Origin: Bacilli bacterium | GTDB lineage: Bacteria; Bacillota_I; Bacilli_A; RF39; UBA660 | Direction: 5' to 3' | DNA length: 64,000 nucleotides | Assembly: GCA_017548925.1 (NCBI GenBank) | Contig: JAFYYX010000001.1 | Span: 94,829 to 158,828, forward strand | Part shown: positions 1-64,000 of the stretch, piece after piece | Layout of the letters: the number at the start of each line of letters is the position of its first letter | How positions within the stretch are numbered: position 1 is the first letter of the stretch | The notes under the pieces: generated by a model | Databases searched by the model: none | The model's input: the letters and a program-made list of their open reading frames with translations, nothing else | Told to the model about the DNA's origin: nothing | Program-made: the position numbers and the translations under genes

Positions 1-2
1 AT

Positions 3-527
3 AAAAAAATAGTAAATGCTGTAATATCAACAAAAAACGAAATAATTTTATACAATGATGAAGTAATTAATGCCTATTATTTTTCTATAAGTAACGGGAA
101 AACAGAAGATTCATCTTATGTTTTTGGTGATCTTAATTATTTAGTTTCAGTTGAATCTCCATGGGATAAAAACTATTCATCTTATAGTGATTCTGTAAAT
201 ATGTCTTTTAACGAATTTAAAAATAAATTAGGCTTAATTGGAAATATAAAAATAAATAACATAAAAAGAACAAATACTAATCATGTTGAAGAAATTGTTA
301 TTAATAACAAAAAGTATACAGGAGTTGAATTTAGAAAATTACTAAATTTAAAATCAACAGATTTTGAAATAGAAATAAATGATATTAACATAAAAATTAC
401 AACTAAAGGACATGGCCATGGTGTTGGTATGAGCCAATATGGTGCTAATAGTATGGCTATTGAAGGTAAAAATTATGAGGATATTATTAAGTATTATTAT
501 AAAGATGTAGAAATAACAAAAATATAG
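3..527 (+). CDS. spoIID: Stage II sporulation protein D (SpoIID), 5'-truncated by window edge
   Basis: The open frame runs in from the left edge without an initiation codon, so only the last 174 residues are visible. They carry the C-terminal SpoIID/LytB signature HGHGVGMSQYGA followed by YEDIIKYYYKDVEI. An S-x-G-x-T segment (SNGKTEDSSYV) near the start is also typical. SpoIID is a membrane-anchored lytic transglycosylase that, with SpoIIM and SpoIIP, degrades septal peptidoglycan during engulfment of the forespore. The anchor and the catalytic glutamate region would lie upstream of the window. The next gene is SpoIIQ-like, which reproduces the spoIID-spoIIQ order of Bacillus. The family call is secure; whether the organism sporulates is inferred. 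Confidence 0.9.
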   Translation, partial: KKIVNAVISTKNEIILYNDEVINAYYFSISNGKTEDSSYVFGDLNYLVSVESPWDKNYSSYSDSVNMSFNEFKNKLGLIGNIKINNIKRTNTNHVEEIVINNKKYTGVEFRKLLNLKSTDFEIEINDINIKITTKGHGHGVGMSQYGANSMAIEGKNYEDIIKYYYKDVEITKI

Positions 528-575
528 TATATTTTATAAATTTTTACCCATAATTAACCTAGAAAGGTGAAAATT

Positions 576-1211
576 ATGGCTAAAAAATTAAAAAAATATG
601 TTATTCCATCAATTTTAGGATCTTTAGGTATAGGTTTGTTAGTTGGAACTCCGTTATATATTGAAGCAACAAAACCTGTGAAAAGTACATATGATAAATA
701 TACGGTTTCGGAGAAAAAGGATAATAATATCGTAGTTCCAGTTTTAAGTGAGGTAGAAGAAAATAAACCACTACATCCATTTTTGGAAGAAACAGTAAGT
801 AAATCAAAAGATTATTATAATAAGATTGATAATGAAAATGATCAAGTTAATTCATTAGTTTATTACGAAAATACTTATATGCCAAACACAGGTATTTTGT
901 ATTCATGCGATGATACATTTGATGTTATTGCATCACTTGATGGAACTGTAACAAAAGTTGGTGATGATAACATACTAGGTAAATATGTTGAAATACAACA
1001 CAAAAATGATTACAAAACGACATATTATTCTTTATCAGAAACAACTGTTACCATGGGAGCAACTGTAACAAAAGGTGATGTTATAGGAATTAGTGGTTCT
1101 AATAAATTAGAAGGAACACTAAAAAATAATTTACTTTTTGAAACATATCATGGTGGATTATTACAAGACCCAGAAGATTTTTATAATATCGATTTTAATA
1201 GTGTAGATTAA
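576..1211 (+). CDS. spoIIQ: SpoIIQ-like membrane protein with degenerate LytM/M23 domain
   Basis: This 211-residue protein has one N-terminal membrane segment (about residues 8-28) and a C-terminal M23/LytM-like domain (about 105-195). Start chosen at ATG 576 because AGAAAGGTG lies 7 bases upstream; a GTG at 567 would sit inside that ribosome-binding site. The metallopeptidase zinc ligands are not preserved: the H-x-x-x-D region reads YSCDDTFDV and the H-x-H region reads NNLLFET. Loss of zinc ligands is the hallmark of SpoIIQ, the forespore half of the SpoIIQ-SpoIIIAH channel bridging the two cells during engulfment. Position directly after spoIID supports this. An inactive M23 protein of another role is the alternative. 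Confidence 0.75.
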   Translation: MAKKLKKYVIPSILGSLGIGLLVGTPLYIEATKPVKSTYDKYTVSEKKDNNIVVPVLSEVEENKPLHPFLEETVSKSKDYYNKIDNENDQVNSLVYYENTYMPNTGILYSCDDTFDVIASLDGTVTKVGDDNILGKYVEIQHKNDYKTTYYSLSETTVTMGATVTKGDVIGISGSNKLEGTLKNNLLFETYHGGLLQDPEDFYNIDFNSVD

Positions 1212-1269
1212 ATACTTTATCTTATAATTAATTATGTTATAATTAATTTATAAGAAGGGTAAGATATAA

Positions 1270-1527
1270 ATGAATAAAGAAAAAATGTTTATTGCTCGAG
1301 ACGAAAATGGCGTTGAAGTAGCATATGAAATGCTTTTAGTAAAAAATGTTGATAATGTTCCTGTAATTTGGTATACAGATGGAACTAAAGATGGTGAAGG
1401 AAATACAAATATTTATATTTCTACATATGAAAGAGAGAATAATTTATTTGTTTTAAATAAAGTTGAAAATGATGAATTATTTAACAAATATTCTGAAATA
1501 TTTTTAAATGAAAATAAAGAAAATTAA
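1270..1527 (+). CDS. Small acidic protein, DUF1292-like
   Basis: An 85-residue acidic protein without membrane segments or signal peptide. AGAAGGG lies 7-8 bases before ATG 1270. The opening (FIARDENGVEVAYEMLLV) resembles the short beta-rich start of DUF1292/YrzB-type proteins, whose function is unknown. The resemblance rests on pattern only and is not certain. The gene stands alone between the spoIIQ-like gene and a strong terminator beginning at its stop codon. Confidence 0.6.
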   Translation: MNKEKMFIARDENGVEVAYEMLLVKNVDNVPVIWYTDGTKDGEGNTNIYISTYERENNLFVLNKVENDELFNKYSEIFLNENKEN

Positions 1528-1528
1528 A

Positions 1529-1550
1529 ATATCACGAAAGTGATATTTTT
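1529..1550 (+). terminator. Intrinsic terminator after the 1270-1527 gene
   Basis: Stem ATATCAC / GTGATAT closed by a GAAA tetraloop and followed by TTTTT, starting 2 bases after the stop codon. It separates the sporulation genes from the agr locus. Confidence 0.85.
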
Positions 1551-1616
1551 ATTATTGAATAAATTATCAAATCTTTGTATAATTGCTAATAGCAAAAATA
1601 GAAATGGGCATGTTAA

Positions 1617-2327
1617 ATGATAAAAATTGTAATTATAGAAGATGAAGAAATTTATGTTAAATCAATCAAAAATATTATTGATAAGATTAAATATAAAACA
1701 GATAGAGATATAAAAACTATAGAATTTAACAAATATAATAAAGAACTTGAAAATCTAATAAAGAATAATGATTCAAAAACTATTTATATAATTGATATAG
1801 AATTAAAAAACAGTAAATCAGGAATAGAAATAGCATCAATCATTCGTGATCATGATTGGGAAAGTGAAATAATATTTATTACTAACCACGATAAAATGTT
1901 TGAAACTGTTCATAGAAATGTTTATGAAGTATTTGATTTTATTGAAAAATATCATGAACTAGAGAAAAGATTAACCAAAGATTTAAAAGTAATTATAAAT
2001 AAGAATATTGATAAAAAGATATTTTCTTATAAGGGTAGAAATATTGATTTGCAAATATATATGCATGCAATAAATTATATTTATAGGGATAAAGAGGATA
2101 GAAAAGTGGTTATTGTTACAGATAATTCTTCTTTTTCTGTTAATTTAGGTGTTAAAGAAATACTAGAATTGCTTGATGGAAGATTTAAAAAAGTTCACAG
2201 ATCATGTATTGTTAATACTGATAATGTTTTAACATATGATTGGTCAAAACTAAAAATAATTATGAAGAATGGTGAAGAAGTAAATTACTTATCAAAGAAA
2301 TTTAGAAAAGGAATAACTAATGAATAA
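1617..2327 (+). CDS. agrA: AgrA-type response regulator (REC-LytTR)
   Basis: A 236-residue regulator with an N-terminal receiver domain (acidic cluster IEDEE at 8-12, phospho-acceptor Asp in YIIDIEL near residue 60) and a C-terminal LytTR DNA-binding domain (about 138-235, with the conserved segment FKKVHRSCIVNTDNV). LytTR regulators bind paired direct repeats and usually activate transcription of the signal operon. The gene overlaps the kinase gene downstream by 8 bases. The kinase is AgrC-like and agrB/agrD are adjacent, so an AgrA role is well supported. The order regulator-then-kinase is the reverse of the staphylococcal agr operon. The Shine-Dalgarno sequence is weak (AATGGG). Confidence 0.88.
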   Translation: MIKIVIIEDEEIYVKSIKNIIDKIKYKTDRDIKTIEFNKYNKELENLIKNNDSKTIYIIDIELKNSKSGIEIASIIRDHDWESEIIFITNHDKMFETVHRNVYEVFDFIEKYHELEKRLTKDLKVIINKNIDKKIFSYKGRNIDLQIYMHAINYIYRDKEDRKVVIVTDNSSFSVNLGVKEILELLDGRFKKVHRSCIVNTDNVLTYDWSKLKIIMKNGEEVNYLSKKFRKGITNE

Positions 2328-3576
2328 TATCTTATTCTATTTCTTTGCAATTGTTTCGTATTATTTATTAGTATTAGTTTTTAAAAAGATTAGTAGATCT
2401 AATTTTAAATTAAACTTTATAAACATAGCCTTAATTATTATTTTTAGTATTATAAATTCATTATCATTTATGGATAATCTATTAATAATTAAAACTATTA
2501 TATCAATAGGAATTTTTATACTTATTAACAAAATCATTTTAAAACTATCTATTAAAGAGTCTTTAGTAGTATCGATAATATATCTAATTATTACATTATT
2601 TGGTGAACTTATAGTATTATTAATGCTTAGTCCATTTAATATTATAAACGATGATTATATTAATAGTATTAGCACATTAAAAGCAGTTATAACAGTTGTA
2701 GTTATGCTATTTACTTACCTAATTATATCAATTAAAGTGGTTAATAATGCTATTTACAAGATGTATAGATTTTTTGTTGAAAATAATAAATATATAAAAT
2801 ATATTGTATTTGCAATTATTCAAATAACATTTATTTGTTTACTTTATATCATAAATTACTCAAAGAAAAATCTATTCTTTATGAACTTACTTTTTTATAT
2901 TGCTTTTATAGCAGTAATATTATTAATAGGAAAAACAATTTATAAAAATAAGAAGTTAAACTTAATAAACGAATTATTACTTAATAATGAAGAATCTTAT
3001 GTGAAAGTTATAGAATCATATCAGATGTTTAAACATAATGTAATACATGAATTTAATTGTATTAAATCAATTGGAAATAGTAAGGTTAATAAAATAATTG
3101 ACGGATATATAAAAGAACATAAAACACCAGTAATTGATCAAAAGATAATGTTTTCAATACCAAAAAGCATAAGGACTATACTTTATAATAATATTGTAAA
3201 AAATGCTTTATATAGTTTAAATATAAGCGTAGATAATTTTGCTTCAAATGATATTATCTATATAATATCAACTACTCGTTACATAAAACTATGTCAGATT
3301 CTTGGAATCATACTTGATAATGCAGTTGAAGCTTGTAAGGAATGTAAAAAACCATATTTATACTTATATTTGAACGAAGATAAGAGTAAATATTATATTA
3401 AAGTAGTAAATGAGTTTTCTAATAACATACACTTATTAGATGAAAATAAAATAAATAAATCTAGTAAAAAAGGACATATGGGTGTAGGTCTAAAATATGT
3501 ATATAATTCAAGTTTTGATGTTAAATCAACAATTAGAAATAACAAATTTATCACATCCATAGTAATTAAAAAATAA
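2320..3576 (+). CDS. agrC: AgrC-type sensor histidine kinase
   Basis: A 418-residue protein with six or seven hydrophobic segments in the first ~215 residues and a C-terminal kinase core. The phospho-acceptor region is FKHNVIHEFN, the N-box is LGIILDNAVEACKE (asparagine and glutamate present), and the G-box is GHMGVGLKYV. This is the HPK10/AgrC architecture, a polytopic receptor for a cyclic peptide pheromone that phosphorylates the cognate LytTR regulator. It starts inside agrA (8-base overlap), which implies translational coupling, and ends at a terminator shared with the convergent agrD gene. It is 418 residues long, close to the roughly 430 usual for AgrC. Confidence 0.88.
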   Translation: MNNILFYFFAIVSYYLLVLVFKKISRSNFKLNFINIALIIIFSIINSLSFMDNLLIIKTIISIGIFILINKIILKLSIKESLVVSIIYLIITLFGELIVLLMLSPFNIINDDYINSISTLKAVITVVVMLFTYLIISIKVVNNAIYKMYRFFVENNKYIKYIVFAIIQITFICLLYIINYSKKNLFFMNLLFYIAFIAVILLIGKTIYKNKKLNLINELLLNNEESYVKVIESYQMFKHNVIHEFNCIKSIGNSKVNKIIDGYIKEHKTPVIDQKIMFSIPKSIRTILYNNIVKNALYSLNISVDNFASNDIIYIISTTRYIKLCQILGIILDNAVEACKECKKPYLYLYLNEDKSKYYIKVVNEFSNNIHLLDENKINKSSKKGHMGVGLKYVYNSSFDVKSTIRNNKFITSIVIKK

Positions 3577-3607
3577 AAAAAGATTGTTAAAAAACAATCA
3601 TTTTTTT
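3575..3607. terminator. Bidirectional terminator between agrC and agrD
   Basis: Stem GATTGTT / AACAATC with an AAAA loop, flanked on the left by an A-tract and on the right by TTTTTTT. It can therefore end transcription from both convergent units, agrA-agrC on plus and agrB-agrD on minus. Confidence 0.85.
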
Positions 3608-3609
3608 AA

Positions 3610-3723
3610 TTATTTGATTAATTCTTTAGGGCATTTAATATCATCAAGCCATAGAATTAATGTATATTTGTTATCGGTGCCTGAGAATATATTAGCGATA
3701 GATGCAAATACGTTAGAGAACAT
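3610..3723 (-). CDS. agrD: AgrD-like cyclic-peptide pheromone precursor (37 aa)
   Basis: A short gene read on the minus strand 26 bases after agrB, with a strong ribosome-binding site (AAAGGAG, 8 bases before ATG). The product has the three AgrD parts: an amphipathic N-terminal helix (MFSNVFASIANIFSG), a hydrophobic core (NKYTLILWL) and a charged C-terminal recognition tail (DDIKCPKELIK). The tail aligns with the DEVEVPKEL tail of Staphylococcus aureus AgrD. The core contains no cysteine. Thr21, one residue before the usual ring-cysteine position, is the nearest nucleophile; the only Cys (31) lies inside the tail. A lactone ring or an unusual ring size is therefore predicted, as an inference. 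Context (agrB, agrC, agrA) makes the AgrD assignment strong despite the small size. Confidence 0.82.
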   Translation of the reverse strand: MFSNVFASIANIFSGTDNKYTLILWLDDIKCPKELIK

Positions 3724-3749
3724 TATATCACTCCTTTCATTAGATATTT

Positions 3750-4346
3750 TTAGCAATTATAGTACTTATAATTGTTAAATTTATTTTTGGTTATAAAATA
3801 TATAAAAGGATTAATAAGTATACTTTGTAACACTAATGAAAAACATATAACGTTTCTTATTAAATTATTTTTAGTATAAATAAATATAATTAAATAAATA
3901 ATTGAAACCATTATTGATTTAATCTTTAACTTAATTCTTTTTTGTTTATTAACTAGTGGTAAGTTTTGATTATCAGCTGGAGCATATAATAATAAAGAAA
4001 TAATTGAAATAATAATTAAGGAATATTGAATTGGAATATTCATATTTGCATATTTAATATATAAACCAATAAATACATAAATAAATATTGAAAATAACCA
4101 ACATTCAATATTTGATTTTGCATGAAGACCATAAGCAAATGTCCTAATTGGAGCAAAAAATATAAATAGTAATATAGTTTGCTTAAAAATATTTAATAAG
4201 TATGATAAAAGTAAAATAACAATAGTTTTTGAAAGGAAATGGTACATTACTTCAAGACCGTACTTTATCTTTATTTTTTCTATTTTATTTAATTTTTTGT
4301 GTTTATTTATATAGGTATAGCATTTATCAATAAAAAACTTCTTCAT
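3750..4346 (-). CDS. agrB: AgrB-type membrane endopeptidase
   Basis: A 198-residue membrane protein with about five hydrophobic segments. It carries the AgrB active-site pattern R-x-x-A-x-G-x-H-A-x5-C (RTFAYGLHAKSNIEC), with His75 and Cys82 at the usual spacing. AgrB cleaves the C-terminal tail of AgrD and forms the cyclic thiolactone or lactone intermediate in the membrane. It is the first gene of a minus-strand agrB-agrD operon. Upstream, between 4391 and 4472, are several TTGTTRAT/TTTAAACA-like repeats and a perfect palindrome ATGTTTAAACAT (4418-4429) that could be regulator sites. Confidence 0.9.
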   Translation of the reverse strand: MKKFFIDKCYTYINKHKKLNKIEKIKIKYGLEVMYHFLSKTIVILLLSYLLNIFKQTILLFIFFAPIRTFAYGLHAKSNIECWLFSIFIYVFIGLYIKYANMNIPIQYSLIIISIISLLLYAPADNQNLPLVNKQKRIKLKIKSIMVSIIYLIIFIYTKNNLIRNVICFSLVLQSILINPFIYFITKNKFNNYKYYNC

Positions 4347-4390
4347 AGCTTCACCATAATAAAATTATCACTCAAAAATATATAAAACCT

Positions 4391-4472
4391 ATTTGTTGAT
4401 TTAATTGTTAAATAGCTATGTTTAAACATGCATTTGGAATATGAATAATAAATTTATATATCATTTAAACAC
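4391..4472. promoter_or_regulatory. Candidate operator region upstream of agrB
   Basis: Perfect 12-base palindrome ATGTTTAAACAT at 4418-4429, a second copy of TTTAAACA at 4464-4471, and a TTGTTAAAT motif at 4405-4413. LytTR regulators bind direct repeats centred about 21-22 bases apart. The copies seen here are not at that spacing, so the assignment to AgrA is only a suggestion from position. Confidence 0.35.
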
Positions 4473-4530
4473 AATATAGATACTTTAAGACAAGAAAGAA
4501 ATTTTTGATATCTATGTTTGATATATTAAT

Positions 4531-4610
4531 CTAGTCCGCCGCAAAAATTGTAATAATTTGTCGACGATTATTTATTGTTTGCAATTGGACTAGTGTGGTA
4601 GTCTAGTTTT
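4531..4610 (+). promoter_or_regulatory. Structured 5' leader of the cold-shock gene (two exclusive hairpins)
   Basis: A long nested stem is closed by CTAGTCC (4531-4537) and GGACTAG (4587-4593), with inner pairs GCAAA/TTTGC and AATAAT/ATTATT. The 3' arm can instead pair downstream as ACTAG (4589-4593) with CTAGT (4603-4607), followed directly by TTTT. The two folds share bases and exclude each other, and both lie just before the ribosome-binding site (AGAGGAAGAGGTG). This suggests a temperature- or antitermination-type switch for the cold-shock mRNA. No known riboswitch class is recognised. Confidence 0.55.
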
Positions 4611-4631
4611 TAAGAGGAAGAGGTGATGGTT

Positions 4632-4847
4632 ATGCGAGGTAAGGTTAAGTGGTTTAATAATGAAAAAGGTTATGGATTTATTGAAAATGGAGACCTTGAA
4701 GATATATTTGTGCATTATTCAGCCATAATTAAAGATGGATATAAAACTTTAAAAGAAAATTCCATCGTAACTTTTAAACTGATCGAAACATCTAAAGGAT
4801 TACAAGCTGTAGATGTTGTCGAAGAACAATTAACTACAAATATGTAG
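4632..4847 (+). CDS. csp: Cold-shock protein (CspA/CspB family)
   Basis: A 71-residue single cold-shock domain. RNP1 is visible as KGYGFIEN and RNP2 as DIFVHYSAI, and the start MRGKVKWFNNEKGYGF is typical. These proteins bind single-stranded RNA and DNA and melt secondary structure at low temperature. ATG 4632 is preferred since AGAGGTG lies 6 bases upstream; ATG 4626 and GTG 4623 are in frame but lie in or beside that site. The tail (LQAVDVVEEQLTTNM) is slightly longer than in Bacillus CspB. The stop codon lies within a terminator hairpin. Confidence 0.93.
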   Translation: MRGKVKWFNNEKGYGFIENGDLEDIFVHYSAIIKDGYKTLKENSIVTFKLIETSKGLQAVDVVEEQLTTNM

Positions 4848-4856
4848 TTTTTTTCT
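4833..4856 (+). terminator. Terminator overlapping the csp stop codon
   Basis: Stem AACTAC / GTAGTT around AAATAT, followed by a T-run; the TAG stop lies in the 3' arm. Confidence 0.7.
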
Positions 4857-4892
4857 TATATTTTTGATATACTTTTATTGGAAGGTGAATTT

Positions 4893-5423
4893 ATGCAAAT
4901 AAATATACGTGGAGATAAAGTTACTGTTACTCCAGCAATAAAAGAATATATTGAGGAAAAATTATCAAAGTTAGATAAATACTTTGAAAACCCTGAAGAA
5001 ATTAAATCATCTGTTGTTATTAAAGTAAAAAATAAAGAACAATCTATTGAAGTTACTGTTCCTACATCAAAGTTTACTTTAAGAGCTGAAGAAATTCATG
5101 CTGACTTATATGCTGCAATAGATTTAGTAGTTGATAAACTTGAAAGACAAGTAAGAAAAAACAAAACAAGAATTACTGAAAGATATCAAAATTCTGCATT
5201 ATTTGAAATGGTTTTAGACAATATTGAAGATGAAGAACAAGATGATCTACAAATTGTTAAAAGAAAAGATATTGAAATGAAACCTATGGTAGAAGAAGAA
5301 GCAATTCTTCAAATGGACTTAATAAATCATGACTTCTTTGTATTCAAAAATATTGATGAAGAATGCGTATCTGTTCTTTATAAAAGAAAAGATGGCAAAT
5401 ACGGAATCATAAACGTTAAATAA
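4893..5423 (+). CDS. hpf: Long-form ribosome hibernation promoting factor
   Basis: A 176-residue protein with the N-terminal HPF/YfiA ribosome-binding domain (residues 1-100, starting MQINIRGDKVTVTPAIKEYI) and the C-terminal dimerisation domain (about 118-176, HDFFVFKNIDEE...YKRKDGKYGIINV). The long form makes 100S ribosome dimers in stationary phase. Start at ATG 4893 follows GAAGGTGAA; the TTG at 4878 lacks a ribosome-binding site. It lies directly before secA, as in many Bacillota. Confidence 0.93.
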   Translation: MQINIRGDKVTVTPAIKEYIEEKLSKLDKYFENPEEIKSSVVIKVKNKEQSIEVTVPTSKFTLRAEEIHADLYAAIDLVVDKLERQVRKNKTRITERYQNSALFEMVLDNIEDEEQDDLQIVKRKDIEMKPMVEEEAILQMDLINHDFFVFKNIDEECVSVLYKRKDGKYGIINVK

Positions 5424-5440
5424 TTCAATGAAAATGAGTA

Positions 5441-5469
5441 AATAAGGAGTGAAAACTCCTTATTTTTTT
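5441..5469 (+). terminator. Terminator between hpf and secA
   Basis: Ten-base-pair stem AATAAGGAGT / ACTCCTTATT, GAAA loop, T-run. Confidence 0.9.
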
Positions 5470-5497
5470 GTTATAATAAACAAATGGAGGGTATTTT

Positions 5498-7987
5498 ATG
5501 GGACTTTTAAGAAAACTTATAGATACAGAATATAAAGAATTAAAAAGATTTGGAGCAATTGCTGATAAAGTAATGGCTTTAGATGAAGATATGCAAAAAC
5601 TATCTGATGAAGAATTAAGAGCAAAAACAGATGAGTTTAAAGAAAGACTTGAAAAAGGTGAAACTCTTGATGATTTAATTGTTGAAGCATTCGCTGTAGT
5701 AAGAGAAGCTGCAGATCGTGTAATTCATGAAAAACCATTTAGAGTTCAAATTATTGGTGGTTTAACACTACACTTTGGTAATATCGCTGAGATGAAAACT
5801 GGAGAAGGTAAAACTTTAACAGCTACAATGCCAACATACTTAAATGCTTTAACAGGAAAAGGTGTTCACATTGTTACAGTTAACGAATTCTTAGCACAAC
5901 GTGACTCAGAATGGATGGGCGCAATTTATAAATTCTTAGGTTTAACAGTAGGTCTTAATACTAGAGAACTATCTGAAAAAGAAAAACAAGAAATGTATAA
6001 TTGCGATATTTTATACTCAACAAATAATGAAATCGGTTTCGATTACTTAAGAGATAACATGGTAGTTAGAGCTGAAGATAGAGTTCAAAGACCTCTTAAC
6101 TACTGTATTGTCGATGAAGTTGACTCAATTTTAATTGATGAAGCTAGAACACCACTTATTATTTCTGGTGGACAGGCAAACTCAAGTAATTTATATATTG
6201 AAGCCGATAGAGTTGCTAAAAAGTTACAAAATGAAGTTGATTATACAATTGATGAAAAAACAAAATCAGTTTCACTTACTGCAGAAGGTTCTGAACATGT
6301 AGAAAAAATTGCTAGAATTAAAAACCTATATGATCTAGAAAATACTGCGTTTGTACATCATTTAAATCAAGCTTTAAAAGCAAATTATGCTTTTAAAATT
6401 GATGTAGATTATGTAATTGAAAACGGTGAAGTTATTATCGTTGACCAATTTACTGGTCGTTTAATGCATGGTAGACAATTTAGTGAAGGTCTTCACCAAG
6501 CTCTTGAAGCAAAAGAAGGCGTACAAATTAATGTTGAAACTAAGACAATGGCTACTATTACATTCCAAAACCTATTTAGAATGTATAATAAACTATCTGG
6601 TATGACAGGTACTGCTAAAACTGAAGAAGAAGAATTTAGAGCAATATATAATATGTATGTTATTCAAATTCCAACAAACTTACCTATAGCAAGAATTGAT
6701 GAACCAGATTTAGTTTATTCAAATATTGCTGGTAAATATAAATCAATTGTTAACGCAGTTAAACATATTCATGAAACTGGTCAACCAATTCTAATTGGTA
6801 CTATTTCAGTAGAAGTTAACGAATATTTAAGTACACTTTTAACTAAAGCTGGATTAAAACATGAAATATTAAATGCTAAGAACCATGCTCGTGAAGCAGA
6901 AATTATTGCTAAAGCTGGTCAAAAAGGTGCTATAACACTTGCAACTAACATGGCTGGTCGTGGTACCGATATTAAACTTGGCGAAGGTGTTAAAGAACTT
7001 GGTGGTTTATATGTAATTGGTACAGAAAGGCATGAATCACGTCGTATTGATAACCAATTACGTGGACGTGCTGGTCGTCAAGGAGATCCAGGACATTCAC
7101 AATTCTTCGTTTCTTTTGAAGATGATTTAATGAGAAGATTCGGAACTGATAGTGTTAAAAGAATGCTTGAAGCTATCGGTGTTAAAGGAGATCAATCAAT
7201 TAAATCTAGAGCTCTTACAAGAAGTATTGAAACTGCTCAAAAGAAAGTTGAAGGAAATAACTACGATATAAGAAAATCACTTCTTGATTATGATAATGTT
7301 ATGAATGAACAAAGAGAAATTATTTATGCTCGTCGTAATGAAATATTAGATCAAGAAAGTATTCATGATAGAGTACTAGAATCATTTAAAAATACTATTG
7401 ATGTTCTTGTTAAAAGTCATATTGAACCAGAAGGTTATTTAACTGATGATGATAAATCTGAAATTATTGAATATGTTAATACTAACTTCATTAAATCAGG
7501 TAAAGCATTAAAAGTTGAAGAAATTGAAGAACTTAATGAAGAACAAGTTATTAATTTATTATCTGATAAAGTTATAGAAGACTATAACAAGAAGATGAAA
7601 GGTAACCCATACATTGATGATTTTGAAAAAGCAGTTACATTAAGAGTTATTGATGATCAATGGATTGATCATATGAATACAATGGAACACTTAAAAGAAG
7701 GTATTGGTTTAAGAGGATATGGACAAGTTAATCCAGTTCAAGCTTATACTATGGAAGGTTTCGAATTATTCGATGAATTCATGAATAGAATAGATAACAA
7801 TGTTGCAGTACTACTTCTTAAAGCAGAAGTAAGAGAAAACACTGAAAGAACACAAGTTCTTCAAGGTAGTGAAAGTGCTGGAGAAGTAAAAGCAAAAAAA
7901 GCTCCTAAAAGAGTAAACAAAGTAGGCAGAAATGACCCATGTCCATGTGGCTCAGGTAAGAAATACAAACAGTGTTGTGGAAAATAG
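5498..7987 (+). CDS. secA: Preprotein translocase ATPase SecA
   Basis: An 829-residue motor ATPase that drives secreted proteins through SecYEG. Walker A is GEGKTLTA (about residue 105) and the DEAD-type Walker B region is IVDEVDSILIDEA. The helicase motif NMAGRGTDI and RGRAGRQGD are present. The C-terminal SEC-C zinc motif is CPCGSGKKYKQCCGK, the last 15 residues. A good ribosome-binding site (GGAGGG) precedes ATG 5498. The last ~45 bases are not the ancestral ones: they belong to the left end of an inserted element, which restores the reading frame with synonymous codons. The original tail is at 17864-17908. Confidence 0.97.
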   Translation: MGLLRKLIDTEYKELKRFGAIADKVMALDEDMQKLSDEELRAKTDEFKERLEKGETLDDLIVEAFAVVREAADRVIHEKPFRVQIIGGLTLHFGNIAEMKTGEGKTLTATMPTYLNALTGKGVHIVTVNEFLAQRDSEWMGAIYKFLGLTVGLNTRELSEKEKQEMYNCDILYSTNNEIGFDYLRDNMVVRAEDRVQRPLNYCIVDEVDSILIDEARTPLIISGGQANSSNLYIEADRVAKKLQNEVDYTIDEKTKSVSLTAEGSEHVEKIARIKNLYDLENTAFVHHLNQALKANYAFKIDVDYVIENGEVIIVDQFTGRLMHGRQFSEGLHQALEAKEGVQINVETKTMATITFQNLFRMYNKLSGMTGTAKTEEEEFRAIYNMYVIQIPTNLPIARIDEPDLVYSNIAGKYKSIVNAVKHIHETGQPILIGTISVEVNEYLSTLLTKAGLKHEILNAKNHAREAEIIAKAGQKGAITLATNMAGRGTDIKLGEGVKELGGLYVIGTERHESRRIDNQLRGRAGRQGDPGHSQFFVSFEDDLMRRFGTDSVKRMLEAIGVKGDQSIKSRALTRSIETAQKKVEGNNYDIRKSLLDYDNVMNEQREIIYARRNEILDQESIHDRVLESFKNTIDVLVKSHIEPEGYLTDDDKSEIIEYVNTNFIKSGKALKVEEIEELNEEQVINLLSDKVIEDYNKKMKGNPYIDDFEKAVTLRVIDDQWIDHMNTMEHLKEGIGLRGYGQVNPVQAYTMEGFELFDEFMNRIDNNVAVLLLKAEVRENTERTQVLQGSESAGEVKAKKAPKRVNKVGRNDPCPCGSGKKYKQCCGK
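7944..7987 (+). repeat. attL: secA 3'-end attachment site, element-borne copy
   Basis: This stretch encodes CGSGKKYKQCCGK and stop, as does 17865-17908. The two share the exact blocks CATGTGGC and TGTTGTGG but differ at many third codon positions (Ser TCA versus AGT, Lys AAG versus AAA, Tyr TAC versus TAT, Gln CAG versus CAA, Gly GGA versus GGT, stop TAG versus TAA). The crossover probably lies in CATGTGGC (7944-7951), the first shared block. Confidence 0.75.
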
Positions 7988-8001
7988 CCGTAAAATAAGG
8001 G

Positions 8002-8046
8002 TTTGAGAAAATTTATGTGCACAAAAAAAGCACCATTTTTCTCAAA
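8002..8046 (+). repeat. Inverted repeat just downstream of attL
   Basis: TTTGAGAAAAT (8002-8012) faces ATTTTTCTCAAA (8035-8046), with an inner GTGC/GCAC pair. No T-tract follows, so it may be a recombinase site or an mRNA-end stabiliser for secA rather than a terminator. Confidence 0.55.
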
Positions 8047-8134
8047 TGTGCACAATTTGTGCACATAAAACCATAAAATATTCAAAATAATCACCTTAAA
8101 AGCTTATAAATAAAGGGATTAGATAATGTGCACA
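8016..8134. repeat. Four TGTGCACA palindromes near the left element end
   Basis: Exact copies at 8016-8023, 8047-8054, 8058-8065 and 8127-8134. The second and third are 11 bases apart, as are the two copies near the right end. Likely arm-type sites for integrase or excisionase, or an operator for the first integrase gene. Confidence 0.6.
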
Positions 8135-8150
8135 TTTTAGTGAAATAATG

Positions 8151-8179
8151 AAACTAGCATATTGATTGCTAGTTTTTTC
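8151..8179 (+). terminator. Terminator upstream of the first integrase gene
   Basis: Stem AACTAGCA / TGCTAGTT with a 7-base loop and a T-run, 30 bases before the integrase start. It would block readthrough from secA into the element. Confidence 0.75.
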
Positions 8180-8209
8180 TTTGTTCAATAAGAAAGGACA
8201 GGGAACATT

Positions 8210-9523
8210 ATGTCAGAGATTAGAATTATGAAAAGGGGAAAGGTGTATCAGTATCGATTTGAAATTGCTTCAAGAGGAGGTGTAAGAAGATATATTAATA
8301 AGAGTGGATTTGAATCGAGAAAAGAAGCTCAAGAAGCAGGAGCAATTGCTTATAATGAATATTTTAAGACTGGAAGAAAACAAAAGATAAAAGATATGTC
8401 TTATGAAGACTATTTAGACTATTGGATGACTAACTATTGCTACTTTAATGTTAAATATGCAACTATAGCCTCATACTTAAACATAATAAAGAACCATTTG
8501 AAACCAGAATTAGGAATGTATAAGCTAACTCAACTAGATTCTTATACAATACAAAACTATATTAATAAACTATTTAAAGAGAAACATTATTCAAAACATT
8601 ATTTAAAAGGAATACTAAAACTAATAAAAGGATCACTTAAATATGCATGTTATACAGTTAATTTTATAAATGATAATCCAGCTGAAAGAGTACATATTCC
8701 AAAATATGACGTTGTTACAGGAGATCCAGCACATATTTTTACTCAAGAAGAGTTTGAAATTATTCTAGAACGATTTAAAGATGTACCATATCTATATTAT
8801 TCATTCTTAACTGCTTATTATACAGGACTTAGAGTATCAGAATGTTATGCATTAACATGGGATAATATAGACTTTGAAAGAAAGACTCTAACAGTTAATA
8901 AAAACATTATAAAGAAGAATCAAAACCAATTACCAAAAAAGTATGTAATAACAAAAGGACATTCAGTAGAAGAATGGTATTATGGAACATGTAAAAATCC
9001 TCAATCAAATAGAACTATTGCAATAGGAGATACTTTAGTTAAAGCCTTAAAAGAGTATAAAAAAGAACAAGAAGAGTATATAAAATTTTATGGTGATGCC
9101 TATTTAAAACACTATGAAAAAGAAGTTATTAATCCACATACAGAAAGAAAAGAAATAAAAATAGTTAATGCACCTGCAGAACTAGAACTAAATTTACCAG
9201 AAGCAAAGTTAATGTTTGTTAAACCTAATGGACAATATCGAGGTACCGAAACTGTAAGACATGCTTTTAAAGTAATAAACTATGAATTAAAAATACCATG
9301 TAGATTCCATGACTTTAGAGATACACATGCAACAAGGTTGATAGAACAAGGTGCAGATATTAAAGCTGTTTCTAAAAGATTAGGACATTCTTCTATCATG
9401 ACTACATACAACATCTATGTCAGAGTTACTGATAAAATGGAGACTGATACAGTTGATAGATTTGAAGATTACACCAACACTTTAGATATACCAGATACAC
9501 AAGAAATACCTTTTAAGGACTAA
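8210..9523 (+). CDS. int: Tyrosine recombinase / integrase, copy 1
   Basis: A 437-residue phage/Tn916-type integrase. It has an N-terminal arm-binding domain (about 1-55, VYQYRFEIASRGGVRRYINKS), a SAM-like core-binding domain (about 60-160) and a C-terminal catalytic domain. Catalytic features are Arg in TGLRVSECYALTW, the H-x-x-R box HDFRDTHATR, the second His in LGHSS, and a Tyr in YNIYVRV. All key residues are present, so it is probably active. It lies 222 bases from attL and is the best candidate for recombining at secA. Strong similarity to the integrase at 11174-12457 shows they are paralogues. AGAAAGGACAGGG precedes the ATG. Confidence 0.93.
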   Translation: MSEIRIMKRGKVYQYRFEIASRGGVRRYINKSGFESRKEAQEAGAIAYNEYFKTGRKQKIKDMSYEDYLDYWMTNYCYFNVKYATIASYLNIIKNHLKPELGMYKLTQLDSYTIQNYINKLFKEKHYSKHYLKGILKLIKGSLKYACYTVNFINDNPAERVHIPKYDVVTGDPAHIFTQEEFEIILERFKDVPYLYYSFLTAYYTGLRVSECYALTWDNIDFERKTLTVNKNIIKKNQNQLPKKYVITKGHSVEEWYYGTCKNPQSNRTIAIGDTLVKALKEYKKEQEEYIKFYGDAYLKHYEKEVINPHTERKEIKIVNAPAELELNLPEAKLMFVKPNGQYRGTETVRHAFKVINYELKIPCRFHDFRDTHATRLIEQGADIKAVSKRLGHSSIMTTYNIYVRVTDKMETDTVDRFEDYTNTLDIPDTQEIPFKD

Positions 9524-9708
9524 AACACTTGATTTTTAAGGAAAAAGTGCTATTATAGAAGACAATTAATTAATTGGAGCTGATGTCTAATGAGAAATAA
9601 AGCACTTTTAATTTATACACGAAAACAATTTAGTTTATTAATTAATGGATTCAATGAGAGAAATTGACTATAACGTCTTTTTCTCTCTTTTTTGTTGGGA
9701 GGTTTGAA
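9524..9708 (+). promoter_or_regulatory. Candidate attenuator with leader peptide
   Basis: The segment AAAAGTGCT (9543-9551) can pair with upstream CACTT (9526-9530) or with AGCACTTTT (9601-9609). A terminator-like stem follows: GAGAGAAA (from 9656) against TTTCTCTC, then TTTTTT. A 25-codon reading frame spans the middle. Competing stems, a short leader frame and a terminator before the next gene together suggest attenuation. Confidence 0.5.
9590..9667 (+). CDS. Putative leader peptide (25 aa)
   Basis: ATG 9590 follows GGAG at 9 bases; the product is MRNKALLIYTRKQFSLLING followed by FNERN. Its end overlaps the 5' arm of a terminator-like hairpin. It is too short to be judged by composition, but its place in the leader suggests that its translation tunes expression of the gene at 9709. 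Confidence 0.45.
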   Translation: MRNKALLIYTRKQFSLLINGFNERN

Positions 9709-10320
9709 ATGATAAAGAAAGATGAGAAAGGAAAATTAGAAGTATCATTATTGGAAATACAAAGACCACTACCAGTAAATATTATTGAAGAATACAATCA
9801 TAAGAATGCAATTAAAGAAATTCACAATATATTTAATCAACTAATGGATAATTATTTTTATCAGGTTGCATATCAGGAGTTTTTAAAATATACAATAAAT
9901 GAAGATTTAGAGTTTATTATTGTAGAAGATCCAACACTACATGTTAAAACAGTTAATTCAAATAATGTTGTTTTAAAAAATGATATATCATTTAAAAGAT
10001 TTACTAAACATGATTATAGAAAGTCGATAGATTTATGTGAAATGCTTTTAAAAAGAGTAAAGGATGCATTTGATAATCTCGATGAATTTGAAAGATTTAT
10101 AATTAAAAATTTTGAATATGATAATCCACATGAATATGTAGATGAAAGCTTATATTATGAAATGCATATTCATAAAGATAAATATTATGTATCGAAGAAA
10201 AGTGCATATATAAAAATGGCTATTCAATTAGGATTAATGGTAGATACACAAATAGATTCATTAATAATAAATGAACTTAAAAGACAAATAGGAAAGAATA
10301 TAGTAACAATAGGAAAATAG
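9709..10320 (+). CDS. ArpU-like (sigma-region-4-like) transcriptional regulator
   Basis: A 203-residue basic protein. The C-terminal half (about 95-185) is helical, with LDEFERFIIKNFEYD followed by KDKYYVSKKSAYIKMAIQLGL. This pattern resembles ArpU-family late regulators of phages and mobile elements, in which a sigma-region-4-like helix-turn-helix precedes a conserved helix. ATG 9709 follows GGGAGG at a suitable distance. In this element it would be expected to activate the excision/mobilisation operon. The match is by pattern only. A terminator follows the gene at 10348. Confidence 0.55.
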   Translation: MIKKDEKGKLEVSLLEIQRPLPVNIIEEYNHKNAIKEIHNIFNQLMDNYFYQVAYQEFLKYTINEDLEFIIVEDPTLHVKTVNSNNVVLKNDISFKRFTKHDYRKSIDLCEMLLKRVKDAFDNLDEFERFIIKNFEYDNPHEYVDESLYYEMHIHKDKYYVSKKSAYIKMAIQLGLMVDTQIDSLIINELKRQIGKNIVTIGK

Positions 10321-10347
10321 TTCGGAGAAAAATCGGACAAAATATAG

Positions 10348-10377
10348 AACTCTACAAGACAATTTGTAGAGTTTTTT
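10348..10377 (+). terminator. Terminator after the ArpU-like gene
   Basis: Stem AACTCTACAA / TTGTAGAGTT followed by TTTT. Confidence 0.9.
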
Positions 10378-10459
10378 CGCATGGTTTATATAATCAATCT
10401 CCTAGATAATGGAAGTGAACAGAGGCCGAAGTTCAGTAATTTAGAAAAGGAGAAAGATT

Positions 10460-10948
10460 ATGGAAAATGATTACTTAATGATATATGCGGTAGTACCAAA
10501 ATATATCTATGAAACAAAACAACTTACACCAGAAGAAAAACTGATTGCTGAGCGAATCATAGCATTATGCAGAAAGGAAGGATATTGTTGGATAACAAAT
10601 AGAAAACTATCAGAAATGTATAATATACGACTTGAAACAGCATCAAGACATATTAAAAAACTAGAAAAAATGGGATTAATTAAATGTGAATATGAAAAAG
10701 ATCATCAAAGAGAGAAAAGGATAATTCATTTAGTCAATGATATATGGAGCAAATGGTCATCAGATCATGAATCAAATAATCAAGAAAACCTAGACTATCC
10801 AGTCAAATATAATAATAAATATAATAAAAAGAATAATAATGAAGAGAATTTACCTGAATGGATGAAACATCCTGAAATGTGTACTTCAACTCCATGTACT
10901 CCAGAAGAACAAGCAGAAATGGATGCTTTATTAGCGGAGTTTAAATAA
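10460..10948 (+). CDS. Winged-helix DNA-binding protein (replication/regulatory type)
   Basis: A 162-residue protein with a winged helix at about residues 20-90 (LTPEEKLIAERIIALC, CWITNRKLSEMYNI, ETASRHIKKLEKMGLIK), of the HTH_36 kind found in small replication initiators and element regulators. A low-complexity Asn/Lys linker (about 115-130) and a conserved-looking acidic tail follow. It is the first gene of a tight run: its stop overlaps the excisionase start by one base, then int and mob overlap in turn. Good ribosome-binding site (AAAAGGAG). Initiation of element replication or control of the operon are both possible. Confidence 0.7.
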   Translation: MENDYLMIYAVVPKYIYETKQLTPEEKLIAERIIALCRKEGYCWITNRKLSEMYNIRLETASRHIKKLEKMGLIKCEYEKDHQREKRIIHLVNDIWSKWSSDHESNNQENLDYPVKYNNKYNKKNNNEENLPEWMKHPEMCTSTPCTPEEQAEMDALLAEFK

Positions 10949-11181
10949 TGGAAGAAAGATTAATATATACAGTTCAGGAAGTTGCTAGTATTCTTCATTC
11001 TAGCCCAAATTATATTTATGAATTAATTAGGAAAGGTTATTTACCAGCTATTAAACTAGGAAGCTTAAAAGTTTTAAAAACCACATTAGAAAGATTCTTG
11101 ATTCAAAATGAAGGAAAAGATTTATCTGATCTTAATAATATTAGAAAAGTAGTTATTCAAGTAGAGGTAGGAAATGAGTAG
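10948..11181 (+). CDS. xis: Excisionase-like helix-turn-helix protein
   Basis: A 77-residue protein with a MerR-like HTH_17 domain: YTVQEVASILHSSPNYIYEL followed by IRKGYLPAIKLGSLKVLKTT. This is the usual form of excisionases and small DNA-binding factors next to tyrosine integrases. It overlaps the preceding gene by one base and the following integrase by 8, so all three are translated as a coupled unit. Its likely role is to bias recombination towards excision by bending DNA near the ends, inferred from family and position. Confidence 0.8.
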   Translation: MEERLIYTVQEVASILHSSPNYIYELIRKGYLPAIKLGSLKVLKTTLERFLIQNEGKDLSDLNNIRKVVIQVEVGNE

Positions 11182-12457
11182 TATAAGAATAACAAAAAGA
11201 AAAGATGTTTACCAATATAGATTTGAAATAGCAAGTGAAAATGGAAAAAGAAAATATATTAATAAAAGTGGATTTAAAACTAAAGCTGAAGCTTTAGAAG
11301 CTGGAACTATTGCATTCAATGAATATATAAATGCAGGAAAACCATTCAAAGAATGTAAGATGTCATATAGTGATTATTTAGATTATTGGATAGATAATTA
11401 TTGTAAAAAAAATTTAAAATACAATACCATACAAACCTATTCAACATTAGCAAAGAAATATATTAAACCATATATAGGACACTATAGAATGTGCAATATA
11501 ACTAGTTTAACCTTAAATTCATTTATTACTGATTTGGTTAATAGATATGATTTTTCAAGAGATTATTTTAGAAATATGTTAAAGATTATTAAAGGATCAT
11601 TTAGAGATGCATGTAATCTATATGGATTTATTAAATATAATCCAGCTTTAACAATTAGAATGCCTAAAATGGATATTGAGAAAAAAGAAGATAAACATCT
11701 ATATACAAAAGAAGAAATAGATTTGATTCTAAACAGATTCAAAGATGATTCTACATTTATATGTGCTTTTTTAACAGCTTGTTTTACTGGAATGAGAACA
11801 GGAGAACTATTTGCTCTAACATGGGAAGATATTGATTTAGAAAATGGAATAATCAATATCAAACATAGTGTTTATGATAAACCAAAAGACAAAGATGGAA
11901 GATGGTATATTGGTACAACAAAGACACTATCAGGGCAAAGAACTATATACATAGGAGATACTTTAAAAACAGCTCTAACCAATTACAAAGAAAGACAAGA
12001 AGAATTAAAAAAACTATTTAGTAAAGATTATAAATATTACCATATTGAAGAAGTAAAAAATGAATATGGTAAAGTAATAGAGAATAGAATAGTTTTAAAC
12101 AAAAACTGTGGAGAAAATATTTTAAATCTAGTATTCGTTCGTGATAATGGAACATATTCAGGAACAGATTTACTAAGATATCCTTTTAAAGTTATTCATG
12201 AAGAACTTGGAATCAAAAAATGTAGATTCTATGATTTAAGAGGTTCATATGCAACTAAAGTTTTAAACAGCGGAACAGAGATAAAAGAAGTAGCTGATCT
12301 ACTAGGACATAGAAATGTTGAAACAACTGAGAACTATTACATTAGAAGTATAGAAGATAATAAGAGATTAGCAGTTAATGAATTTGATAGTAAAAATACA
12401 ACTGATGTTATAAAAAGTGTAATAGAATTTCAAATTAAAGAAGGTGAAGCGGTATGA
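11174..12457 (+). CDS. Tyrosine recombinase, copy 2, with altered H-x-x-R box
   Basis: A 427-residue paralogue of the integrase at 8210-9523 with the same domain order. The first catalytic Arg (TGMRTGELFALTW), the late His (LGHRN) and a Tyr (ENYYIRS) are present. The H-x-x-R box reads YDLRGSYATK, so the usual histidine is tyrosine. This substitution is uncommon and could lower activity or alter specificity. The gene lies between xis and the relaxase with overlaps of 8 and 4 bases. It may be the true partner of xis, a second-target recombinase, or a relic from another element. Confidence 0.9.
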   Translation: MSSIRITKRKDVYQYRFEIASENGKRKYINKSGFKTKAEALEAGTIAFNEYINAGKPFKECKMSYSDYLDYWIDNYCKKNLKYNTIQTYSTLAKKYIKPYIGHYRMCNITSLTLNSFITDLVNRYDFSRDYFRNMLKIIKGSFRDACNLYGFIKYNPALTIRMPKMDIEKKEDKHLYTKEEIDLILNRFKDDSTFICAFLTACFTGMRTGELFALTWEDIDLENGIINIKHSVYDKPKDKDGRWYIGTTKTLSGQRTIYIGDTLKTALTNYKERQEELKKLFSKDYKYYHIEEVKNEYGKVIENRIVLNKNCGENILNLVFVRDNGTYSGTDLLRYPFKVIHEELGIKKCRFYDLRGSYATKVLNSGTEIKEVADLLGHRNVETTENYYIRSIEDNKRLAVNEFDSKNTTDVIKSVIEFQIKEGEAV

Positions 12458-13641
12458 ATTATGCAATATTCAGAAGTGAACCTATCTATACATTAAATGA
12501 TCTTGCTCAAATTGGCTCTCACAATAAAAGAGAGAAGAAAGCATATAACTCAAATCCAAATATAGACTTATCTAAAACTAAAGATAATGTAGAACTTGTT
12601 CCATTAGATATGAAATATGTTAAAGGATTCTATGAACTTACAAAAGAATATAAACAAGAACACGATGAAAGAATGAAAAATGAAAGAGAAGATAGAAGAA
12701 AAACATTTAGACAAATGGTAGATAAATCTAAAAGTGTTGTGGCTGATGAAATGATTTTCACAGCTACACATGACTTCTTTAAAGATAAAAGTAAAGATGA
12801 AATTCAAAAATGGGCTGATACATGTATGCTGTTTGTTTATGAAGAACTTGGATATAAAAAAAATCAAATACTACATGCAACATTACATATGGATGAAAAA
12901 ACTCCTCATATTCATTGTGTAGTTGTTCCTTTAGTAAAAAAACTAGATAAAAGAACTATGACTGAGCGATTTACCATCTCTAAAAAGCAATATATCCACG
13001 ATAGAGAGCATTTAAGTGAATTACAAGATAAGTACTGCAACTTATTAAATGAGTTTGGATTTGCCCTAGAAAGAGGTCAAAAACATAGTGATGTAGAACA
13101 TCTAAATATGAAAGAATTTAAGAAAGCAACACAAGAATTAAACAAAGAATTAACTAAGAGAGAAGATAAACTTGAATCAGCAATAAATTCTTATGAAGAA
13201 AAAATCAAAACAAATAAGCCTATATTCTTCGATAAAGAATCAGTTAAAGTTAAAAAAGACACTTTCGATAGCATGAACAAAGTTATAGAAGAATCTAAAA
13301 AAGTAAAAGACCTAAAACCGAAGCTAGAAAAGACATATAAATCTATGAAAGAACAAATAGATAATTATTCAAATATTCAACAAGAGAATTATGATCTTAA
13401 AGATGATAAGTGGAAATTAGAATTAGAAAATACCAATTTAAAAGTAAGAGTAAATTACTTAGAAAAAACAATTAATACATTTAAGAATCTAATTCAAAAA
13501 GTATCTGACTTCTTCTATCACTTAGTTGCAGATGGTTTAGTACCAAAAAGCAAAGAAGAAGAAATGGAAGAAATGTTTGGACCATTATATACACCTCATA
13601 AAAAGCAAGAAAAGAGCAGGGATGATGATTACTGCTTATAG
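12454..13641 (+). CDS. mobV: MobV-family relaxase (Pre/Mob)
   Basis: A 395-residue protein with the N-terminal Mob_Pre relaxase domain (about 1-200), including the metal-binding motif H-x-D-E-x-T-P-H-x-H seen as HMDEKTPHIHC. A long coiled coil (about 220-345) precedes a short C-terminal region. Relaxases of this family nick the transfer strand at oriT and pilot it into a recipient. It begins inside the integrase gene (4-base overlap). A MobV-type nick sequence lies immediately after its stop codon on the minus strand. No coupling protein or secretion genes are nearby, so the element is mobilizable rather than self-transmissible. Confidence 0.93.
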   Translation: MNYAIFRSEPIYTLNDLAQIGSHNKREKKAYNSNPNIDLSKTKDNVELVPLDMKYVKGFYELTKEYKQEHDERMKNEREDRRKTFRQMVDKSKSVVADEMIFTATHDFFKDKSKDEIQKWADTCMLFVYEELGYKKNQILHATLHMDEKTPHIHCVVVPLVKKLDKRTMTERFTISKKQYIHDREHLSELQDKYCNLLNEFGFALERGQKHSDVEHLNMKEFKKATQELNKELTKREDKLESAINSYEEKIKTNKPIFFDKESVKVKKDTFDSMNKVIEESKKVKDLKPKLEKTYKSMKEQIDNYSNIQQENYDLKDDKWKLELENTNLKVRVNYLEKTINTFKNLIQKVSDFFYHLVADGLVPKSKEEEMEEMFGPLYTPHKKQEKSRDDDYCL

Positions 13642-13702
13642 ACTATCTTTAAGACAAGATAGTAACACACTATGATATTGTCAGAGACAATAACAATGTG
13701 TG
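13640..13702 (-). other. oriT: Candidate MobV-type origin of transfer (oriT)
   Basis: On the minus strand the sequence reads ATAGTGTGTTACTAT, with inverted repeat arms ATAGT and ACTAT around GTGTT (plus strand 13659-13673). It contains TAGTGTGTTA, which matches the pMV158 MobM nick region (TAGTGTG/TTA) as I recall it. The predicted nick lies between 13666 and 13665 on the minus strand. Two more hairpins flank it: ACTATCTT/AAGATAGT (13642-13663) and ATTGTC/GACAAT (13677-13691). Position directly after the relaxase gene supports the call, although in pMV158 oriT lies upstream of mob. Confidence 0.75.
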
Positions 13703-13731
13703 CCAAGGATAAACCCTTTGGAATCCCATTT

Positions 13732-13778
13732 AGCACCAATACTACAAACATCCGTAAGTAGTAAAGGTGCCTTTTTTA
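13732..13778 (+). terminator. Terminator of the relaxase operon
   Basis: Stem GCACC / GGTGC with inner pairing ACTAC / GTAGT, then a T-run. It lies downstream of the oriT hairpins. Confidence 0.7.
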
Positions 13779-14008
13779 TTTCAACATTTAGTTTCATAAA
13801 AAAAGAAAAATACTATCGCCACTTTCATCAGTAAACTGACAAAACGTGCCACGTATTTTTATAACTAAATCACCAATGATAAGGAGTGATTTAGATCGTA
13901 AAATAAATAATCTTCCGAGCTAAATAGTTTTCGTAATATTAAATAATATTCCGATGATTCACTAAATTCAACAAATGTATAATAAATAGAGATGAAAATT
14001 ATAATATC
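13779..14008 (+). other. Structured non-coding stretch between oriT and the lipoprotein gene
   Basis: No reading frame of useful length. Two stem-loops stand out: AAAAATAC (13806-13813) with GTATTTTT (13853-13860), enclosing TCAGT-AA-ACTGA (13828-13839), and CTAAATCAC (13865-13873) with GTGATTTAG (13886-13894). An AAGGAG-like motif lies in the second loop but no start codon follows it. It could be an RNA, an extended oriT, or the remains of a lost gene. Confidence 0.4.
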
Positions 14009-14019
14009 TATGTTATAAT
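14009..14019 (+). promoter_or_regulatory. Extended -10 promoter of the lipoprotein gene
   Basis: TATGTTATAAT, a full extended -10 element, 22 bases before the ATG, with AAGGAGG between. No clear -35 box. Confidence 0.65.
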
Positions 14020-14041
14020 ATTTTCGAAGGAGGAACTTTAG

Positions 14042-14587
14042 ATGAAAAAGAAATTTTTAGTAGGTCTATTAGCGGTTGTTATGTGTTTTGCATTAGTTGG
14101 ATGTGGTAAAACTGAAAACAAAGATTCAGGAAATGGTGGTTCAACTAATAATGGTGGTTCATCTGAAAACAGTGGTTCAACAGCAATTTCAGATATCAGC
14201 ACAAGTAATTATGTTAATGTAACTAAAACTAATTTTGGAATTGATCCAAGTGTATCAGGTTTAAAAATTAGTAAAGCTAAAGCACAAGGTAGTTCACAAA
14301 TTACTTTAGTTTATTCTATCGAAAGCGGTTCAGAAGAAGAATTAGTAAAAGCATTCTTTGAAAAATGCTTAAATGCTTCTGATGATAAAGCTGTTTATAG
14401 ACAAGAATGGCCAAATGATGGTGGATATAATGTAACAGTTGGAGAAAAAGTTACTAGCTGGAGTTCGTGGCTACAAGATGAAGCTTATGATCAAAACTGG
14501 TTCTACAAAGTTGGTGGAAAGACTATTGCATTTGGTGGTAGTGAACAATCTGGAAAGACTTTTGAAGTAACAATCAATTTTAAATAG
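14042..14587 (+). CDS. Predicted lipoprotein, element cargo
   Basis: A 181-residue protein with a lipoprotein signal peptide (MKKKFLVGLLAVVMCFALVG then Cys21; lipobox LVGC), a Gly/Ser/Asn-rich linker (about 26-48) and a C-terminal globular domain of ~130 residues of no family known to me. It should be exported by Sec and tethered to the outer membrane face by lipid on Cys21. Strong ribosome-binding site (AAGGAGG). It stands alone between its own promoter and two terminators. In a mobile element, surface lipoproteins often serve in exclusion or adhesion; nothing here decides that. Confidence 0.85.
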   Translation: MKKKFLVGLLAVVMCFALVGCGKTENKDSGNGGSTNNGGSSENSGSTAISDISTSNYVNVTKTNFGIDPSVSGLKISKAKAQGSSQITLVYSIESGSEEELVKAFFEKCLNASDDKAVYRQEWPNDGGYNVTVGEKVTSWSSWLQDEAYDQNWFYKVGGKTIAFGGSEQSGKTFEVTINFK

Positions 14588-14590
14588 TAT

Positions 14591-14613
14591 AAAAGCTCCA
14601 TTTGGAGCTTTTA
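14591..14613 (+). terminator. Terminator after the lipoprotein gene
   Basis: Stem AAAAGCTCC / GGAGCTTTT around ATTT. Confidence 0.85.
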
Positions 14614-14647
14614 AAATGATCAGAAGATTTTGATTTTCCGAACTTTC

Positions 14648-14674
14648 AAGCAGATGAAAAAATCTGCTTTTTTC
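14648..14674 (+). terminator. Second terminator before the XRE gene
   Basis: Stem AAGCAGAT / ATCTGCTT, A-rich loop, T-run. It runs into CGTGGTAAAATAATAAT. A near-copy, CGTGGTATAATTATTAT, follows the next terminator at 16005. Confidence 0.8.
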
Positions 14675-14766
14675 GTGGTAAAATAATAATATAAAAGTAA
14701 TTAAACCAATGGTGTGTGTTAATAAAGATTTAAAAGTGATAATATCTTTTTTGAGGAAGTGAGAAA

Positions 14767-15987
14767 GTGGATCAAAATAAAAGTGGCAAATTTATAGCCA
14801 AGCTAAGAAAAGAAAAAAATATGACTCAAGAACAGCTTGCCGAGAAAATGGGTGTTAGTATAAATGCTGTTAGTAAATGGGAAAGAGGATTAAGTTTTCC
14901 AGATGTTTCACTATATAAAAAATTATGTAAAGAATTAGGTATTAATATTGAGGAGTTAATTAATGGAGAAAAAGATAATAGTGATGAGGCTAAAGAAAAA
15001 GCTATAATATCTACTATAAATGAAACAAATAAAATTAAGAAGAATTCAAAGAAGTTATTAATTATTCTTTCTATGATTTTTGTTATCATAATATGTGGAT
15101 TGATTTATTATAATAAAAACTTAAAAGTAAACTTAGTTAATGATTCAGATTATTTATATGATGAAGTAATAGATTTTATTAAAGAAAGACAGTTTAAAGA
15201 AAATCCTGATTCAAGTTACAAAGATTTTAATATTTTTTATAGTTATCATGGATTTGGAATAGAAAAGAAAAACAATTATAAATATGCATATATGTGGATA
15301 TATGAGCAAAGTTATTATATTGAACCTGAGGAATATGGAGGAGCTCTAGCAATTTCTTCTAGTAGTTCTATACCAGTAAAAGCCATTTTTAAAGATAACA
15401 AGCTGCAGGATGTTATATATCCCAAAGATGGAAACCAATATACTTCTTCTATAAAAGAAATGTTTCCAGGTATAATAGCATATCAAGTTTTGAATTTTGA
15501 TAAAGAAAAAAATATCAATAAGTTATTTAATGATGTCGAGCAAAAGAAAAACATTTATTATGATTATTTGAATTTGGATATGAGTAAAATAACAATAGAT
15601 GATTTAGCATATAATGATGTTATATTTATTATAGAAAAGAATAATAATAAATGTGATATTCCTGTATCTTTAGCAATTTATAAAAATAATAAATATAAAT
15701 TATTTACAGAATACAAAGCTTGTAGACCAGGAGTGGCATGTACAATGATGTTAGAATATACAAAATCAATAGAGGGAACATATGATTATGATATTATCGA
15801 AATAATAAGACACAGTGTTGATGCTAATTTATTTCAATATACTAATGATAATAAACCAGAATATTCAATTATGTCAGGCAAAAATCATAGTTTCATAACT
15901 GATTCAGATAACAAATATTTAAAAGAATTATTAGAATCTATAAATGTAGATTTGAATCAATGTGCAAAACCAAATTATGGAGATTAA
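14767..15987 (+). CDS. Membrane-anchored XRE-type regulator
   Basis: A 406-residue protein with a Cro/C1-type helix-turn-helix at about 8-62 (MTQEQLAEKMGVSINAVSKW followed by ERGLSFPDVSLYKKL). A Lys-rich linker leads to one transmembrane segment (about 97-115) and an extracytoplasmic domain of ~290 residues that I do not recognise. Start is GTG 14767 after GAGGAAGTGAG. The DNA-binding domain would be cytoplasmic and tethered, with a possible sensor outside, like other one-component membrane regulators. Its neighbours are the lipoprotein and the NERD gene, each on its own promoter. The target is unknown. Confidence 0.82.
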   Translation: MDQNKSGKFIAKLRKEKNMTQEQLAEKMGVSINAVSKWERGLSFPDVSLYKKLCKELGINIEELINGEKDNSDEAKEKAIISTINETNKIKKNSKKLLIILSMIFVIIICGLIYYNKNLKVNLVNDSDYLYDEVIDFIKERQFKENPDSSYKDFNIFYSYHGFGIEKKNNYKYAYMWIYEQSYYIEPEEYGGALAISSSSSIPVKAIFKDNKLQDVIYPKDGNQYTSSIKEMFPGIIAYQVLNFDKEKNINKLFNDVEQKKNIYYDYLNLDMSKITIDDLAYNDVIFIIEKNNNKCDIPVSLAIYKNNKYKLFTEYKACRPGVACTMMLEYTKSIEGTYDYDIIEIIRHSVDANLFQYTNDNKPEYSIMSGKNHSFITDSDNKYLKELLESINVDLNQCAKPNYGD

Positions 15988-16005
15988 TAAAATCTCCTTT
16001 TTTCG
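15976..16005 (+). terminator. Terminator after the XRE gene
   Basis: Stem GGAGATT / AATCTCC around the stop codon, then TTTTTT. It is followed at once by a -10-like TATAAT (about 16011), the likely promoter of the NERD gene. Confidence 0.8.
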
Positions 16006-16032
16006 TGGTATAATTATTATTAGGTGATATGG

Positions 16033-17028
16033 ATGGGATTAATAGATTCAGCAATTGATGCATTTAGATTTAAAGAAACAGTTTTTTATAAAGAAAACAG
16101 TGATTTGCAAAGCAAATATGATGCTTTAAAGAAATTAAATGATGAATATCCAAACAATGAAGATCTTTTAAGTGAAATGTATATTGTAAAAAAAGGATTA
16201 GACGGAGAAAATGAAATTGGATATCAACTAAAAAAAGCACATATTGGAATGTATGTATTAAGGGATATTAAAGTTAAATATGAAGATATGACTGCCCAAA
16301 TTGACTATGTAATCATAACTCCTGTATATACTTATTATGTTGAATGTAAGAATCTTGTTGGTAATATCACAGTTACTGATAAAGGAGATTTTATTAGAGA
16401 GTTCACTATTAATGGTAGAAAAATAAAAAAAGGAATGTATTCGCCATTAAGACAAGTTGAAGCTCAAAGAGAAGTTATTAGAAAAATATGGGAAAGCAAT
16501 TCTTCAGCAATTAAAAAGTTTTTTGCTTCTAAAAACTTTGATTATTATAGAAGGGTATTAGTTGTAGCAGCAAACCAAGACACTATTTTAAACACTAATA
16601 GAGCACCTAAAGAAATGAAATATAAAATTCTTAGAGCTGATGCACTAATTAGACAAATAGAATATGATTTAGACCATAGAGGAAATGATGAATATCTTGA
16701 ATCAAGAAAAGGTATGGAAGAAATGGCTCAATCATATATAGAACTATCATCAAAAGAGGAAATTAACTATTATGATTTTTATAAAGAAAAATATTGTAAT
16801 AATAAGCAAGAAAATAATGATGAATTAAAAAATAGATTAATCGAATTAAGAAAAACTAGATCTAATGAAATGAATATTCCTGCATACTATGTTTTTACAA
16901 ATGAAGAATTAGATAAATTAATAGAGATGAAACCTAAAACAATAGAAGAATTAAAGAATGCAAATATCCTTACACCAGTTAAAATTAAAACACATGGAGA
17001 AGAAATTATAAAAGAAATACAAAAATAA
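16033..17028 (+). CDS. NERD nuclease-like protein with C-terminal HRDC domain
   Basis: A 331-residue protein. The N-terminal part (about 50-170) is a NERD domain with the restriction-endonuclease-like pattern: GENEIGYQLKK, then an Asp in QIDYVIITP and E-x-K in YYVECKNLVG. The last ~65 residues form an HRDC domain (LIELRKTRSNEMNIPAYYVF and PKTIEELKNANILTP), a nucleic-acid-binding module of RecQ helicases and RNase D. Start at ATG 16033, seven bases after AGGTG; the GTG at 16024 overlaps that site. It is followed 12 bases later by an HNH-like gene, so they probably act together. DNA cleavage or repair, perhaps defence against incoming DNA, is inferred. Confidence 0.85.
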   Translation: MGLIDSAIDAFRFKETVFYKENSDLQSKYDALKKLNDEYPNNEDLLSEMYIVKKGLDGENEIGYQLKKAHIGMYVLRDIKVKYEDMTAQIDYVIITPVYTYYVECKNLVGNITVTDKGDFIREFTINGRKIKKGMYSPLRQVEAQREVIRKIWESNSSAIKKFFASKNFDYYRRVLVVAANQDTILNTNRAPKEMKYKILRADALIRQIEYDLDHRGNDEYLESRKGMEEMAQSYIELSSKEEINYYDFYKEKYCNNKQENNDELKNRLIELRKTRSNEMNIPAYYVFTNEELDKLIEMKPKTIEELKNANILTPVKIKTHGEEIIKEIQK

Positions 17029-17040
17029 GAGGTGAAAGAA

Positions 17041-17634
17041 ATGGAAAGCATAGAGATAAAAAAACAACTAGATATGACATATAGTGAATTAGTTGAATAT
17101 TTACTAAAAAAATATGGACCGGCAAAATATGATTACTTCTGTACGGAATCATGTAAATCAAAAAATTCAAAGGTTTCTAGAACAAGTGAAGGGCTATATT
17201 GTCATCATATTGATGAGGACAAAGCAATTATGTTAAGCAATGATAAATTTGCTCCTAATAATCCATTTGAATATCAAAAAGCAGACAGACTGGTTTACTG
17301 TAATGCGTTAGAACATTTAATATTACATGTTAAAATTGTTGAAGAGCCAAAAAACAAGGATGCTAATAAGATGGAATTACAAGGAATAGGGGGAGCAGTA
17401 AATTTTCTATGTCCTCAAATAAATGATTATTATAATGGATATGAATTTAAGCAACCTCATTTAATTAAAATATATAGTTTAATTGAAAATAATTTTGACG
17501 ATTACATTTATATTCTCAAATATTTTTTAAATATTATAGAAGAAAAACCACTATTAAAACTATTTGTTAACAAAGAAAGGCTTTCAATAGGTTGGGATAG
17601 GCAAATTGTACAAAAAGTATATAGCAAACTGTAA
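17041..17634 (+). CDS. HNH-like protein, partner of the NERD protein
   Basis: A 197-residue protein. The segment YCHHIDED (about 54-61) followed by LVYCNALEHLILHVKI (about 84-99) matches the layout of a beta-beta-alpha-metal HNH nuclease (His-His, Asn, His). Two Cys (FCTESCKSK) near residue 35 could bind zinc. The C-terminal half is helical and unfamiliar. ATG 17041 follows AAGAGGTG; the in-frame GTG 17032 lies in that site. It is cotranscribed with the NERD-HRDC gene and is the last gene before the right element end. HNH identity is by motif only. Confidence 0.65.
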   Translation: MESIEIKKQLDMTYSELVEYLLKKYGPAKYDYFCTESCKSKNSKVSRTSEGLYCHHIDEDKAIMLSNDKFAPNNPFEYQKADRLVYCNALEHLILHVKIVEEPKNKDANKMELQGIGGAVNFLCPQINDYYNGYEFKQPHLIKIYSLIENNFDDYIYILKYFLNIIEEKPLLKLFVNKERLSIGWDRQIVQKVYSKL

Positions 17635-17712
17635 TTGAATCAACAATATTGATTATACAAGTCATCTATAATATAATAAAAAAGACAAAGAAAATATAGG
17701 ATATGCTAGATT

Positions 17713-17731
17713 TGTGCACATTTTGTGCACA
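17713..17731. repeat. Paired TGTGCACA palindromes near the right element end
   Basis: Exact copies at 17713-17720 and 17724-17731, 11 bases apart. The 20-base block differs from the left-end block at 8047-8066 by a single base. Confidence 0.65.
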
Positions 17732-17863
17732 TTAGATGAATATTTTATATAAAAAACGGCAAAAATAGTACAAAAAATACAAAAAATTACCTGCCCACAA
17801 ATCCTTGAAAATAAAGGGAATATTCATAATACTATAAATATGGAAAATATACCAATTTGGCTC

Positions 17864-17908
17864 GCATGTGGCAGTGGTAAAAAATATAAACAATGTTGTG
17901 GTAAATAA
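17864..17908 (+). pseudogene. attR: displaced original secA 3' end
   Basis: Fourteen codons and a TAA stop encoding ACGSGKKYKQCCGK, the SecA zinc-motif tail, with no start codon and no frame upstream. Protein sequence agrees with the current secA tail but the codons differ. The former secA terminator follows directly. This is the chromosomal side of the insertion. Confidence 0.88.
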
Positions 17909-17951
17909 ACTCGCAAACCCTTATAAAATAAGGGAAAATGCGAGTTTTTTC
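17909..17951 (+). terminator. Original secA terminator
   Basis: Two stacked stems, ACTCGCA/TGCGAGT and CCCTTAT/ATAAGGG, then TTTTTT. The piece TAAAATAAGGG also occurs after the current secA stop (7991-8001), as a truncated relic without the pairing arm. Confidence 0.85.
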
Positions 17952-18038
17952 TTTGCTAAAAAAATTCGAAAAAGTATGCCCCACCCAACTTTAGATACCT
18001 TTTAGATACCTTTTTCCGGTATTTTTAAAGATATGAAA

Positions 18039-18049
18039 TATGATATAAT
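18039..18049 (+). promoter_or_regulatory. Extended -10 promoter of the 18070 gene
   Basis: TATGATATAAT 20 bases before the ATG, with TAGGAG between. An 11-base tandem repeat (TTAGATACCTT, about 17991-18012) lies upstream. The rest of the gap from 17635 holds attR and the repeats listed separately. Confidence 0.6.
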
Positions 18050-18069
18050 TATTAATAGGAGCTGATTTT

Positions 18070-19116
18070 ATGAATGATTTAGAAACTAGAGTAAATGATT
18101 ATATTAATAATGAACTATTAAATTTTAATAATATAGAAACAAATCCGTTAGAAGGAAAAGATTTAAGGGATAGTATATTAAATAGATTATTTTCAAGAAA
18201 GTGGTCTCGTAAAGCACAATTTGAAGATGCCAAAAAATATACTGAAGAAAAAGTTGACACAATATTAAATAATAATTTAGAATTCTTATTTTGTTTTTGC
18301 TTTGGTGGTTATAAACACTTTTGGTCTCCAACTTACCCAGAACCAGATTGGGCAGAAATATTTACTATTAAATACTTAATTGAATATGTTCTTCCAATTG
18401 CAGAGACCCAAGATAAGAAAACTAAAATAGAGTTTGAATCCGAGGAAGTAGCTCTTACTTATATGAATAACACTCCTCAAGAAGGGATGGATAAATATAA
18501 TAAAGCATTTAAAGAATTGATAGATTATATAAATAGTAAAGTAGAATATCCAATTGATTTAAGTGTAGTGCTTGCTAGGAATTTTTATGATAGAGAAGAA
18601 CTACTAAAAAAGATGTATGATTATTTACCTGAAGTAAAAGAAAGATTTGATGCTTTACCTGAAGAAGAAAAAGAGATTAGACTTAAAAGAGCAGAAACCA
18701 ATATAATGTGGAATGGTAAAGAAGACTTAACTAATATATCAGATGAAGAAAGAAGAAAGTTTATATATGATTCTAGAACTTTAAATGAATCATTCTTAGA
18801 TATCGATTATGAACTTAGGGGAAAAGAATATTTTGAAAAAGAAAACCTTATTCCACTTCTTGGATCATTTGGTTTAGGTGCTGGTGGTGAATTATGGCTT
18901 CATTTAGCATCTAATTCATCTTCTATGGTAGACTTTTGGGCAGGTATGGGAATACTTGAAGTTAGAGAAGATAAAATAATTCAAAAAACTATATCTCAAA
19001 AACAATATGAACAAATAAAGGATAAATTAATTAAAATAAAGTTAAATAATAATTTAACTAATATAAGTGATAATTATTCCTGGATATATGTTTATGAAGG
19101 AAAATTACCATTTTAA
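18070..19116 (+). CDS. Protein of unknown function (348 aa)
   Basis: A soluble, acidic protein with no membrane segment. Two stretches look like functional cores: an N-terminal one with FCFGGYKHFWSPTYPEPDWA (about residues 75-95) and a C-terminal Gly-rich one with LLGSFGLGAGGELWLHLA (about 262-280). The P-x-P-D-W-A-E layout after a Gly-Gly-Tyr-Lys faintly recalls the PDxGE region of isocyanide synthases (DIT1/PvcA), too weakly to name it. It is the first chromosomal gene right of the element and has its own promoter. AATAGGAG precedes the ATG. Confidence 0.8.
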   Translation: MNDLETRVNDYINNELLNFNNIETNPLEGKDLRDSILNRLFSRKWSRKAQFEDAKKYTEEKVDTILNNNLEFLFCFCFGGYKHFWSPTYPEPDWAEIFTIKYLIEYVLPIAETQDKKTKIEFESEEVALTYMNNTPQEGMDKYNKAFKELIDYINSKVEYPIDLSVVLARNFYDREELLKKMYDYLPEVKERFDALPEEEKEIRLKRAETNIMWNGKEDLTNISDEERRKFIYDSRTLNESFLDIDYELRGKEYFEKENLIPLLGSFGLGAGGELWLHLASNSSSMVDFWAGMGILEVREDKIIQKTISQKQYEQIKDKLIKIKLNNNLTNISDNYSWIYVYEGKLPF

Positions 19117-19186
19117 AACAAATTGCTAAAAAATTTTGAAAAACAAAAAGAAGAAATATAATCATTTTAAATAAAAGGAGTATTGT

Positions 19187-19831
19187 ATGGATAAAATAAT
19201 TCAATTAGTTAATGGAAATAGTTTAAAAAGTAATATAGAAGATAAGAAAAAAGTTTTTGTATGTGGTGGCGCATCACAAGTAAGAGAAGATTACTACAAA
19301 GATGCGTATAATCTTGGAGTAATCCTTGCACAAAACAACTTAGCTTATGTACAGGGTGGAGTTTCAACACCTGAAACTATAATGGGAGAATCTTATAGGG
19401 GATATAAAGATGCAGGTGGAGATAGTGCGTATTTCATTACAAGAAAATTTGATAATGTTGACTTTATAAATGAAATTAATAATTTAAAAGGTGCATTCGA
19501 GGTTGATGATATTGGATTGTTAATAAAATCACAATTTTTATGGTCTGATATTTCTGTTATTATGCCTGGTGGAACAGGAACTTTAATGGAATTACTTGGA
19601 TACATAGAATATCAATATGATTATCCTGGAAAGAAACCTGTTGTAATTATATATAACAAACAAGTTAATAATAAGGGTATATTTGATAATTTTATAAATC
19701 AATTTAAAGAACTAGTAAATGAGGGTTTTATTTCAAAAAATAGATTTGAAGAAACTTTTATAGTTGTTAATACTTTTGAAGAATTAGAAAAAACAGTATT
19801 AGAACATATAGAGTCAAAAAGAATGGTATAA
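19187..19831 (+). CDS. LOG-family (TIGR00730-like) nucleotide-binding Rossmann protein
   Basis: A 214-residue protein with the LOG-family signature PGGTGTLMELLGYIE (about 125-139) and a second Gly-rich segment QGGVSTPETIMGE (about 57-69). Members hydrolyse nucleoside 5'-monophosphates to base and ribose 5-phosphate, or bind related nucleotides; the true substrate here is unknown. AAAAGGAG precedes ATG 19187. A 20-base gap separates it from the next gene, so the two may be cotranscribed. A second LOG protein lies at 28044. Confidence 0.85.
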   Translation: MDKIIQLVNGNSLKSNIEDKKKVFVCGGASQVREDYYKDAYNLGVILAQNNLAYVQGGVSTPETIMGESYRGYKDAGGDSAYFITRKFDNVDFINEINNLKGAFEVDDIGLLIKSQFLWSDISVIMPGGTGTLMELLGYIEYQYDYPGKKPVVIIYNKQVNNKGIFDNFINQFKELVNEGFISKNRFEETFIVVNTFEELEKTVLEHIESKRMV

Positions 19832-19851
19832 TATATTTGAGGTGTTTAATT

Positions 19852-20217
19852 ATGAATATAATAGAGTTTAATGGTGACCCAATGTTACAATTAGAAAAAT
19901 TTGAAGATATGGATAAATATATATTTTATTTAAATCAAGAATCATTTGATGAGATAAAGTCATATTCAGAACTAATAAGTGAAAATATCCCAGAATACTT
20001 TAATGACAAAAAAACTGACTTTATGTTATTTGCTGCTGGTGGAACTGATGATGAAGGAAATGAATTTCCTGATACATATATAGGTATTAGTAGTACTTCA
20101 AATTCTGATTATCCATATTATTTTTCAGCAATCTATGCTTCAGATTTTCAATATACAAAACCTGAAAATGGAGAAATGATTTTCTTAAAAAAGAATGATA
20201 AACAATTAAAACAATAA
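19852..20217 (+). CDS. Small acidic protein of unknown function (121 aa)
   Basis: A soluble acidic protein (pattern FLMLFAAGGTDDEGNEF is not a known motif). Start at ATG 19852 after GAGGTG; the in-frame start at 19837 lacks a ribosome-binding site. It follows the LOG gene closely and ends at a strong terminator. No family recognised. Confidence 0.7.
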   Translation: MNIIEFNGDPMLQLEKFEDMDKYIFYLNQESFDEIKSYSELISENIPEYFNDKKTDFMLFAAGGTDDEGNEFPDTYIGISSTSNSDYPYYFSAIYASDFQYTKPENGEMIFLKKNDKQLKQ

Positions 20218-20227
20218 TTAATATTTT

Positions 20228-20258
20228 AAAAAGCTTTATTTCTTAAAGCTTTTTATTT
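20228..20258 (+). terminator. Terminator after the 19852 gene
   Basis: Stem AAAAAGCTTT / AAAGCTTTTT, then T-rich sequence. Confidence 0.8.
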
Positions 20259-20376
20259 ATATTCATAAATCTCAAATAAAGCAATCAAAAATAAACTAAC
20301 TGTAAAGTAATAACCAATTTATTGTTTTAAAAGTATAACCTTATGATATGATTTAATTATAAAGGGAGTGTTTTTA

Positions 20377-20784
20377 ATGGCACAATTTGAAGAAGATTTA
20401 GCTGAATTAAAATCATTAGCAAGTCAGTACAAAAATGAAAGCCAAGGTTACCAATATTTAAATGAACAAATGTATAGATTAAATAGTATTCAAAAGAAAA
20501 TGAAAGCCATTTTTGATAAATATGTTACAGATGTTCCTAATTTACTAACGCTAATTAGTGAAGTTCCATATGCATATAAACATATCGGTATTCCTGATAG
20601 AAGCGAGTATGAAAAAGTAATTGAAAAATACAAAAGAAAACAACAATATGAAAATGGACCTAGATTCTATAGCCTAGATGGTAAAGAGTTCTTTAATTTA
20701 GAGGAAGCTATGGCAAGAAATGCTCAAATTCAAAACGGTATGGATACTGTTCTTCCGGAAAAAACTACAGGAGAGAGACAGTAA
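20377..20784 (+). CDS. Helical protein of unknown function (135 aa)
   Basis: N-terminal two thirds are charged and helical (MAQFEEDLAELKSLASQYKN), probably a coiled coil; the tail contains RFYSLDGKEFFNLEEAMARN, possibly a small beta-alpha unit. No signal peptide. Start at ATG 20377 seven bases after AAAGGGAG; the upstream in-frame start at 20368 lies at that site. A terminator follows. No family recognised. Confidence 0.75.
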   Translation: MAQFEEDLAELKSLASQYKNESQGYQYLNEQMYRLNSIQKKMKAIFDKYVTDVPNLLTLISEVPYAYKHIGIPDRSEYEKVIEKYKRKQQYENGPRFYSLDGKEFFNLEEAMARNAQIQNGMDTVLPEKTTGERQ

Positions 20785-20794
20785 GGTTAATTTT

Positions 20795-20830
20795 AACTCG
20801 TTAATATAACGAGTTTTTGTATGATATAAT
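20795..20830 (+). terminator. Terminator-promoter hinge (copy 1)
   Basis: Stem AACTCGTTA / TAACGAGTT with ATA loop and T-run, running into the extended -10 TATGATATAAT (20820-20830) for the next gene. The same hairpin and -10 occur again at 22025-22060. Confidence 0.85.
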
Positions 20831-20850
20831 CAGTATAGGAGTTGATTACT

Positions 20851-22005
20851 ATGTCTAAATTTGAAACAAGTATAGCATGCATTGAATGCGGCAATAAATT
20901 GTTTGAAAAATTATTTCCAATGTTTTTAGAGTACAAGAATAATTTTTCTAGTCTTTCATATTTTGAAAAGGAAACATATAATACAATTCTTGGATCACAG
21001 TATGCATTAATATGTGAATACTATTTAAAAGGATTATTTATATCAAATATGGAAGTAATCATACCTGATGAGTTAAAAAGTAAAATAAATGCATTAACAG
21101 AAGAACAGGAATTAATGATTATTTTATCAGATGAGAATAAAATTAGACAAGACGAACTTTTAAGTAAATTAGATAAAAAAGAACTAAGAGTTTTATTAAA
21201 TAATAATTCATTAAAAAGTTTTGGTCATAGTTTAGTTGCTCTTTTAGGAACAGAAACTTTAGGCGATAATAAGAGAATAATAATTCCGAATCATATTAGA
21301 AAACGTATTATTTGGGAAATGTATGACAGATTATATAACCCAGAAAATGAAACTGATGAGGAAAAGCGTAAATTTCAAGAATATATACATACTCCTATAA
21401 GCAAAAAACTTGTAAACGGAGATATACTAAGAATAGGTAATCAAATATTGGAAGAATTTTTATCACTTTCCTCCACAAATGATGCTTTTCCAAAGGGAAG
21501 ATATGGAATTTTTAATAATTTTATATCAAATGTTGATTTCCTATCAGGCTTAGCATTTTCAATAAGACATCAATTTAAATATCAATATACAAATTTAATT
21601 GAACTTTATGTTAGTAAAAATGACAAATTTGGGAAATTCATTTATCCTGATAAAGATTCAAAAATAATATTTAAAAGTAAAAATAATCAACAAATTGTAT
21701 ATGATATGGTTCCTATAATTTTATATGCTATGTTTGGAATGGAAATTACTTGGAATGCAGCAAAACCTACCCTAACGCCTGATGAGATGGAATACTTAAA
21801 AACATTAAAAAAATATGATGATAATGCTAGAATAACAACTAATAAAATATACTTAGATGAATTAGAAGATGTTAATACAGTAGAATACACTCAAAATTGT
21901 AAAACTAAACAAATTGTTTTAAAAGAAGGAAGACTATACGAAGTGTCACCAACTCTATCAAATATTAAGACAGATAGTTTCAATGTGTCACTACATTATA
22001 AATAA
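20851..22005 (+). CDS. Protein of unknown function (384 aa)
   Basis: A soluble protein, mostly helical, with no membrane segment. The N-terminal half has Cys residues (ACIECGNKLFEKL) that could bind metal, but there is no second pair. The middle (FPKGRYGIFNNFISNVDFLS) and the C-terminal part match nothing I know. Start at ATG 20851 after TAGGAG. The gene is enclosed by two identical terminator-promoter modules, which makes it look like an independent cassette. Confidence 0.78.
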   Translation: MSKFETSIACIECGNKLFEKLFPMFLEYKNNFSSLSYFEKETYNTILGSQYALICEYYLKGLFISNMEVIIPDELKSKINALTEEQELMIILSDENKIRQDELLSKLDKKELRVLLNNNSLKSFGHSLVALLGTETLGDNKRIIIPNHIRKRIIWEMYDRLYNPENETDEEKRKFQEYIHTPISKKLVNGDILRIGNQILEEFLSLSSTNDAFPKGRYGIFNNFISNVDFLSGLAFSIRHQFKYQYTNLIELYVSKNDKFGKFIYPDKDSKIIFKSKNNQQIVYDMVPIILYAMFGMEITWNAAKPTLTPDEMEYLKTLKKYDDNARITTNKIYLDELEDVNTVEYTQNCKTKQIVLKEGRLYEVSPTLSNIKTDSFNVSLHYK

Positions 22006-22024
22006 GTACAAAAAATGTAAAAAA

Positions 22025-22060
22025 AACTCGTTAATATAACGAGTTTTTTTATGATATAAT
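22025..22060 (+). terminator. Terminator-promoter hinge (copy 2)
   Basis: Same hairpin as at 20795 (AACTCGTTA / TAACGAGTT), T-run, then TATGATATAAT (22050-22060), the promoter of murL. Confidence 0.85.
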
Positions 22061-22077
22061 TATTGTTAGGTGATATT

Positions 22078-23430
22078 ATGGATAAGTTTTTAGAATTAAG
22101 AAATAAATATCCAGAATTTATATATGATAGCTATACATATTTTTTTAATGAAAATGAATTTATAGCTGAGTTTAAATTTATTATTCCAGGATTACAAGAA
22201 TTTAATCCATCAATTAAAATAGATAAAAAATATATTAAAAATAATAATATAAATGACAACTTTTTAAGTTATCTTGTATTTAATATCGGACTTGTAGAAA
22301 TGGTTAGTTTCTATAAAGTTGTCTGTAGTCCAAAGATTATTGTTAATGCGGGATATGTTAATCAAGATCAAATTAATTGGTTTAAAAAATTAATATATAA
22401 TGGCTTAGGAGAATTTTTATACAAAAATAACATAAATATTTCTACAGATGATTTATTGAATATAACATGCACTAAAGAGGAAAGTACTATTGATTATCCA
22501 ATTTATAATGGTGTAGGTAATTTAATTGCCGTTGGTGGTGGAAAAGATTCTTGTGTATCTTTAGAAATACTAAAAAATGAAGATAACACATGTTATGTAA
22601 TTAATCCTAAAGATGTACAAATTAATTGCTGCGTTGCTGCTGGATATAATGATGAGAAAGTTATTTTTGTAACTAGAAATTTTGAAAGAGAAAAATTAGT
22701 TGATTTAAATAATAAAGGATTTTTAAATGGGCACATCCCAATTTCAGCAGTAATAGCATTTATATCATATTTATGTGCCTATTTATCAAATAGAAAGAAT
22801 ATTATTTTATCTAACGAATCAAGTGCAAATCAATCAACTGTAATTGGTAGTAATATTAATCACCAATATTCTAAAACCATAGAATTTGAAAATGATTTTA
22901 GATACTATATAAATAATTATTTTAAAACAGGTATTAATTATTTTAGTTTACTAAGAGGATTAAGTGAATATCAAATAGCGTGTATATTCTCTAAATATGA
23001 TAAATATTTTAGTATCTTTAAAAGTTGCAATTTAGGAAGTAAAGAAAGTAATTGGAATTGGTGCTGTAATTGTCCTAAGTGTTTATTTGTTTATATGATA
23101 TTAAGCCCAAATTTATATAAAGAAAAGTTAGTAAATATATTTGGTCAGGATTTATATGAAAGAGAAGATTTACTTGAAACATTTAAAGAAATAATAGGTG
23201 AAAGTGAAACTAAACCATTTGAATGTGTTGGTACAATTGAGGAAGCAAAATTTGCTGTTAGTACTTTAATTAATAAATTAGATAAAGATAATTTACCTTA
23301 TTTACTTAAATATTATTATGAACACTATGAACTATATTTAAATGAAGACGGTATTTTAACATATAATAATAAAAATAATATTGATGAATATTTTAACAAA
23401 CTTGTAATGGAGGAACTAAAAAATGATTAA
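22078..23430 (+). CDS. murL: MurL-like UDP-MurNAc-L-Ala-L-Glu epimerase
   Basis: A 450-residue protein with a PP-loop-like motif VGGGKDSCVSLEIL (about 148-161) and a Cys cluster WNWCCNCPKCLFVY (about 325-338), features I associate with MurL. MurL, known from Xanthomonas, epimerises the terminal L-Glu of UDP-MurNAc-L-Ala-L-Glu to D-Glu with ATP, replacing glutamate racemase. The gene overlaps by 8 bases a murD-like ligase, the neighbour expected for this pathway. ATG 22078 follows AGGTG. Identification rests on remembered motifs and on this neighbour. A different PP-loop enzyme is the main alternative. Confidence 0.75.
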   Translation: MDKFLELRNKYPEFIYDSYTYFFNENEFIAEFKFIIPGLQEFNPSIKIDKKYIKNNNINDNFLSYLVFNIGLVEMVSFYKVVCSPKIIVNAGYVNQDQINWFKKLIYNGLGEFLYKNNINISTDDLLNITCTKEESTIDYPIYNGVGNLIAVGGGKDSCVSLEILKNEDNTCYVINPKDVQINCCVAAGYNDEKVIFVTRNFEREKLVDLNNKGFLNGHIPISAVIAFISYLCAYLSNRKNIILSNESSANQSTVIGSNINHQYSKTIEFENDFRYYINNYFKTGINYFSLLRGLSEYQIACIFSKYDKYFSIFKSCNLGSKESNWNWCCNCPKCLFVYMILSPNLYKEKLVNIFGQDLYEREDLLETFKEIIGESETKPFECVGTIEEAKFAVSTLINKLDKDNLPYLLKYYYEHYELYLNEDGILTYNNKNNIDEYFNKLVMEELKND

Positions 23431-24823
23431 CGAAATAATTAATAAATTACAAGATAAAAATATAGCAATATTAGGTTTTGGTCTAGAAGGTAAATCAACA
23501 TATAAGTTTATTAGAGAACATATTCCTAATATTCATTTAACAATTATAGATGGCAAAGATAAAAGTAGTGATGAAGTATGTAGTGGCGATAATAATGTAT
23601 CTTTTATATCTGGACCAAATTATCTAAATGGGCTAGATATATATGATTTGATTATTAAAACTCCAGGAATCTCATTAAAAGATATTGATTTAACAAATAT
23701 CAAAGATAAAATAACTTCACAGTTAGAACTTTTATTAGAAGTTAATAAAAAAAATATAATAGGTATTACTGGAACCAAAGGAAAATCAACGACTTCTTCA
23801 CTTATTTATGAAATGTTAAAAGATCAAGGAAAGGATGCCATATTAGCTGGAAATATTGGTATTCCAGTACTTGATGAAATTGAGAATTATAAAGATGATA
23901 CAATCTTAGTTATTGAGATGTCATCTCATCAATTGGAGTTTATAAAAACATCTCCACATATAGCAATACTTCTAAATTTATATCAAGATCATTTAGATCA
24001 TGCAGGTACACTTGAACATTATCATAATAATAAAATGAACATCTTTAAGTATCAAAATGAAGAAGATATTTGTTTTTATTCAAGTGATAATGAATATACT
24101 ATTAAAAAATTAACTGAATATGATTATAAAGCTAAAAAATATGATGTATCGTTTGATTATGATAATATAACGGATTCATCTGTTAGAATATTAAAACCAA
24201 ATATATACTTAGGAAATAAATTAATATATACAGATAAAGAAAGAAACTTAATTGGCGATCACTACTTAAAAGATATAATGTTTGTAGTAGCTTTAGCTGA
24301 AGTGCTAGGTTTAGATTTAGATAGGGTAAAAGAAACAATTACTAATTTTAAACCACTTGAATATAGACTTGAAAATATTGGCATATATGATGGTATAACA
24401 TATTATGTTGATACTATTGCAACAATACCTGAGGCAACAATGGAAGCAATTAAAGCTTTATCAAATATTGATACATTAATACTTGGCGGAGAAGATAGAA
24501 ACACAAGTTATGATCATTTTATTGAGTTTTTAAATAATAATCCTGCAGCAAAAGATATTAAAAATATTATATGTATGTACGGAACTGGTGTTAGAATATT
24601 TCCAAAATTAGATAAAACTAATAGAAATATTAAGTATACTAGTGATTTAAAGGAAGCATATGAAATAGCAAAAGAATGTACTAGACCGGGAACGATATGT
24701 TTATTATCACCAGCAGCATCAAGTAAAGATTTCTTTATTGATTATCGTGAAAAAGGTAAATATTTTAAATGCTTGGTTAAAAATGAACCAACAGATATTA
24801 AAGAACATCAAAGTAAAAACTAG
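23423..24823 (+). CDS. murD: MurD-type ligase, probably L-glutamate-adding (MurD2)
   Basis: A 466-residue Mur ligase with an N-terminal Rossmann domain (IAILGFGLEGKSTYKFI, about 13-29), the ATP P-loop GITGTKGKSTTSSL (about 112-125), the central Glu/His region EMSSHQLEF, and a C-terminal ligase domain. Mur ligases add amino acids to UDP-MurNAc precursors in the cytoplasm. Its start lies inside murL (GGAGGAAC just upstream), so the two are translationally coupled. This suggests the L-Glu-adding MurD2 type rather than the usual D-Glu MurD; that part is inferred. A terminator follows. Confidence 0.85.
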   Translation: MINEIINKLQDKNIAILGFGLEGKSTYKFIREHIPNIHLTIIDGKDKSSDEVCSGDNNVSFISGPNYLNGLDIYDLIIKTPGISLKDIDLTNIKDKITSQLELLLEVNKKNIIGITGTKGKSTTSSLIYEMLKDQGKDAILAGNIGIPVLDEIENYKDDTILVIEMSSHQLEFIKTSPHIAILLNLYQDHLDHAGTLEHYHNNKMNIFKYQNEEDICFYSSDNEYTIKKLTEYDYKAKKYDVSFDYDNITDSSVRILKPNIYLGNKLIYTDKERNLIGDHYLKDIMFVVALAEVLGLDLDRVKETITNFKPLEYRLENIGIYDGITYYVDTIATIPEATMEAIKALSNIDTLILGGEDRNTSYDHFIEFLNNNPAAKDIKNIICMYGTGVRIFPKLDKTNRNIKYTSDLKEAYEIAKECTRPGTICLLSPAASSKDFFIDYREKGKYFKCLVKNEPTDIKEHQSKN

Positions 24824-24840
24824 TGTAAACTAGTTTTTTT
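24816..24840 (+). terminator. Terminator after murD
   Basis: Stem AAAACTAGT / ACTAGTTTT around GTAA, overlapping the stop codon, plus T-run. Confidence 0.85.
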
Positions 24841-24895
24841 AATGAGATTATATTTAAGCAACATAATGTTATAATATAAAATAGAGGTAGATAAT

Positions 24896-25870
24896 ATGAA
24901 TTACAAGAATGTTGTTGTTGCTGGTGCTGGCGTATTAGGAAGTCAAATAGCTTTTCAATCAGCTTATTGCGGATTTAATGTAACTGTTTTAGTTAGAGAA
25001 GAAGACGATCAAAAAGCTATTAAGAAAAGATTTAAAACATTATTTGATACATATACAAGCACTATTAATGTAATGGCATCAAAAATGGGAAAAAATAATA
25101 GTGTATGGGCACTTGGTATATCATCTCCTGAAAAGTTTAATAAAAGATTATGTTTAAAAAATGCAAAAAAAGCTTTTGAATCTATAATTATTGAAACTAG
25201 ACAAGATGTAGCTTTATGTGATGCAGATTTGGTTATTGAATCAATTACAGAAGATATAAAAATCAAAAATTCATTTTATCAACAAATTAAAGATCTTATG
25301 CCTAAAAAAACTGTAATTGTTACAAATTCATCTACACTTCTTCCATCTAAGATGGCAAAATCAACCGGAAGAGAAAATAAATTTTTATCACTTCATTTTG
25401 CCAATTCTATTTGGAAAAATAATATTACAGAAATTATGGCACAACCAAAAACTGAGGAAAAATATTTAAAAGAATTAGAAGAATTCTCTAAGGCTATTAA
25501 TATGATTCCACTTGTTGCAAAAGAAGAAAAATCAGGATACATTTTAAATTCAATGTTAGTTCCATTTTTACTTTCTGCTATGGATTTACTTGCTAATGGA
25601 GTATCTGATGTTGAAACAATAGATAAAGCATGGACTTTAGGTACTGGTGCTGCTCATGGCCCATTCCAAATTATTGATGTTGTAGGTTTAGAAACCGCTA
25701 GATATATAGTTTTACAATATCAAAAAGTACCAGACATATTTGATCCTTTATTTAAAAAGATGATGCTTCCATATAATTATGATGGAATGCTAAAAATACT
25801 TGATAAGTATTTAAGCGAAGGAAAAAAAGGTAAAGCTGTTGGAGAAGGCTTTTACAAATATAAAAAGTAA
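24896..25870 (+). CDS. 3-hydroxyacyl-CoA dehydrogenase-like NAD-dependent dehydrogenase
   Basis: A 324-residue protein with an N-terminal dinucleotide-binding fold (VVVAGAGVLGSQIAFQSA, residues 6-23) and DLVIESITEDIKIK (about 108-121), as in the 3-hydroxyacyl-CoA dehydrogenase family. NSS in VIVTNSSTLLP and SLHFAN (family HFFNP) supply the catalytic Ser/His region. The C-terminal domain has the usual GxGAAHGPFQIIDVVGL. Cytosolic NAD-dependent oxidation of a 3-hydroxyacyl substrate is expected, but no beta-oxidation genes are nearby. A single-gene unit between two terminators. Confidence 0.85.
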   Translation: MNYKNVVVAGAGVLGSQIAFQSAYCGFNVTVLVREEDDQKAIKKRFKTLFDTYTSTINVMASKMGKNNSVWALGISSPEKFNKRLCLKNAKKAFESIIIETRQDVALCDADLVIESITEDIKIKNSFYQQIKDLMPKKTVIVTNSSTLLPSKMAKSTGRENKFLSLHFANSIWKNNITEIMAQPKTEEKYLKELEEFSKAINMIPLVAKEEKSGYILNSMLVPFLLSAMDLLANGVSDVETIDKAWTLGTGAAHGPFQIIDVVGLETARYIVLQYQKVPDIFDPLFKKMMLPYNYDGMLKILDKYLSEGKKGKAVGEGFYKYKK

Positions 25871-25878
25871 TCATTAAA

Positions 25879-25912
25879 AAACAAAATCAATATTTTTGAT
25901 TTTGTTTTTTTA
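25879..25912 (+). terminator. Terminator after the dehydrogenase gene
   Basis: Stem AAACAAAATCAA / TTGATTTTGTTT, then T-run. Confidence 0.9.
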
Positions 25913-25927
25913 ATTTAGATAAAATAA

Positions 25928-25956
25928 TTGACATATTATGTATTAGGTTGTAACAT
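25928..25956 (+). promoter_or_regulatory. Sigma-A-type promoter of the 25990 gene
   Basis: TTGACA (25928-25933), 17-base spacer, TAACAT (25951-25956). This is one of the few promoters in the window with a full -35 box. Confidence 0.75.
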
Positions 25957-25989
25957 AATAACACCTTATTAATTAAAGGGGAAATTGTT

Positions 25990-27105
25990 GTGAAGATTAT
26001 TAATCTAATGCAAGAAAAACAAGTTGATAACTATATCAGCGGAAAAGGTCGATTTAGTGACAAAAAACTTGAGGAGGTTCAAAACAACCCTTCTTTCATG
26101 ATGTGTGCGATTAATAAAAGCAATGACCCTAAACTTTATAGATTTTGTTCTCATGAAGTAAAAATGAATTATAACTTTTTAAAATTTTATATAGGTAAAT
26201 TTAAAGATAATATTGAAGCAATTGATAAAGCTGCTGGTTATTTTCTTGAGCACTCAGAAGATGATTTTTTAAATTTTGAAATATCTATATTAATGAAAAA
26301 TCTAACACTAGAAACTCATGAAGATTACTGTATAAAATATGGTTTAATTGTTGAATCAATTTCTTTAGTAGATGATTGCATGATATCTTCTTACATAGAT
26401 GATTTAAAAGACGATAAATCCAAAGAAATGTTTGGTTTAGGTTTCTTATATTTAAAAGAAATGTACAAAAATAACGATTTAATAACTGAGCACTATGCTA
26501 AAAGACTTATTACAAATTTATTTGAAAATAATAATGAAAGTATTGAAGCAGAGATACATAAAAGATTTAAAACAATTGAAGAATTTCAAAAATATGGTTT
26601 TACAAAATATTTCGTTGATTATATTCTAAAATTTGATCAAGAACTAGCATCTTATATACAAATCAATTATGAAGTTTTGGATGTATTAAAATACAAAATG
26701 GAAAACATTTATAATAGATGGAATTTTTATGTTAAACAATTAAATTACTCAAGATATGATCAAATATTAAATGTGTATGATGAATATATGACGGATATAA
26801 ATCCTGCATATGATGATAATTACTACGCATTATTAAAATATATAATGAAAAAAGAAGGTATTTCAGATGAATTATTCGAAGTTGATGATGAAATATCTGA
26901 AGAAGACTTTGATGAAATATTAGGAATTAAAAAACCTATTAATTTAAATTTCTACGATAATGATAAATTAGAAAAATTAATTGAAACAATTCAGTTAATA
27001 CAAAGAGAAAATGATCCTGAAGCAATAAAAAATATTCACTTAGAAAAAGATGAATGTGTTGTAACAAGACTAAGAGCAAAAATAACAAGTATCACCCAAC
27101 TATAA
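25990..27105 (+). CDS. Protein of unknown function (371 aa, acidic, helical)
   Basis: A GTG-initiated gene (AAAGGGG 8 bases upstream) encoding a soluble, mostly alpha-helical protein. It has a strongly acidic stretch (ELFEVDDEISEEDFDEILG, about 295-313), and no signal peptide or membrane segment. The layout suggests a helical-repeat or scaffold protein; no family is recognised. A consensus promoter and its own terminator make it a single-gene unit. Confidence 0.78.
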   Translation: MKIINLMQEKQVDNYISGKGRFSDKKLEEVQNNPSFMMCAINKSNDPKLYRFCSHEVKMNYNFLKFYIGKFKDNIEAIDKAAGYFLEHSEDDFLNFEISILMKNLTLETHEDYCIKYGLIVESISLVDDCMISSYIDDLKDDKSKEMFGLGFLYLKEMYKNNDLITEHYAKRLITNLFENNNESIEAEIHKRFKTIEEFQKYGFTKYFVDYILKFDQELASYIQINYEVLDVLKYKMENIYNRWNFYVKQLNYSRYDQILNVYDEYMTDINPAYDDNYYALLKYIMKKEGISDELFEVDDEISEEDFDEILGIKKPINLNFYDNDKLEKLIETIQLIQRENDPEAIKNIHLEKDECVVTRLRAKITSITQL

Positions 27106-27119
27106 AGTTGGGTTTTTAT
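27094..27119 (+). terminator. Terminator after the 25990 gene
   Basis: Stem ACCCAACT / AGTTGGGT overlapping the stop codon, then TTTTT. Confidence 0.88.
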
Positions 27120-27164
27120 TTTATATACTTTATGCTAATATAATTATAAGAAAGGTAGAAGTAT

Positions 27165-27974
27165 ATGAAAATATTAAAAGGAATAGGTATATTTTTTCTA
27201 AGTTTATTTGCATTTATATTTGTATTTTTAATCAGCTTAAGTTTAATATTTAGAAATGTAATTCAAAAAGGAGTAGTTGGTAGTGTTGTTAAAAACATTA
27301 TGATAGAAGAGTTTTCTAAAGTCAAAAAACTAACTGCTGAAGATAAAGAAAATATTGAAAAAGTAAACAAAGTAATAAAAACAGATGATATTAATAAATT
27401 AGTTGATAAATTAATTGATGAATATGAATTAAGTTTGGATAATGAAAACTATAAAGTAAGTGATAAGACTGTAGATTATATTGTTGACTTATTAGTTGAA
27501 TATAAGGATTTAATTAATGATATAACACAAGAAAATGTAACTGAAAAAGAAATAAGAAGTACAGAAGTTAGAGAAGGTATTATAGAAGGATTTGATAATG
27601 TATTAGGTGATGAACCAGAAGGAAATATGCAAGCAATAAAAATAGGTATAACTTCATATAATTTCTTTACATCAAATACATTTAGAATTCTTGCTATATT
27701 CTTAACGATTTTATGTTTTGCTCTTATAGCTTTAATTAAAAAATCATATTATAAATGGGTGAAGTCAGCATCTAAAGTATTTGTTATGGTAGGATTATTA
27801 ATTTCAGCTTCATATTTTGCAATCATATATGCATTTAAAGAAATCAATAACTCAACTAATTATGGCATAGTGATTGACCCTAAATATATTTTAATTTTAG
27901 GAATTACTGAAATATTAATTGGTATAGTATTTCTTATTGTACATATTATTTTGCATAAGGATAATGAAGAATAA
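27165..27974 (+). CDS. Membrane protein of unknown function (269 aa)
   Basis: One N-terminal membrane segment (about 5-29), a Lys/Glu/Asp-rich soluble region of ~130 residues (30-160), and three C-terminal membrane segments (about 170-190, 203-225, 242-262). The middle domain is probably outside the cell. No family recognised. GAAAGGTAG precedes ATG 27165. A single gene between terminators. Confidence 0.78.
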   Translation: MKILKGIGIFFLSLFAFIFVFLISLSLIFRNVIQKGVVGSVVKNIMIEEFSKVKKLTAEDKENIEKVNKVIKTDDINKLVDKLIDEYELSLDNENYKVSDKTVDYIVDLLVEYKDLINDITQENVTEKEIRSTEVREGIIEGFDNVLGDEPEGNMQAIKIGITSYNFFTSNTFRILAIFLTILCFALIALIKKSYYKWVKSASKVFVMVGLLISASYFAIIYAFKEINNSTNYGIVIDPKYILILGITEILIGIVFLIVHIILHKDNEE

Positions 27975-27980
27975 TTTATA

Positions 27981-28021
27981 AAAATTACTAGTTTAAATAC
28001 TAGTAATTTTTTTGCTATAAT
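27981..28021 (+). terminator. Terminator with abutting promoter
   Basis: Stem AAAATTACTAGT / ACTAGTAATTTT, T-run, then GCTATAAT (TATAAT at 28016-28021), the likely promoter of the next gene. Confidence 0.85.
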
Positions 28022-28043
28022 ATTTGTAAGGAAGTGTATATAA

Positions 28044-28586
28044 ATGAGAGTAACAATTTCATCATCATCAAATGATTCTATAGATGATATTTATAAAAAG
28101 GAATCTTATAAATTAATTGAGTATTTAGCTCAAAAAGGATGCGATTTAAACTGGGGTTCTGGATCTATTTCAATTATGGGATTATGCTATGATGGCTTTA
28201 GTAAATTTAATAGAAATATTTATGGATATACAACAAAAAAGTATCAAGATGATATAGACAATTTACCAAATGCTAAACATACAGTTTATGATGATACCTT
28301 TGATTTAAAAAAATATATCTATAACGATGCTGATTTAATAATTTGTTTACCAGGTGGAACAGGCACAGTATCAGAATTCTTTGCATATTTAGAAGAATCA
28401 AGAAGTAATGATAATCCTAAAGATATTATTCTTTATAATGTAAACCATCAGTTTGATTCAACTATTAAATTAATTGATTATTTAGTTGAAAATAAGTTTA
28501 ATAGTTCTTCAATTTATAACTATTTTAAAGTAATAAATAACCTTGAAGAATTTGATGAATATTTTAATGCAAAAAAACGTGTATAA
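28044..28586 (+). CDS. LOG-family protein, second copy
   Basis: A 180-residue Rossmann-like protein with the LOG signature PGGTGTVSEFFAYLEE (about 109-124) and an Asp in DADLIICL just before it. Shorter than the LOG protein at 19187 and clearly divergent from it. The nucleotide substrate is unknown. The N-terminal segment VTISSSSNDSIDD replaces the usual CGSS start. GGAAGTG precedes ATG 28044. Confidence 0.8.
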   Translation: MRVTISSSSNDSIDDIYKKESYKLIEYLAQKGCDLNWGSGSISIMGLCYDGFSKFNRNIYGYTTKKYQDDIDNLPNAKHTVYDDTFDLKKYIYNDADLIICLPGGTGTVSEFFAYLEESRSNDNPKDIILYNVNHQFDSTIKLIDYLVENKFNSSSIYNYFKVINNLEEFDEYFNAKKRV

Positions 28587-28622
28587 TTTGACATGTATAG
28601 GTATTCAAAAACTTATGCCCAC

Positions 28623-28633
28623 TATGCTATAAT
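28623..28633 (+). promoter_or_regulatory. Extended -10 promoter of the 28656 gene
   Basis: TATGCTATAAT 22 bases before the ATG, with GGAGGGCGG between. A TTGACA at 28588 is too far upstream (34 bases) to pair with it. Confidence 0.65.
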
Positions 28634-28655
28634 TTAAAATGGAGGGCGGTAAGTA

Positions 28656-29174
28656 ATGTTAAAGTTAATTAAACAAAGAAATGAAGACGAAACTGTAGAT
28701 GCAGTTATTAAAACAAATGAAGGAGCATTCATCGTAACAAAAGATATAAATGAATATTTATATTTTGGTCACTTTGAAAATGATCCTGAAAAAGTAAATC
28801 CAATAGAGTTTAGAATCACACAAGATGATTTTATTATCTATAAGATGTTTTTTAATCTATTTAAAGATTTAAATAAAGAAGATGAATTAACCGAAGTAGA
28901 AGTATTATCTTCAGGATTTAAACCAGAAGAAGCCAGTTCATTAGGTATTAATTTAGATAAGGATAGTGGAGATATTCTTGTAACTTTAACGAAAAGCCTT
29001 TCTTCTGAATGGAGAAATTGTTATTGGGTTAAAGTCCCAGTTGAAATATCTAGAGCATTTAATGATTTATACAAAGATTTGTTAGCATATGAAAAAGGTT
29101 CTAATGAAACTTTATTATTTGATTATATGTGTTTAGATGAAAATAATTTAGTAAGAACAAGAAGTAGTAAGTAA
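28656..29174 (+). CDS. Protein of unknown function (172 aa)
   Basis: A soluble acidic protein with mixed beta and helical composition (SLSSEWRNCYWVKVPVEISR in the C-terminal half). No motif or family recognised. Very strong ribosome-binding site (GGAGGGCGG). It lies between the LOG gene and trxB with its own promoter and terminator. Confidence 0.75.
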   Translation: MLKLIKQRNEDETVDAVIKTNEGAFIVTKDINEYLYFGHFENDPEKVNPIEFRITQDDFIIYKMFFNLFKDLNKEDELTEVEVLSSGFKPEEASSLGINLDKDSGDILVTLTKSLSSEWRNCYWVKVPVEISRAFNDLYKDLLAYEKGSNETLLFDYMCLDENNLVRTRSSK

Positions 29175-29190
29175 AATTACTACTTTTTTT
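29162..29190 (+). terminator. Terminator overlapping the stop of the 28656 gene
   Basis: Stem AAGTAGTAA / TTACTACTT, then T-run; TATAAT follows at about 29200 for trxB. Confidence 0.85.
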
Positions 29191-29228
29191 ATAATTTGAT
29201 ATAATAATGCTGTTAAGGAGAAATTTTT

Positions 29229-30122
29229 ATGTACGATATCATTATAGTTGGTGCTGGTCCTGCAGGATTAACTGCAGCATTATATGCTTTAAGAGCAAAT
29301 AAAAAGGTGTTAATATTAGAAGCAAAATCATATGGTGGACAAATAATAAATGCATCTAAAATAGAAAATTATCCTGGTATACAAAATATATCTGGTTTTG
29401 ATTTTGCAACAACACTTTATAATCAAGTAAAAAACCTTAATGGAGAAATAAAATATGAAACAGTAACAAGAGTTACCGAAAACAAAGAAGTATATACAAA
29501 TGCTGGTAAATACGATGCAAAAGCTATAATTATTGCTACTGGTTCAGCTAATAAAAGATTAAATATTCAAAATGAAAAAGAGTATATTGGAAAAGGTATT
29601 TCGTACTGCGCTACATGTGATGGAAATTTCTTTAAAGGTAAAATAGTTGCCGTTATTGGTGGTGGACAAACAGCAATAGATGATGTTTTATATTTATCAA
29701 ATATAGTTAGTAAAGTATATTTAATATATCGTGGTGAAAAATTAAATGAAAATCTGAATAATTTAGATAAATTAAAAGATTTATCAAATTTAGAAATAAT
29801 ATTAAATAGTAATGTATCAACAATTAATGGTGATGATATGTTATCAAGTATAGAAATTATTGATAATAATCAAAATGAAAAAGAAATAAAAATAGATGGA
29901 CTATTTATTGCGGTAGGTCAAGAACCTAAAAATGAAATCTTTAGTAATATTGTTGATTTAAACGAAAAAGGTTATATCGAATCAACAGATGGTGTACATA
30001 CTAAAACTAATGGTATATATGTTGCAGGTGATACTAGAGTTAAAGAATTAAGACAATTAACAACTGCAGTATCTGATGGTTCAGTAGCTGCAACTATAGC
30101 TATAAAAGAAATGAATAACTAA
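29229..30122 (+). CDS. trxB: Thioredoxin reductase
   Basis: A 297-residue flavoprotein. FAD-binding GAGPAGLTAALYALR (about 8-22), NADPH-binding GGGQTAIDDVLYLS (about 148-161), redox pair CATCDG (about 131-136) and C-terminal GIYVAGDTR. It transfers electrons from NADPH to thioredoxin in the cytoplasm. AAGGAG precedes the ATG. prfB follows 13 bases later, so both are probably one unit. Confidence 0.93.
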   Translation: MYDIIIVGAGPAGLTAALYALRANKKVLILEAKSYGGQIINASKIENYPGIQNISGFDFATTLYNQVKNLNGEIKYETVTRVTENKEVYTNAGKYDAKAIIIATGSANKRLNIQNEKEYIGKGISYCATCDGNFFKGKIVAVIGGGQTAIDDVLYLSNIVSKVYLIYRGEKLNENLNNLDKLKDLSNLEIILNSNVSTINGDDMLSSIEIIDNNQNEKEIKIDGLFIAVGQEPKNEIFSNIVDLNEKGYIESTDGVHTKTNGIYVAGDTRVKELRQLTTAVSDGSVAATIAIKEMNN

Positions 30123-30135
30123 TAAGGTGATATAT

Positions 30136-31189
30136 ATGAAAGATGAATTAATTAAATTACAAAGTGATTTACAAAACTGTGGGAGGTCTCTTTGACATTT
30201 CTAAGAAAAAAGAAGAACTTTTATCTTTAGAAAATGAAATGAATACTCCTAATTTTTGGGATGACCAAAATAAAGCTAATAATATATGTCAAAAAGTAAG
30301 TAATTTAAAAAAAGAAATTAATGAATTTGAAGATTTAGAAAGTGATATTGATTATTTATTAGAACTTATTGATATTTCAGATGAAGAAGATATTAATAAG
30401 GAATATGAAAGAATTCAAAATAAATATAAAGAATTTTCTAAAAAAATTTATTTATCCGGTGAATATGACAGTTTAAATTGTTATTTAGATATTCACCCTG
30501 GTGCAGGTGGAACTGAAAGCTGTGACTGGTCTAGTATGCTTTTAGAAATGTATGAAAAATATTGTGATTTAAAAGGCTATAAATATGAAGTTATTAACCT
30601 TCAAAAAGGTGAAGAAGCTGGAATTAAAAGTGCAACTTTATATATAAGTGGATTATATGCTTATGGATATTTAAAAAATGAACAAGGCGTTCATAGACTT
30701 GTACGTATATCTCCTTTTGATTCAAATAAAAGAAGACATACTTCTTTTGCATCCGTAAGTGTTACACCTGAATTTGATGATAATATTGATATTGAAGTAA
30801 AAGAAGAAGATTTAAAAATAGATGTGTACCATTCTAGTGGAGCAGGCGGTCAGTCAGTAAATACATCAAATAGTGCTGTTAGAATAACGCATATACCATC
30901 AAAAATAGTTGTTACTTGTCAAACAGAAAGAAGTCAATTATTAAATAAAGATAAAGCGATGCATTTACTTAAAAATAAGCTTTATCAAATAGAACTTGAA
31001 AAGAATCAAGCAAAACTAAATAAAGTTAAAGATTCTAGTAGTATAAATTTTGGCAGTCAAATAAGAAGTTATGTGTTAGAACCTTATAAACTTGTTAAAG
31101 ATCATAGAACTAACTATGAATCAACACAACCTGAAAAGGTATTTAATGGTGAAATAGAAGGATTTATAGAAAGCAATTTATATAAATAA
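30136..31189 (+). CDS. prfB: Peptide chain release factor 2, with programmed +1 frameshift
   Basis: The gene begins at ATG 30136 (after AAGGTGAT). The first 19 codons end at an in-frame UGA (30193-30195) in the setting GGGAGGTCTCTTTGAC: an internal Shine-Dalgarno-like GGGAGG, a slippery CTT and UGA-C. A +1 shift at CTT joins the second frame, which continues to 31189. This is the known RF2 autoregulation: low RF2 favours the shift. The main frame has the GGQ motif (SGAGGQSVNTSNSAVRITH) and the anticodon-like SPF (RISPFDSNKRRHTSF), which reads UGA. Product about 350 residues. Confidence 0.95.
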
Positions 31190-31242
31190 TGTTGTAATAT
31201 TTCTTTATTTAATATAAAATACCTATGCAAATGGTGATTTAA

Positions 31243-32565
31243 ATGAAAGAAGAACAAGAAAAATTAAGTAAATTACTTAAAAATAAAACTGTTATTGTAT
31301 CTTGTAGCGGTGGACCAGACTCCATGGCTCTTCTTTCGGTTGTTAATAATATTAAAGATGCTAACAATATTAAAGTTATTGTTGCTCACGTTAATCATAA
31401 AGTAAGAAAAGAATCTGATGAAGAAGCAGTTATGGTAGAAAATTATGCTAAATCAAACAATGATATTTTTGAACTTTATGAAATTCAAAAATATCATGAT
31501 AAAGCAAATTTTCATGAAGATGCCAGAAAAATCAGATACGAATTTTTAAAAGAATTAAAGGATAAATATAAAGCTGATTATCTACTTACTGCTCATCATG
31601 GTGATGACTTAATTGAAACAATTTTAATGCGTATTACTAGAGGTAGTAATTTAAAAGGATATATTGGTTTTAAAGAAGAATCTAATTGGGAAGGTATTAA
31701 AATTTTAAGACCTTTAATTAGAAGAACTAAGAAATATTTAGAAGAATATGATAAAGAAAATGGTATTCCATATAGAATAGATAAAACTAATTATTCTGAT
31801 GACTATACTAGAAATAGATATAGAAATAAAGTAATTCCTTTACTAAAAGAAGAAAATGAAAATATTAATTTAAAATATTTAAAATTATCAGAAGAATTAA
31901 ATAGATATTATGAATATGTTAAAGAAGAATCTTTAAATAATCTTCATAGTATTGTAGATAAAGATAATAATATTATTGTTAGTAAGTTAAATAAACTACC
32001 AGACTTACAAAAAGAAACTATTATTAGTGAAATTATTATTAAATATCAACTAGAAGATTATTTACCAATTACAGATAATTTATTTAGTGATATGTTAAAT
32101 ACACTTAATAGTAAAAAAACGAATAATATTATTAATTTACCTAATGATTATATTTTTGGGAAAGAATATGACAAATTAGTATTTAAAAAAACAAATGGTG
32201 ATAAAGAAAATATTGATTATATTTTAGATAAAGATTATAGTGGAAAAGACTTTGATATTTTTTATACTGATAAATTTGATAAATCAAATAATACTATTGC
32301 TCTTAATACAAGTGAAATTAAACTTCCACTAAAATTAAGAACTAAAAAAGATGGAGATACAATTGAAGTATTAAATTTAAAAGGTAAAAAGAAACTTAGC
32401 GATATTTTTATTAATGCTAAGATTAGTAAAGAAAAAAGAAACACATATCCAATTTTAGTTGATAATGATGATACTGTACTTTGGATTCCTAGTGTAAAAA
32501 AGTCTAAGTTTGCTAAAGAAAAAAATGAAAAGTATGATATAATACTAAGTTGTAAGGAGAAATAA
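31243..32565 (+). CDS. tilS: tRNA(Ile)-lysidine synthetase
   Basis: A 440-residue enzyme that converts cytidine 34 of the CAU-anticodon tRNA-Ile to lysidine, so that it reads AUA. N-terminal PP-loop VSCSGGPDSMALL (about 18-30), HHGDDLIETILMR (about 117-129), TilS substrate-binding and C-terminal domains (about 360-440). It ends one base before ftsH, the standard neighbour in Bacillota. AUA is frequent in this AT-rich genome, so the enzyme is needed. Confidence 0.93.
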   Translation: MKEEQEKLSKLLKNKTVIVSCSGGPDSMALLSVVNNIKDANNIKVIVAHVNHKVRKESDEEAVMVENYAKSNNDIFELYEIQKYHDKANFHEDARKIRYEFLKELKDKYKADYLLTAHHGDDLIETILMRITRGSNLKGYIGFKEESNWEGIKILRPLIRRTKKYLEEYDKENGIPYRIDKTNYSDDYTRNRYRNKVIPLLKEENENINLKYLKLSEELNRYYEYVKEESLNNLHSIVDKDNNIIVSKLNKLPDLQKETIISEIIIKYQLEDYLPITDNLFSDMLNTLNSKKTNNIINLPNDYIFGKEYDKLVFKKTNGDKENIDYILDKDYSGKDFDIFYTDKFDKSNNTIALNTSEIKLPLKLRTKKDGDTIEVLNLKGKKKLSDIFINAKISKEKRNTYPILVDNDDTVLWIPSVKKSKFAKEKNEKYDIILSCKEK

Positions 32566-32566
32566 T

Positions 32567-34540
32567 ATGAAATCAAAAAAGAGTAACGGACTTAAAAATT
32601 TATACCCATATATTGTAATTGCTTTAATTTTTATTGGTGTAATGTATTTCTTAAACTTTGGTGGAAAAGAAGTTCATAATTTAACAAGTGGACAACTTAT
32701 TTCTGAAGTAAATAAAGAAACTATTTCATCAATTAAAATTACTCCAAAAAGTAATGAAAGTATATATATTATCGAAGGTACTTTAAAATCTTACGGAAAA
32801 GATGAAAGTTTTAAAGCAAAAGTACTAGAAAAAGACTTATCAATTGTTACAGATTATGCTAACAAATTAGGTAAAAAATATAAAACTGAAAGTGATCCAG
32901 GATCAAGTTCTATTTTATATATAATTGTTAATATTTTACCAATTGTTATCATTGTTATTACTGCATATTTCTTATTTGGAAAACTAGCAAGTTCAAATAA
33001 AAATAGTATGGATTTTGGTAAATCTAAAGCAAAACTTAATGATGGAAACTTTCAAGTTAAATTTAAAGATGTTGCTGGACTTAAAGAAGAAAAAGAAGAA
33101 GTTGAAGAACTTATCGATTTCTTAAAAAATCCAAAAAGATTCCAAAAACTTGGCGCTAGAATTCCAAAAGGAGTTCTACTTGTAGGTCCTCCAGGAACAG
33201 GTAAAACTTTACTTGCTAAAGCTGTTGCTGGTGAAGCTAACGTACCATTTTATTATATAAGTGGTTCAGATTTCGTTGAACTTTTCGTTGGTGTTGGTGC
33301 ATCACGTGTTAGAGATATGTTTAAGGAAGCAAAAAGAAATGCTCCTTGTTTAATCTTTATCGATGAAATCGATGCTGTTGGTCGTCAAAGAGGTACTGGT
33401 CTTGGTGGAGGACACGATGAACGTGAACAAACACTTAACCAATTACTTACTGAAATGGATGGTTTTGGAGCTAATGAAGGTATAATCATTATTGCTGCAA
33501 CAAATAGACCAGACGTACTTGACCCAGCTTTACTTAGACCAGGAAGATTCGATAGACAAGTTACTGTATCACTTCCGGATTCTAAAGAAAGAAAAGCTAT
33601 TTTAGAAGTACATGCTAGAAATAAAATTTTAGCTAAAGATGTTAACTTACAAAATATTGCTGAAAGAACTCCAGGATTTAGTGGAGCAGATATTGAAAAC
33701 TTACTTAATGAAGCTGCACTACTTGCTGTAAGACGTAATAGATCAGATATTTCTATGGACGAAATTGATGAAGCAACTGACCGTGTATTAATGGGACCTG
33801 CTAAAACATCTAGAAAAATAACTGATAAAGAAAAGAAATTAGTTTCATACCATGAAGCAGGACATGCTGTAATTGGTATAAAGTTAGAAGATGCTAATGA
33901 AGTTCATAAGATCACAATTATCCCTCGTGGTGTTGCTGGTGGTTATACTATGATGCTTCCAAAAGAAGAGAAAATTGGTATAGCAACAGAAAGTGAGTTA
34001 CTTGCATCTATCACAGGACTTCTTGGTGGACGTGCTAGTGAAGAAATCTTCTTAAAAGAAATTACAACTGGTGCATCTGATGATTTTAAAAAAGCAACAA
34101 ATATTGCAAGAAGCATGGTTACTGAATATGGTATGAGTGAGCTTGGACCAATGCAATATGAACAAAAATCAGAAGGTGTTTTCTTAGGTAGAGACTATGG
34201 AAAACAAAAGAACTTCTCTGATCAAGTAGCTTTAGAAATTGATAAAGCTACAAGAGACATCATTGAATCTTGTTATGCTAAAGCTAAAAAGATTATTAAA
34301 GATAATGAAGGTTTAGTTCATTTATTAAGTGAAGCACTAATAAAAAATGAAACACTTACTAAAGAACAAATAGAATCTATAGTTGCTACTAATTCACTTG
34401 ACTGTTTAAATGGAGTAACTTCTAGTGAAGAAGGTCTTACTTTAACTGAACTAAAAGCTAGAGCAAAAGAACTTAAAATTAAAGGTTATTCAAAAATGAA
34501 TAAAGAAGAATTAGAAAAAGCAATTAATGAAGAAAAATAA
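32567..34540 (+). CDS. ftsH: ATP-dependent zinc metalloprotease FtsH with SAP/Rho-N-like tail
   Basis: A 657-residue membrane AAA+ protease. Two membrane segments (about 12-28 and 110-128) flank a small external domain. Then Walker A GPPGTGKT, Walker [10 protein letters not shown], the second region of homology ([20 protein letters not shown]) and zinc motif HEAGH (about 427-431). The final ~35 residues ([20 protein letters not shown] then [10 protein letters not shown]) look like a SAP/HeH/Rho-N helix-extended-helix module, not usual in FtsH. It degrades misassembled membrane proteins. Start is 2 bases after tilS. Confidence 0.95.
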
Positions 34541-34565
34541 GCACTTAAATAAGTGCTTTTTTTAT
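34539..34565 (+). terminator. Terminator after ftsH
   Basis: Stem AAGCACTT / AAGTGCTT around AAAT, then T-run; begins at the stop codon. Confidence 0.9.
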
Positions 34566-34643
34566 TTGAAAATATAAAGACAATTTGTAATATTTATGAT
34601 AAAATAACTATTAGTTGAAATAGTCTATAAAGAGGTGGCTAAT

Positions 34644-35429
34644 ATGGCAAAAATTATTTCATTAGTAAATCAAAAAGGTGGAGTAGGAAAAACTACTACT
34701 TCGATTAATTTAGCTGCTGCATTAGGTAAACTTGGTAAGAAAACTTTATTAGTAGATTTAGACCCACAAAGAAATGCAACTACAGGTCTTGGTTATTCTA
34801 ATGGAGATTTTGTTCATGATATATATGAAGTTATTACAAGAAAGATTAATGTTAGGGAAGCTATAATTAAAACTAAGTTTGATAACTTATATCTTCTTCC
34901 GTCAACTTTAAACCTAGCTGGTGTTGAAGTAGAATTTGTAAAAAGAATGTTTGAAGATTCTTCATTTCATCAAAATGAACAATTAAAAATGGCTTTAAAT
35001 GAAATAAGAAATGATTTTGATTATATTATTATAGACTGTATGCCATCACTTGGAATTGCAACCATGAATGTACTTGTTGCTAGTGATTCAGTTATTATTC
35101 CAGTTCAGTGTGAATATTATGCTCTTGATGGTGTTAGTTTAATTTTAAATTCAATTATTATGGTTCAATCAAGTTTAAATCCAAACCTAAGAATTGAAGG
35201 AGTACTTCTAACAATGCTTGATGGAAGAACAAACATTGGACTTAATGTAATAGAAGAAGTAAGATCATACTTTAAAGATAAAACATTTAATACAATCATT
35301 CCAAGATTAGTAAGACTATGTGAAGCGCCTTCACATGGTAAACCAATAAATGTATATGATCCAAATAGTAGAGCTACACAAGCATATGAAAATTTAGCTA
35401 AGGAGGTAATAGATAGAGATGGAAAATAA
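34644..35429 (+). CDS. parA: Chromosome-partitioning ATPase ParA (Soj)
   Basis: A 261-residue Walker-type ATPase: deviant P-loop KGGVGKTTTSINLA (about 9-22), DLDPQRNAT and IIDCMPSLG. ParA/Soj cooperates with ParB to move origins and, in Bacillus, regulates DnaA and sporulation. ATG 34644 lies 6-7 bases after AGAGGTGG; the GTG at 34635 is inside that site. Overlaps parB by 11 bases. No parS-like palindrome (GTTTCACGTGAAAC type) was found in the window. Confidence 0.93.
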   Translation: MAKIISLVNQKGGVGKTTTSINLAAALGKLGKKTLLVDLDPQRNATTGLGYSNGDFVHDIYEVITRKINVREAIIKTKFDNLYLLPSTLNLAGVEVEFVKRMFEDSSFHQNEQLKMALNEIRNDFDYIIIDCMPSLGIATMNVLVASDSVIIPVQCEYYALDGVSLILNSIIMVQSSLNPNLRIEGVLLTMLDGRTNIGLNVIEEVRSYFKDKTFNTIIPRLVRLCEAPSHGKPINVYDPNSRATQAYENLAKEVIDRDGK

Positions 35430-36309
35430 TAATAAGAAAAAAGCCCTAGGAAAAGGATTAGAACAATTATTTTCAAATTCAGTAATTGATTTTGAACAAT
35501 TTGAAAATCAAATTGTTAATGATGCAAAATCATCTGGTGATATCGTTGAAATTAATCTAGATGAAATTAGAGCAAATCCATATCAACCAAGAAAAACATT
35601 TGATGAAGAATCATTAAATGAACTTGCTAAATCTATTTCAGAGTATGGTGTAATTCAACCAATTATTGTTAAAAAATCAATTAAAGGTTACGAAATTGTT
35701 GCTGGTGAGAGAAGAACTAGAGCTGCAAGAATTGCAGGACTTAAAACAATTCCAGCAATCATTAAAGACTTTAACGACAATGACATGATGGAAATAGCTT
35801 TAATTGAAAATATTCAAAGAGAAAATTTAAACCCTATTGAAGAAGCTTTATCGTATGATAATATCATTAGATTAAGAAATTTAACTCAAGAAGAAGTTGC
35901 TGAAAAATTTGGTAAAAGTAGAAGCTATATTACTAATATTTTAGGTTTATTAAAACTTCCTCAATTTACAACAGAACTTGTTTCTCAAGGTAAAATTTCA
36001 ATGGGTCATGCTAAAGTATTAAGTAAACTTGAAGATGATGATTTAATTGATCAACTTGCAACAAGAATAGTAAGAGATGGACTTAGTGTAAGAGAAATAG
36101 AAAATCTTGTTAAAGAAAAAGATTATACTAAGAAAAATAAAGTAGTAAGAACTAATCCGCCAATGTTTAACATTTTTGAAAATGCTATGAGAGAAAAAAT
36201 TGGTACTAAAGTTAAAATTAAAAATAATAAAATTGAAATACCTTTTGATTCAGAAAAGGATTTAGAAAGAATATTAGAAATTATAGACATAACAATTGAT
36301 GGTGAATAA
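35419..36309 (+). CDS. parB: ParB-family partition protein (Spo0J/Noc type)
   Basis: A 296-residue protein with box I (IRANPYQPRKTFDEESL, about 51-67), the CTP-binding GERRTRAARIAGL (about 95-107), a helix-turn-helix (LTQEEVAEKFGKSRSYITNI) and a C-terminal dimerisation region. It begins MENNNKKKALGKGLEQLF, as Spo0J proteins do. Coupled to parA by an 11-base overlap. An mscS-like gene follows 2 bases after its stop. Confidence 0.92.
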   Translation: MENNNKKKALGKGLEQLFSNSVIDFEQFENQIVNDAKSSGDIVEINLDEIRANPYQPRKTFDEESLNELAKSISEYGVIQPIIVKKSIKGYEIVAGERRTRAARIAGLKTIPAIIKDFNDNDMMEIALIENIQRENLNPIEEALSYDNIIRLRNLTQEEVAEKFGKSRSYITNILGLLKLPQFTTELVSQGKISMGHAKVLSKLEDDDLIDQLATRIVRDGLSVREIENLVKEKDYTKKNKVVRTNPPMFNIFENAMREKIGTKVKIKNNKIEIPFDSEKDLERILEIIDITIDGE

Positions 36310-36311
36310 AT

Positions 36312-37112
36312 ATGAAAGAATTTATTGATACATTAAAAGAAAGTGAACTACTAAAATCTTTAATAGCTATTTTAATAGCTATTTTAGTCTATAATGTATT
36401 TAAAATTATTATTCGTATGTTTATTAAAACTGGTAAAAATTCTTTTGAAAGAAAAAGAAGAAATACTGTTGTAAAATTATGTGAAAATATCTTTAAATAT
36501 ATTATTTTAATAGTAGCAATTTTATACATATTAAATACATATGGTATTGATACAAAAAGCTTAGTAGCTGGTATTGGAATTGCCGGAGTTGTTTTAGGTC
36601 TTGCTCTTCAAGATTTATTAAAAGACTTAATTAGTGGACTTTCAATTATTCTAGATAACTATTTTGTTATTGGTGATGTAGTTGAATATGATGGTTTTAC
36701 TGGAGAAGTAATAGAATTTGGTTTAAAATCTACTAAAATTAGAGCATATTCAGGTGAAACATTATCACTAGCAAATAGAAATATTGATAAGATTAGAAAT
36801 TTAAGTCAAAAATCTTCAAATATTTTCATAACTGTTCCAACAGCTTATGAAGTATCCGAAGAAAAAGTAAAAAAAGCATTAAATGATGCCATAAAAGAAA
36901 TAATTAAATCAACTGATGCTGATGATCAATCTGAATATCTTGGTATTGATGAATTTGCAAGTAGTTCTATTAACTACATAATTAAAATTCATTGTCCTCA
37001 AGATAAAAGAATACCAACAAAAAGAGCATCACTTAGTATTATAAAAAGAGTATATGATGAACAAAAAATCAAAATACCATATAATCAATTAGAGGTGCAT
37101 AATGCAAAATAG
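36312..37112 (+). CDS. Small-conductance mechanosensitive channel (MscS family)
   Basis: A 266-residue protein with two or three membrane segments (about 15-35, 55-76, 85-105) and an MscS beta domain (DNYFVIGDVVEYDGFTGEVI, about 113-132; ANRNIDKIRNLSQKS). The pore-lining helix reads VAGIGIAGVVLGLALQDLLK. Such channels release solutes on hypo-osmotic shock. Same position (after parB) as the YkuT/YyaC-region genes in some Bacillota. The downstream gene overlaps by 11 bases. Confidence 0.9.
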   Translation: MKEFIDTLKESELLKSLIAILIAILVYNVFKIIIRMFIKTGKNSFERKRRNTVVKLCENIFKYIILIVAILYILNTYGIDTKSLVAGIGIAGVVLGLALQDLLKDLISGLSIILDNYFVIGDVVEYDGFTGEVIEFGLKSTKIRAYSGETLSLANRNIDKIRNLSQKSSNIFITVPTAYEVSEEKVKKALNDAIKEIIKSTDADDQSEYLGIDEFASSSINYIIKIHCPQDKRIPTKRASLSIIKRVYDEQKIKIPYNQLEVHNAK

Positions 37113-37305
37113 TTATAAATTAAATGATACTGTAATTATGAAAAAACCTCATGCATGTCAGACTAATCTTTGGAAAATAACTAGAGTTGGTGTTGATATC
37201 AAATTAAAATGCGTTAACTGCGGTCGCGAAATAATGTTAGATCGTTTAGAATTTGAAAAAAAATTAAAGAAAGTAGTGAATGAAGATGTTCAGAAAGAAG
37301 TTTAG
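37102..37305 (+). CDS. DUF951 family protein (YyzM-like)
   Basis: A 67-residue protein with KPHACQTNLWKITRVGVDIK then LKCVNCGREIMLDR, the DUF951 signature, with Cys residues that may bind metal. Function unknown. DUF951 genes sit next to parB, ychF or rpsF in many Bacillota, as here. It overlaps the mscS gene by 11 bases and the AbgT-type gene by 26. Confidence 0.9.
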   Translation: MQNSYKLNDTVIMKKPHACQTNLWKITRVGVDIKLKCVNCGREIMLDRLEFEKKLKKVVNEDVQKEV

Positions 37306-38845
37306 TTTCCGTGAAAAAATGACACTCCATCCAATAATGACTCTATTAATATTAATAGGTGTTACTATTGTTATAAGTGGAATTTTATCATTTGTTGGAG
37401 CACAAGTAACATATAACAAAGTTGATTCTAACTTACTTGAATATACTCCATCAACTATTCAAGTTAACTCACTTTTTAGTTTAAGTGGACTTAAGTACAT
37501 ATTTACTAATACCGTACTTAACTTTGTATCTTTTACACCACTTAGTAGTTTAATCATAATCCTTATCGGATTTGGTATTATGGAAAAAAGTGGTTTTTTA
37601 AAAACTGCTATTACACTATTAACTAAAAAAGCTAAGAAGAAAACTGTTACTTTTGTACTTGTTTTAATATCAATACTTCTTAGTTTAACAGGAGACTTAT
37701 CATTTATCGTAATGATACCTCTTGCTGGAGTATTATTTAAATATGGTAAAAGAAATCCTGCTATAGGTATTATAGCTGTATTTGCTGCAATGACTTGTGG
37801 TACAGGTTTATCTATATTCTTAACAAGTATAGATTCATCACTTTTATCACAAACACTTCTTGGAGCAAGTGTTCTTGATTCAAGTTATACAGCATCTACA
37901 TTCTCATTTATATTTATAATGCTTGTATCTATTATTGCTGTTGCAATATTAGTTACTAAAATAACTGAAGAATATACTGCTAAAAAACATTATAAATATG
38001 AATTTGAAGAAACTGAAGAAGATGAAGAACCAATTGGTGAAAAATTAGATCCAAAAGTTAAAAAAGGTTTATTACTTTCATTAATATTTGGTACTTTATA
38101 CTTATTATTCTTTATTTATAATATAATTCCTGGACTTCCTTTTTCTGGAAATTTACTAGATTATAGTCAAGTTCATTATATTGATAAATTATTTAGTTAT
38201 AATTCCTTCTTTAGTAATGGATTCGTATTTATTATTACAATGTTATTTGTTATCTTAGGTTTCTTCTATGGAATCGGTGCAAAAACTATTAAAAATAATA
38301 AAGATTTTAGTGATGCCTTAGGTCATACACTTGATGGAACAGGAAAAATATTAGTTCTTATATTCTTTGCTGCAACATTTGTTAGTATCTTTAAACAAAC
38401 TAACATTGGCCCATATATTGTTGGTTCACTAGCAAACTTTATTTCAAAAAGTGGATTTAGTGGATTTACGCTTATAATTGCAATATTTATTGTTAGTGCT
38501 TTTTCTACAATTTTCTTACCATCATCACTATCTAAATGGGCAATTTTATCAGGATCTATTGTTCCTGTTGCAATGAGTGCTGGAATTTCTCCAGAGTTTT
38601 CACAAGTAATTTTTAGATATGGTGAATGCATGACTATTGGTCTTACTCCATTATTTGCATATTTTGTTATTTATCTAGCTTATCTAGAAAAATATAATCA
38701 AAAATCAAGACCACTTAGTTTATTTGAAACTTTAAAGTATCAAATCCCATATAGTTTATTAACTGGAGTAGTACTATTAATTATCATAATTATATGGTAT
38801 ATTATTGGTCTTCCAATTGGATTTGGAGCAACACCTGTAATTTAG
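37280..38845 (+). CDS. AbgT-family transporter
   Basis: A 521-residue membrane protein with about 11-13 membrane segments and the AbgT start pattern (LHPIMTLLILIGVTIVISGI). GIMEKSGFLKTAI and a re-entrant-like Ser/Pro stretch (IFLPSSLSKWAILSGSIVPV) match the family. AbgT proteins move p-aminobenzoyl-glutamate or act as drug (sulfonamide) exporters; which applies is unknown. Starts at ATG 37280 inside the DUF951 gene; ATG 37286 is an alternative. Confidence 0.85.
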   Translation: MKMFRKKFSFREKMTLHPIMTLLILIGVTIVISGILSFVGAQVTYNKVDSNLLEYTPSTIQVNSLFSLSGLKYIFTNTVLNFVSFTPLSSLIIILIGFGIMEKSGFLKTAITLLTKKAKKKTVTFVLVLISILLSLTGDLSFIVMIPLAGVLFKYGKRNPAIGIIAVFAAMTCGTGLSIFLTSIDSSLLSQTLLGASVLDSSYTASTFSFIFIMLVSIIAVAILVTKITEEYTAKKHYKYEFEETEEDEEPIGEKLDPKVKKGLLLSLIFGTLYLLFFIYNIIPGLPFSGNLLDYSQVHYIDKLFSYNSFFSNGFVFIITMLFVILGFFYGIGAKTIKNNKDFSDALGHTLDGTGKILVLIFFAATFVSIFKQTNIGPYIVGSLANFISKSGFSGFTLIIAIFIVSAFSTIFLPSSLSKWAILSGSIVPVAMSAGISPEFSQVIFRYGECMTIGLTPLFAYFVIYLAYLEKYNQKSRPLSLFETLKYQIPYSLLTGVVLLIIIIIWYIIGLPIGFGATPVI

Positions 38846-38864
38846 TTATTTAAGGAGGGTTTTT

Positions 38865-39965
38865 ATGTCACTTAAAGCTGGAATAGTTGGTTTACCAAAT
38901 GTTGGTAAATCAACTTTATTTAATGCTATAACAAAAAAGAATATTTTAGCTGCAAATTATCCATTTGCAACTATTGATCCAAATGTAGGAATTGTAACGG
39001 TTCCTGACTCTAGATTAGAGTTTCTAGAAGAACTATATATGCCTAAAAGTACAGTTCCAACAACTTTTGAGTTTACTGATATAGCTGGATTAGTTAAAGG
39101 AGCATCATCTGGTGAGGGATTAGGCAATAAATTCTTATCACATATTAGAGAAGTTGATGCTATCGTTGAAGTTGTTAGATGTTTTGATGATGAAAACATT
39201 ACACATGTTGAAGGAAAAACTGATCCACTTAGAGATATCGATATTATAAATGTTGAACTTATTTTATCTGATTTAGAAATTATTGAATCAAGAATCGAAA
39301 AAATTCAAAAGAAAGCAGAGACTACAAAAGATAAAGATGCATTATTTGAAGTTGCTACTTTAACTAAAGCAAGAGAAGCTCTTTTAAATAACAAATCATT
39401 AAGATTACTTGATTTTGATGAAGATGAATTATTAGTTTTAAAACCATTCAATTTTATTACATTAAAACCATTAATTTATGCTGCAAATGTTGATGAGGAA
39501 ACAGCTGTTACCGGAACTAATAATTATGTTGAAATCGTAAGAGAATACGCTAACAAAGAACATTCAGGAGTAATAGTTATGTGTGCTAAAATGGAAAGTG
39601 AACTTGCTGAACTTCCTGATGAAGATAAAAAAGTATTCTTAGAAGAAATGGGCATCAAAAATAGCGGATTAGACAAACTAATTTTTGCAACATATGATCT
39701 TTTAGGACTTGCTACATATTTTACTGCAGGACCAGATGAAGTAAGAGCTTGGACATTTAAAAAAGGTATGAATGCAAAAAAATGTGCCGGAATAATTCAT
39801 ACAGATTTCGAAAAAGGATTTATTAAAGCAGAGATAATGAGTTTTAATGATTTATATGAATTAAAAGATGAAAAAAAGGTTAAAGAAGCTGGCAAATTAA
39901 GACTTGAAGGAAAAGATTATATCATGCAAGATGGAGATATTTGTTACTTCAGATTTAACGTTTAA
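38865..39965 (+). CDS. ychF: Redox-regulated ATPase/GTPase YchF
   Basis: A 366-residue OBG-type P-loop protein: GLPNVGKSTLFNAITKK (about 8-24), DIAGLVKGASSGEGLGN and a C-terminal TGS domain (FTAGPDEVRAWTFKKGMNAK). It prefers ATP and binds ribosomes. Strong ribosome-binding site (AAGGAGGG). In Bacillus the orthologue (yyaF) also lies between parB and rpsF, so synteny is kept. Confidence 0.95.
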   Translation: MSLKAGIVGLPNVGKSTLFNAITKKNILAANYPFATIDPNVGIVTVPDSRLEFLEELYMPKSTVPTTFEFTDIAGLVKGASSGEGLGNKFLSHIREVDAIVEVVRCFDDENITHVEGKTDPLRDIDIINVELILSDLEIIESRIEKIQKKAETTKDKDALFEVATLTKAREALLNNKSLRLLDFDEDELLVLKPFNFITLKPLIYAANVDEETAVTGTNNYVEIVREYANKEHSGVIVMCAKMESELAELPDEDKKVFLEEMGIKNSGLDKLIFATYDLLGLATYFTAGPDEVRAWTFKKGMNAKKCAGIIHTDFEKGFIKAEIMSFNDLYELKDEKKVKEAGKLRLEGKDYIMQDGDICYFRFNV

Positions 39966-39985
39966 TTTTTTAATAAAAATGTACC

Positions 39986-40014
39986 ACTCATGATTGAATA
40001 AATCATGAGTTTTT
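39986..40014 (+). terminator. Terminator after ychF
   Basis: Stem ACTCATGATT / AATCATGAGT with a 5-base loop, TTTT. Confidence 0.88.
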
Positions 40015-40048
40015 GATATTATAAATATACATAATTGGAGTTGAAGTA

Positions 40049-41089
40049 ATGAAGAAAGTTTTAATAATTATTGGTAAAATATTATCATTTATAGGTGTGA
40101 CTATTCTAGGAGTTTTAGTAGCCTTATTACTTATTATAAATATGTTTTGTAATGGCTCATCAGTTAAAGCCAAAGATATGTTTGTTACAACTATTTTGGA
40201 AACAGGACAAGTTAAATTTGTTGTCAATTTATTCTTAAGTAAATCAGAGATTAAAGAAATAGTAGCTCGTAATTCACTTAAGGAAATGAAAACTGAAGTT
40301 GATACTAACTTAATTCAAGTTGCTGATACATCAGATAGAGAACCAATTGTTATTGAAGAAGTAAATGGTGGTACATTTAGAGGTAAAATGATGATTATTG
40401 CTGATCCATCTAGAGTATATGTTGCAACTACTTATCCATGGACTGAATATGGTGAAGAACTTGGGAAAATAGTAGAAAAGAACAATGCAATTGGTGGAGT
40501 TAATGGTGGATTATATGTATCAACTGCTAATAAAGGTGGCCATCCAATTGGTGTTGTTGTAAGTAAAGGAAAAATACAACAAAATAATACTGGTTCATAT
40601 GCTGGATTATATTTAATTGGACTTGATAATAATAATTTACTTAGAATTATAGATGTAACTAAGAAAAGTAAAAGTGCTGTAGAAAAGTTAGTTCAAGAAG
40701 AAGGAATACGTGATGCAGTTACTTTCCAAGATGAATATTCTGATAAGAATAATCACTTTGTTAAGTTAATCATTAATGGCGAAAAACGTGAACTTAATGG
40801 CCTTGGTAGTGGTGCAAATCCTCGTACTGTTATTGGTCAAAGAGCAGATGGAACAATATTACTTTTAGTAACTGATGGTCGTGGTGATGGTGGACATTTA
40901 GGTGCAACAGCATCTGACTTAATTAAAGTTATGAGTGATTATGGAGCTGTTAATGCTGCTAATCTTGATGGAGGATCATCTACATCAATGTATTATAATC
41001 ATGAATATTTAAAAACAAGTGTAACAATGTATTATGCTAACTCATCATGGAAAATTCCTACTGCAGTAGTTGTTGGAGGTGAAGAATAA
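40049..41089 (+). CDS. Phosphodiester glycosidase (NAGPA) family protein, membrane-anchored
   Basis: A 346-residue protein with one N-terminal membrane segment (about 8-32) and an external NAGPA/DUF2233 domain: GGVNGGLYVSTANKGGHPIG (about 150-169), NPRTVIGQRADG and AANLDGGSSTSMYY (about 308-321). The family cleaves phosphodiester bonds between sugars and phosphate, often on teichoic acids or exopolysaccharide. It shares one base with the next gene and is first in a three-gene envelope operon ending in a GT2-GtrA protein. Confidence 0.88.
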   Translation: MKKVLIIIGKILSFIGVTILGVLVALLLIINMFCNGSSVKAKDMFVTTILETGQVKFVVNLFLSKSEIKEIVARNSLKEMKTEVDTNLIQVADTSDREPIVIEEVNGGTFRGKMMIIADPSRVYVATTYPWTEYGEELGKIVEKNNAIGGVNGGLYVSTANKGGHPIGVVVSKGKIQQNNTGSYAGLYLIGLDNNNLLRIIDVTKKSKSAVEKLVQEEGIRDAVTFQDEYSDKNNHFVKLIINGEKRELNGLGSGANPRTVIGQRADGTILLLVTDGRGDGGHLGATASDLIKVMSDYGAVNAANLDGGSSTSMYYNHEYLKTSVTMYYANSSWKIPTAVVVGGEE

Positions 41090-42228
41090 TGGCAAAAAAA
41101 GCTAAAAAGAAAATGTCTTTATATAAAAAATCACTTCTAATATATTCTGGAGTACTTGTAGTATTAATTATTACTCTTCTTGTATATGTATCAATGTGTA
41201 TTAAAGAATATGATAAATATGATTTAGATAACTTTATTAAAAATAGTGTTGCTGACTTATCAAATAAAGATTTAGTAAATATTATTGATGATAAAGCTTT
41301 AACAATTAGTAAATATGAAAACTTTAAATCTAAAAAAGATATTATCAAAGCTATTGATAAATCTTTAGAAGATACTAAAAATATAACTTATAAACAAGTT
41401 GAAGATGAATCAACTGATAAAAAACCTGTTTATGATATTTATTATAATGGTAGTAAAGTATTAAAAATTAAACTTGCTAATAAAGGTCAAATCCAAAAAA
41501 TAAAACTTCTTAACTATACTAAGTGGGAAGTAGTTGATATCAAATCATATATTGAAACAGGATTATATGAAGTAAAAGCAAATATTCCAGAAGATCATAA
41601 ACTTTATATTAATGGTAAAGAAGTTACAGATAAATTAGAATCTCAAAATAAATCTTTAGCACTATTTGCTGAGTATACTGATCTTAAAAAATATAGTGAA
41701 TATGATATTACAGGAATTATAAGTAAACCAAAAGTGGTTGTAAAAAATGCATCAGGCAAAGAAGTAAAACCTGAAATTAAAGATGGTGTTTATACTATCG
41801 AAGAAGAATACTTTAAAACTGACGATAATACTGTAGCTCAATCTAAATTAGTTGAAGAATTTGATGTTTTATCACTTGCTGAAAAATATAGTTTATTCTT
41901 AACTAATGATTTATCTGGTTCATATCATGGTTTTAGCCAATTACAAAAGTATTTAATTGAAGGTACAGAAGTATATAAAATGATGTATAACTGGGCTCAT
42001 GGTGTAGATATTACATTCACATCAAGACATACACTTAAAAAACCTACATTTACTAATGAAAAATTAAGTAATTTTGTAATCTATTCAGATAAAGCATTTA
42101 CTGTTGATGTAACACTTGAAAAGAACATGAAAGTTCTAGGTCAAGATAGAGTTATGAAGATGAATGATAGATTATCTTTTGTATATTATAATGGTGGTTG
42201 GAAATTAATTAATATGGAATCCATCTAG
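41089..42228 (+). CDS. Single-pass membrane protein with TcaA/NTF2-like external region
   Basis: A 379-residue protein with a short Lys-rich cytoplasmic start, one membrane segment (about 14-36) and a long external region. A beta-rich stretch (NIPEDHKLYINGKEVTDKLE) and a C-terminal segment ending MNDRLSFVYYNGGWKLINME look like domains of TcaA-type proteins with NTF2-like folds; this is a loose match. Its start overlaps the NAGPA gene by one base and the GT2-GtrA gene follows after 11 bases, so a joint cell-envelope role is likely. Confidence 0.7.
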   Translation: MAKKAKKKMSLYKKSLLIYSGVLVVLIITLLVYVSMCIKEYDKYDLDNFIKNSVADLSNKDLVNIIDDKALTISKYENFKSKKDIIKAIDKSLEDTKNITYKQVEDESTDKKPVYDIYYNGSKVLKIKLANKGQIQKIKLLNYTKWEVVDIKSYIETGLYEVKANIPEDHKLYINGKEVTDKLESQNKSLALFAEYTDLKKYSEYDITGIISKPKVVVKNASGKEVKPEIKDGVYTIEEEYFKTDDNTVAQSKLVEEFDVLSLAEKYSLFLTNDLSGSYHGFSQLQKYLIEGTEVYKMMYNWAHGVDITFTSRHTLKKPTFTNEKLSNFVIYSDKAFTVDVTLEKNMKVLGQDRVMKMNDRLSFVYYNGGWKLINMESI

Positions 42229-42239
42229 GGGAGTTTTAA

Positions 42240-43286
42240 ATGAAAAATAAAGATGTTGTAGTTGTTATTCCTACACTTAATCCAAATGAAAAAATAATGT
42301 CTGAATTTATGGATAAACTTACTAAATCATTTAAAAACATTATTGTTGTAAATGATGGTAGTAGAACTTCATATGATAAATATTTTAAAGATTTTGAAAA
42401 ACAAGGTATTATAGTTTTAAAACATCACATTAATTATGGTAAAGGAAGAGCTTTAAAAACTGCTCTTAACTACATACTTAATGAATATAAAGATATTAAA
42501 GCTATCGTAACTGCTGATTCTGATGGACAACATAGTCCAGAAGATATTGAAAAAGTTGCTGATAAAACTAAGAAAAATCCAAAAGCTTATGTTCTTGGAT
42601 CAAGGAACTTTAAACAAGATAATGTTCCATTTAAAAGTAGATATGGAAATATTATTACAAGAAATGTATTTAAAATATTTGTTGGTTTAAATATTACAGA
42701 TACACAAACAGGATTAAGAGGTATGTCTCCTGAAGTAGCAAAAGAATTTTTAGCTACTGCTGGAGAAAGATTTGAATATGAAACAAATACATTAATTGAA
42801 TGTAAAGAAAAAGATATTCCAATTGTTGAAGAAACAATAAAAACTATTTATATTGATAATAATTCAGAAAGTCACTTTAATCCATTTAAAGATTCTGCAA
42901 GAATATATAAATTATTTATAAAATATATATTCTCAGCAATTAGTTCTTTTGCTCTTGATATTTTATTATTTGCTTTATTTATGCATTTCTTACCAGATGA
43001 TATAAGTAAAAAAATAATAGTATCAACTATTTGTGCAAGAGTTATATCTAGCTTATATAACTATTTAGTTAATGCCAAAGTTGTATTTAAAAAAGCTAGT
43101 AAAGGTGCAATATATAAATACTTTATTTTAGTAATTATTCAAATGTTTGCATCAGGCTTTATTGTTGACTTATTATCTGAAAATGTATTTAGTTTCAATC
43201 CAACAATAATTAAGATAATTGTTGATTCAGTTATATTTATTGTAAATTTCTTTATACAAAGAGAATTTATATTTAAAAATAAGTAG
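42240..43286 (+). CDS. GT2 glycosyltransferase fused to GtrA-like membrane domain
   Basis: A 348-residue protein. The N-terminal GT-A domain (about 5-210) has VVVIPTLNPNEK, VVNDGSRTS and the metal-binding TADSDGQHSPEDI. The C-terminal part (about 225-345) has four membrane segments of the GtrA type (FALDILLFALFMHF, FFIQREFIFKNK). Such fusions load a sugar on a polyprenyl phosphate carrier and help flip it. Third gene of the envelope operon. Confidence 0.9.
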   Translation: MKNKDVVVVIPTLNPNEKIMSEFMDKLTKSFKNIIVVNDGSRTSYDKYFKDFEKQGIIVLKHHINYGKGRALKTALNYILNEYKDIKAIVTADSDGQHSPEDIEKVADKTKKNPKAYVLGSRNFKQDNVPFKSRYGNIITRNVFKIFVGLNITDTQTGLRGMSPEVAKEFLATAGERFEYETNTLIECKEKDIPIVEETIKTIYIDNNSESHFNPFKDSARIYKLFIKYIFSAISSFALDILLFALFMHFLPDDISKKIIVSTICARVISSLYNYLVNAKVVFKKASKGAIYKYFILVIIQMFASGFIVDLLSENVFSFNPTIIKIIVDSVIFIVNFFIQREFIFKNK

Positions 43287-43307
43287 TTGATACTACTTAT
43301 TTTTTCT
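43281..43307 (+). terminator. Terminator of the envelope operon
   Basis: Stem AAGTAGT / ACTACTT around TGAT, includes the stop codon, then TTTTTT. Confidence 0.85.
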
Positions 43308-43391
43308 TTACTTAAATATTGTAAATGTATTTAAAAAATAATTTTACAAATACTAGAATTATGTATTATATATATAGTAGAGGTAGTATAT

Positions 43392-44066
43392 ATGAATAAT
43401 AATAAATTCTTTTCAGTTAATATGAACACTACTGAAGAACCAAAACCAGAAAATGTTAATAACAATAATAGTAGTAATAATAGCAATACTAATACTAGTT
43501 CAGCAGCAAATAAAACATATATGTCTCAAAACCCTAGAAAAGGTATTGTGTTTAACCAAGACGATCTTGAAAAAAAATACAGTAATACAACTACTGTTAG
43601 AAAAATTGAGGATGCAGATGAACTATTTGGAACTAAAAAAGAAAAATTTACTGGAAAAGATTTAAAACTAGTTTTAGTTCCGGGAATTATTTTAATAATA
43701 TTATGTGTTTTAAATGAAATATTTGGTATACCATTTATAATTGATAAAACCGTAACTTATGTACTAAAAGACAACTTAAATGTTAAGATGACTATTGGAA
43801 GTATGAATAATGATGAATTAACTGCAATTGCTGGTTTAATAGCGGTATCAAGTTATTGCATTTTTTCAATAGCTTTATTTGCATTCTCAATATATAACTT
43901 ATTTAAAAGAGTATATGTTAAAAGAGATTTATATGAAATTGGTGGAAAAATTCTTTTATATGCATTTTTAATAGGATTTTTAATCGCTGTAAGTGATAGT
44001 TTATTATCATTTAATTTAACTAAAATAATTATAAAAATTACTACTATAGGATTACATTCGATGTAA
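43392..44066 (+). CDS. Membrane protein of unknown function with Asn/Ser-rich head
   Basis: A 224-residue protein. The first ~90 residues are soluble with a low-complexity Asn/Ser stretch (about 19-36); three to four membrane segments follow (about 95-118, 145-175, 190-212). No family recognised. AGAGGTAG precedes the ATG. A single-gene unit between terminators, upstream of rpsF. Confidence 0.75.
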   Translation: MNNNKFFSVNMNTTEEPKPENVNNNNSSNNSNTNTSSAANKTYMSQNPRKGIVFNQDDLEKKYSNTTTVRKIEDADELFGTKKEKFTGKDLKLVLVPGIILIILCVLNEIFGIPFIIDKTVTYVLKDNLNVKMTIGSMNNDELTAIAGLIAVSSYCIFSIALFAFSIYNLFKRVYVKRDLYEIGGKILLYAFLIGFLIAVSDSLLSFNLTKIIIKITTIGLHSM

Positions 44067-44080
44067 TTTTTTAAAAAAAG

Positions 44081-44112
44081 AACAACTTGTAAAAAGTTGT
44101 TTTTATTTTTAA
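44081..44112 (+). terminator. Terminator before the rpsF leader
   Basis: Stem AACAACTT / AAGTTGTT, T-rich tail. Confidence 0.85.
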
Positions 44113-44198
44113 ATTTTAATCATATACATTATATATGTCATATCAAAAGAAATTATCAATAATATATTTACTTAAAATACTTTTTTTGATATACTACT

Positions 44199-44250
44199 AA
44201 CCGAGTAATGAAATTACTCCTTGCTTCATTTGAAGCCGAAAAGACCATAA
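44199..44250 (+). promoter_or_regulatory. Candidate S6:S18-binding leader of rpsF-ssb-rpsR
   Basis: Two hairpins, GAGTAAT/ATTACTC (44203-44219) and GCTTCA/TGAAGC (44223-44236), each beside a CCGA (44201 and 44237). Leader RNAs of rpsF operons bind the S6-S18 complex through a conserved CCG next to a hairpin, giving feedback control. Position directly before the ribosome-binding site of rpsF fits. The covariance match was not tested. Confidence 0.55.
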
Positions 44251-44263
44251 GGAGGTGCGATAA

Positions 44264-44554
44264 ATGGAAAAATACGAAATTATGTTTATTGTAAAAGCAA
44301 CTCAAGAAGCTTCTGAAATCGCAAAAACTGCAGATGCTATGAAAGCTATTATCACTGATAATAAATCTAAAGTAGCAGATTTCAAAGAACTTGGAGAAAA
44401 GAAATTAGCTTATCCAATAAAAAAAGAAATTAGTGGATATTACTTTGTAATGCAAGTTGAAGCAAACCATAAAGCTGTATCTGAATTCAATCGTAAAGCT
44501 CTACTTGATGAAAGAGTTTTAAGACATTTAATCATTAAATTAGATGAGGAGTAA
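44264..44554 (+). CDS. rpsF: 30S ribosomal protein S6
   Basis: A 96-residue protein with the S6 start MEKYEIMFIVK and LGEKKLAYPIKKEISGYYFV; it ends HLIIKLDEE. Binds S18 and 16S rRNA in the 30S platform. First gene of the rpsF-ssb-rpsR operon, 5 bases before ssb. Strong ribosome-binding site (AAGGAGG). Confidence 0.96.
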   Translation: MEKYEIMFIVKATQEASEIAKTADAMKAIITDNKSKVADFKELGEKKLAYPIKKEISGYYFVMQVEANHKAVSEFNRKALLDERVLRHLIIKLDEE

Positions 44555-44559
44555 GATAT

Positions 44560-45006
44560 ATGAATAAAGTAATTTTAATCGGAAGATTATCTCAAGATCC
44601 AGAAATGAGAACTACACCAAATGGTGTTGCTACAACTACTTTTAGCGTTGCTGTATCAAGAAATTTCACTAATCAAAATGGTGAAAGAGAAACAGACTTC
44701 TTTAGATGTGTAGCTTGGAGAAAACAAGCTGAGAATATTGCAAAATATTGTCAAAAAGGAACTCAAGTTGCTGTTGAAGGAAGACTTCAAAATAGAAGTT
44801 ATGATGCACAAGATGGTACTAAAAGATATGTTACAGAAGTAATTGCTGACAATGTTTCATTCCTAGGATCACGTGGTGATGGAAACTCTAGTAGTTCTGC
44901 TCCACAAAATATGGATAATGATGTTGAAATTAATGAAGCATCAGAAGATCCATTTAAAGATTTTGGTGAAGAAGTAGCTATTGATGATACTGATTTACCA
45001 TTTTAG
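44560..45006 (+). CDS. ssb: Single-stranded DNA-binding protein
   Basis: A 148-residue protein with an OB fold (NKVILIGRLSQDPEMRTTPN at 2-21; DFFRCVAWRKQAENIAKY), a flexible Ser/Asn-rich linker (about 108-120) and the acidic protein-docking tip DDTDLPF. Coats single-stranded DNA in replication and recruits partners through the tip. Lies between rpsF and rpsR, as in most Bacillota. Confidence 0.96.
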   Translation: MNKVILIGRLSQDPEMRTTPNGVATTTFSVAVSRNFTNQNGERETDFFRCVAWRKQAENIAKYCQKGTQVAVEGRLQNRSYDAQDGTKRYVTEVIADNVSFLGSRGDGNSSSSAPQNMDNDVEINEASEDPFKDFGEEVAIDDTDLPF

Positions 45007-45024
45007 TTAAGAAAGGAAATAAAC

Positions 45025-45240
45025 ATGGCTGAATTTTATCATAAGAAAAAAAGAATTTGCCAAATGTGTGCTGGTAAAGATGTTGATTATAAAGATGTTC
45101 AAATCATAAGCAAATATATTACTGAAAAAGGTAAGATTATGCCTCGTCGTATGACAGGTGCTTGTGCTAAACATCAAAGACATATTGCTCAACAAATTAA
45201 ATATGCACGTTTCATGGCATTAATTCCATATGTTAAATAA
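45025..45240 (+). CDS. rpsR: 30S ribosomal protein S18
   Basis: A 71-residue protein: KKRICQMCAGKDVDYKDV, then GKIMPRRMTGACAKHQRHIA. Four Cys (at 13, 16, 52 and others) suggest a zinc-type S18. Third gene of the rpsF operon, with a terminator after it. Confidence 0.95.
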   Translation: MAEFYHKKKRICQMCAGKDVDYKDVQIISKYITEKGKIMPRRMTGACAKHQRHIAQQIKYARFMALIPYVK

Positions 45241-45243
45241 TTT

Positions 45244-45270
45244 AAACTACTCTTTAGAGTAGTTTTTTTA
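45244..45270 (+). terminator. Terminator after rpsR
   Basis: Stem AACTACTC / GAGTAGTT around TTTA, then TTTTT. A TATAAT box follows at about 45283 for rplI. Confidence 0.9.
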
Positions 45271-45316
45271 TATATTTTTTGTTATAATAAAGTATACAAA
45301 TTGGGGAGGTATATTT

Positions 45317-45757
45317 ATGAAAGTAATATTACTTCAAGATGTAAAAAAACAAGGAAAAAAAGACGATATTATTAATGTTTCTGATGGTTATGCACACAAT
45401 TTTTTATTTAAGCAAAATTTAGCAGTTCCATATACTGAAACAAGTAAGAATGTTTTAGATAAACAAATTAAAAAAAGAAATGATGAAGAAGATGCTTTAG
45501 TTGAAAGTTTAAATGAAATTAAAAAGAAACTAGAAAATAGAGTAATTAAATTTAAAGTTAAAACTGGAAAAAATGATCAGGTATTTGGTGCAATATCAAC
45601 AAAACAAATATCAGATGAAATAAAAAAATTAGGTTTTAATATTGATAAAAAGAATATTAAAACAAATACTAACATTGATTCGTTAGGTGTACATAATGTA
45701 TTAATTGAACTACATAAGAAGGTTAAATTTGAAATTCAAGTAATGCTTGAAAAATAG
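45317..45757 (+). CDS. rplI: 50S ribosomal protein L9
   Basis: A 146-residue protein with the N-terminal L9 domain (MKVILLQDVKKQGKKDDIIN followed by VSDGYAHNFLF), connecting helix and C-terminal domain. Binds 23S rRNA near L1. Followed 9 bases later by dnaB, the usual pair. The gdpP gene that often precedes rplI in Bacillota is absent here. Confidence 0.95.
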   Translation: MKVILLQDVKKQGKKDDIINVSDGYAHNFLFKQNLAVPYTETSKNVLDKQIKKRNDEEDALVESLNEIKKKLENRVIKFKVKTGKNDQVFGAISTKQISDEIKKLGFNIDKKNIKTNTNIDSLGVHNVLIELHKKVKFEIQVMLEK

Positions 45758-45766
45758 GAGGTTTTT

Positions 45767-47110
45767 ATGGCAGCAAGAAAATTACCACAAAATTTAGATG
45801 CTGAGATGAGTGTTTTAGGAATATGTTTTTTAAATGAATATGCTTTAGATAAAGTATGTGAAGACTTACTTCCTGAAATGTTTTTTGATGATAAAAATAG
45901 AAATATTTTTGAATCTATTTGTGACCTACATAAAAACAAAATTGCAATAGATATAACTACAGTTAAAGATGACTTAGAAAAAAAGAAAAAACTAGACGCA
46001 TGTGGTGGCGTTGATTATTTAAGTGATGTAATTGATTCTGTTGCTATTGCTTCTAACTTAGAGTATTACATGCAAATTGTTAAAGATAATTATGTTAGAC
46101 GTAACTTAATTGAAACTGCAACAGGAATTGCAAGTGATGCATATGATGAAGAAAATGTTACAGATCTATTAGATAATGCTGAAAGAAATATATTAAATGT
46201 TGTTAAAGCAAGACAAAGTAGTGTTTTCGTTCCAATACATGAAGTATTAAGAAAAGCTCAAGAAAACTTAGAAATGCTTGCTCAAAATAAAAGAACTGTT
46301 ACAGGTCTTGAAACGGGATTTTATGATTTAGATAAATATACAGCTGGTCTACATGGTGGTGAAATGATAATTTTAGCTGCTCGTCCTGGTATGGGTAAAA
46401 CTTCTTTTGCTTTAAATATTGCAACTAATGCTGCAATGACTACAGATAAAGCAATTGCTATATTCAACCTAGAAATGTCAGCTGAAATGCTTGTTAATCG
46501 TATGATTTCAGCTGTTGGTCAAATAGATTCTTATAAACTAACAACTGGTGCACTTCAAAGTAACGATTGGAAAAGATATAATGAAGCTTTATCACAACTT
46601 GCTGAAACAAATATATTTATTGAAGACAATGCAGGTATTACTGCATCAGAAATAAGAGCTAAATGTAGACGTTTAGCTAATACTGAAAAAGGTTTAGGAC
46701 TTGTTGTAATCGACTACTTACAATTAGTTACATCAGGTGGAAAAAGAACCGAATCAAGACAAGTTGAGGTATCAGAAATATCTCGTTCACTTAAAACAAT
46801 GGCACTTGAACTAAATGTTCCAGTTATTGCTCTTGCACAACTTTCTCGTAATGCTGAAAGAAGAGAAAATGCTCAACCAATGCTTGCTGACTTACGTGAA
46901 TCTGGTTCTCTTGAACAAGATGCCGACTTAGTATTATTTATTAATAGAAAAGATTACTACGAAACAAACAAAGATATAAAAGAAACAATTGTTCCTGTTG
47001 ATTTAATAATTGCAAAACATAGAAAAGGTGCAACAGGAAAAATTGATCTATTATTTGAACTTAATATGAGCAATTTTAGAAATGTTATTCATTCAAATAA
47101 TGAAGAGTAA
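45767..47110 (+). CDS. dnaB: Replicative DNA helicase (DnaB/DnaC)
   Basis: A 447-residue helicase: N-terminal DnaB domain (about 1-105, QNLDAEMSVLGICFL) and RecA-like core with Walker A RPGMGKTSFALNIA (about 206-219), VVIDYLQLV and LRESGSLEQDADLV. Unwinds DNA at the fork. AGGAGG precedes the ATG. Confidence 0.95.
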   Translation: MAARKLPQNLDAEMSVLGICFLNEYALDKVCEDLLPEMFFDDKNRNIFESICDLHKNKIAIDITTVKDDLEKKKKLDACGGVDYLSDVIDSVAIASNLEYYMQIVKDNYVRRNLIETATGIASDAYDEENVTDLLDNAERNILNVVKARQSSVFVPIHEVLRKAQENLEMLAQNKRTVTGLETGFYDLDKYTAGLHGGEMIILAARPGMGKTSFALNIATNAAMTTDKAIAIFNLEMSAEMLVNRMISAVGQIDSYKLTTGALQSNDWKRYNEALSQLAETNIFIEDNAGITASEIRAKCRRLANTEKGLGLVVIDYLQLVTSGGKRTESRQVEVSEISRSLKTMALELNVPVIALAQLSRNAERRENAQPMLADLRESGSLEQDADLVLFINRKDYYETNKDIKETIVPVDLIIAKHRKGATGKIDLLFELNMSNFRNVIHSNNEE

Positions 47111-47127
47111 AAAAGGTGGAGTAAAAA

Positions 47128-48615
47128 ATGAAAAATAAGATTATATCATTTTTAATTGTTGCCGTCATTGGAGCTGGTTTAATCTTATTTGCATTTACTA
47201 AAAAAAGTTACAGTAAAGCAAATGAGGTATACCAAGTTTACCTTAATGGTAATAAAATCGGTGTTATTACAGATAAAGATGACTTATACGATTTAATAGA
47301 TGAAAGACAGTTAGAAATTAAAGAAAAGTATGGTGTTGATAAAGTATATCCACCTAACAGTTTTGAAATTGTTAAATCATATACTTATAACGACATTATT
47401 AGTGATGTTGATGAAATATATAAGCAAATTGAAAATGCCGATGATTTTACAATTAAAGGTTATACAATAACTGTTCATCCAACTGAACCAGATGAAGATG
47501 GAAATATAAAACCTGATATAAAAATTAATGTATTAAATAGAAAAATATTCAATGAAGCAATTATGAATTTCATTTATTCATTTGTCGGAATAGATGGATA
47601 TAATGGCTTTATAAATAATACACAACCAGAAATAAAAGATGTTGGTAAAAAAATTGAAAAAATGTACTTTAGTGAAAATATTACTATTAAAGAAAGTAAT
47701 ATTAGCGTTAAAGAAAGAATTTTTACTAATTCAACTGAATTAAGTCAATATTTGTTATTCGGAGATAATATTCAAGAAGAAAAATATACTGTTCAAACTG
47801 GTGATACTATTGAAAAAGTTGCTGATAGTCATAAACTAAGTACACAAGAATTTTTAGTAGCTAATCCAAGATATAGAAGCGAAAATAGTTTACTTACAAT
47901 TGGTGATAAGGTTTCAATTGCTTTAATTCAACCTGTATTATCACTTGTTTGTGAAATGTATCAAGTATCAGATGTTGAACAACACTACGAAAAACAAACC
48001 GTATATGACAATAATAAGCCCTATTCATATTCACAAGTTACTCAAAAAGGTAGAAATGGTGTAACAAGAATTACTGAAACTTATAAATCAATTAATGGTA
48101 ACGATGAACAAGGTGAAGTTCTTAAAAAAGAAGTTCTTGTTGAACCTGTTAACCAAATAACAACAAAAGGTAAAAAGACCGAAGTTATTATTGGAAACTA
48201 TGTTGATGATGGTGGAGACTGGGCATGGCCAACTAATAAAGGTTATAAGATTAGTAGTGGATTTAAGTGGAGAGGTGGAAAACACCATGATGCTATTGAT
48301 ATTGCTTACTTACCAAAAAATTCACCAATTTATGCAGCAAAAGGCGGAACTGTAATTGTAGCTGAAATGGGTACTGGTAGTGCTTGGAGTTTAGGAAACT
48401 ACGTAATTATCGATCATGGAAACGGTATCTTTACTTTATATGCACACATGAATAAATTAAGTGTTTCTGCTGGTCAAACAGTAGCTAAGGGTAAGGTTTT
48501 AGGTGGAATGGGTGAAACTGGCCGTGCAACCGGTGTTCACTTACATTTTGGTGCATACGTTGGAAGACCATATCGTGGTGGTAAACCATTTAACCCACTA
48601 GAGTTATATAAATAA
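47128..48615 (+). CDS. Secreted LysM-G5-M23 peptidoglycan endopeptidase
   Basis: A 495-residue protein with an N-terminal signal or anchor (about 3-23), an N-terminal unknown region, LysM (YTVQTGDTIEKVADSHKLST, about 222-241), a G5-like beta segment (about 280-345) and a C-terminal M23 domain with intact zinc ligands (HHDAIDIAY and HLHFGAYVG). Likely cleaves peptide cross-links in the wall. It ends one base before the walJ-like gene. Confidence 0.9.
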   Translation: MKNKIISFLIVAVIGAGLILFAFTKKSYSKANEVYQVYLNGNKIGVITDKDDLYDLIDERQLEIKEKYGVDKVYPPNSFEIVKSYTYNDIISDVDEIYKQIENADDFTIKGYTITVHPTEPDEDGNIKPDIKINVLNRKIFNEAIMNFIYSFVGIDGYNGFINNTQPEIKDVGKKIEKMYFSENITIKESNISVKERIFTNSTELSQYLLFGDNIQEEKYTVQTGDTIEKVADSHKLSTQEFLVANPRYRSENSLLTIGDKVSIALIQPVLSLVCEMYQVSDVEQHYEKQTVYDNNKPYSYSQVTQKGRNGVTRITETYKSINGNDEQGEVLKKEVLVEPVNQITTKGKKTEVIIGNYVDDGGDWAWPTNKGYKISSGFKWRGGKHHDAIDIAYLPKNSPIYAAKGGTVIVAEMGTGSAWSLGNYVIIDHGNGIFTLYAHMNKLSVSAGQTVAKGKVLGGMGETGRATGVHLHFGAYVGRPYRGGKPFNPLELYK

Positions 48616-49379
48616 TGAAAACATGTGTTTTATCAAGTGGTTCTAAAGGAAATAGTACTTATGTGGAGACTTCTTCACATAAGTACTTAATTGATTTAGG
48701 GCGTAATAAAAAATATATTGTTGATAAATTAAAAGAAATTAATGTTTTACCACAAGAAATTGATTATATTTTAATAAGTCATAGTCATGATGACCACGTA
48801 TCAGCCCTTGAAAGTTTCATAAAGTCTTATAAAACTAAAGTGTGCATAACTGATGAAATACTTAAAAATTTACCACAACTAAAAAATTATGAAAATTTAA
48901 TCATTTATGATGATAACATTACTTTACCAGAAGACATTATAACAAGCATAAAAGTATCTCATGATAGTAATGATGCAAGAAATTTCATAATTGAAGATGG
49001 AAAATATTCTTTATGTTATATTACTGATACTGGTTATATAAATCATAAATATTTTAAATTGTTAGAAAATAAAACTATATACTTATTTGAAAGTAATCAT
49101 GATATAGAAATGCTACAAACAGGACCATATCCTGCATGGCTTAAAAAAAGAGTATTAAGTGATACAGGCCACTTATCTAATATATCTGCTGGAGTATATT
49201 TATCAAAGTTTATTGGTAAAGATACAAAAAAGGTAATATTAATGCATTTAAGTGAAACCAACAATAAACCAGAACTTGCTCTTAAAACTGTAAAAGATAC
49301 ATTTAAAGAATATGATGTTAAGTTTAATGATATTTCTTGTGCATCACAAAATGAAATAAGCGAAGTGATTAGTATATGA
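48615..49379 (+). CDS. walJ: MBL-fold hydrolase, WalJ/YycJ-like
   Basis: A 254-residue metallo-beta-lactamase-fold protein. It starts CVLSSGSKGNSTYVET and has the metal motif ISHSHDDHVSALESF (about 55-69), DTG (ITDTGYIN) and LMHLSETN. In Bacillus walJ (yycJ) belongs to the walRK operon and affects replication/cell-wall coordination. Here walRK and yycHI are not present and only the neighbour order with rlmH remains. Overlaps rlmH by 4 bases. Confidence 0.88.
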   Translation: MKTCVLSSGSKGNSTYVETSSHKYLIDLGRNKKYIVDKLKEINVLPQEIDYILISHSHDDHVSALESFIKSYKTKVCITDEILKNLPQLKNYENLIIYDDNITLPEDIITSIKVSHDSNDARNFIIEDGKYSLCYITDTGYINHKYFKLLENKTIYLFESNHDIEMLQTGPYPAWLKKRVLSDTGHLSNISAGVYLSKFIGKDTKKVILMHLSETNNKPELALKTVKDTFKEYDVKFNDISCASQNEISEVISI

Positions 49380-49813
49380 TAGAAGTAATATGTTTAGGTA
49401 AAATTAAAGAAGAATATTTAAAAGATTTAATTAGTGATTATACCAAAAGGATTAATAAATATTTAAAATTAACTGTTAAAGAACTTCCAGATAGCCAAAA
49501 TATTTTAGATGAAGAAGCAAGTATTATTAAAGCATTGGATAATAAAAGTTATAAGATTTTACTAGATATAAATGGTAAAAAATTAAATAGTGTTGAACTA
49601 TCTAATTTAATTGATAAAACATTTATTAGTTATCCTAAAATAACATTTATTATTGGTGGTTCTGATGGTGTTACTGATAAAATAAAATCTATTGTTGATT
49701 ATAGATTATCATTTTCTGATTTTACTTTTCCTCATGGGCTTTTTAGAGGAGTGTTACTAGAACAAATATATCGTTCTTTAAAAATAATAAATCACGAATC
49801 ATATCATAAATAA
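49376..49813 (+). CDS. rlmH: 23S rRNA (pseudouridine1915-N3)-methyltransferase
   Basis: A 145-residue SPOUT methyltransferase. It has the SAM knot TFIIGGSDGVTDKIKS (about 92-107), FPHGLFRGVLLEQIYR and the ending NHESYHK. Methylates pseudouridine 1915 in helix 69 of 23S rRNA. Start overlaps walJ by 4 bases (ATGA). Confidence 0.95.
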   Translation: MIEVICLGKIKEEYLKDLISDYTKRINKYLKLTVKELPDSQNILDEEASIIKALDNKSYKILLDINGKKLNSVELSNLIDKTFISYPKITFIIGGSDGVTDKIKSIVDYRLSFSDFTFPHGLFRGVLLEQIYRSLKIINHESYHK

Positions 49814-49848
49814 AATGACATTTTTATGTCATTTTTTTATGATATAAT
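49813..49848 (+). terminator. Terminator-promoter hinge before ung
   Basis: Stem AAATGACAT / ATGTCATTT and T-run running directly into TATGATATAAT (49838-49848), the extended -10 for ung; only about 18 bases separate it from the ATG. Confidence 0.85.
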
Positions 49849-49866
49849 TTTGATAGGTGATTATCT

Positions 49867-50520
49867 ATGATTACAGGAGATTGGAAAGATATTTTATATA
49901 ATTCTAATATAAAAAATAAATTAGAAAATATATTAAATTATTTAAGTAATGAAAGTAATAAAATAATATACCCATCATATGAAAATATTTTTAGAGCATT
50001 AAATTTAACGCAGTTTAAAGATGTTAAAGTTGTAATCATTGGACAAGATCCATATCATGGTGAAAATGAAGCTAATGGTTTATCATTTTCAATAAATAAT
50101 GGTGTTAGAATTACCCCATCACTTAGAAATATTTTTAAGGAATTGGAATATGATTTAAATATAAAAAGAACTAATACTGATCTAAGTTCATGGGCAAAAC
50201 AAGGAGTACTTCTTTTAAATAGTATTTTAACTGTTGAAAAAGATCACCCACTATCACATAGCAATTTAGGCTGGAAAGAAATTACAAACTACATAATAAA
50301 ATATATCAGTGATAATAAAGAAAATGTTGTGTTTATTTTGTGGGGTAATTTTGCTAAAGAATATAAAAATATAATTGATATAAGTAAACACTATATTATT
50401 GAGTCAGCACATCCATCACCATTTTCTGCAAGAAGAGGATTTTTTGGTAGTAAACCATTTTCAAAAACTAATAATTATCTAATAAAAAATAACCAATCAG
50501 CTATTGATTGGTCATTATAG
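49867..50520 (+). CDS. ung: Uracil-DNA glycosylase
   Basis: A 217-residue family-1 enzyme: catalytic VVIIGQDPYHGENEANGLSF (about 57-76), LLLNSILTVEKDHPLSH, and SAHPSPFSARRGFFG (about 177-191). Removes uracil from DNA. Its end overlaps the convergent lemA-like gene by 6 bases. Confidence 0.95.
   Translation: MITGDWKDILYNSNIKNKLENILNYLSNESNKIIYPSYENIFRALNLTQFKDVKVVIIGQDPYHGENEANGLSFSINNGVRITPSLRNIFKELEYDLNIKRTNTDLSSWAKQGVLLLNSILTVEKDHPLSHSNLGWKEITNYIIKYISDNKENVVFILWGNFAKEYKNIIDISKHYIIESAHPSPFSARRGFFGSKPFSKTNNYLIKNNQSAIDWSL
50483..50511 (-). terminator. Minus-strand terminator of the lemA-like gene, inside ung
   Basis: Stem CCAATCA / TGATTGG with a 5-base loop; read on the minus strand it ends in TTATTTTTT. 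It is encoded by the last codons of ung. Confidence 0.7.
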
Positions 50521-51057
50521 ATTATCATCATTTATTTTTTTAATAGTCTCATTTGTTTCATAAAGTGGGATTATTTTTATTTTCATGAACTTAGATAAGA
50601 TATTATTAGGAAATTTCTTTATATCATTTGATAACTTTAAAGTACATTCGTTGAAGTATGTTTTTGTTGCATCATTTTTTTCGTTTAATTCATTTAATGA
50701 TGATACTTGCTTTTTAATATCTTTACTATTAGAAAGTTTAGTATAATCAACTAGTAAATTAGTAATTGTTTGATTATACTCTGATAATTTAATATCTTTT
50801 TCTTGGTTAGAAATACTATCTGATTCTAAATCTTCTAAATTACATAAATAATCTTTTTTAGCTCTTAAAGTTTTTTTAATGGCTGCATTAAGTTTAATTA
50901 ATAGTTTTATTTTTTTTGCTATGTTATCTTCTATTAATCCCTCAGCATAAACAACTTTTTTGTTCATATATTTTAGTTTTCCAATCAAAGTAAGAATTAA
51001 TAAAGTTGCTAGAAGAACTAAAATAACTATTATTAGAATAATTGTAAGTTTTATCAT
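50515..51057 (-). CDS. LemA-like membrane protein
   Basis: A 180-residue protein with one N-terminal membrane segment (about 4-26) followed by a long helical region. The C-terminal part (TYFNECTLKLSNDIKKFPNN, then ILSKFMKIKIIPLYE) matches the LemA pattern in which a YN...FP motif precedes the final helix. Function of LemA proteins is unclear. Start at ATG 51057 with AAGGTGAG; the TTG at 51075 is upstream of that site. Confidence 0.8.
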   Translation of the reverse strand: MIKLTIILIIVILVLLATLLILTLIGKLKYMNKKVVYAEGLIEDNIAKKIKLLIKLNAAIKKTLRAKKDYLCNLEDLESDSISNQEKDIKLSEYNQTITNLLVDYTKLSNSKDIKKQVSSLNELNEKNDATKTYFNECTLKLSNDIKKFPNNILSKFMKIKIIPLYETNETIKKINDDNL

Positions 51058-51113
51058 ATTACTCACCTTAATCAATTATAACAAATCAATTAATAATTTG
51101 AAATATTAAATAT

Positions 51114-51470
51114 TTAATAATCTAAATTTTCTAAGTATTTATTTACGTAATTAATTTTTTCTTCAAATTCAACGTAGTTTAGATAGATCATTCTAATTAA
51201 ATACCAAACATTATTTTTTATGTCTCGAATAATTAAATGATCACGACCTGCTTGTTCAATAATTCCATCGTATATTTTATTTTGCCATGCTGATGATTCA
51301 GGGTATGATACATATGCCTTTATTTTTTTACCCTTATTTAATCTTAAAATATTTTCTATTAAGCTTTGCTCTATAGTTAATCCTTGTTCACTAGAAATAT
51401 TGCCTGGTGGAGTTATTTGACTTGATGAATTAGTAGGAAAAGCAGGATTTTGAAAATAATTTCCGTTCAA
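51114..51470 (-). CDS. gerQ: Spore coat protein GerQ
   Basis: A 118-residue protein matching GerQ: EQSLIENILRLNKGKKIKAY (about 36-55), IIEQAGRDHLIIRD and a tail LNYVEFEE. In Bacillus GerQ is an inner-coat protein, crosslinked by transglutaminase, needed to localise the lytic enzyme CwlJ for germination. A TTG at 51470 is chosen, with AGAGGTG 7 bases before it; a GTG at 51479 would leave no spacing. This is one of the clearest signs of sporulation in the window. Confidence 0.9.
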   Translation of the reverse strand: MNGNYFQNPAFPTNSSSQITPPGNISSEQGLTIEQSLIENILRLNKGKKIKAYVSYPESSAWQNKIYDGIIEQAGRDHLIIRDIKNNVWYLIRMIYLNYVEFEEKINYVNKYLENLDY

Positions 51471-51560
51471 AAATATCACCTCTTTAAACTATATGTTTAT
51501 ACTTAAATTAAATTGATAAATTAGGAATAATTTTATATAATCATATAGTAGGAGGCTAGT

Positions 51561-52439
51561 ATGAAAAATAAACATCGATTAGCTCATGATATAAACAGAT
51601 TAACTACTTTTATTATTGGAACATACATAATTGCTCTTTCCTATAATACATTTTTAAAACCAAATTCACTTGTTATTGGTGGAACAACTGGTTTATCAAT
51701 TATATTTGAAAAGTTATTTGGTTGGGACACTAATATATTTATCTTAGTATCTGGCCTAATATTACTTGTTATAAGTTATGCCTTTTTAGGTGTAAAAAAA
51801 TCAAGACATAATGTTTTAGGTGCTTTAATTTTCCCTTTAATGGTATATTTATCAGCTCCTTTAGCAGAAGTTTTAATACCTCAAATTAAAATTGATGACT
51901 TTTTTGTTATAACTTTAATTGCTGGTTTAACATATGGTCTTGGTTTTGGTATTGTTTATAAAGCTGGATATAGTACCGGTGGTTTAGATATTATCATGCA
52001 AATATTTAACAAATACCTAAAAATGCCTGAAGGAAAAGCATCTTTTGTTGCAAGTATAGTTGTTGTTTTATGTGGATTACCACTATTTGGAATTAGTCAC
52101 ACGGTATATTCAAGTATTGTTTTATATATTGAACAACTTGTTACAAATAAAATAGTTATTGGTATTTCAGATAGTAAATTATTTTACATATACACAAGAA
52201 AAATTGATAAAGTTAGGGATGCACTAGTTAAAGATGGCGCAACAGGTTTTACAATAATTCCAACTCTTGGAGGATATTCACATTACAAAGGTGAAATGTT
52301 AATGTGCGTTGTTGATACAAAAGATTATTATGAATTTAGAGAGTTAGTATTAAGTATAGATAAAGACGCGTTTTTTATAATTGATGATTGCTATGAAGTA
52401 AATGGAGGAACTAAAAGGAAACATTTACCATTTTTATAG
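51561..52439 (+). CDS. YitT family membrane protein
   Basis: A 292-residue protein with five or six N-terminal membrane segments (YitT domain, about 10-190; KPNSLVIGGTTGLSIIF, KAGYSTGGLDIIMQI) and the C-terminal soluble DUF2179 domain (GATGFTIIPTLGGYSHYKGE). Function unknown; possibly transport. AGGAGG precedes ATG 51561. Confidence 0.9.
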   Translation: MKNKHRLAHDINRLTTFIIGTYIIALSYNTFLKPNSLVIGGTTGLSIIFEKLFGWDTNIFILVSGLILLVISYAFLGVKKSRHNVLGALIFPLMVYLSAPLAEVLIPQIKIDDFFVITLIAGLTYGLGFGIVYKAGYSTGGLDIIMQIFNKYLKMPEGKASFVASIVVVLCGLPLFGISHTVYSSIVLYIEQLVTNKIVIGISDSKLFYIYTRKIDKVRDALVKDGATGFTIIPTLGGYSHYKGEMLMCVVDTKDYYEFRELVLSIDKDAFFIIDDCYEVNGGTKRKHLPFL

Positions 52440-52483
52440 AATATAAAAAATGTTATAATTAATAAGATAGTGGTGGTGATACA

Positions 52484-53185
52484 ATGAAATTAATATCATT
52501 GAAAAATATATATAAAACTTATCCAAATGGTGTAACAGCCTTAGCTGATGTTAACCTAGAGATAGCTAAAGGGGAGTTTGTATTTATAATTGGTCCAACT
52601 GGATGTGGTAAATCAACTCTTATGAAACTTTTATATAGAGAAGAAAAACCTACAAGAGGAAACGTAATTGTAGGTGGTATTAACGTTGAAAGATTAAGAA
52701 ATAGAAAAGTATATAAATTAAGAAGAAAACTTGGAATCATATTTCAAAATTATCGTTTACTTCCTAAACAAACAGCATATGAAAACGTTGCATTTCCTCT
52801 TAGTGTTTCAGGAATGAAAGATAGTGAAATTAGACCGAAAGTTCTAAAAGCTTTAGAACTAGTTGGTTTAAAGGAAAAAGTAAAATGTTTTCCTGATGAA
52901 CTTTCTGGTGGAGAGCAACAAAGAGTTTGTATAGCAAGAGCTATTGTTAACGAACCAAAGTTACTACTTTGCGATGAACCAACAGGTAACCTTGATCCAA
53001 GAGTGTCTAAAGAAATAATGGATGTAATTGATTCTATTAACAAAAAATTAGGTACAACAATAATTATGGTTACACATGATGCACAAATTGTTAATCGCAT
53101 GAAAAAAAGAGTTATATCAATTAATAATGGTGTTATCACAAACGACATAATGAAAGGAAAATATAAAGAAAATGAAAGCAATTAG
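52484..53185 (+). CDS. ftsE: Cell-division ABC transporter ATPase FtsE
   Basis: A 233-residue ABC ATPase: Walker A GPTGCGKSTLMK (about 38-49), Q-loop FQNYRLLP, signature LSGGEQQR (about 145-152), Walker B LLLCDEPTGNLDP. Works with FtsX to activate a wall hydrolase. Overlaps ftsX by 14 bases. Confidence 0.95.
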   Translation: MKLISLKNIYKTYPNGVTALADVNLEIAKGEFVFIIGPTGCGKSTLMKLLYREEKPTRGNVIVGGINVERLRNRKVYKLRRKLGIIFQNYRLLPKQTAYENVAFPLSVSGMKDSEIRPKVLKALELVGLKEKVKCFPDELSGGEQQRVCIARAIVNEPKLLLCDEPTGNLDPRVSKEIMDVIDSINKKLGTTIIMVTHDAQIVNRMKKRVISINNGVITNDIMKGKYKENESN

Positions 53186-54065
53186 AATATTTTTAAGAAG
53201 TTTTAGAGAAGCTTTCAAAAGTGTTTTCCGTAACTTTAGTTTAAGTGTTGCATCAGTAACATGTACTGCAATTACATTAGTACTTGTATCAATTGCAATA
53301 CTTGTTTCATACAATGTTAATCATGTAACTAAGAAACTAGAAAACGAGTTAACTATTGTTGTATATCTTGAAAGAGAAGCAACAAGTGAGCAAGCTCAAA
53401 ACTTAAAAGGTGAATTTGAAAAAATTAGTAATGTAGAAGAAGTTACTTATAAAAGCAAAGAAGAGTGGAAATTTGAAATGATGAACTACTCACCTACATT
53501 AAATAGCACATTATCATATCTAAGTGAAAATCCACTGTTAGATTCATATATTGTTAAAGTGAAAAATGTTAAATACTTAAGAAAAACTGCAGAAAAGATC
53601 AGAAAATTTGAAATTGTTAGATCAGCAGAGTTTGGCGAAGGAACTGTTGAAAGAATTGTAAGTATTTTTGAAACAGTTAAAAAGATAACACTTGTTATCG
53701 TTATTGCATTAGTTCTTGTAACAGCATTCTTAATAAATAATACAATTAAATTAACAATCTTCTCAAGAAGAAGTGAAATCGAAATAATGAGACTTGTTGG
53801 TACAAGTAATTATGCTATCAAGCTACCATTTATCTTTGAAGGATTATTCTTAGGTATTATTGGTTCAATAATACCAATAATACTAACAGTTTATGGATAC
53901 ATTATTGCATATTCAAAACTTGATGGTCATTTATTTAGTAAGATGGTATCACTAGTAAAACCATTTAGTTTAGTATTATATGTATCTATAGTTTTAGTTA
54001 TTATTGGAGCACTTGTTGGTGTTATTGGTAGTTATAAAGCGGTTAGAAAGTATTTAAAAGTATAG
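53172..54065 (+). CDS. ftsX: Cell-division protein FtsX
   Basis: A 297-residue permease-like protein with four membrane segments (about 22-45, 170-190, 215-240, 265-290) and an external loop after the first. FtsX transmits ATP hydrolysis by FtsE to an external hydrolase. Shares one base with the hydrolase gene that follows. Confidence 0.94.
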   Translation: MKAIRIFLRSFREAFKSVFRNFSLSVASVTCTAITLVLVSIAILVSYNVNHVTKKLENELTIVVYLEREATSEQAQNLKGEFEKISNVEEVTYKSKEEWKFEMMNYSPTLNSTLSYLSENPLLDSYIVKVKNVKYLRKTAEKIRKFEIVRSAEFGEGTVERIVSIFETVKKITLVIVIALVLVTAFLINNTIKLTIFSRRSEIEIMRLVGTSNYAIKLPFIFEGLFLGIIGSIIPIILTVYGYIIAYSKLDGHLFSKMVSLVKPFSLVLYVSIVLVIIGALVGVIGSYKAVRKYLKV

Positions 54066-55294
54066 TGAAGATATTAAGTTATTTAAATAGAATTCTTTTA
54101 GCACTTATTATTGGCATAACATTTATAATTCAACCTCTTAATTCAGAGGCTAAAGCCGCAAGTACTCTAAGAGAATTGAGAGCTGAATTATCAAAATTAC
54201 AAGCTCAAAAGAAATCTAATGAAAATGAAAAAAAATCATCACAAACAGAAATTAAGAATAAAACAGCAGCTATTGATAATGCATATAGTGAAATTAAAGT
54301 TGCTGAAAACAAAATTGAACTAGCAATTCAAAAAATTGCTGAATCTGAAAAAGAAATAGAAACCATAACTGCAGAAACTAATGAGTTAATGCGTTTTATG
54401 CAAATAACAAGTGGCGAAAATGCATATATGGAATATATTTCTAATGCTGGTTCAATGACTGAAATGATAATGCGTTTATCAGCTGTAGATCAAATAACAG
54501 ATTATAATAAAGAACAACTTAATAAACTTGATAATTTAATCAAAGAAAATGAACAATTAAAAATAGATATGGCTAATTATCAAAAACAGCTAAACTCTAA
54601 TATTACAGCATATGAGAATAGAATTAGTAAACTTGATGCAAGATTAGCAGAACTAGATGAACTTGCAGATAGTATAGATGATCAAATTAAAAACCAAAAG
54701 TCTTTAATTGATTATTATGTTAGTCTTGGATGTAAAGAAGATCAAGACTTACAACAATGTGTTTCTGTTGCAAATAATGCTGGTTGGTTAAAACCCCTTA
54801 AAAAAGGTACAGTTACTAGTTTATGGGGATATAGAAAAGATCCTATTTCAGGAGTAACTAAATTCCATAATGGTATAGATTTAGCAGGTAACTCTGAAGG
54901 TACACCAGTATATGCTGCTGCAGCTGGTACAGTTGCTGGTATTACTAAAAAATCAAGTTGTGGTGGAAACAAAGTATATGTTCACGTATATGTAAAAGGT
55001 GTAGCATACACTACATATTATTTCCATCTATTAACAATAAATGTTAAAGTTGGAGATAAAGTATCAACTGACACTGTAATTGGTACTGTTGGTGGTGGAA
55101 AACAAACAAAAAGTTATGATAAATGTTCAACAGGTGCCCATCTACACTTTGGTGTAGCTAAAGGCTTCTACCTTGGTGGTGGAAAAGAAGGATACTCATC
55201 ATATAGTACAATGGTGTCAAAAAGTATTAGCCCTCCAGGATTTGGTGGAAAAGGTTGGAAGTTCACAAGTAGAACTCAATTCTATAATTCATAA
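54065..55294 (+). CDS. CwlO/PcsB-like coiled-coil M23 endopeptidase
   Basis: A 409-residue secreted hydrolase: signal peptide (about 1-31, cleavage after AKA), coiled coil (about 33-215) and C-terminal M23 domain with zinc ligands (FHNGIDLAG and HLHFGVAKG). The coiled coil is the region FtsX engages in PcsB and CwlO-type enzymes. Start is GTG 54065, sharing one base with the ftsX stop, so the FtsEX-hydrolase operon is complete. Confidence 0.93.
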   Translation: MKILSYLNRILLALIIGITFIIQPLNSEAKAASTLRELRAELSKLQAQKKSNENEKKSSQTEIKNKTAAIDNAYSEIKVAENKIELAIQKIAESEKEIETITAETNELMRFMQITSGENAYMEYISNAGSMTEMIMRLSAVDQITDYNKEQLNKLDNLIKENEQLKIDMANYQKQLNSNITAYENRISKLDARLAELDELADSIDDQIKNQKSLIDYYVSLGCKEDQDLQQCVSVANNAGWLKPLKKGTVTSLWGYRKDPISGVTKFHNGIDLAGNSEGTPVYAAAAGTVAGITKKSSCGGNKVYVHVYVKGVAYTTYYFHLLTINVKVGDKVSTDTVIGTVGGGKQTKSYDKCSTGAHLHFGVAKGFYLGGGKEGYSSYSTMVSKSISPPGFGGKGWKFTSRTQFYNS

Positions 55295-55330
55295 AATTAG
55301 AAGATGTTTATTCTTCTAATTTTTTTTTCT
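55293..55330 (+). terminator. Terminator of the ftsEX operon
   Basis: Stem AATTAGAAGA / TCTTCTAATT, loop of 7, long T-run. Confidence 0.88.
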
Positions 55331-55376
55331 ATATGATAAACTATTTAAAAAGTTAGTATTAAAGGCGGTGGATAAA

Positions 55377-56312
55377 ATGTCTTACACATCAAAGATTAAA
55401 GATGAAATAATACATCAAGATAATAATAAAAAGAATATAAATTATCTTCTAATAGCCTTTATTAAATATGCATCAAGAATTCAAAATAATGAATTAACTT
55501 TTACCCTTGAAAATCCAGCAATCGCAAGAAAAATATATAATTTAATTAGTTCTGAATTTAATATTAGACCAAGAATAACTATCCGAATTCAAAAAAGATT
55601 TAAAACTAAACAAATATATATATTGTCTATTAAAAATAATTTAAATTTAATACTAAGTACATGTAATATTAAAATTAAAGATGGTCAATTAATAAATGAT
55701 TTAATAGATTTAAAAACAAATGATGAAAAACGATTATATTTAAAAGGCACTTTTTTAGCTTGCGGCTCAATAAGTGATCCTAAAACTAGTGGTTACCATA
55801 TGGAATTTGTTTTTAATTCTAAAAAATCTTCAGATTTTATATCTAATTTATTTCATGAGTTTAACGTTAATTCAAAAGTTATAAAAAGAACAAATAAATA
55901 TATGGTATATATTAAAGTTGCTGAAGAAATTAGTGATGCTCTTAAGTACTTTGAAGTAAATAATGCACTATTTTATTTTGAAGACATTAGAACTAAAAAA
56001 GATCATATAAACATGGTTAATAGATTAAATAATTGTGAGCAAGCTAACCAAGATAAAACAATTAAAACAGGAATACAGCAAATTAAAGATATTGAATACA
56101 TTAAAGAACATGATTTATTATCTTTGCTTGATGAAAAGACTGTTTTAATCATGAATTATAGAGAAAAATATCCTGAACTATCATATCAAGAATTATCAGA
56201 GGTAATATCTTTAGAGACAGGAACCAAAATAACTAAATCAGGCATTAATCATCATTTTATTAAAATGAGAGAATTAATGCAAAGACATAAAAATAAAAAT
56301 ACGGCTAAATAA
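55377..56312 (+). CDS. whiA: DNA-binding protein WhiA
   Basis: A 311-residue protein with an N-terminal LAGLIDADG-like domain ([33 protein letters not shown] about 120-139) and a C-terminal helix-turn-helix ([20 protein letters not shown] followed by [13 protein letters not shown]). WhiA affects division and chromosome segregation. ATG 55377 follows AAAGGCGG. Its 3' end overlaps the convergent clpP by 8 bases. Confidence 0.93.
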
Positions 56313-56338
56313 TCGAATCAATTATGCCGTATTTTTTT
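56299..56338 (+). terminator. Terminator spanning the overlapping ends of whiA and clpP
   Basis: Stem ATACGGC / GCCGTAT, inner pairing ATAAT/ATTAT, then TTTTTT. It lies across the coding ends of both genes. Confidence 0.75.
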
Positions 56339-56868
56339 GCTTCATTAGAAGTTAAATAATAATCTCTTTCCGTGTCATTTTTAACTTTTTCAAGTGGTTG
56401 TTTTGTGAGTTTAGAAAGGATATTATTTAATTTGTTTTTTGTATATAAAATATGATCAGCTTGGATTTTAATTTCTGTTGCTTGTCCTTGAGCACCACCT
56501 AAGGGTTGATGTATCATTACTTCTGAATTTAAAAGTGCGTTTCTTTTACCTTTTTTTCCAGCAGCAAGAATAATTGCTGCCATGCTTGCTGCCATTCCAA
56601 CACATATTGTTCTAACATCACTTTTAATAAACTGCATAGTATCATAAATGGCCATACCTGATGTTACATTACCACCAGGGGAATTAATATATAAGCTAAT
56701 TTCATCATTTGAAATACTATCTAGATATAACATTTCTGATATAACTAGGTTAGAAACATAGTTATTTATCTCACCACTAAGAAAGATAATTCTGTTATTT
56801 AGTAGGTGTGAATATATATCATATGCATAGTCTTTATAACCTGTATGTTCAATAATAGTTGGTATCAT
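56305..56868 (-). CDS. clpP: ATP-dependent Clp protease proteolytic subunit
   Basis: A 187-residue serine peptidase with the catalytic triad: Ser in [16 protein letters not shown], His in [10 protein letters not shown] and Asp in [10 protein letters not shown]. Forms the 14-mer partner of ClpX or ClpC. AGGTGAT precedes ATG. whiA and clpP are neighbours in Bacillus too, but there they are co-oriented. Confidence 0.95.
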
Positions 56869-56972
56869 ATTATCACCTGTAATATTATATCTTTCTTAAT
56901 AATAAATATGTAAAAAAGAATATGACAAAATTCTTTTTTATGATACAATATTTAAGAATAGGGGACCTATAA

Positions 56973-58613
56973 ATGAACGAGGTTAAAGTTAAATTTATTG
57001 ATGGTAGTGTTAAAACATATAAAAAGGGTACAACATATGAGGAAATATCAAAAGATTTTCCTGGTAAGTATCCTTATGTTGGCGTTAAAGTAGATAACGT
57101 TATTTTTTCACTTGATGATACAGTAGATGAAAACGTTAGAGTAGAGTTTATAGATTTTCTTGATCCAGTTGGTTATAAGATGTATAAATGTGCAATTGAA
57201 CTAATATTAGAAGTTGCACTTAAAGAACTATATAAAGATTTCGAAATATATTATTTACATAGTCATCCAAAAGGTGTTTATGCAGAAATAAAAGGCGATA
57301 GAATATTAACTGAAGATGAATTTAGAAATATAAAAAGCAAGATGTCTTCCATTATTTCTAGTAATGAAAGAATAAAAAAATATAATGTATCTAAAAAAGA
57401 TGCAATTAAATTTTATAAGGATCATAAATATGATGAAAAATCACGTAATATTCAAAACTTTGCTGAAAACATCGTAACATTTTATGTCTTAGATAATTAT
57501 GTAAATTATTATTATGCAGAAATGCCTAATAAAACAGGAGTTATTCATTTATACGATATTAAATATTTAGGAAATAATAAACTTGTTATATTACTTCCAA
57601 ATAAATTAACTGATGGAAGAGTTCCAGAATATATTAGTTACGATGGAATTATTAATTCATTTGCTGAATCTCAGTCATGGCTTGATTTAGTTAATAAAAG
57701 ATATTTAAGTGATATTAATGATGATATATCTAATAGCGTTATAAGAGATTTTATGGATGTAAGTGAAATAAAATTTAATGATGATATTAGAGAAGTAGTT
57801 AAAAAAATAAAGAATAAAAAAGGTATCAAATTTGTTATGATAGCTGGTCCATCTTCATCTGGTAAGACAACTACAACTAAAAGATTAAAAACCTATTTAG
57901 ATTGTCAAGGTTATGATGCAATAGTAATATCTACTGATGATTATTTTGTAGATAGAGAAAAAAATCCTAAAGATGAAAATGGTAAATACGATTATGAATG
58001 CTTGCATGCAGTTGATGTTAATAAATTAAATAATGATATTAAAGATTTATTAGATGGAAAAGAAATACATTTACCTGTTTATAACTTTGTTACTGGAACA
58101 GGTAGTTTAAGTGATAAAAAGGTTAAATTGAAACCTAATTCAATAATACTAATTGAAGGTTTGCATTCACTTAATGATGACTTACTTCCAGTTGTAGATT
58201 CTAAATTAAAATATAAGGTATATATTAGTCCGTTTATAGGCGTAAATATAGATAGACATAATTATATATCAACAACTGACTTAAGATTAATAAGAAGAAT
58301 AGTAAGAGATAATAGAACTAGAGGAAAAAGTGTTGATACTACGTTTGAATCGTGGAATAATGTAAGAAGAGGAGAAGTAAAATATATTTTCCCATATATT
58401 CATCAAGCAGATGTGGTACTTAATACAGCCCTTAACTTTGAAATAGGTGTTTTAAAGGTGTATGTAGTTCCTTTATTATTATCAGTTAAAATTGATTCAC
58501 CATATTATGGTGAAGCAAGAAGACTACTTTATTTTTTAAAGGAATTTTGTCCCATCCCTAGTGAATATGTTAGCAAAGATTCAATATTAAGAGAGTTTAT
58601 AGGAGGAGAGTAA
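56973..58613 (+). CDS. TGS-domain nucleoside (uridine-type) kinase
   Basis: A 546-residue protein with an N-terminal TGS domain (about 1-62), a ThrRS second-additional-domain-like segment (about 63-200) and a C-terminal P-loop kinase (GPSSSGKTTTTKRL, about 290-303; STDDYFVDREKNP) similar to uridine kinase. Family members phosphorylate nucleosides; the exact substrate is unknown. Lies 3 bases before gap, at the place where cggR is found in Bacillus. Confidence 0.88.
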   Translation: MNEVKVKFIDGSVKTYKKGTTYEEISKDFPGKYPYVGVKVDNVIFSLDDTVDENVRVEFIDFLDPVGYKMYKCAIELILEVALKELYKDFEIYYLHSHPKGVYAEIKGDRILTEDEFRNIKSKMSSIISSNERIKKYNVSKKDAIKFYKDHKYDEKSRNIQNFAENIVTFYVLDNYVNYYYAEMPNKTGVIHLYDIKYLGNNKLVILLPNKLTDGRVPEYISYDGIINSFAESQSWLDLVNKRYLSDINDDISNSVIRDFMDVSEIKFNDDIREVVKKIKNKKGIKFVMIAGPSSSGKTTTTKRLKTYLDCQGYDAIVISTDDYFVDREKNPKDENGKYDYECLHAVDVNKLNNDIKDLLDGKEIHLPVYNFVTGTGSLSDKKVKLKPNSIILIEGLHSLNDDLLPVVDSKLKYKVYISPFIGVNIDRHNYISTTDLRLIRRIVRDNRTRGKSVDTTFESWNNVRRGEVKYIFPYIHQADVVLNTALNFEIGVLKVYVVPLLLSVKIDSPYYGEARRLLYFLKEFCPIPSEYVSKDSILREFIGGE

Positions 58614-58616
58614 TAT

Positions 58617-59621
58617 ATGATAAAAGTTGCTATTAATGGTTTTGGAAGAATAGGAAGGATTGCATTTAGACAAATGATTGTTGACAATGATTTTGATATC
58701 GTTGCAATCAATGATTTAACTGGTGCTGAAGATTTAGCATATCTTCTAAAATATGATACAAATCATCGTTCATTTCATGAAGATGAAATATCTTTTGAAG
58801 GCGATGAAATTGTTATCGCTGGTAAAAAAAGAGTAAAGGTATATGCTGAAAAAGATCCAGCTAATCTACCTTGGAAAGATTTAGATATTGATCTAGTATT
58901 AGAATGTACTGGTTTATTTACTGATAAAGAAAAAGCTAGTGCTCATATAACTGCAGGTGCTAAAAAAGTTATTATTTCTGCACCAGCAAAAGGTGATTTA
59001 AAAACTATAGTTTATAATGTTAACCATGAAATTTTAACACCAGAAGATCAAATTATTTCAGGTGCATCTTGTACAACTAACTGTTTAGCTCCTGTACTTA
59101 ATTTAATTAATAAAGAATTTGGTGTTGAAAAAGGTTTTATGACTACAGTTCATGCTTATACAAACGATCAAGCTACACTTGATATTGCACATAAAAAAGG
59201 TATCAAAGCTCGCCGTGGTAGAGCTTGTGCAGCAAATATAGTTCCAGCATCAACTGGTGCAGCATCTGCAATTGGTTTAGTTATACCTGATTTACTTGGT
59301 AAACTAGATGGTAATGCTATGAGAGTTCCTGTTAGTGATGGATCTATTGTTGATTTAACACTAGAACTTAAGAAAAATACTTCTGAAGAAGAAATTAATA
59401 AATTATTTGAAAATAATAGATCTGAAACAATTGATATAACTTATGATCCTATTGTTTCATCTGATATTTTAGGAAAGAAATTAGGTGCTTTAGTTGATGG
59501 TTTATCAACAAAAGTAATTACTGTTAATGATAAACAATTAGTTAAAATCTTAGCTTGGTATGATAACGAATTTGGTTATACTGCTCAAATGCTTAGAACT
59601 GCTAAAGTAATGTTTAAATAA
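58617..59621 (+). CDS. gap: Glyceraldehyde-3-phosphate dehydrogenase
   Basis: A 334-residue enzyme: NAD-binding INGFGRIGRIAFRQM (about 6-20), catalytic GASCTTNCLAP (Cys near 151) and WYDNEFGY near the end. Converts glyceraldehyde 3-phosphate to 1,3-bisphosphoglycerate with NAD. First glycolytic gene of the gap-pgk-tpiA cluster; GGAGGAG precedes the ATG. Confidence 0.97.
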   Translation: MIKVAINGFGRIGRIAFRQMIVDNDFDIVAINDLTGAEDLAYLLKYDTNHRSFHEDEISFEGDEIVIAGKKRVKVYAEKDPANLPWKDLDIDLVLECTGLFTDKEKASAHITAGAKKVIISAPAKGDLKTIVYNVNHEILTPEDQIISGASCTTNCLAPVLNLINKEFGVEKGFMTTVHAYTNDQATLDIAHKKGIKARRGRACAANIVPASTGAASAIGLVIPDLLGKLDGNAMRVPVSDGSIVDLTLELKKNTSEEEINKLFENNRSETIDITYDPIVSSDILGKKLGALVDGLSTKVITVNDKQLVKILAWYDNEFGYTAQMLRTAKVMFK

Positions 59622-59642
59622 TTACTTGAAAGGAAGAGGAAT

Positions 59643-60848
59643 ATGAAAAATATTCAAGATATAGATATAAATGGAAAAACAGTAATTTTAAGATGTGATT
59701 TTAATGTTCCTCTTAAAGATGGACAAGTAGATGATGATACTAAAATTCAAAAATCACTTAAAACCATTAAATATATAATTGAAAACAATGCAAAAGTTGT
59801 TCTTTTAAGTCATCTAGGTAGAGTTAAAAGTGAAAGTGATAAAGAAGGTAAATCACTAAAAGTGGTTGCTGACTATTTACAAATACAACTAGGTAAAGAA
59901 GTAAAATTCTTCAATGTAACTCGAGATATGAATTTAAAAGAAAACATAGATAATCTTCCACTTGGAAGCGTAATTATGCTTGAAAATACACGTTTTGAGG
60001 ATGTACCAAGTAAATTTGAGAGTTCAAATGATAGTGAGCTTGCAAAATATTGGGCATCACTTGGTGATATTTTCTGTTTAGATGCTTTTGGATCTGCACA
60101 TAGATCTCATGCATCAACAGCTGGAATAGGTGCATTTATTCCATCGTGTCTTGGCTTTTTAATGCAAGAGGAATTAGAAAATTTATCATATTTAATAAAT
60201 AATCCACAAAAACCATTTACAATTATTATGGGTGGAGCAAAAGTTGATGATAAGTTAAAACTAATTGAAGCACTACTTCCAAAATGCGATTATTTCCTTG
60301 CAGCTGGTGGAATTGCTAATTCGTTTTTAAAAGCATTAGGTTTTGATATTGGAACATCACTTGCAACTGAAAGTAATGAAGTAATTCTAAAACTTAGAGA
60401 ATTAATGCTAAATAATAAACAAAAGATAATTTTACCATTAGATGCAACAGTTGGTAGTACATATGATGAAAATTATGTTAAATTTAAATCTATTGCTGAA
60501 ATAGATAAAAATGAAATTATATATGATATTGGTTCAAAAACCATTGAAAAATATAAAATGGCTATTGATAAAAGTAAAACAGTATTTGTTAATGGTACAT
60601 GTGGTTTATATGAAAATCCAAAATATGCCAATGGAACAATACAAATATTTAATGCTCTTTCATTAAGTAGTGCTGATGTATATGTTGGTGGCGGAGATTC
60701 TGTTGCCGCTGCTAAAAAATTAGGCTTTGAAGCCAAATTTAAATATATGTCTTCAGGTGGAGGAGCTACATTAGAATACTTAGGGGATGGAAAACTAGAA
60801 GCTGTTGAATATTTAAAGGAGCATACACATGAAGAAATTAATGCTTAA
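59643..60848 (+). CDS. pgk: Phosphoglycerate kinase
   Basis: A 401-residue enzyme with LRCDFNVPLKDGQVDDDTKI near the N-terminus, LLSHLGR, and the C-terminal nucleotide-binding GGGDSVAAAKKLG. Makes ATP from 1,3-bisphosphoglycerate. AAAGGAAGAGG precedes the ATG. Overlaps tpiA by 20 bases. Confidence 0.97.
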   Translation: MKNIQDIDINGKTVILRCDFNVPLKDGQVDDDTKIQKSLKTIKYIIENNAKVVLLSHLGRVKSESDKEGKSLKVVADYLQIQLGKEVKFFNVTRDMNLKENIDNLPLGSVIMLENTRFEDVPSKFESSNDSELAKYWASLGDIFCLDAFGSAHRSHASTAGIGAFIPSCLGFLMQEELENLSYLINNPQKPFTIIMGGAKVDDKLKLIEALLPKCDYFLAAGGIANSFLKALGFDIGTSLATESNEVILKLRELMLNNKQKIILPLDATVGSTYDENYVKFKSIAEIDKNEIIYDIGSKTIEKYKMAIDKSKTVFVNGTCGLYENPKYANGTIQIFNALSLSSADVYVGGGDSVAAAKKLGFEAKFKYMSSGGGATLEYLGDGKLEAVEYLKEHTHEEINA

Positions 60849-61548
60849 TCAAAAATCAGGACTTAAATATTCTGATATAGAAACATACGTTACCAAATTA
60901 AAAAGTTATCAAAAAAACTTTGTTGTATTCCCAAGTAGTATTTATATTAATGAATTTGTTAAAAGTGGATATAATACTGGAATACAAAATATAGCTGAAA
61001 AAACTGCTGATAATCAAACTGGAGAAATAACAGCTCCACAAGCTATATCTATTGGTGTTAAATCAGTTATTATTGGTCATAGTGAAAGAAGAAACAATCA
61101 AAACGAAACTTCTGAAGTGTTAATAAATAAATTTGGTGAAGCACTTAACAATAAATTAAATATTGTATATTGTATCGGTGAAAGCCTAGTTGAGTATAAA
61201 ATGAAAAATACTAATACAGTATTATTTAATGAACTTGATGAAGTTTTATCAAAAATAGATAAAAGTTTAATTAAAAACTTATATATTGCATATGAACCAA
61301 TTTGGGCCATTGGTTCAGGAATGACTCCAACAACATTAGAAATTTCAACTATAACTGCTTATATTAAAGATTACTTATCTAATAATAATATTAAGGCAGG
61401 CGTTTTATATGGCGGTTCTGTTAATGATAAAAACATTGAAGAATTAAGCAAAATAGAAAATGTTGATGGTTTCCTAGTTGGTGGAGCATCAAATGATTAC
61501 AATAAGGTAATCAAAATGTGTGAAATAGTAAATGATTCGACAAAATAG
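60829..61548 (+). CDS. tpiA: Triosephosphate isomerase with atypical N-terminus
   Basis: A 239-residue TIM barrel. Catalytic His is in IIGHSERRNNQ, Glu in AYEPIWAIGSGMTP, phosphate loop in VLYGGSVND and FLVGGAS. The N-terminal catalytic Lys segment reads MKKLMLNQKSG instead of the usual GNWKMN, keeping N-x-K but not the Trp. Start overlaps pgk by 20 bases. A Spo0A box lies in its last codons. Confidence 0.93.
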   Translation: MKKLMLNQKSGLKYSDIETYVTKLKSYQKNFVVFPSSIYINEFVKSGYNTGIQNIAEKTADNQTGEITAPQAISIGVKSVIIGHSERRNNQNETSEVLINKFGEALNNKLNIVYCIGESLVEYKMKNTNTVLFNELDEVLSKIDKSLIKNLYIAYEPIWAIGSGMTPTTLEISTITAYIKDYLSNNNIKAGVLYGGSVNDKNIEELSKIENVDGFLVGGASNDYNKVIKMCEIVNDSTK

Positions 61549-61574
61549 TATATAAATTGACACAATTCGACAGA
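61536..61574 (+). promoter_or_regulatory. Two Spo0A boxes upstream of spo0A
   Basis: TTCGACAAA (61536-61544), the exact reverse complement of the 0A box TTTGTCGAA, lies in the last codons of tpiA. TTCGACAGA (61566-61574), one mismatch, starts 30 bases further. They precede a TATAAT (61593-61598). Autoregulation of spo0A by its product is known in Bacillus and is likely here. Confidence 0.7.
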
Positions 61575-61658
61575 ATGTGTCTTTTTATTTACTATAATTA
61601 TGTCAAATTATTTTATATAATGGATATGCGTGCAGTAAAAATGGTAAGGAGAGAAATG

Positions 61659-62411
61659 ATGAAAAACACGTATCGATTGCTTGTAATTGATAATGATCAA
61701 TTTACAACTAATCAACTTAAAAACTATTTTAGTAGTCACGCAGTAATGAATGTAGTAAAAGTAATAGAAGATGGAGAAGAAGGATTAAATTATATAATTA
61801 ATAATCGCGATTCTTTTGATTGTTTAATTCTAGATCTTCTTTTACCAAATATTGATGGATTATATATCCTTGATGTTTTAAAACAAAAAAGAATTGATAA
61901 AAAAATACTTGTATTATCTGGTTATAAAGATAATAAAGTAATAGAGAATATGTCAAAATATAATATTGATTATTATATGATGAAACCATTTAGTTTAGAA
62001 AGTTTAGAAATAAGATTAAAAGATGTGCTTTTAGGAAAAAAAGCGCATGATTATAATATAGAAATGGATAGAAAAATATCCAAGATATTACATAGTTTAG
62101 GTGTACCATCTCATATTAAAGGATATTCTTATATAAGAGAAAGTATAAAACTTATGTATAATTTAAACGATGTTAATGGTGGAATAACAAAAGAAATATA
62201 TCCCGAAATAGCAAAGAAATTTGATTCAACTACCTCACGTGTAGAAAGAGCAATAAGGCATGCGATAGAAATAAGTTGGAATCGTGGAGATTACGAAGTA
62301 ATGGAAGAAATATTTGGCCATAGCGTAGATTTTGATAGGGCTAAACCAACAAATTCGGAATTTATTGCAACTATAGCCGATCATTTAAGACTAAGCATAG
62401 TACAATTTTAA
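61659..62411 (+). CDS. spo0A: Sporulation master regulator Spo0A
   Basis: A 250-residue response regulator: receiver domain (about 3-125; VIDNDQ, phospho-Asp in CLILDLLLPNIDG, Lys in YYMMKPF) and the Spo0A effector domain (LHSLGVPSHIKGYSYIRES and TTSRVERAIRHAIEISWNRG). It governs the choice to sporulate. ATG 61659 is 5-6 bases after AAGGAGAG; ATG 61656 is possible. It lies between tpiA and gpmI, inside a glycolytic gene group, with two 0A boxes upstream. Confidence 0.95.
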   Translation: MKNTYRLLVIDNDQFTTNQLKNYFSSHAVMNVVKVIEDGEEGLNYIINNRDSFDCLILDLLLPNIDGLYILDVLKQKRIDKKILVLSGYKDNKVIENMSKYNIDYYMMKPFSLESLEIRLKDVLLGKKAHDYNIEMDRKISKILHSLGVPSHIKGYSYIRESIKLMYNLNDVNGGITKEIYPEIAKKFDSTTSRVERAIRHAIEISWNRGDYEVMEEIFGHSVDFDRAKPTNSEFIATIADHLRLSIVQF

Positions 62412-62444
62412 ACAAGCATTTAAGGATGCTTGTTTGTTTTTTTT
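62410..62444 (+). terminator. Terminator after spo0A
   Basis: Stem AAACAAGCAT / ATGCTTGTTT, loop TTAAGG, then GTTTTTTTT. Confidence 0.92.
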
Positions 62445-62482
62445 AGTTATATATGTTATTATTTACACACGAAGGTGAATTC

Positions 62483-63997
62483 ATGAAGAAAATATTAACA
62501 ATAATTCTGGATGGGTTTGGTCAAAGAGATGAAGAAGACGGCAACGCTATTAAAGCAGCTCGTATGAAAAATTATGAATCGTTATGGGAAAATTATCCCC
62601 ATACTACACTTTATGCTTCTGAAGAACCAATAGGTTTAAGAAAAGGACAATTTGGTAATAGTGAAATTGGTCATACAATAATCGGAGCAGGTAGAATAGT
62701 TAAACAAAGTGAATCAATTGTTGATGAACTTTTTGAGAATTTAGATGATAATTTAACATTTCAAATGTTAATTGATTACACAAGAAGTAATCCTGAAAAA
62801 GCTGTTCATTTAATGGGTTTATGTTCTGATGGGCTAGTTCACTCAGATATAAACCATTTTGTTAAACTTTTTAATCGTCTTGCTGATAACGGTGTTAGAA
62901 ATATTTATTTTCATTTAATAACAGATGGAAAAGATACACCAAATGGATCTGCTATTGAATATGTTAAAAAGATTGTTGATTTAATAAATGAAAGAGAAGT
63001 AGGATCAATAGCAACCATATGTGGTCGTACATATGCAATGGATCGTGATCAAAGATGGATTAGAACAAAAAAATATTATGATCTAATAACTACTGGTCAA
63101 GGATATAAATTTAAAGATCCAATTGAACCAATTGAAATTTCATATAAAGAGGATATTCCAGATAATGAAATAAAACCAATTATTATTGATCCTAAAGGAT
63201 TAATAAATGATGGCGATAGTTTAATATGGATTAACTATCGTATGGATCGTGGTAAACAAATCCTTACTCCTTTTTTAACAAAGGATTTTAAAGAATTTGA
63301 TACAGTTAAATATGATAATTTGAATGTATATTCATTCTTTCCAATAGATAAAGAATTAAAAACAAATTCTTTTCTACCAACAAATCAAGTTGAAAATCCA
63401 TTAGGTATTTATTTATCTAATTTAGGATTAAGTCAAGCTAGAGTAGCTGAAGGTCAAAAGTATTCACATGTAACTTTTTTCTTCGATGGCTCATATAGTG
63501 GAAAAATAGATAAATGCGATAAATATATGATTCCATCTAATGATCCAAGAACATTTATTCAAAAACCTGAAATGAGTGCGGTTGATGTAACTAAAAAAGC
63601 CATAGATTGTATGCAAAAAGATTATGATTTTATTTTAGTTAATTTTGCTAACCCAGATATAGTTGGTCATACAGGAGATTGGAATGCAACTGTTAAAGCA
63701 TGCATAACTGTTGATATATGTTTAGGAAAGCTTATGGAAGTAGCTGATGACAATTTCTATAAAATTATTGTTCTAGGTGATCATGGAAATGCTGATATTA
63801 TGTATGATGAAGAAAAAAATCCAGTTCCAACTCATACACTTAGCAAAGTTCCATTTATTATTGCAGATAAAAAGGTTAAACTAGCAAATGAAGGAAGTTT
63901 AATAAATGTAGCTCCAACAATACTTGATTACATGGATATTGCAATTCCAAAAGAGATGAATGAATCATCAAGTTTAATAATTGGATATGATGAATAA
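62483..63997 (+). CDS. gpmI: 2,3-bisphosphoglycerate-independent phosphoglycerate mutase
   Basis: A 504-residue alkaline-phosphatase-fold enzyme: metal Asp in ILDGFGQRDEEDGNAI, catalytic Ser in GQFGNSEIGH, and C-terminal GDHGNADIMYDE and PTHTLSKVPFI. Interconverts 3- and 2-phosphoglycerate using manganese. ATG 62483 lies 6 bases after GAAGGTG. Complete; it ends 3 bases before the window edge. No enolase is seen in the window. Confidence 0.96.
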   Translation: MKKILTIILDGFGQRDEEDGNAIKAARMKNYESLWENYPHTTLYASEEPIGLRKGQFGNSEIGHTIIGAGRIVKQSESIVDELFENLDDNLTFQMLIDYTRSNPEKAVHLMGLCSDGLVHSDINHFVKLFNRLADNGVRNIYFHLITDGKDTPNGSAIEYVKKIVDLINEREVGSIATICGRTYAMDRDQRWIRTKKYYDLITTGQGYKFKDPIEPIEISYKEDIPDNEIKPIIIDPKGLINDGDSLIWINYRMDRGKQILTPFLTKDFKEFDTVKYDNLNVYSFFPIDKELKTNSFLPTNQVENPLGIYLSNLGLSQARVAEGQKYSHVTFFFDGSYSGKIDKCDKYMIPSNDPRTFIQKPEMSAVDVTKKAIDCMQKDYDFILVNFANPDIVGHTGDWNATVKACITVDICLGKLMEVADDNFYKIIVLGDHGNADIMYDEEKNPVPTHTLSKVPFIIADKKVKLANEGSLINVAPTILDYMDIAIPKEMNESSSLIIGYDE

Positions 63998-64000
63998 CTA

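Follow-up and report, generated by a model that had tools for sequence, protein, structure and literature searches.

The agr Locus and Its Surroundings

The window, i.e., the whole stretch of 64,000 nucleotides that was analyzed (G+C = 26%), belongs to a genome of 1.07 Mb assembled in three contigs. On its minus strand, agrB (3750..4346) encodes a membrane peptidase and cyclase of 198 aa, recognized by Pfam PF04647 with E = 1.7e-37, in which the catalytic pair His75/Cys82, together with Arg68 and Gly73, is intact and conserved across 190 AgrBs. No solved structure was matched by the AgrB sequence. The ORF of agrD begins 26 nt downstream of agrB and occupies 3610..3723 on the same strand, encoding a 37-aa autoinducing-peptide (AIP) precursor, MFSNVFASIANIFSGTDNKYTLILWLDDIKCPKELIK. 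The sequence leading into its start codon, AAAGGAGTGATATA-ATG, provides a strong ribosome-binding site (AAAGGAG, 3731..3737, minus strand). The assignment of agrD was based on its sequence and on its position after agrB, which is conserved in relatives. AgrD-like ORFs occur at the equivalent place in the agr loci of relatives, indicating that agrD is a real gene. A second, Cys-bearing AgrD was sought in the genome and none was found, the searches returning this one AgrD-like match and one AgrB. When genome contigs were scanned with AgrB as the query, one distant locus was obtained.

Convergent to agrBD, on the plus strand, are agrC (2320..3576), a sensor histidine kinase of 418 aa with a GHKL ATPase domain (Pfam PF14501, E = 8.3e-13), and agrA (1617..2327), a response regulator of 236 aa with a LytTR DNA-binding domain (Pfam PF00072 and PF04397), for which the NCBIfam AgrA model was also matched with a score below its cut-off. 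This layout, with agrBD and agrCA on opposite strands, was observed in nearly all relatives in which agrC was matched beside agrB. Between the convergent ends of agrC and agrD lies a short stem-loop with A and T runs (3573..3608), for which a folding energy of about -10 kcal/mol was calculated on either strand, and which is probably a two-way terminator. The terminator scan, in which G-C pairs are required, did not report it. Upstream of agrB, nothing convincing emerged when promoters and repeats were sought. An AgrB with catalytic His and Cys, an adjoining short AgrD, a nearby AgrC-type GHKL kinase and an AgrA-type LytTR regulator are thus all present and, judged by its gene content and AgrB, the locus qualifies as a complete quorum-sensing system of the agr type. 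Furthermore, the genome encodes two proteins of the CPBP family, to which MroQ belongs, a protein with the role of leader protease (PMC10885120).

Elsewhere in the window, two tyrosine integrases with arm-binding and SAM-like domains (8210-9523 and 11174-12457) are found shortly after secA, with a helix-turn-helix gene nearby (14767-15987); these genes near the agr locus are probably integrated mobile elements. Two consecutive long ORFs of 387 and 455 aa (20842-22005 and 22063-23430) had no Pfam match at E 0.001.

Alignment of AgrD with the Cysteine-Type Precursors of Relatives

The AgrD precursors of relatives share a common plan, consisting of a hydrophobic leader, a Cys, five mostly hydrophobic residues and a tail of the form D/E-E-P-x-(C/M)-P-(K/E). 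Against this plan the AgrD of the window can be divided into three regions on the minus strand. The leader, M1-Y20 (3664..3723), comprises the N-terminal region and a possible exocyclic tail. The predicted ring, T21-L26 (TLILWL, 3646..3663), aligns without gaps to the C-x5-D/E cores of relatives. The C-terminal tail, D27-K37 (DDIKCPKELIK, 3613..3645), carries a motif common to relatives and is presumed to be recognized and cleaved by AgrB. The correspondence is evident when YTLILWL|DDIKCPKELIK of the window is set beside ACVILWL|DEPEMPEHLIK (genome G035) and ACILWHW|DPVECPKEIQ (genome G004, of the same genus). Thr21, encoded by ACA (3661..3663; TGT on the plus strand), falls on the ring Cys of the relatives, six residues before the conserved acidic tail, so that the predicted ring has the normal family size of six residues. 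The AgrD of the window is therefore neither of the Cys-thiolactone nor of the Ser-lactone type, its ring position being occupied by Thr21.

In the preliminary description, a core devoid of Cys and Ser had been reported together with a lone Cys31 in the cleaved tail, and a six-residue ring closed by Thr21 had been proposed. Translation of the minus strand of 3610-3723 confirmed the composition of the core, and the ring size is the one predicted by the family alignment. The location of Cys31 (TGC, 3631-3633) outside the ring likewise held, as the tail motif could be aligned with that of relatives, where the residue before Pro is variable: some have Cys, others Met, Ala or Thr. Cys31 was accordingly rejected as the ring residue. 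A sequencing error was also considered as the source of Thr21 and rejected, since either Cys codon is separated from ACA by changes at all three bases, more than a single error could account for.

Occupancy of the Ring Position across the Family

The surroundings of agrB were collected from the GTDB family of the window, sampled evenly, along with a few AgrDs from outside it. The family comprises small-genome bacteria, which are taken to be uncultured in view of their fragmentary assemblies. Altogether, 193 distinct AgrD reading frames were found beside agrB, from which two truncated ORFs were left out. The script used for anchoring left 12 frames unanchored (the two truncated and ten plain Cys) and mis-anchored two Cys peptides; these twelve Cys were assigned by eye. 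Of the resulting 191 distinct complete AgrDs, 166 carry Cys at the ring position, 17 carry Thr and 8 carry Ser, with no other residue observed, while Ser and Thr together account for 2.4% of the other five ring positions. Subsequently, two genera, g117 and g156, were deliberately oversampled by targeted searches, which brought the set to 234 family AgrDs (L082, L026 and L031, mis-anchored or missed by the script, were corrected by eye) with Cys in 172, Thr in 53, Ser in 9 and, again, nothing else. The restriction to Cys, Thr and Ser in these alignments supports a role as the ring-closing nucleophile, being the pattern expected of such a residue.

Thr at the ring position was found in at least nine genera of the family. 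It is present in 27 of 30 AgrDs of g117 (codons ACT 13, ACA 12 and ACC 2; the other three carry Cys) and in 16 of 18 of g156 (ACT 12, ACA 3 and ACG 1; the other two carry Ser and Cys, one each). Of the remaining five ring positions, three are highly variable in each of these genera; about as conserved as the Thr are a Trp per ring in both genera and the S-T-F before the ring in g156. The mixed codons and varying neighbors indicate that Thr is kept at the amino-acid level and that, where it changes, it changes to another nucleophile. The preliminary description had made conservation of Thr21 among homologous prepeptides a test of the threonine ring. In its literal form this expectation failed, as the two closest homologues, from the same genus, carry Cys; what stood is that every complete homologue examined has Cys, Thr or Ser at this position and that Thr is nearly fixed in other genera.

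The lone Cys or Ser AgrDs within the Thr genera (L298 and L296 in g156; L235, L312 and L326 in g117) are natural nucleophile switches, useful for probing what in AgrB sets the choice of nucleophile. When 296 genomes of the class were searched with a profile built from the Thr and Ser AgrDs, almost all matches fell within the family of the window. Outside the family, where sampling was thin, the small number of AgrDs identified near AgrBs have Cys or apparently Ser, and none has Thr.

Evolutionary History of the Ring Residue and Possible Covariation in AgrB

On a FastTree phylogeny of 190 AgrBs, the distribution of Thr versus other residues corresponds to 10 changes, at least 8 of which are forced by well-supported branches; a 61-row IQ-TREE analysis gave 9 changes, at least 7 of them forced. 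A single Thr clade was rejected on the AgrB tree (AU test, p about 6e-56). Since the root was not inferred, gains and losses are indistinguishable on these trees, and Thr in the window may represent a gain, or the two same-genus Cys relatives may represent reversions within a Thr-rich clade.

Changes in the ring residue are accompanied by changes around it. Ala or Gly usually precedes the ring Cys (142 cores), whereas in 48 of 52 cases the ring Thr follows Phe, Arg or Tyr. In AgrB, a marked contrast falls at two positions close to the active site: Asn65 is present in 122 of 165 Cys systems versus 1 of 25 Thr or Ser systems, and Leu83, which adjoins the catalytic Cys82, in 111 of 165 versus 2 of 25. 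As the phylogenetically independent pairs number only five, this covariation of AgrB positions 65 and 83 with the nucleophile is only a lead. Arg68, Gly73, His75 and Cys82 are present throughout the 25 Thr and Ser systems.

Proposed Ring Closure through Thr21 and Alternative Explanations

From these comparisons, the signal is probably closed through Thr21, with AgrB forming a threonine lactone, which would join the Cys thiolactones and Ser lactones as a third variant. In a published description, AgrB forms a thioester with the core, which is attacked by the Cys nucleophile of AgrD (PMC4979651). AgrB of the window would cut AgrD between Leu26 and Asp27, leaving the core bound to Cys82 through a thioester; attack on this thioester by the hydroxyl of Thr21 would then give TLILWL as a six-residue lactone bearing a short N-terminal tail. 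The leader would be removed by a second protease, possibly one of the two CPBP/MroQ-family proteins, after which the peptide would be sensed by AgrC and AgrA would switch genes.

Staphylococcus intermedius agr makes a functional Ser lactone autoinducer (reviewed in PMC10482373), while the AgrB of Staphylococcus aureus could not process a Ser-containing AgrD (PMC10482373), so that such a nucleophile is not automatically accepted by AgrB. Counting against a threonine lactone are this failure, the Cys carried by the closest same-genus homologues, the chemistry of the residue itself and the lack of a match between the AgrD of the window and the AgrD family models, although its Cys-type relatives of the same genus also fall short of the cut-off. 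Next to Cys, Thr is the weaker nucleophile, and its hydroxyl is a hindered secondary alcohol. The agr signals known so far are closed by Cys or, in rare cases, by Ser, and no Thr-closed AIP appeared in the open-access literature searched.

A core without Cys could also be explained if AgrB cleaves AgrD and the signal is linear, or if AgrB merely hydrolyzes the thioester, with Thr21 outside any ring; linear peptide signals are generally known from other Gram-positive systems. This explanation is unlikely, however, as it would leave the ring position of the 191 homologues limited to Cys, Thr or Ser, although Ser and Thr are rare elsewhere in the ring; moreover, in S. aureus AgrC is not activated by linear peptides (PMC10482373). 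Equally improbable is a ring through Lys19 (as a lactam), Tyr20, Cys31 or the N-terminus exposed once the leader is removed (head-to-tail), perhaps reached by rearrangement of a lactone. Lys19 and Tyr20 are indeed adjacent to Thr21, and a rearrangement of Listeria AIPs to homodetic cyclopeptides is described in PMC11297923. Yet the position before Thr varies (F, Y, R, E or A) and Lys is not conserved among the Thr types, while Cys31 lies past the point where cleavage is expected, and many relatives have Met, Ala, Thr or another residue in its place. That the system is decaying, having lost its Cys and with it a working signal, can be considered very improbable: the genome is small and A+T-rich and same-genus relatives retain Cys, but all four agr genes (agrA, agrB, agrC and agrD) are intact, the ribosome-binding site is strong and the catalytic residues are kept, and in other genera Thr persists from species to species while its codons differ synonymously.

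Closure through Thr21, viewed across the family, has a broader counterpart, which is itself likely: threonine-lactone AIPs would be a third established agr chemistry and the norm in whole genera of one large uncultured family, with repeated switching among Cys, Thr and Ser in natural lineages and matching changes around the active site of AgrB.

Comparison with Known Systems

The system shares with S. aureus agr (AgrBDCA, with Cys thiolactone AIPs) the His/Cys peptidase pair of AgrB, the leader-core-tail plan of AgrD with its acidic tail and P-K-E-L motif, and the AgrC/AgrA pair. The two differ in the ring residue (Thr instead of Cys), in the predicted ring size (six versus five residues) and in organization, agrBD and agrCA being convergent on opposite strands in the window and forming one operon in S. 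aureus. The ring of the S. intermedius AIP also has five residues. In Enterococcus faecalis, the Fsr system undergoes AgrB-like processing to a lactone signal, GBAP, as proposed for the window; unlike the latter, it uses Ser, a larger ring and the FsrB/FsrD organization. The resemblance to S. intermedius agr lies in an oxygen nucleophile in place of the ring Cys (PMC10482373), although that nucleophile is Ser and the organism belongs to a different bacterial family. A likeness in layout is seen with Cys-type AgrDs of the same GTDB family (e.g., genomes G002, G004 and G035), which share locus order, core length and homologous AgrB, AgrC and AgrA, and differ in the ring Cys and its preceding residue.

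If true, a threonine lactone would be a third ring chemistry and would imply that a hindered alcohol can serve as nucleophile for a suitably tuned AgrB. The family provides natural series of systems that differ in the nucleophile but are otherwise preserved, making the nucleophile choice of AgrB directly testable.

AgrD Family Models and Unusual Precursors

The AgrD of the window was matched by neither the Pfam nor the NCBIfam AgrD models and was thus absent from the matches to TIGR04223 (AgrD family cyclic lactone autoinducer peptide), for which the curated cut-off is 19 bits. The same-genus Cys-type AgrDs also fall below this cut-off, and three Thr-type AgrDs of other genera exceed it with 29.8, 22.8 and 21.3 bits. 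The miss therefore reflects the divergence of the genus more than the presence of Thr. Searches that require a core Cys miss such peptides and, for the genus of the window, so does the curated AgrD model.

Two further kinds of unusual precursor were observed among the relatives. In L009 and L041 (genus g21) and L212 (genus g107), the Thr or Ser at the ring position is directly followed by Cys (T-C or S-C), and judging from these motifs the ring may contain six or five residues. Two tandem AgrD copies are present in each of the loci L195 (genome G080, contig C60) and L188 (genome G372, contig C12). In L188 the cores of the two copies differ, being CWIWYM and CVIIFL, suggesting that two signals may be produced by one agrB.
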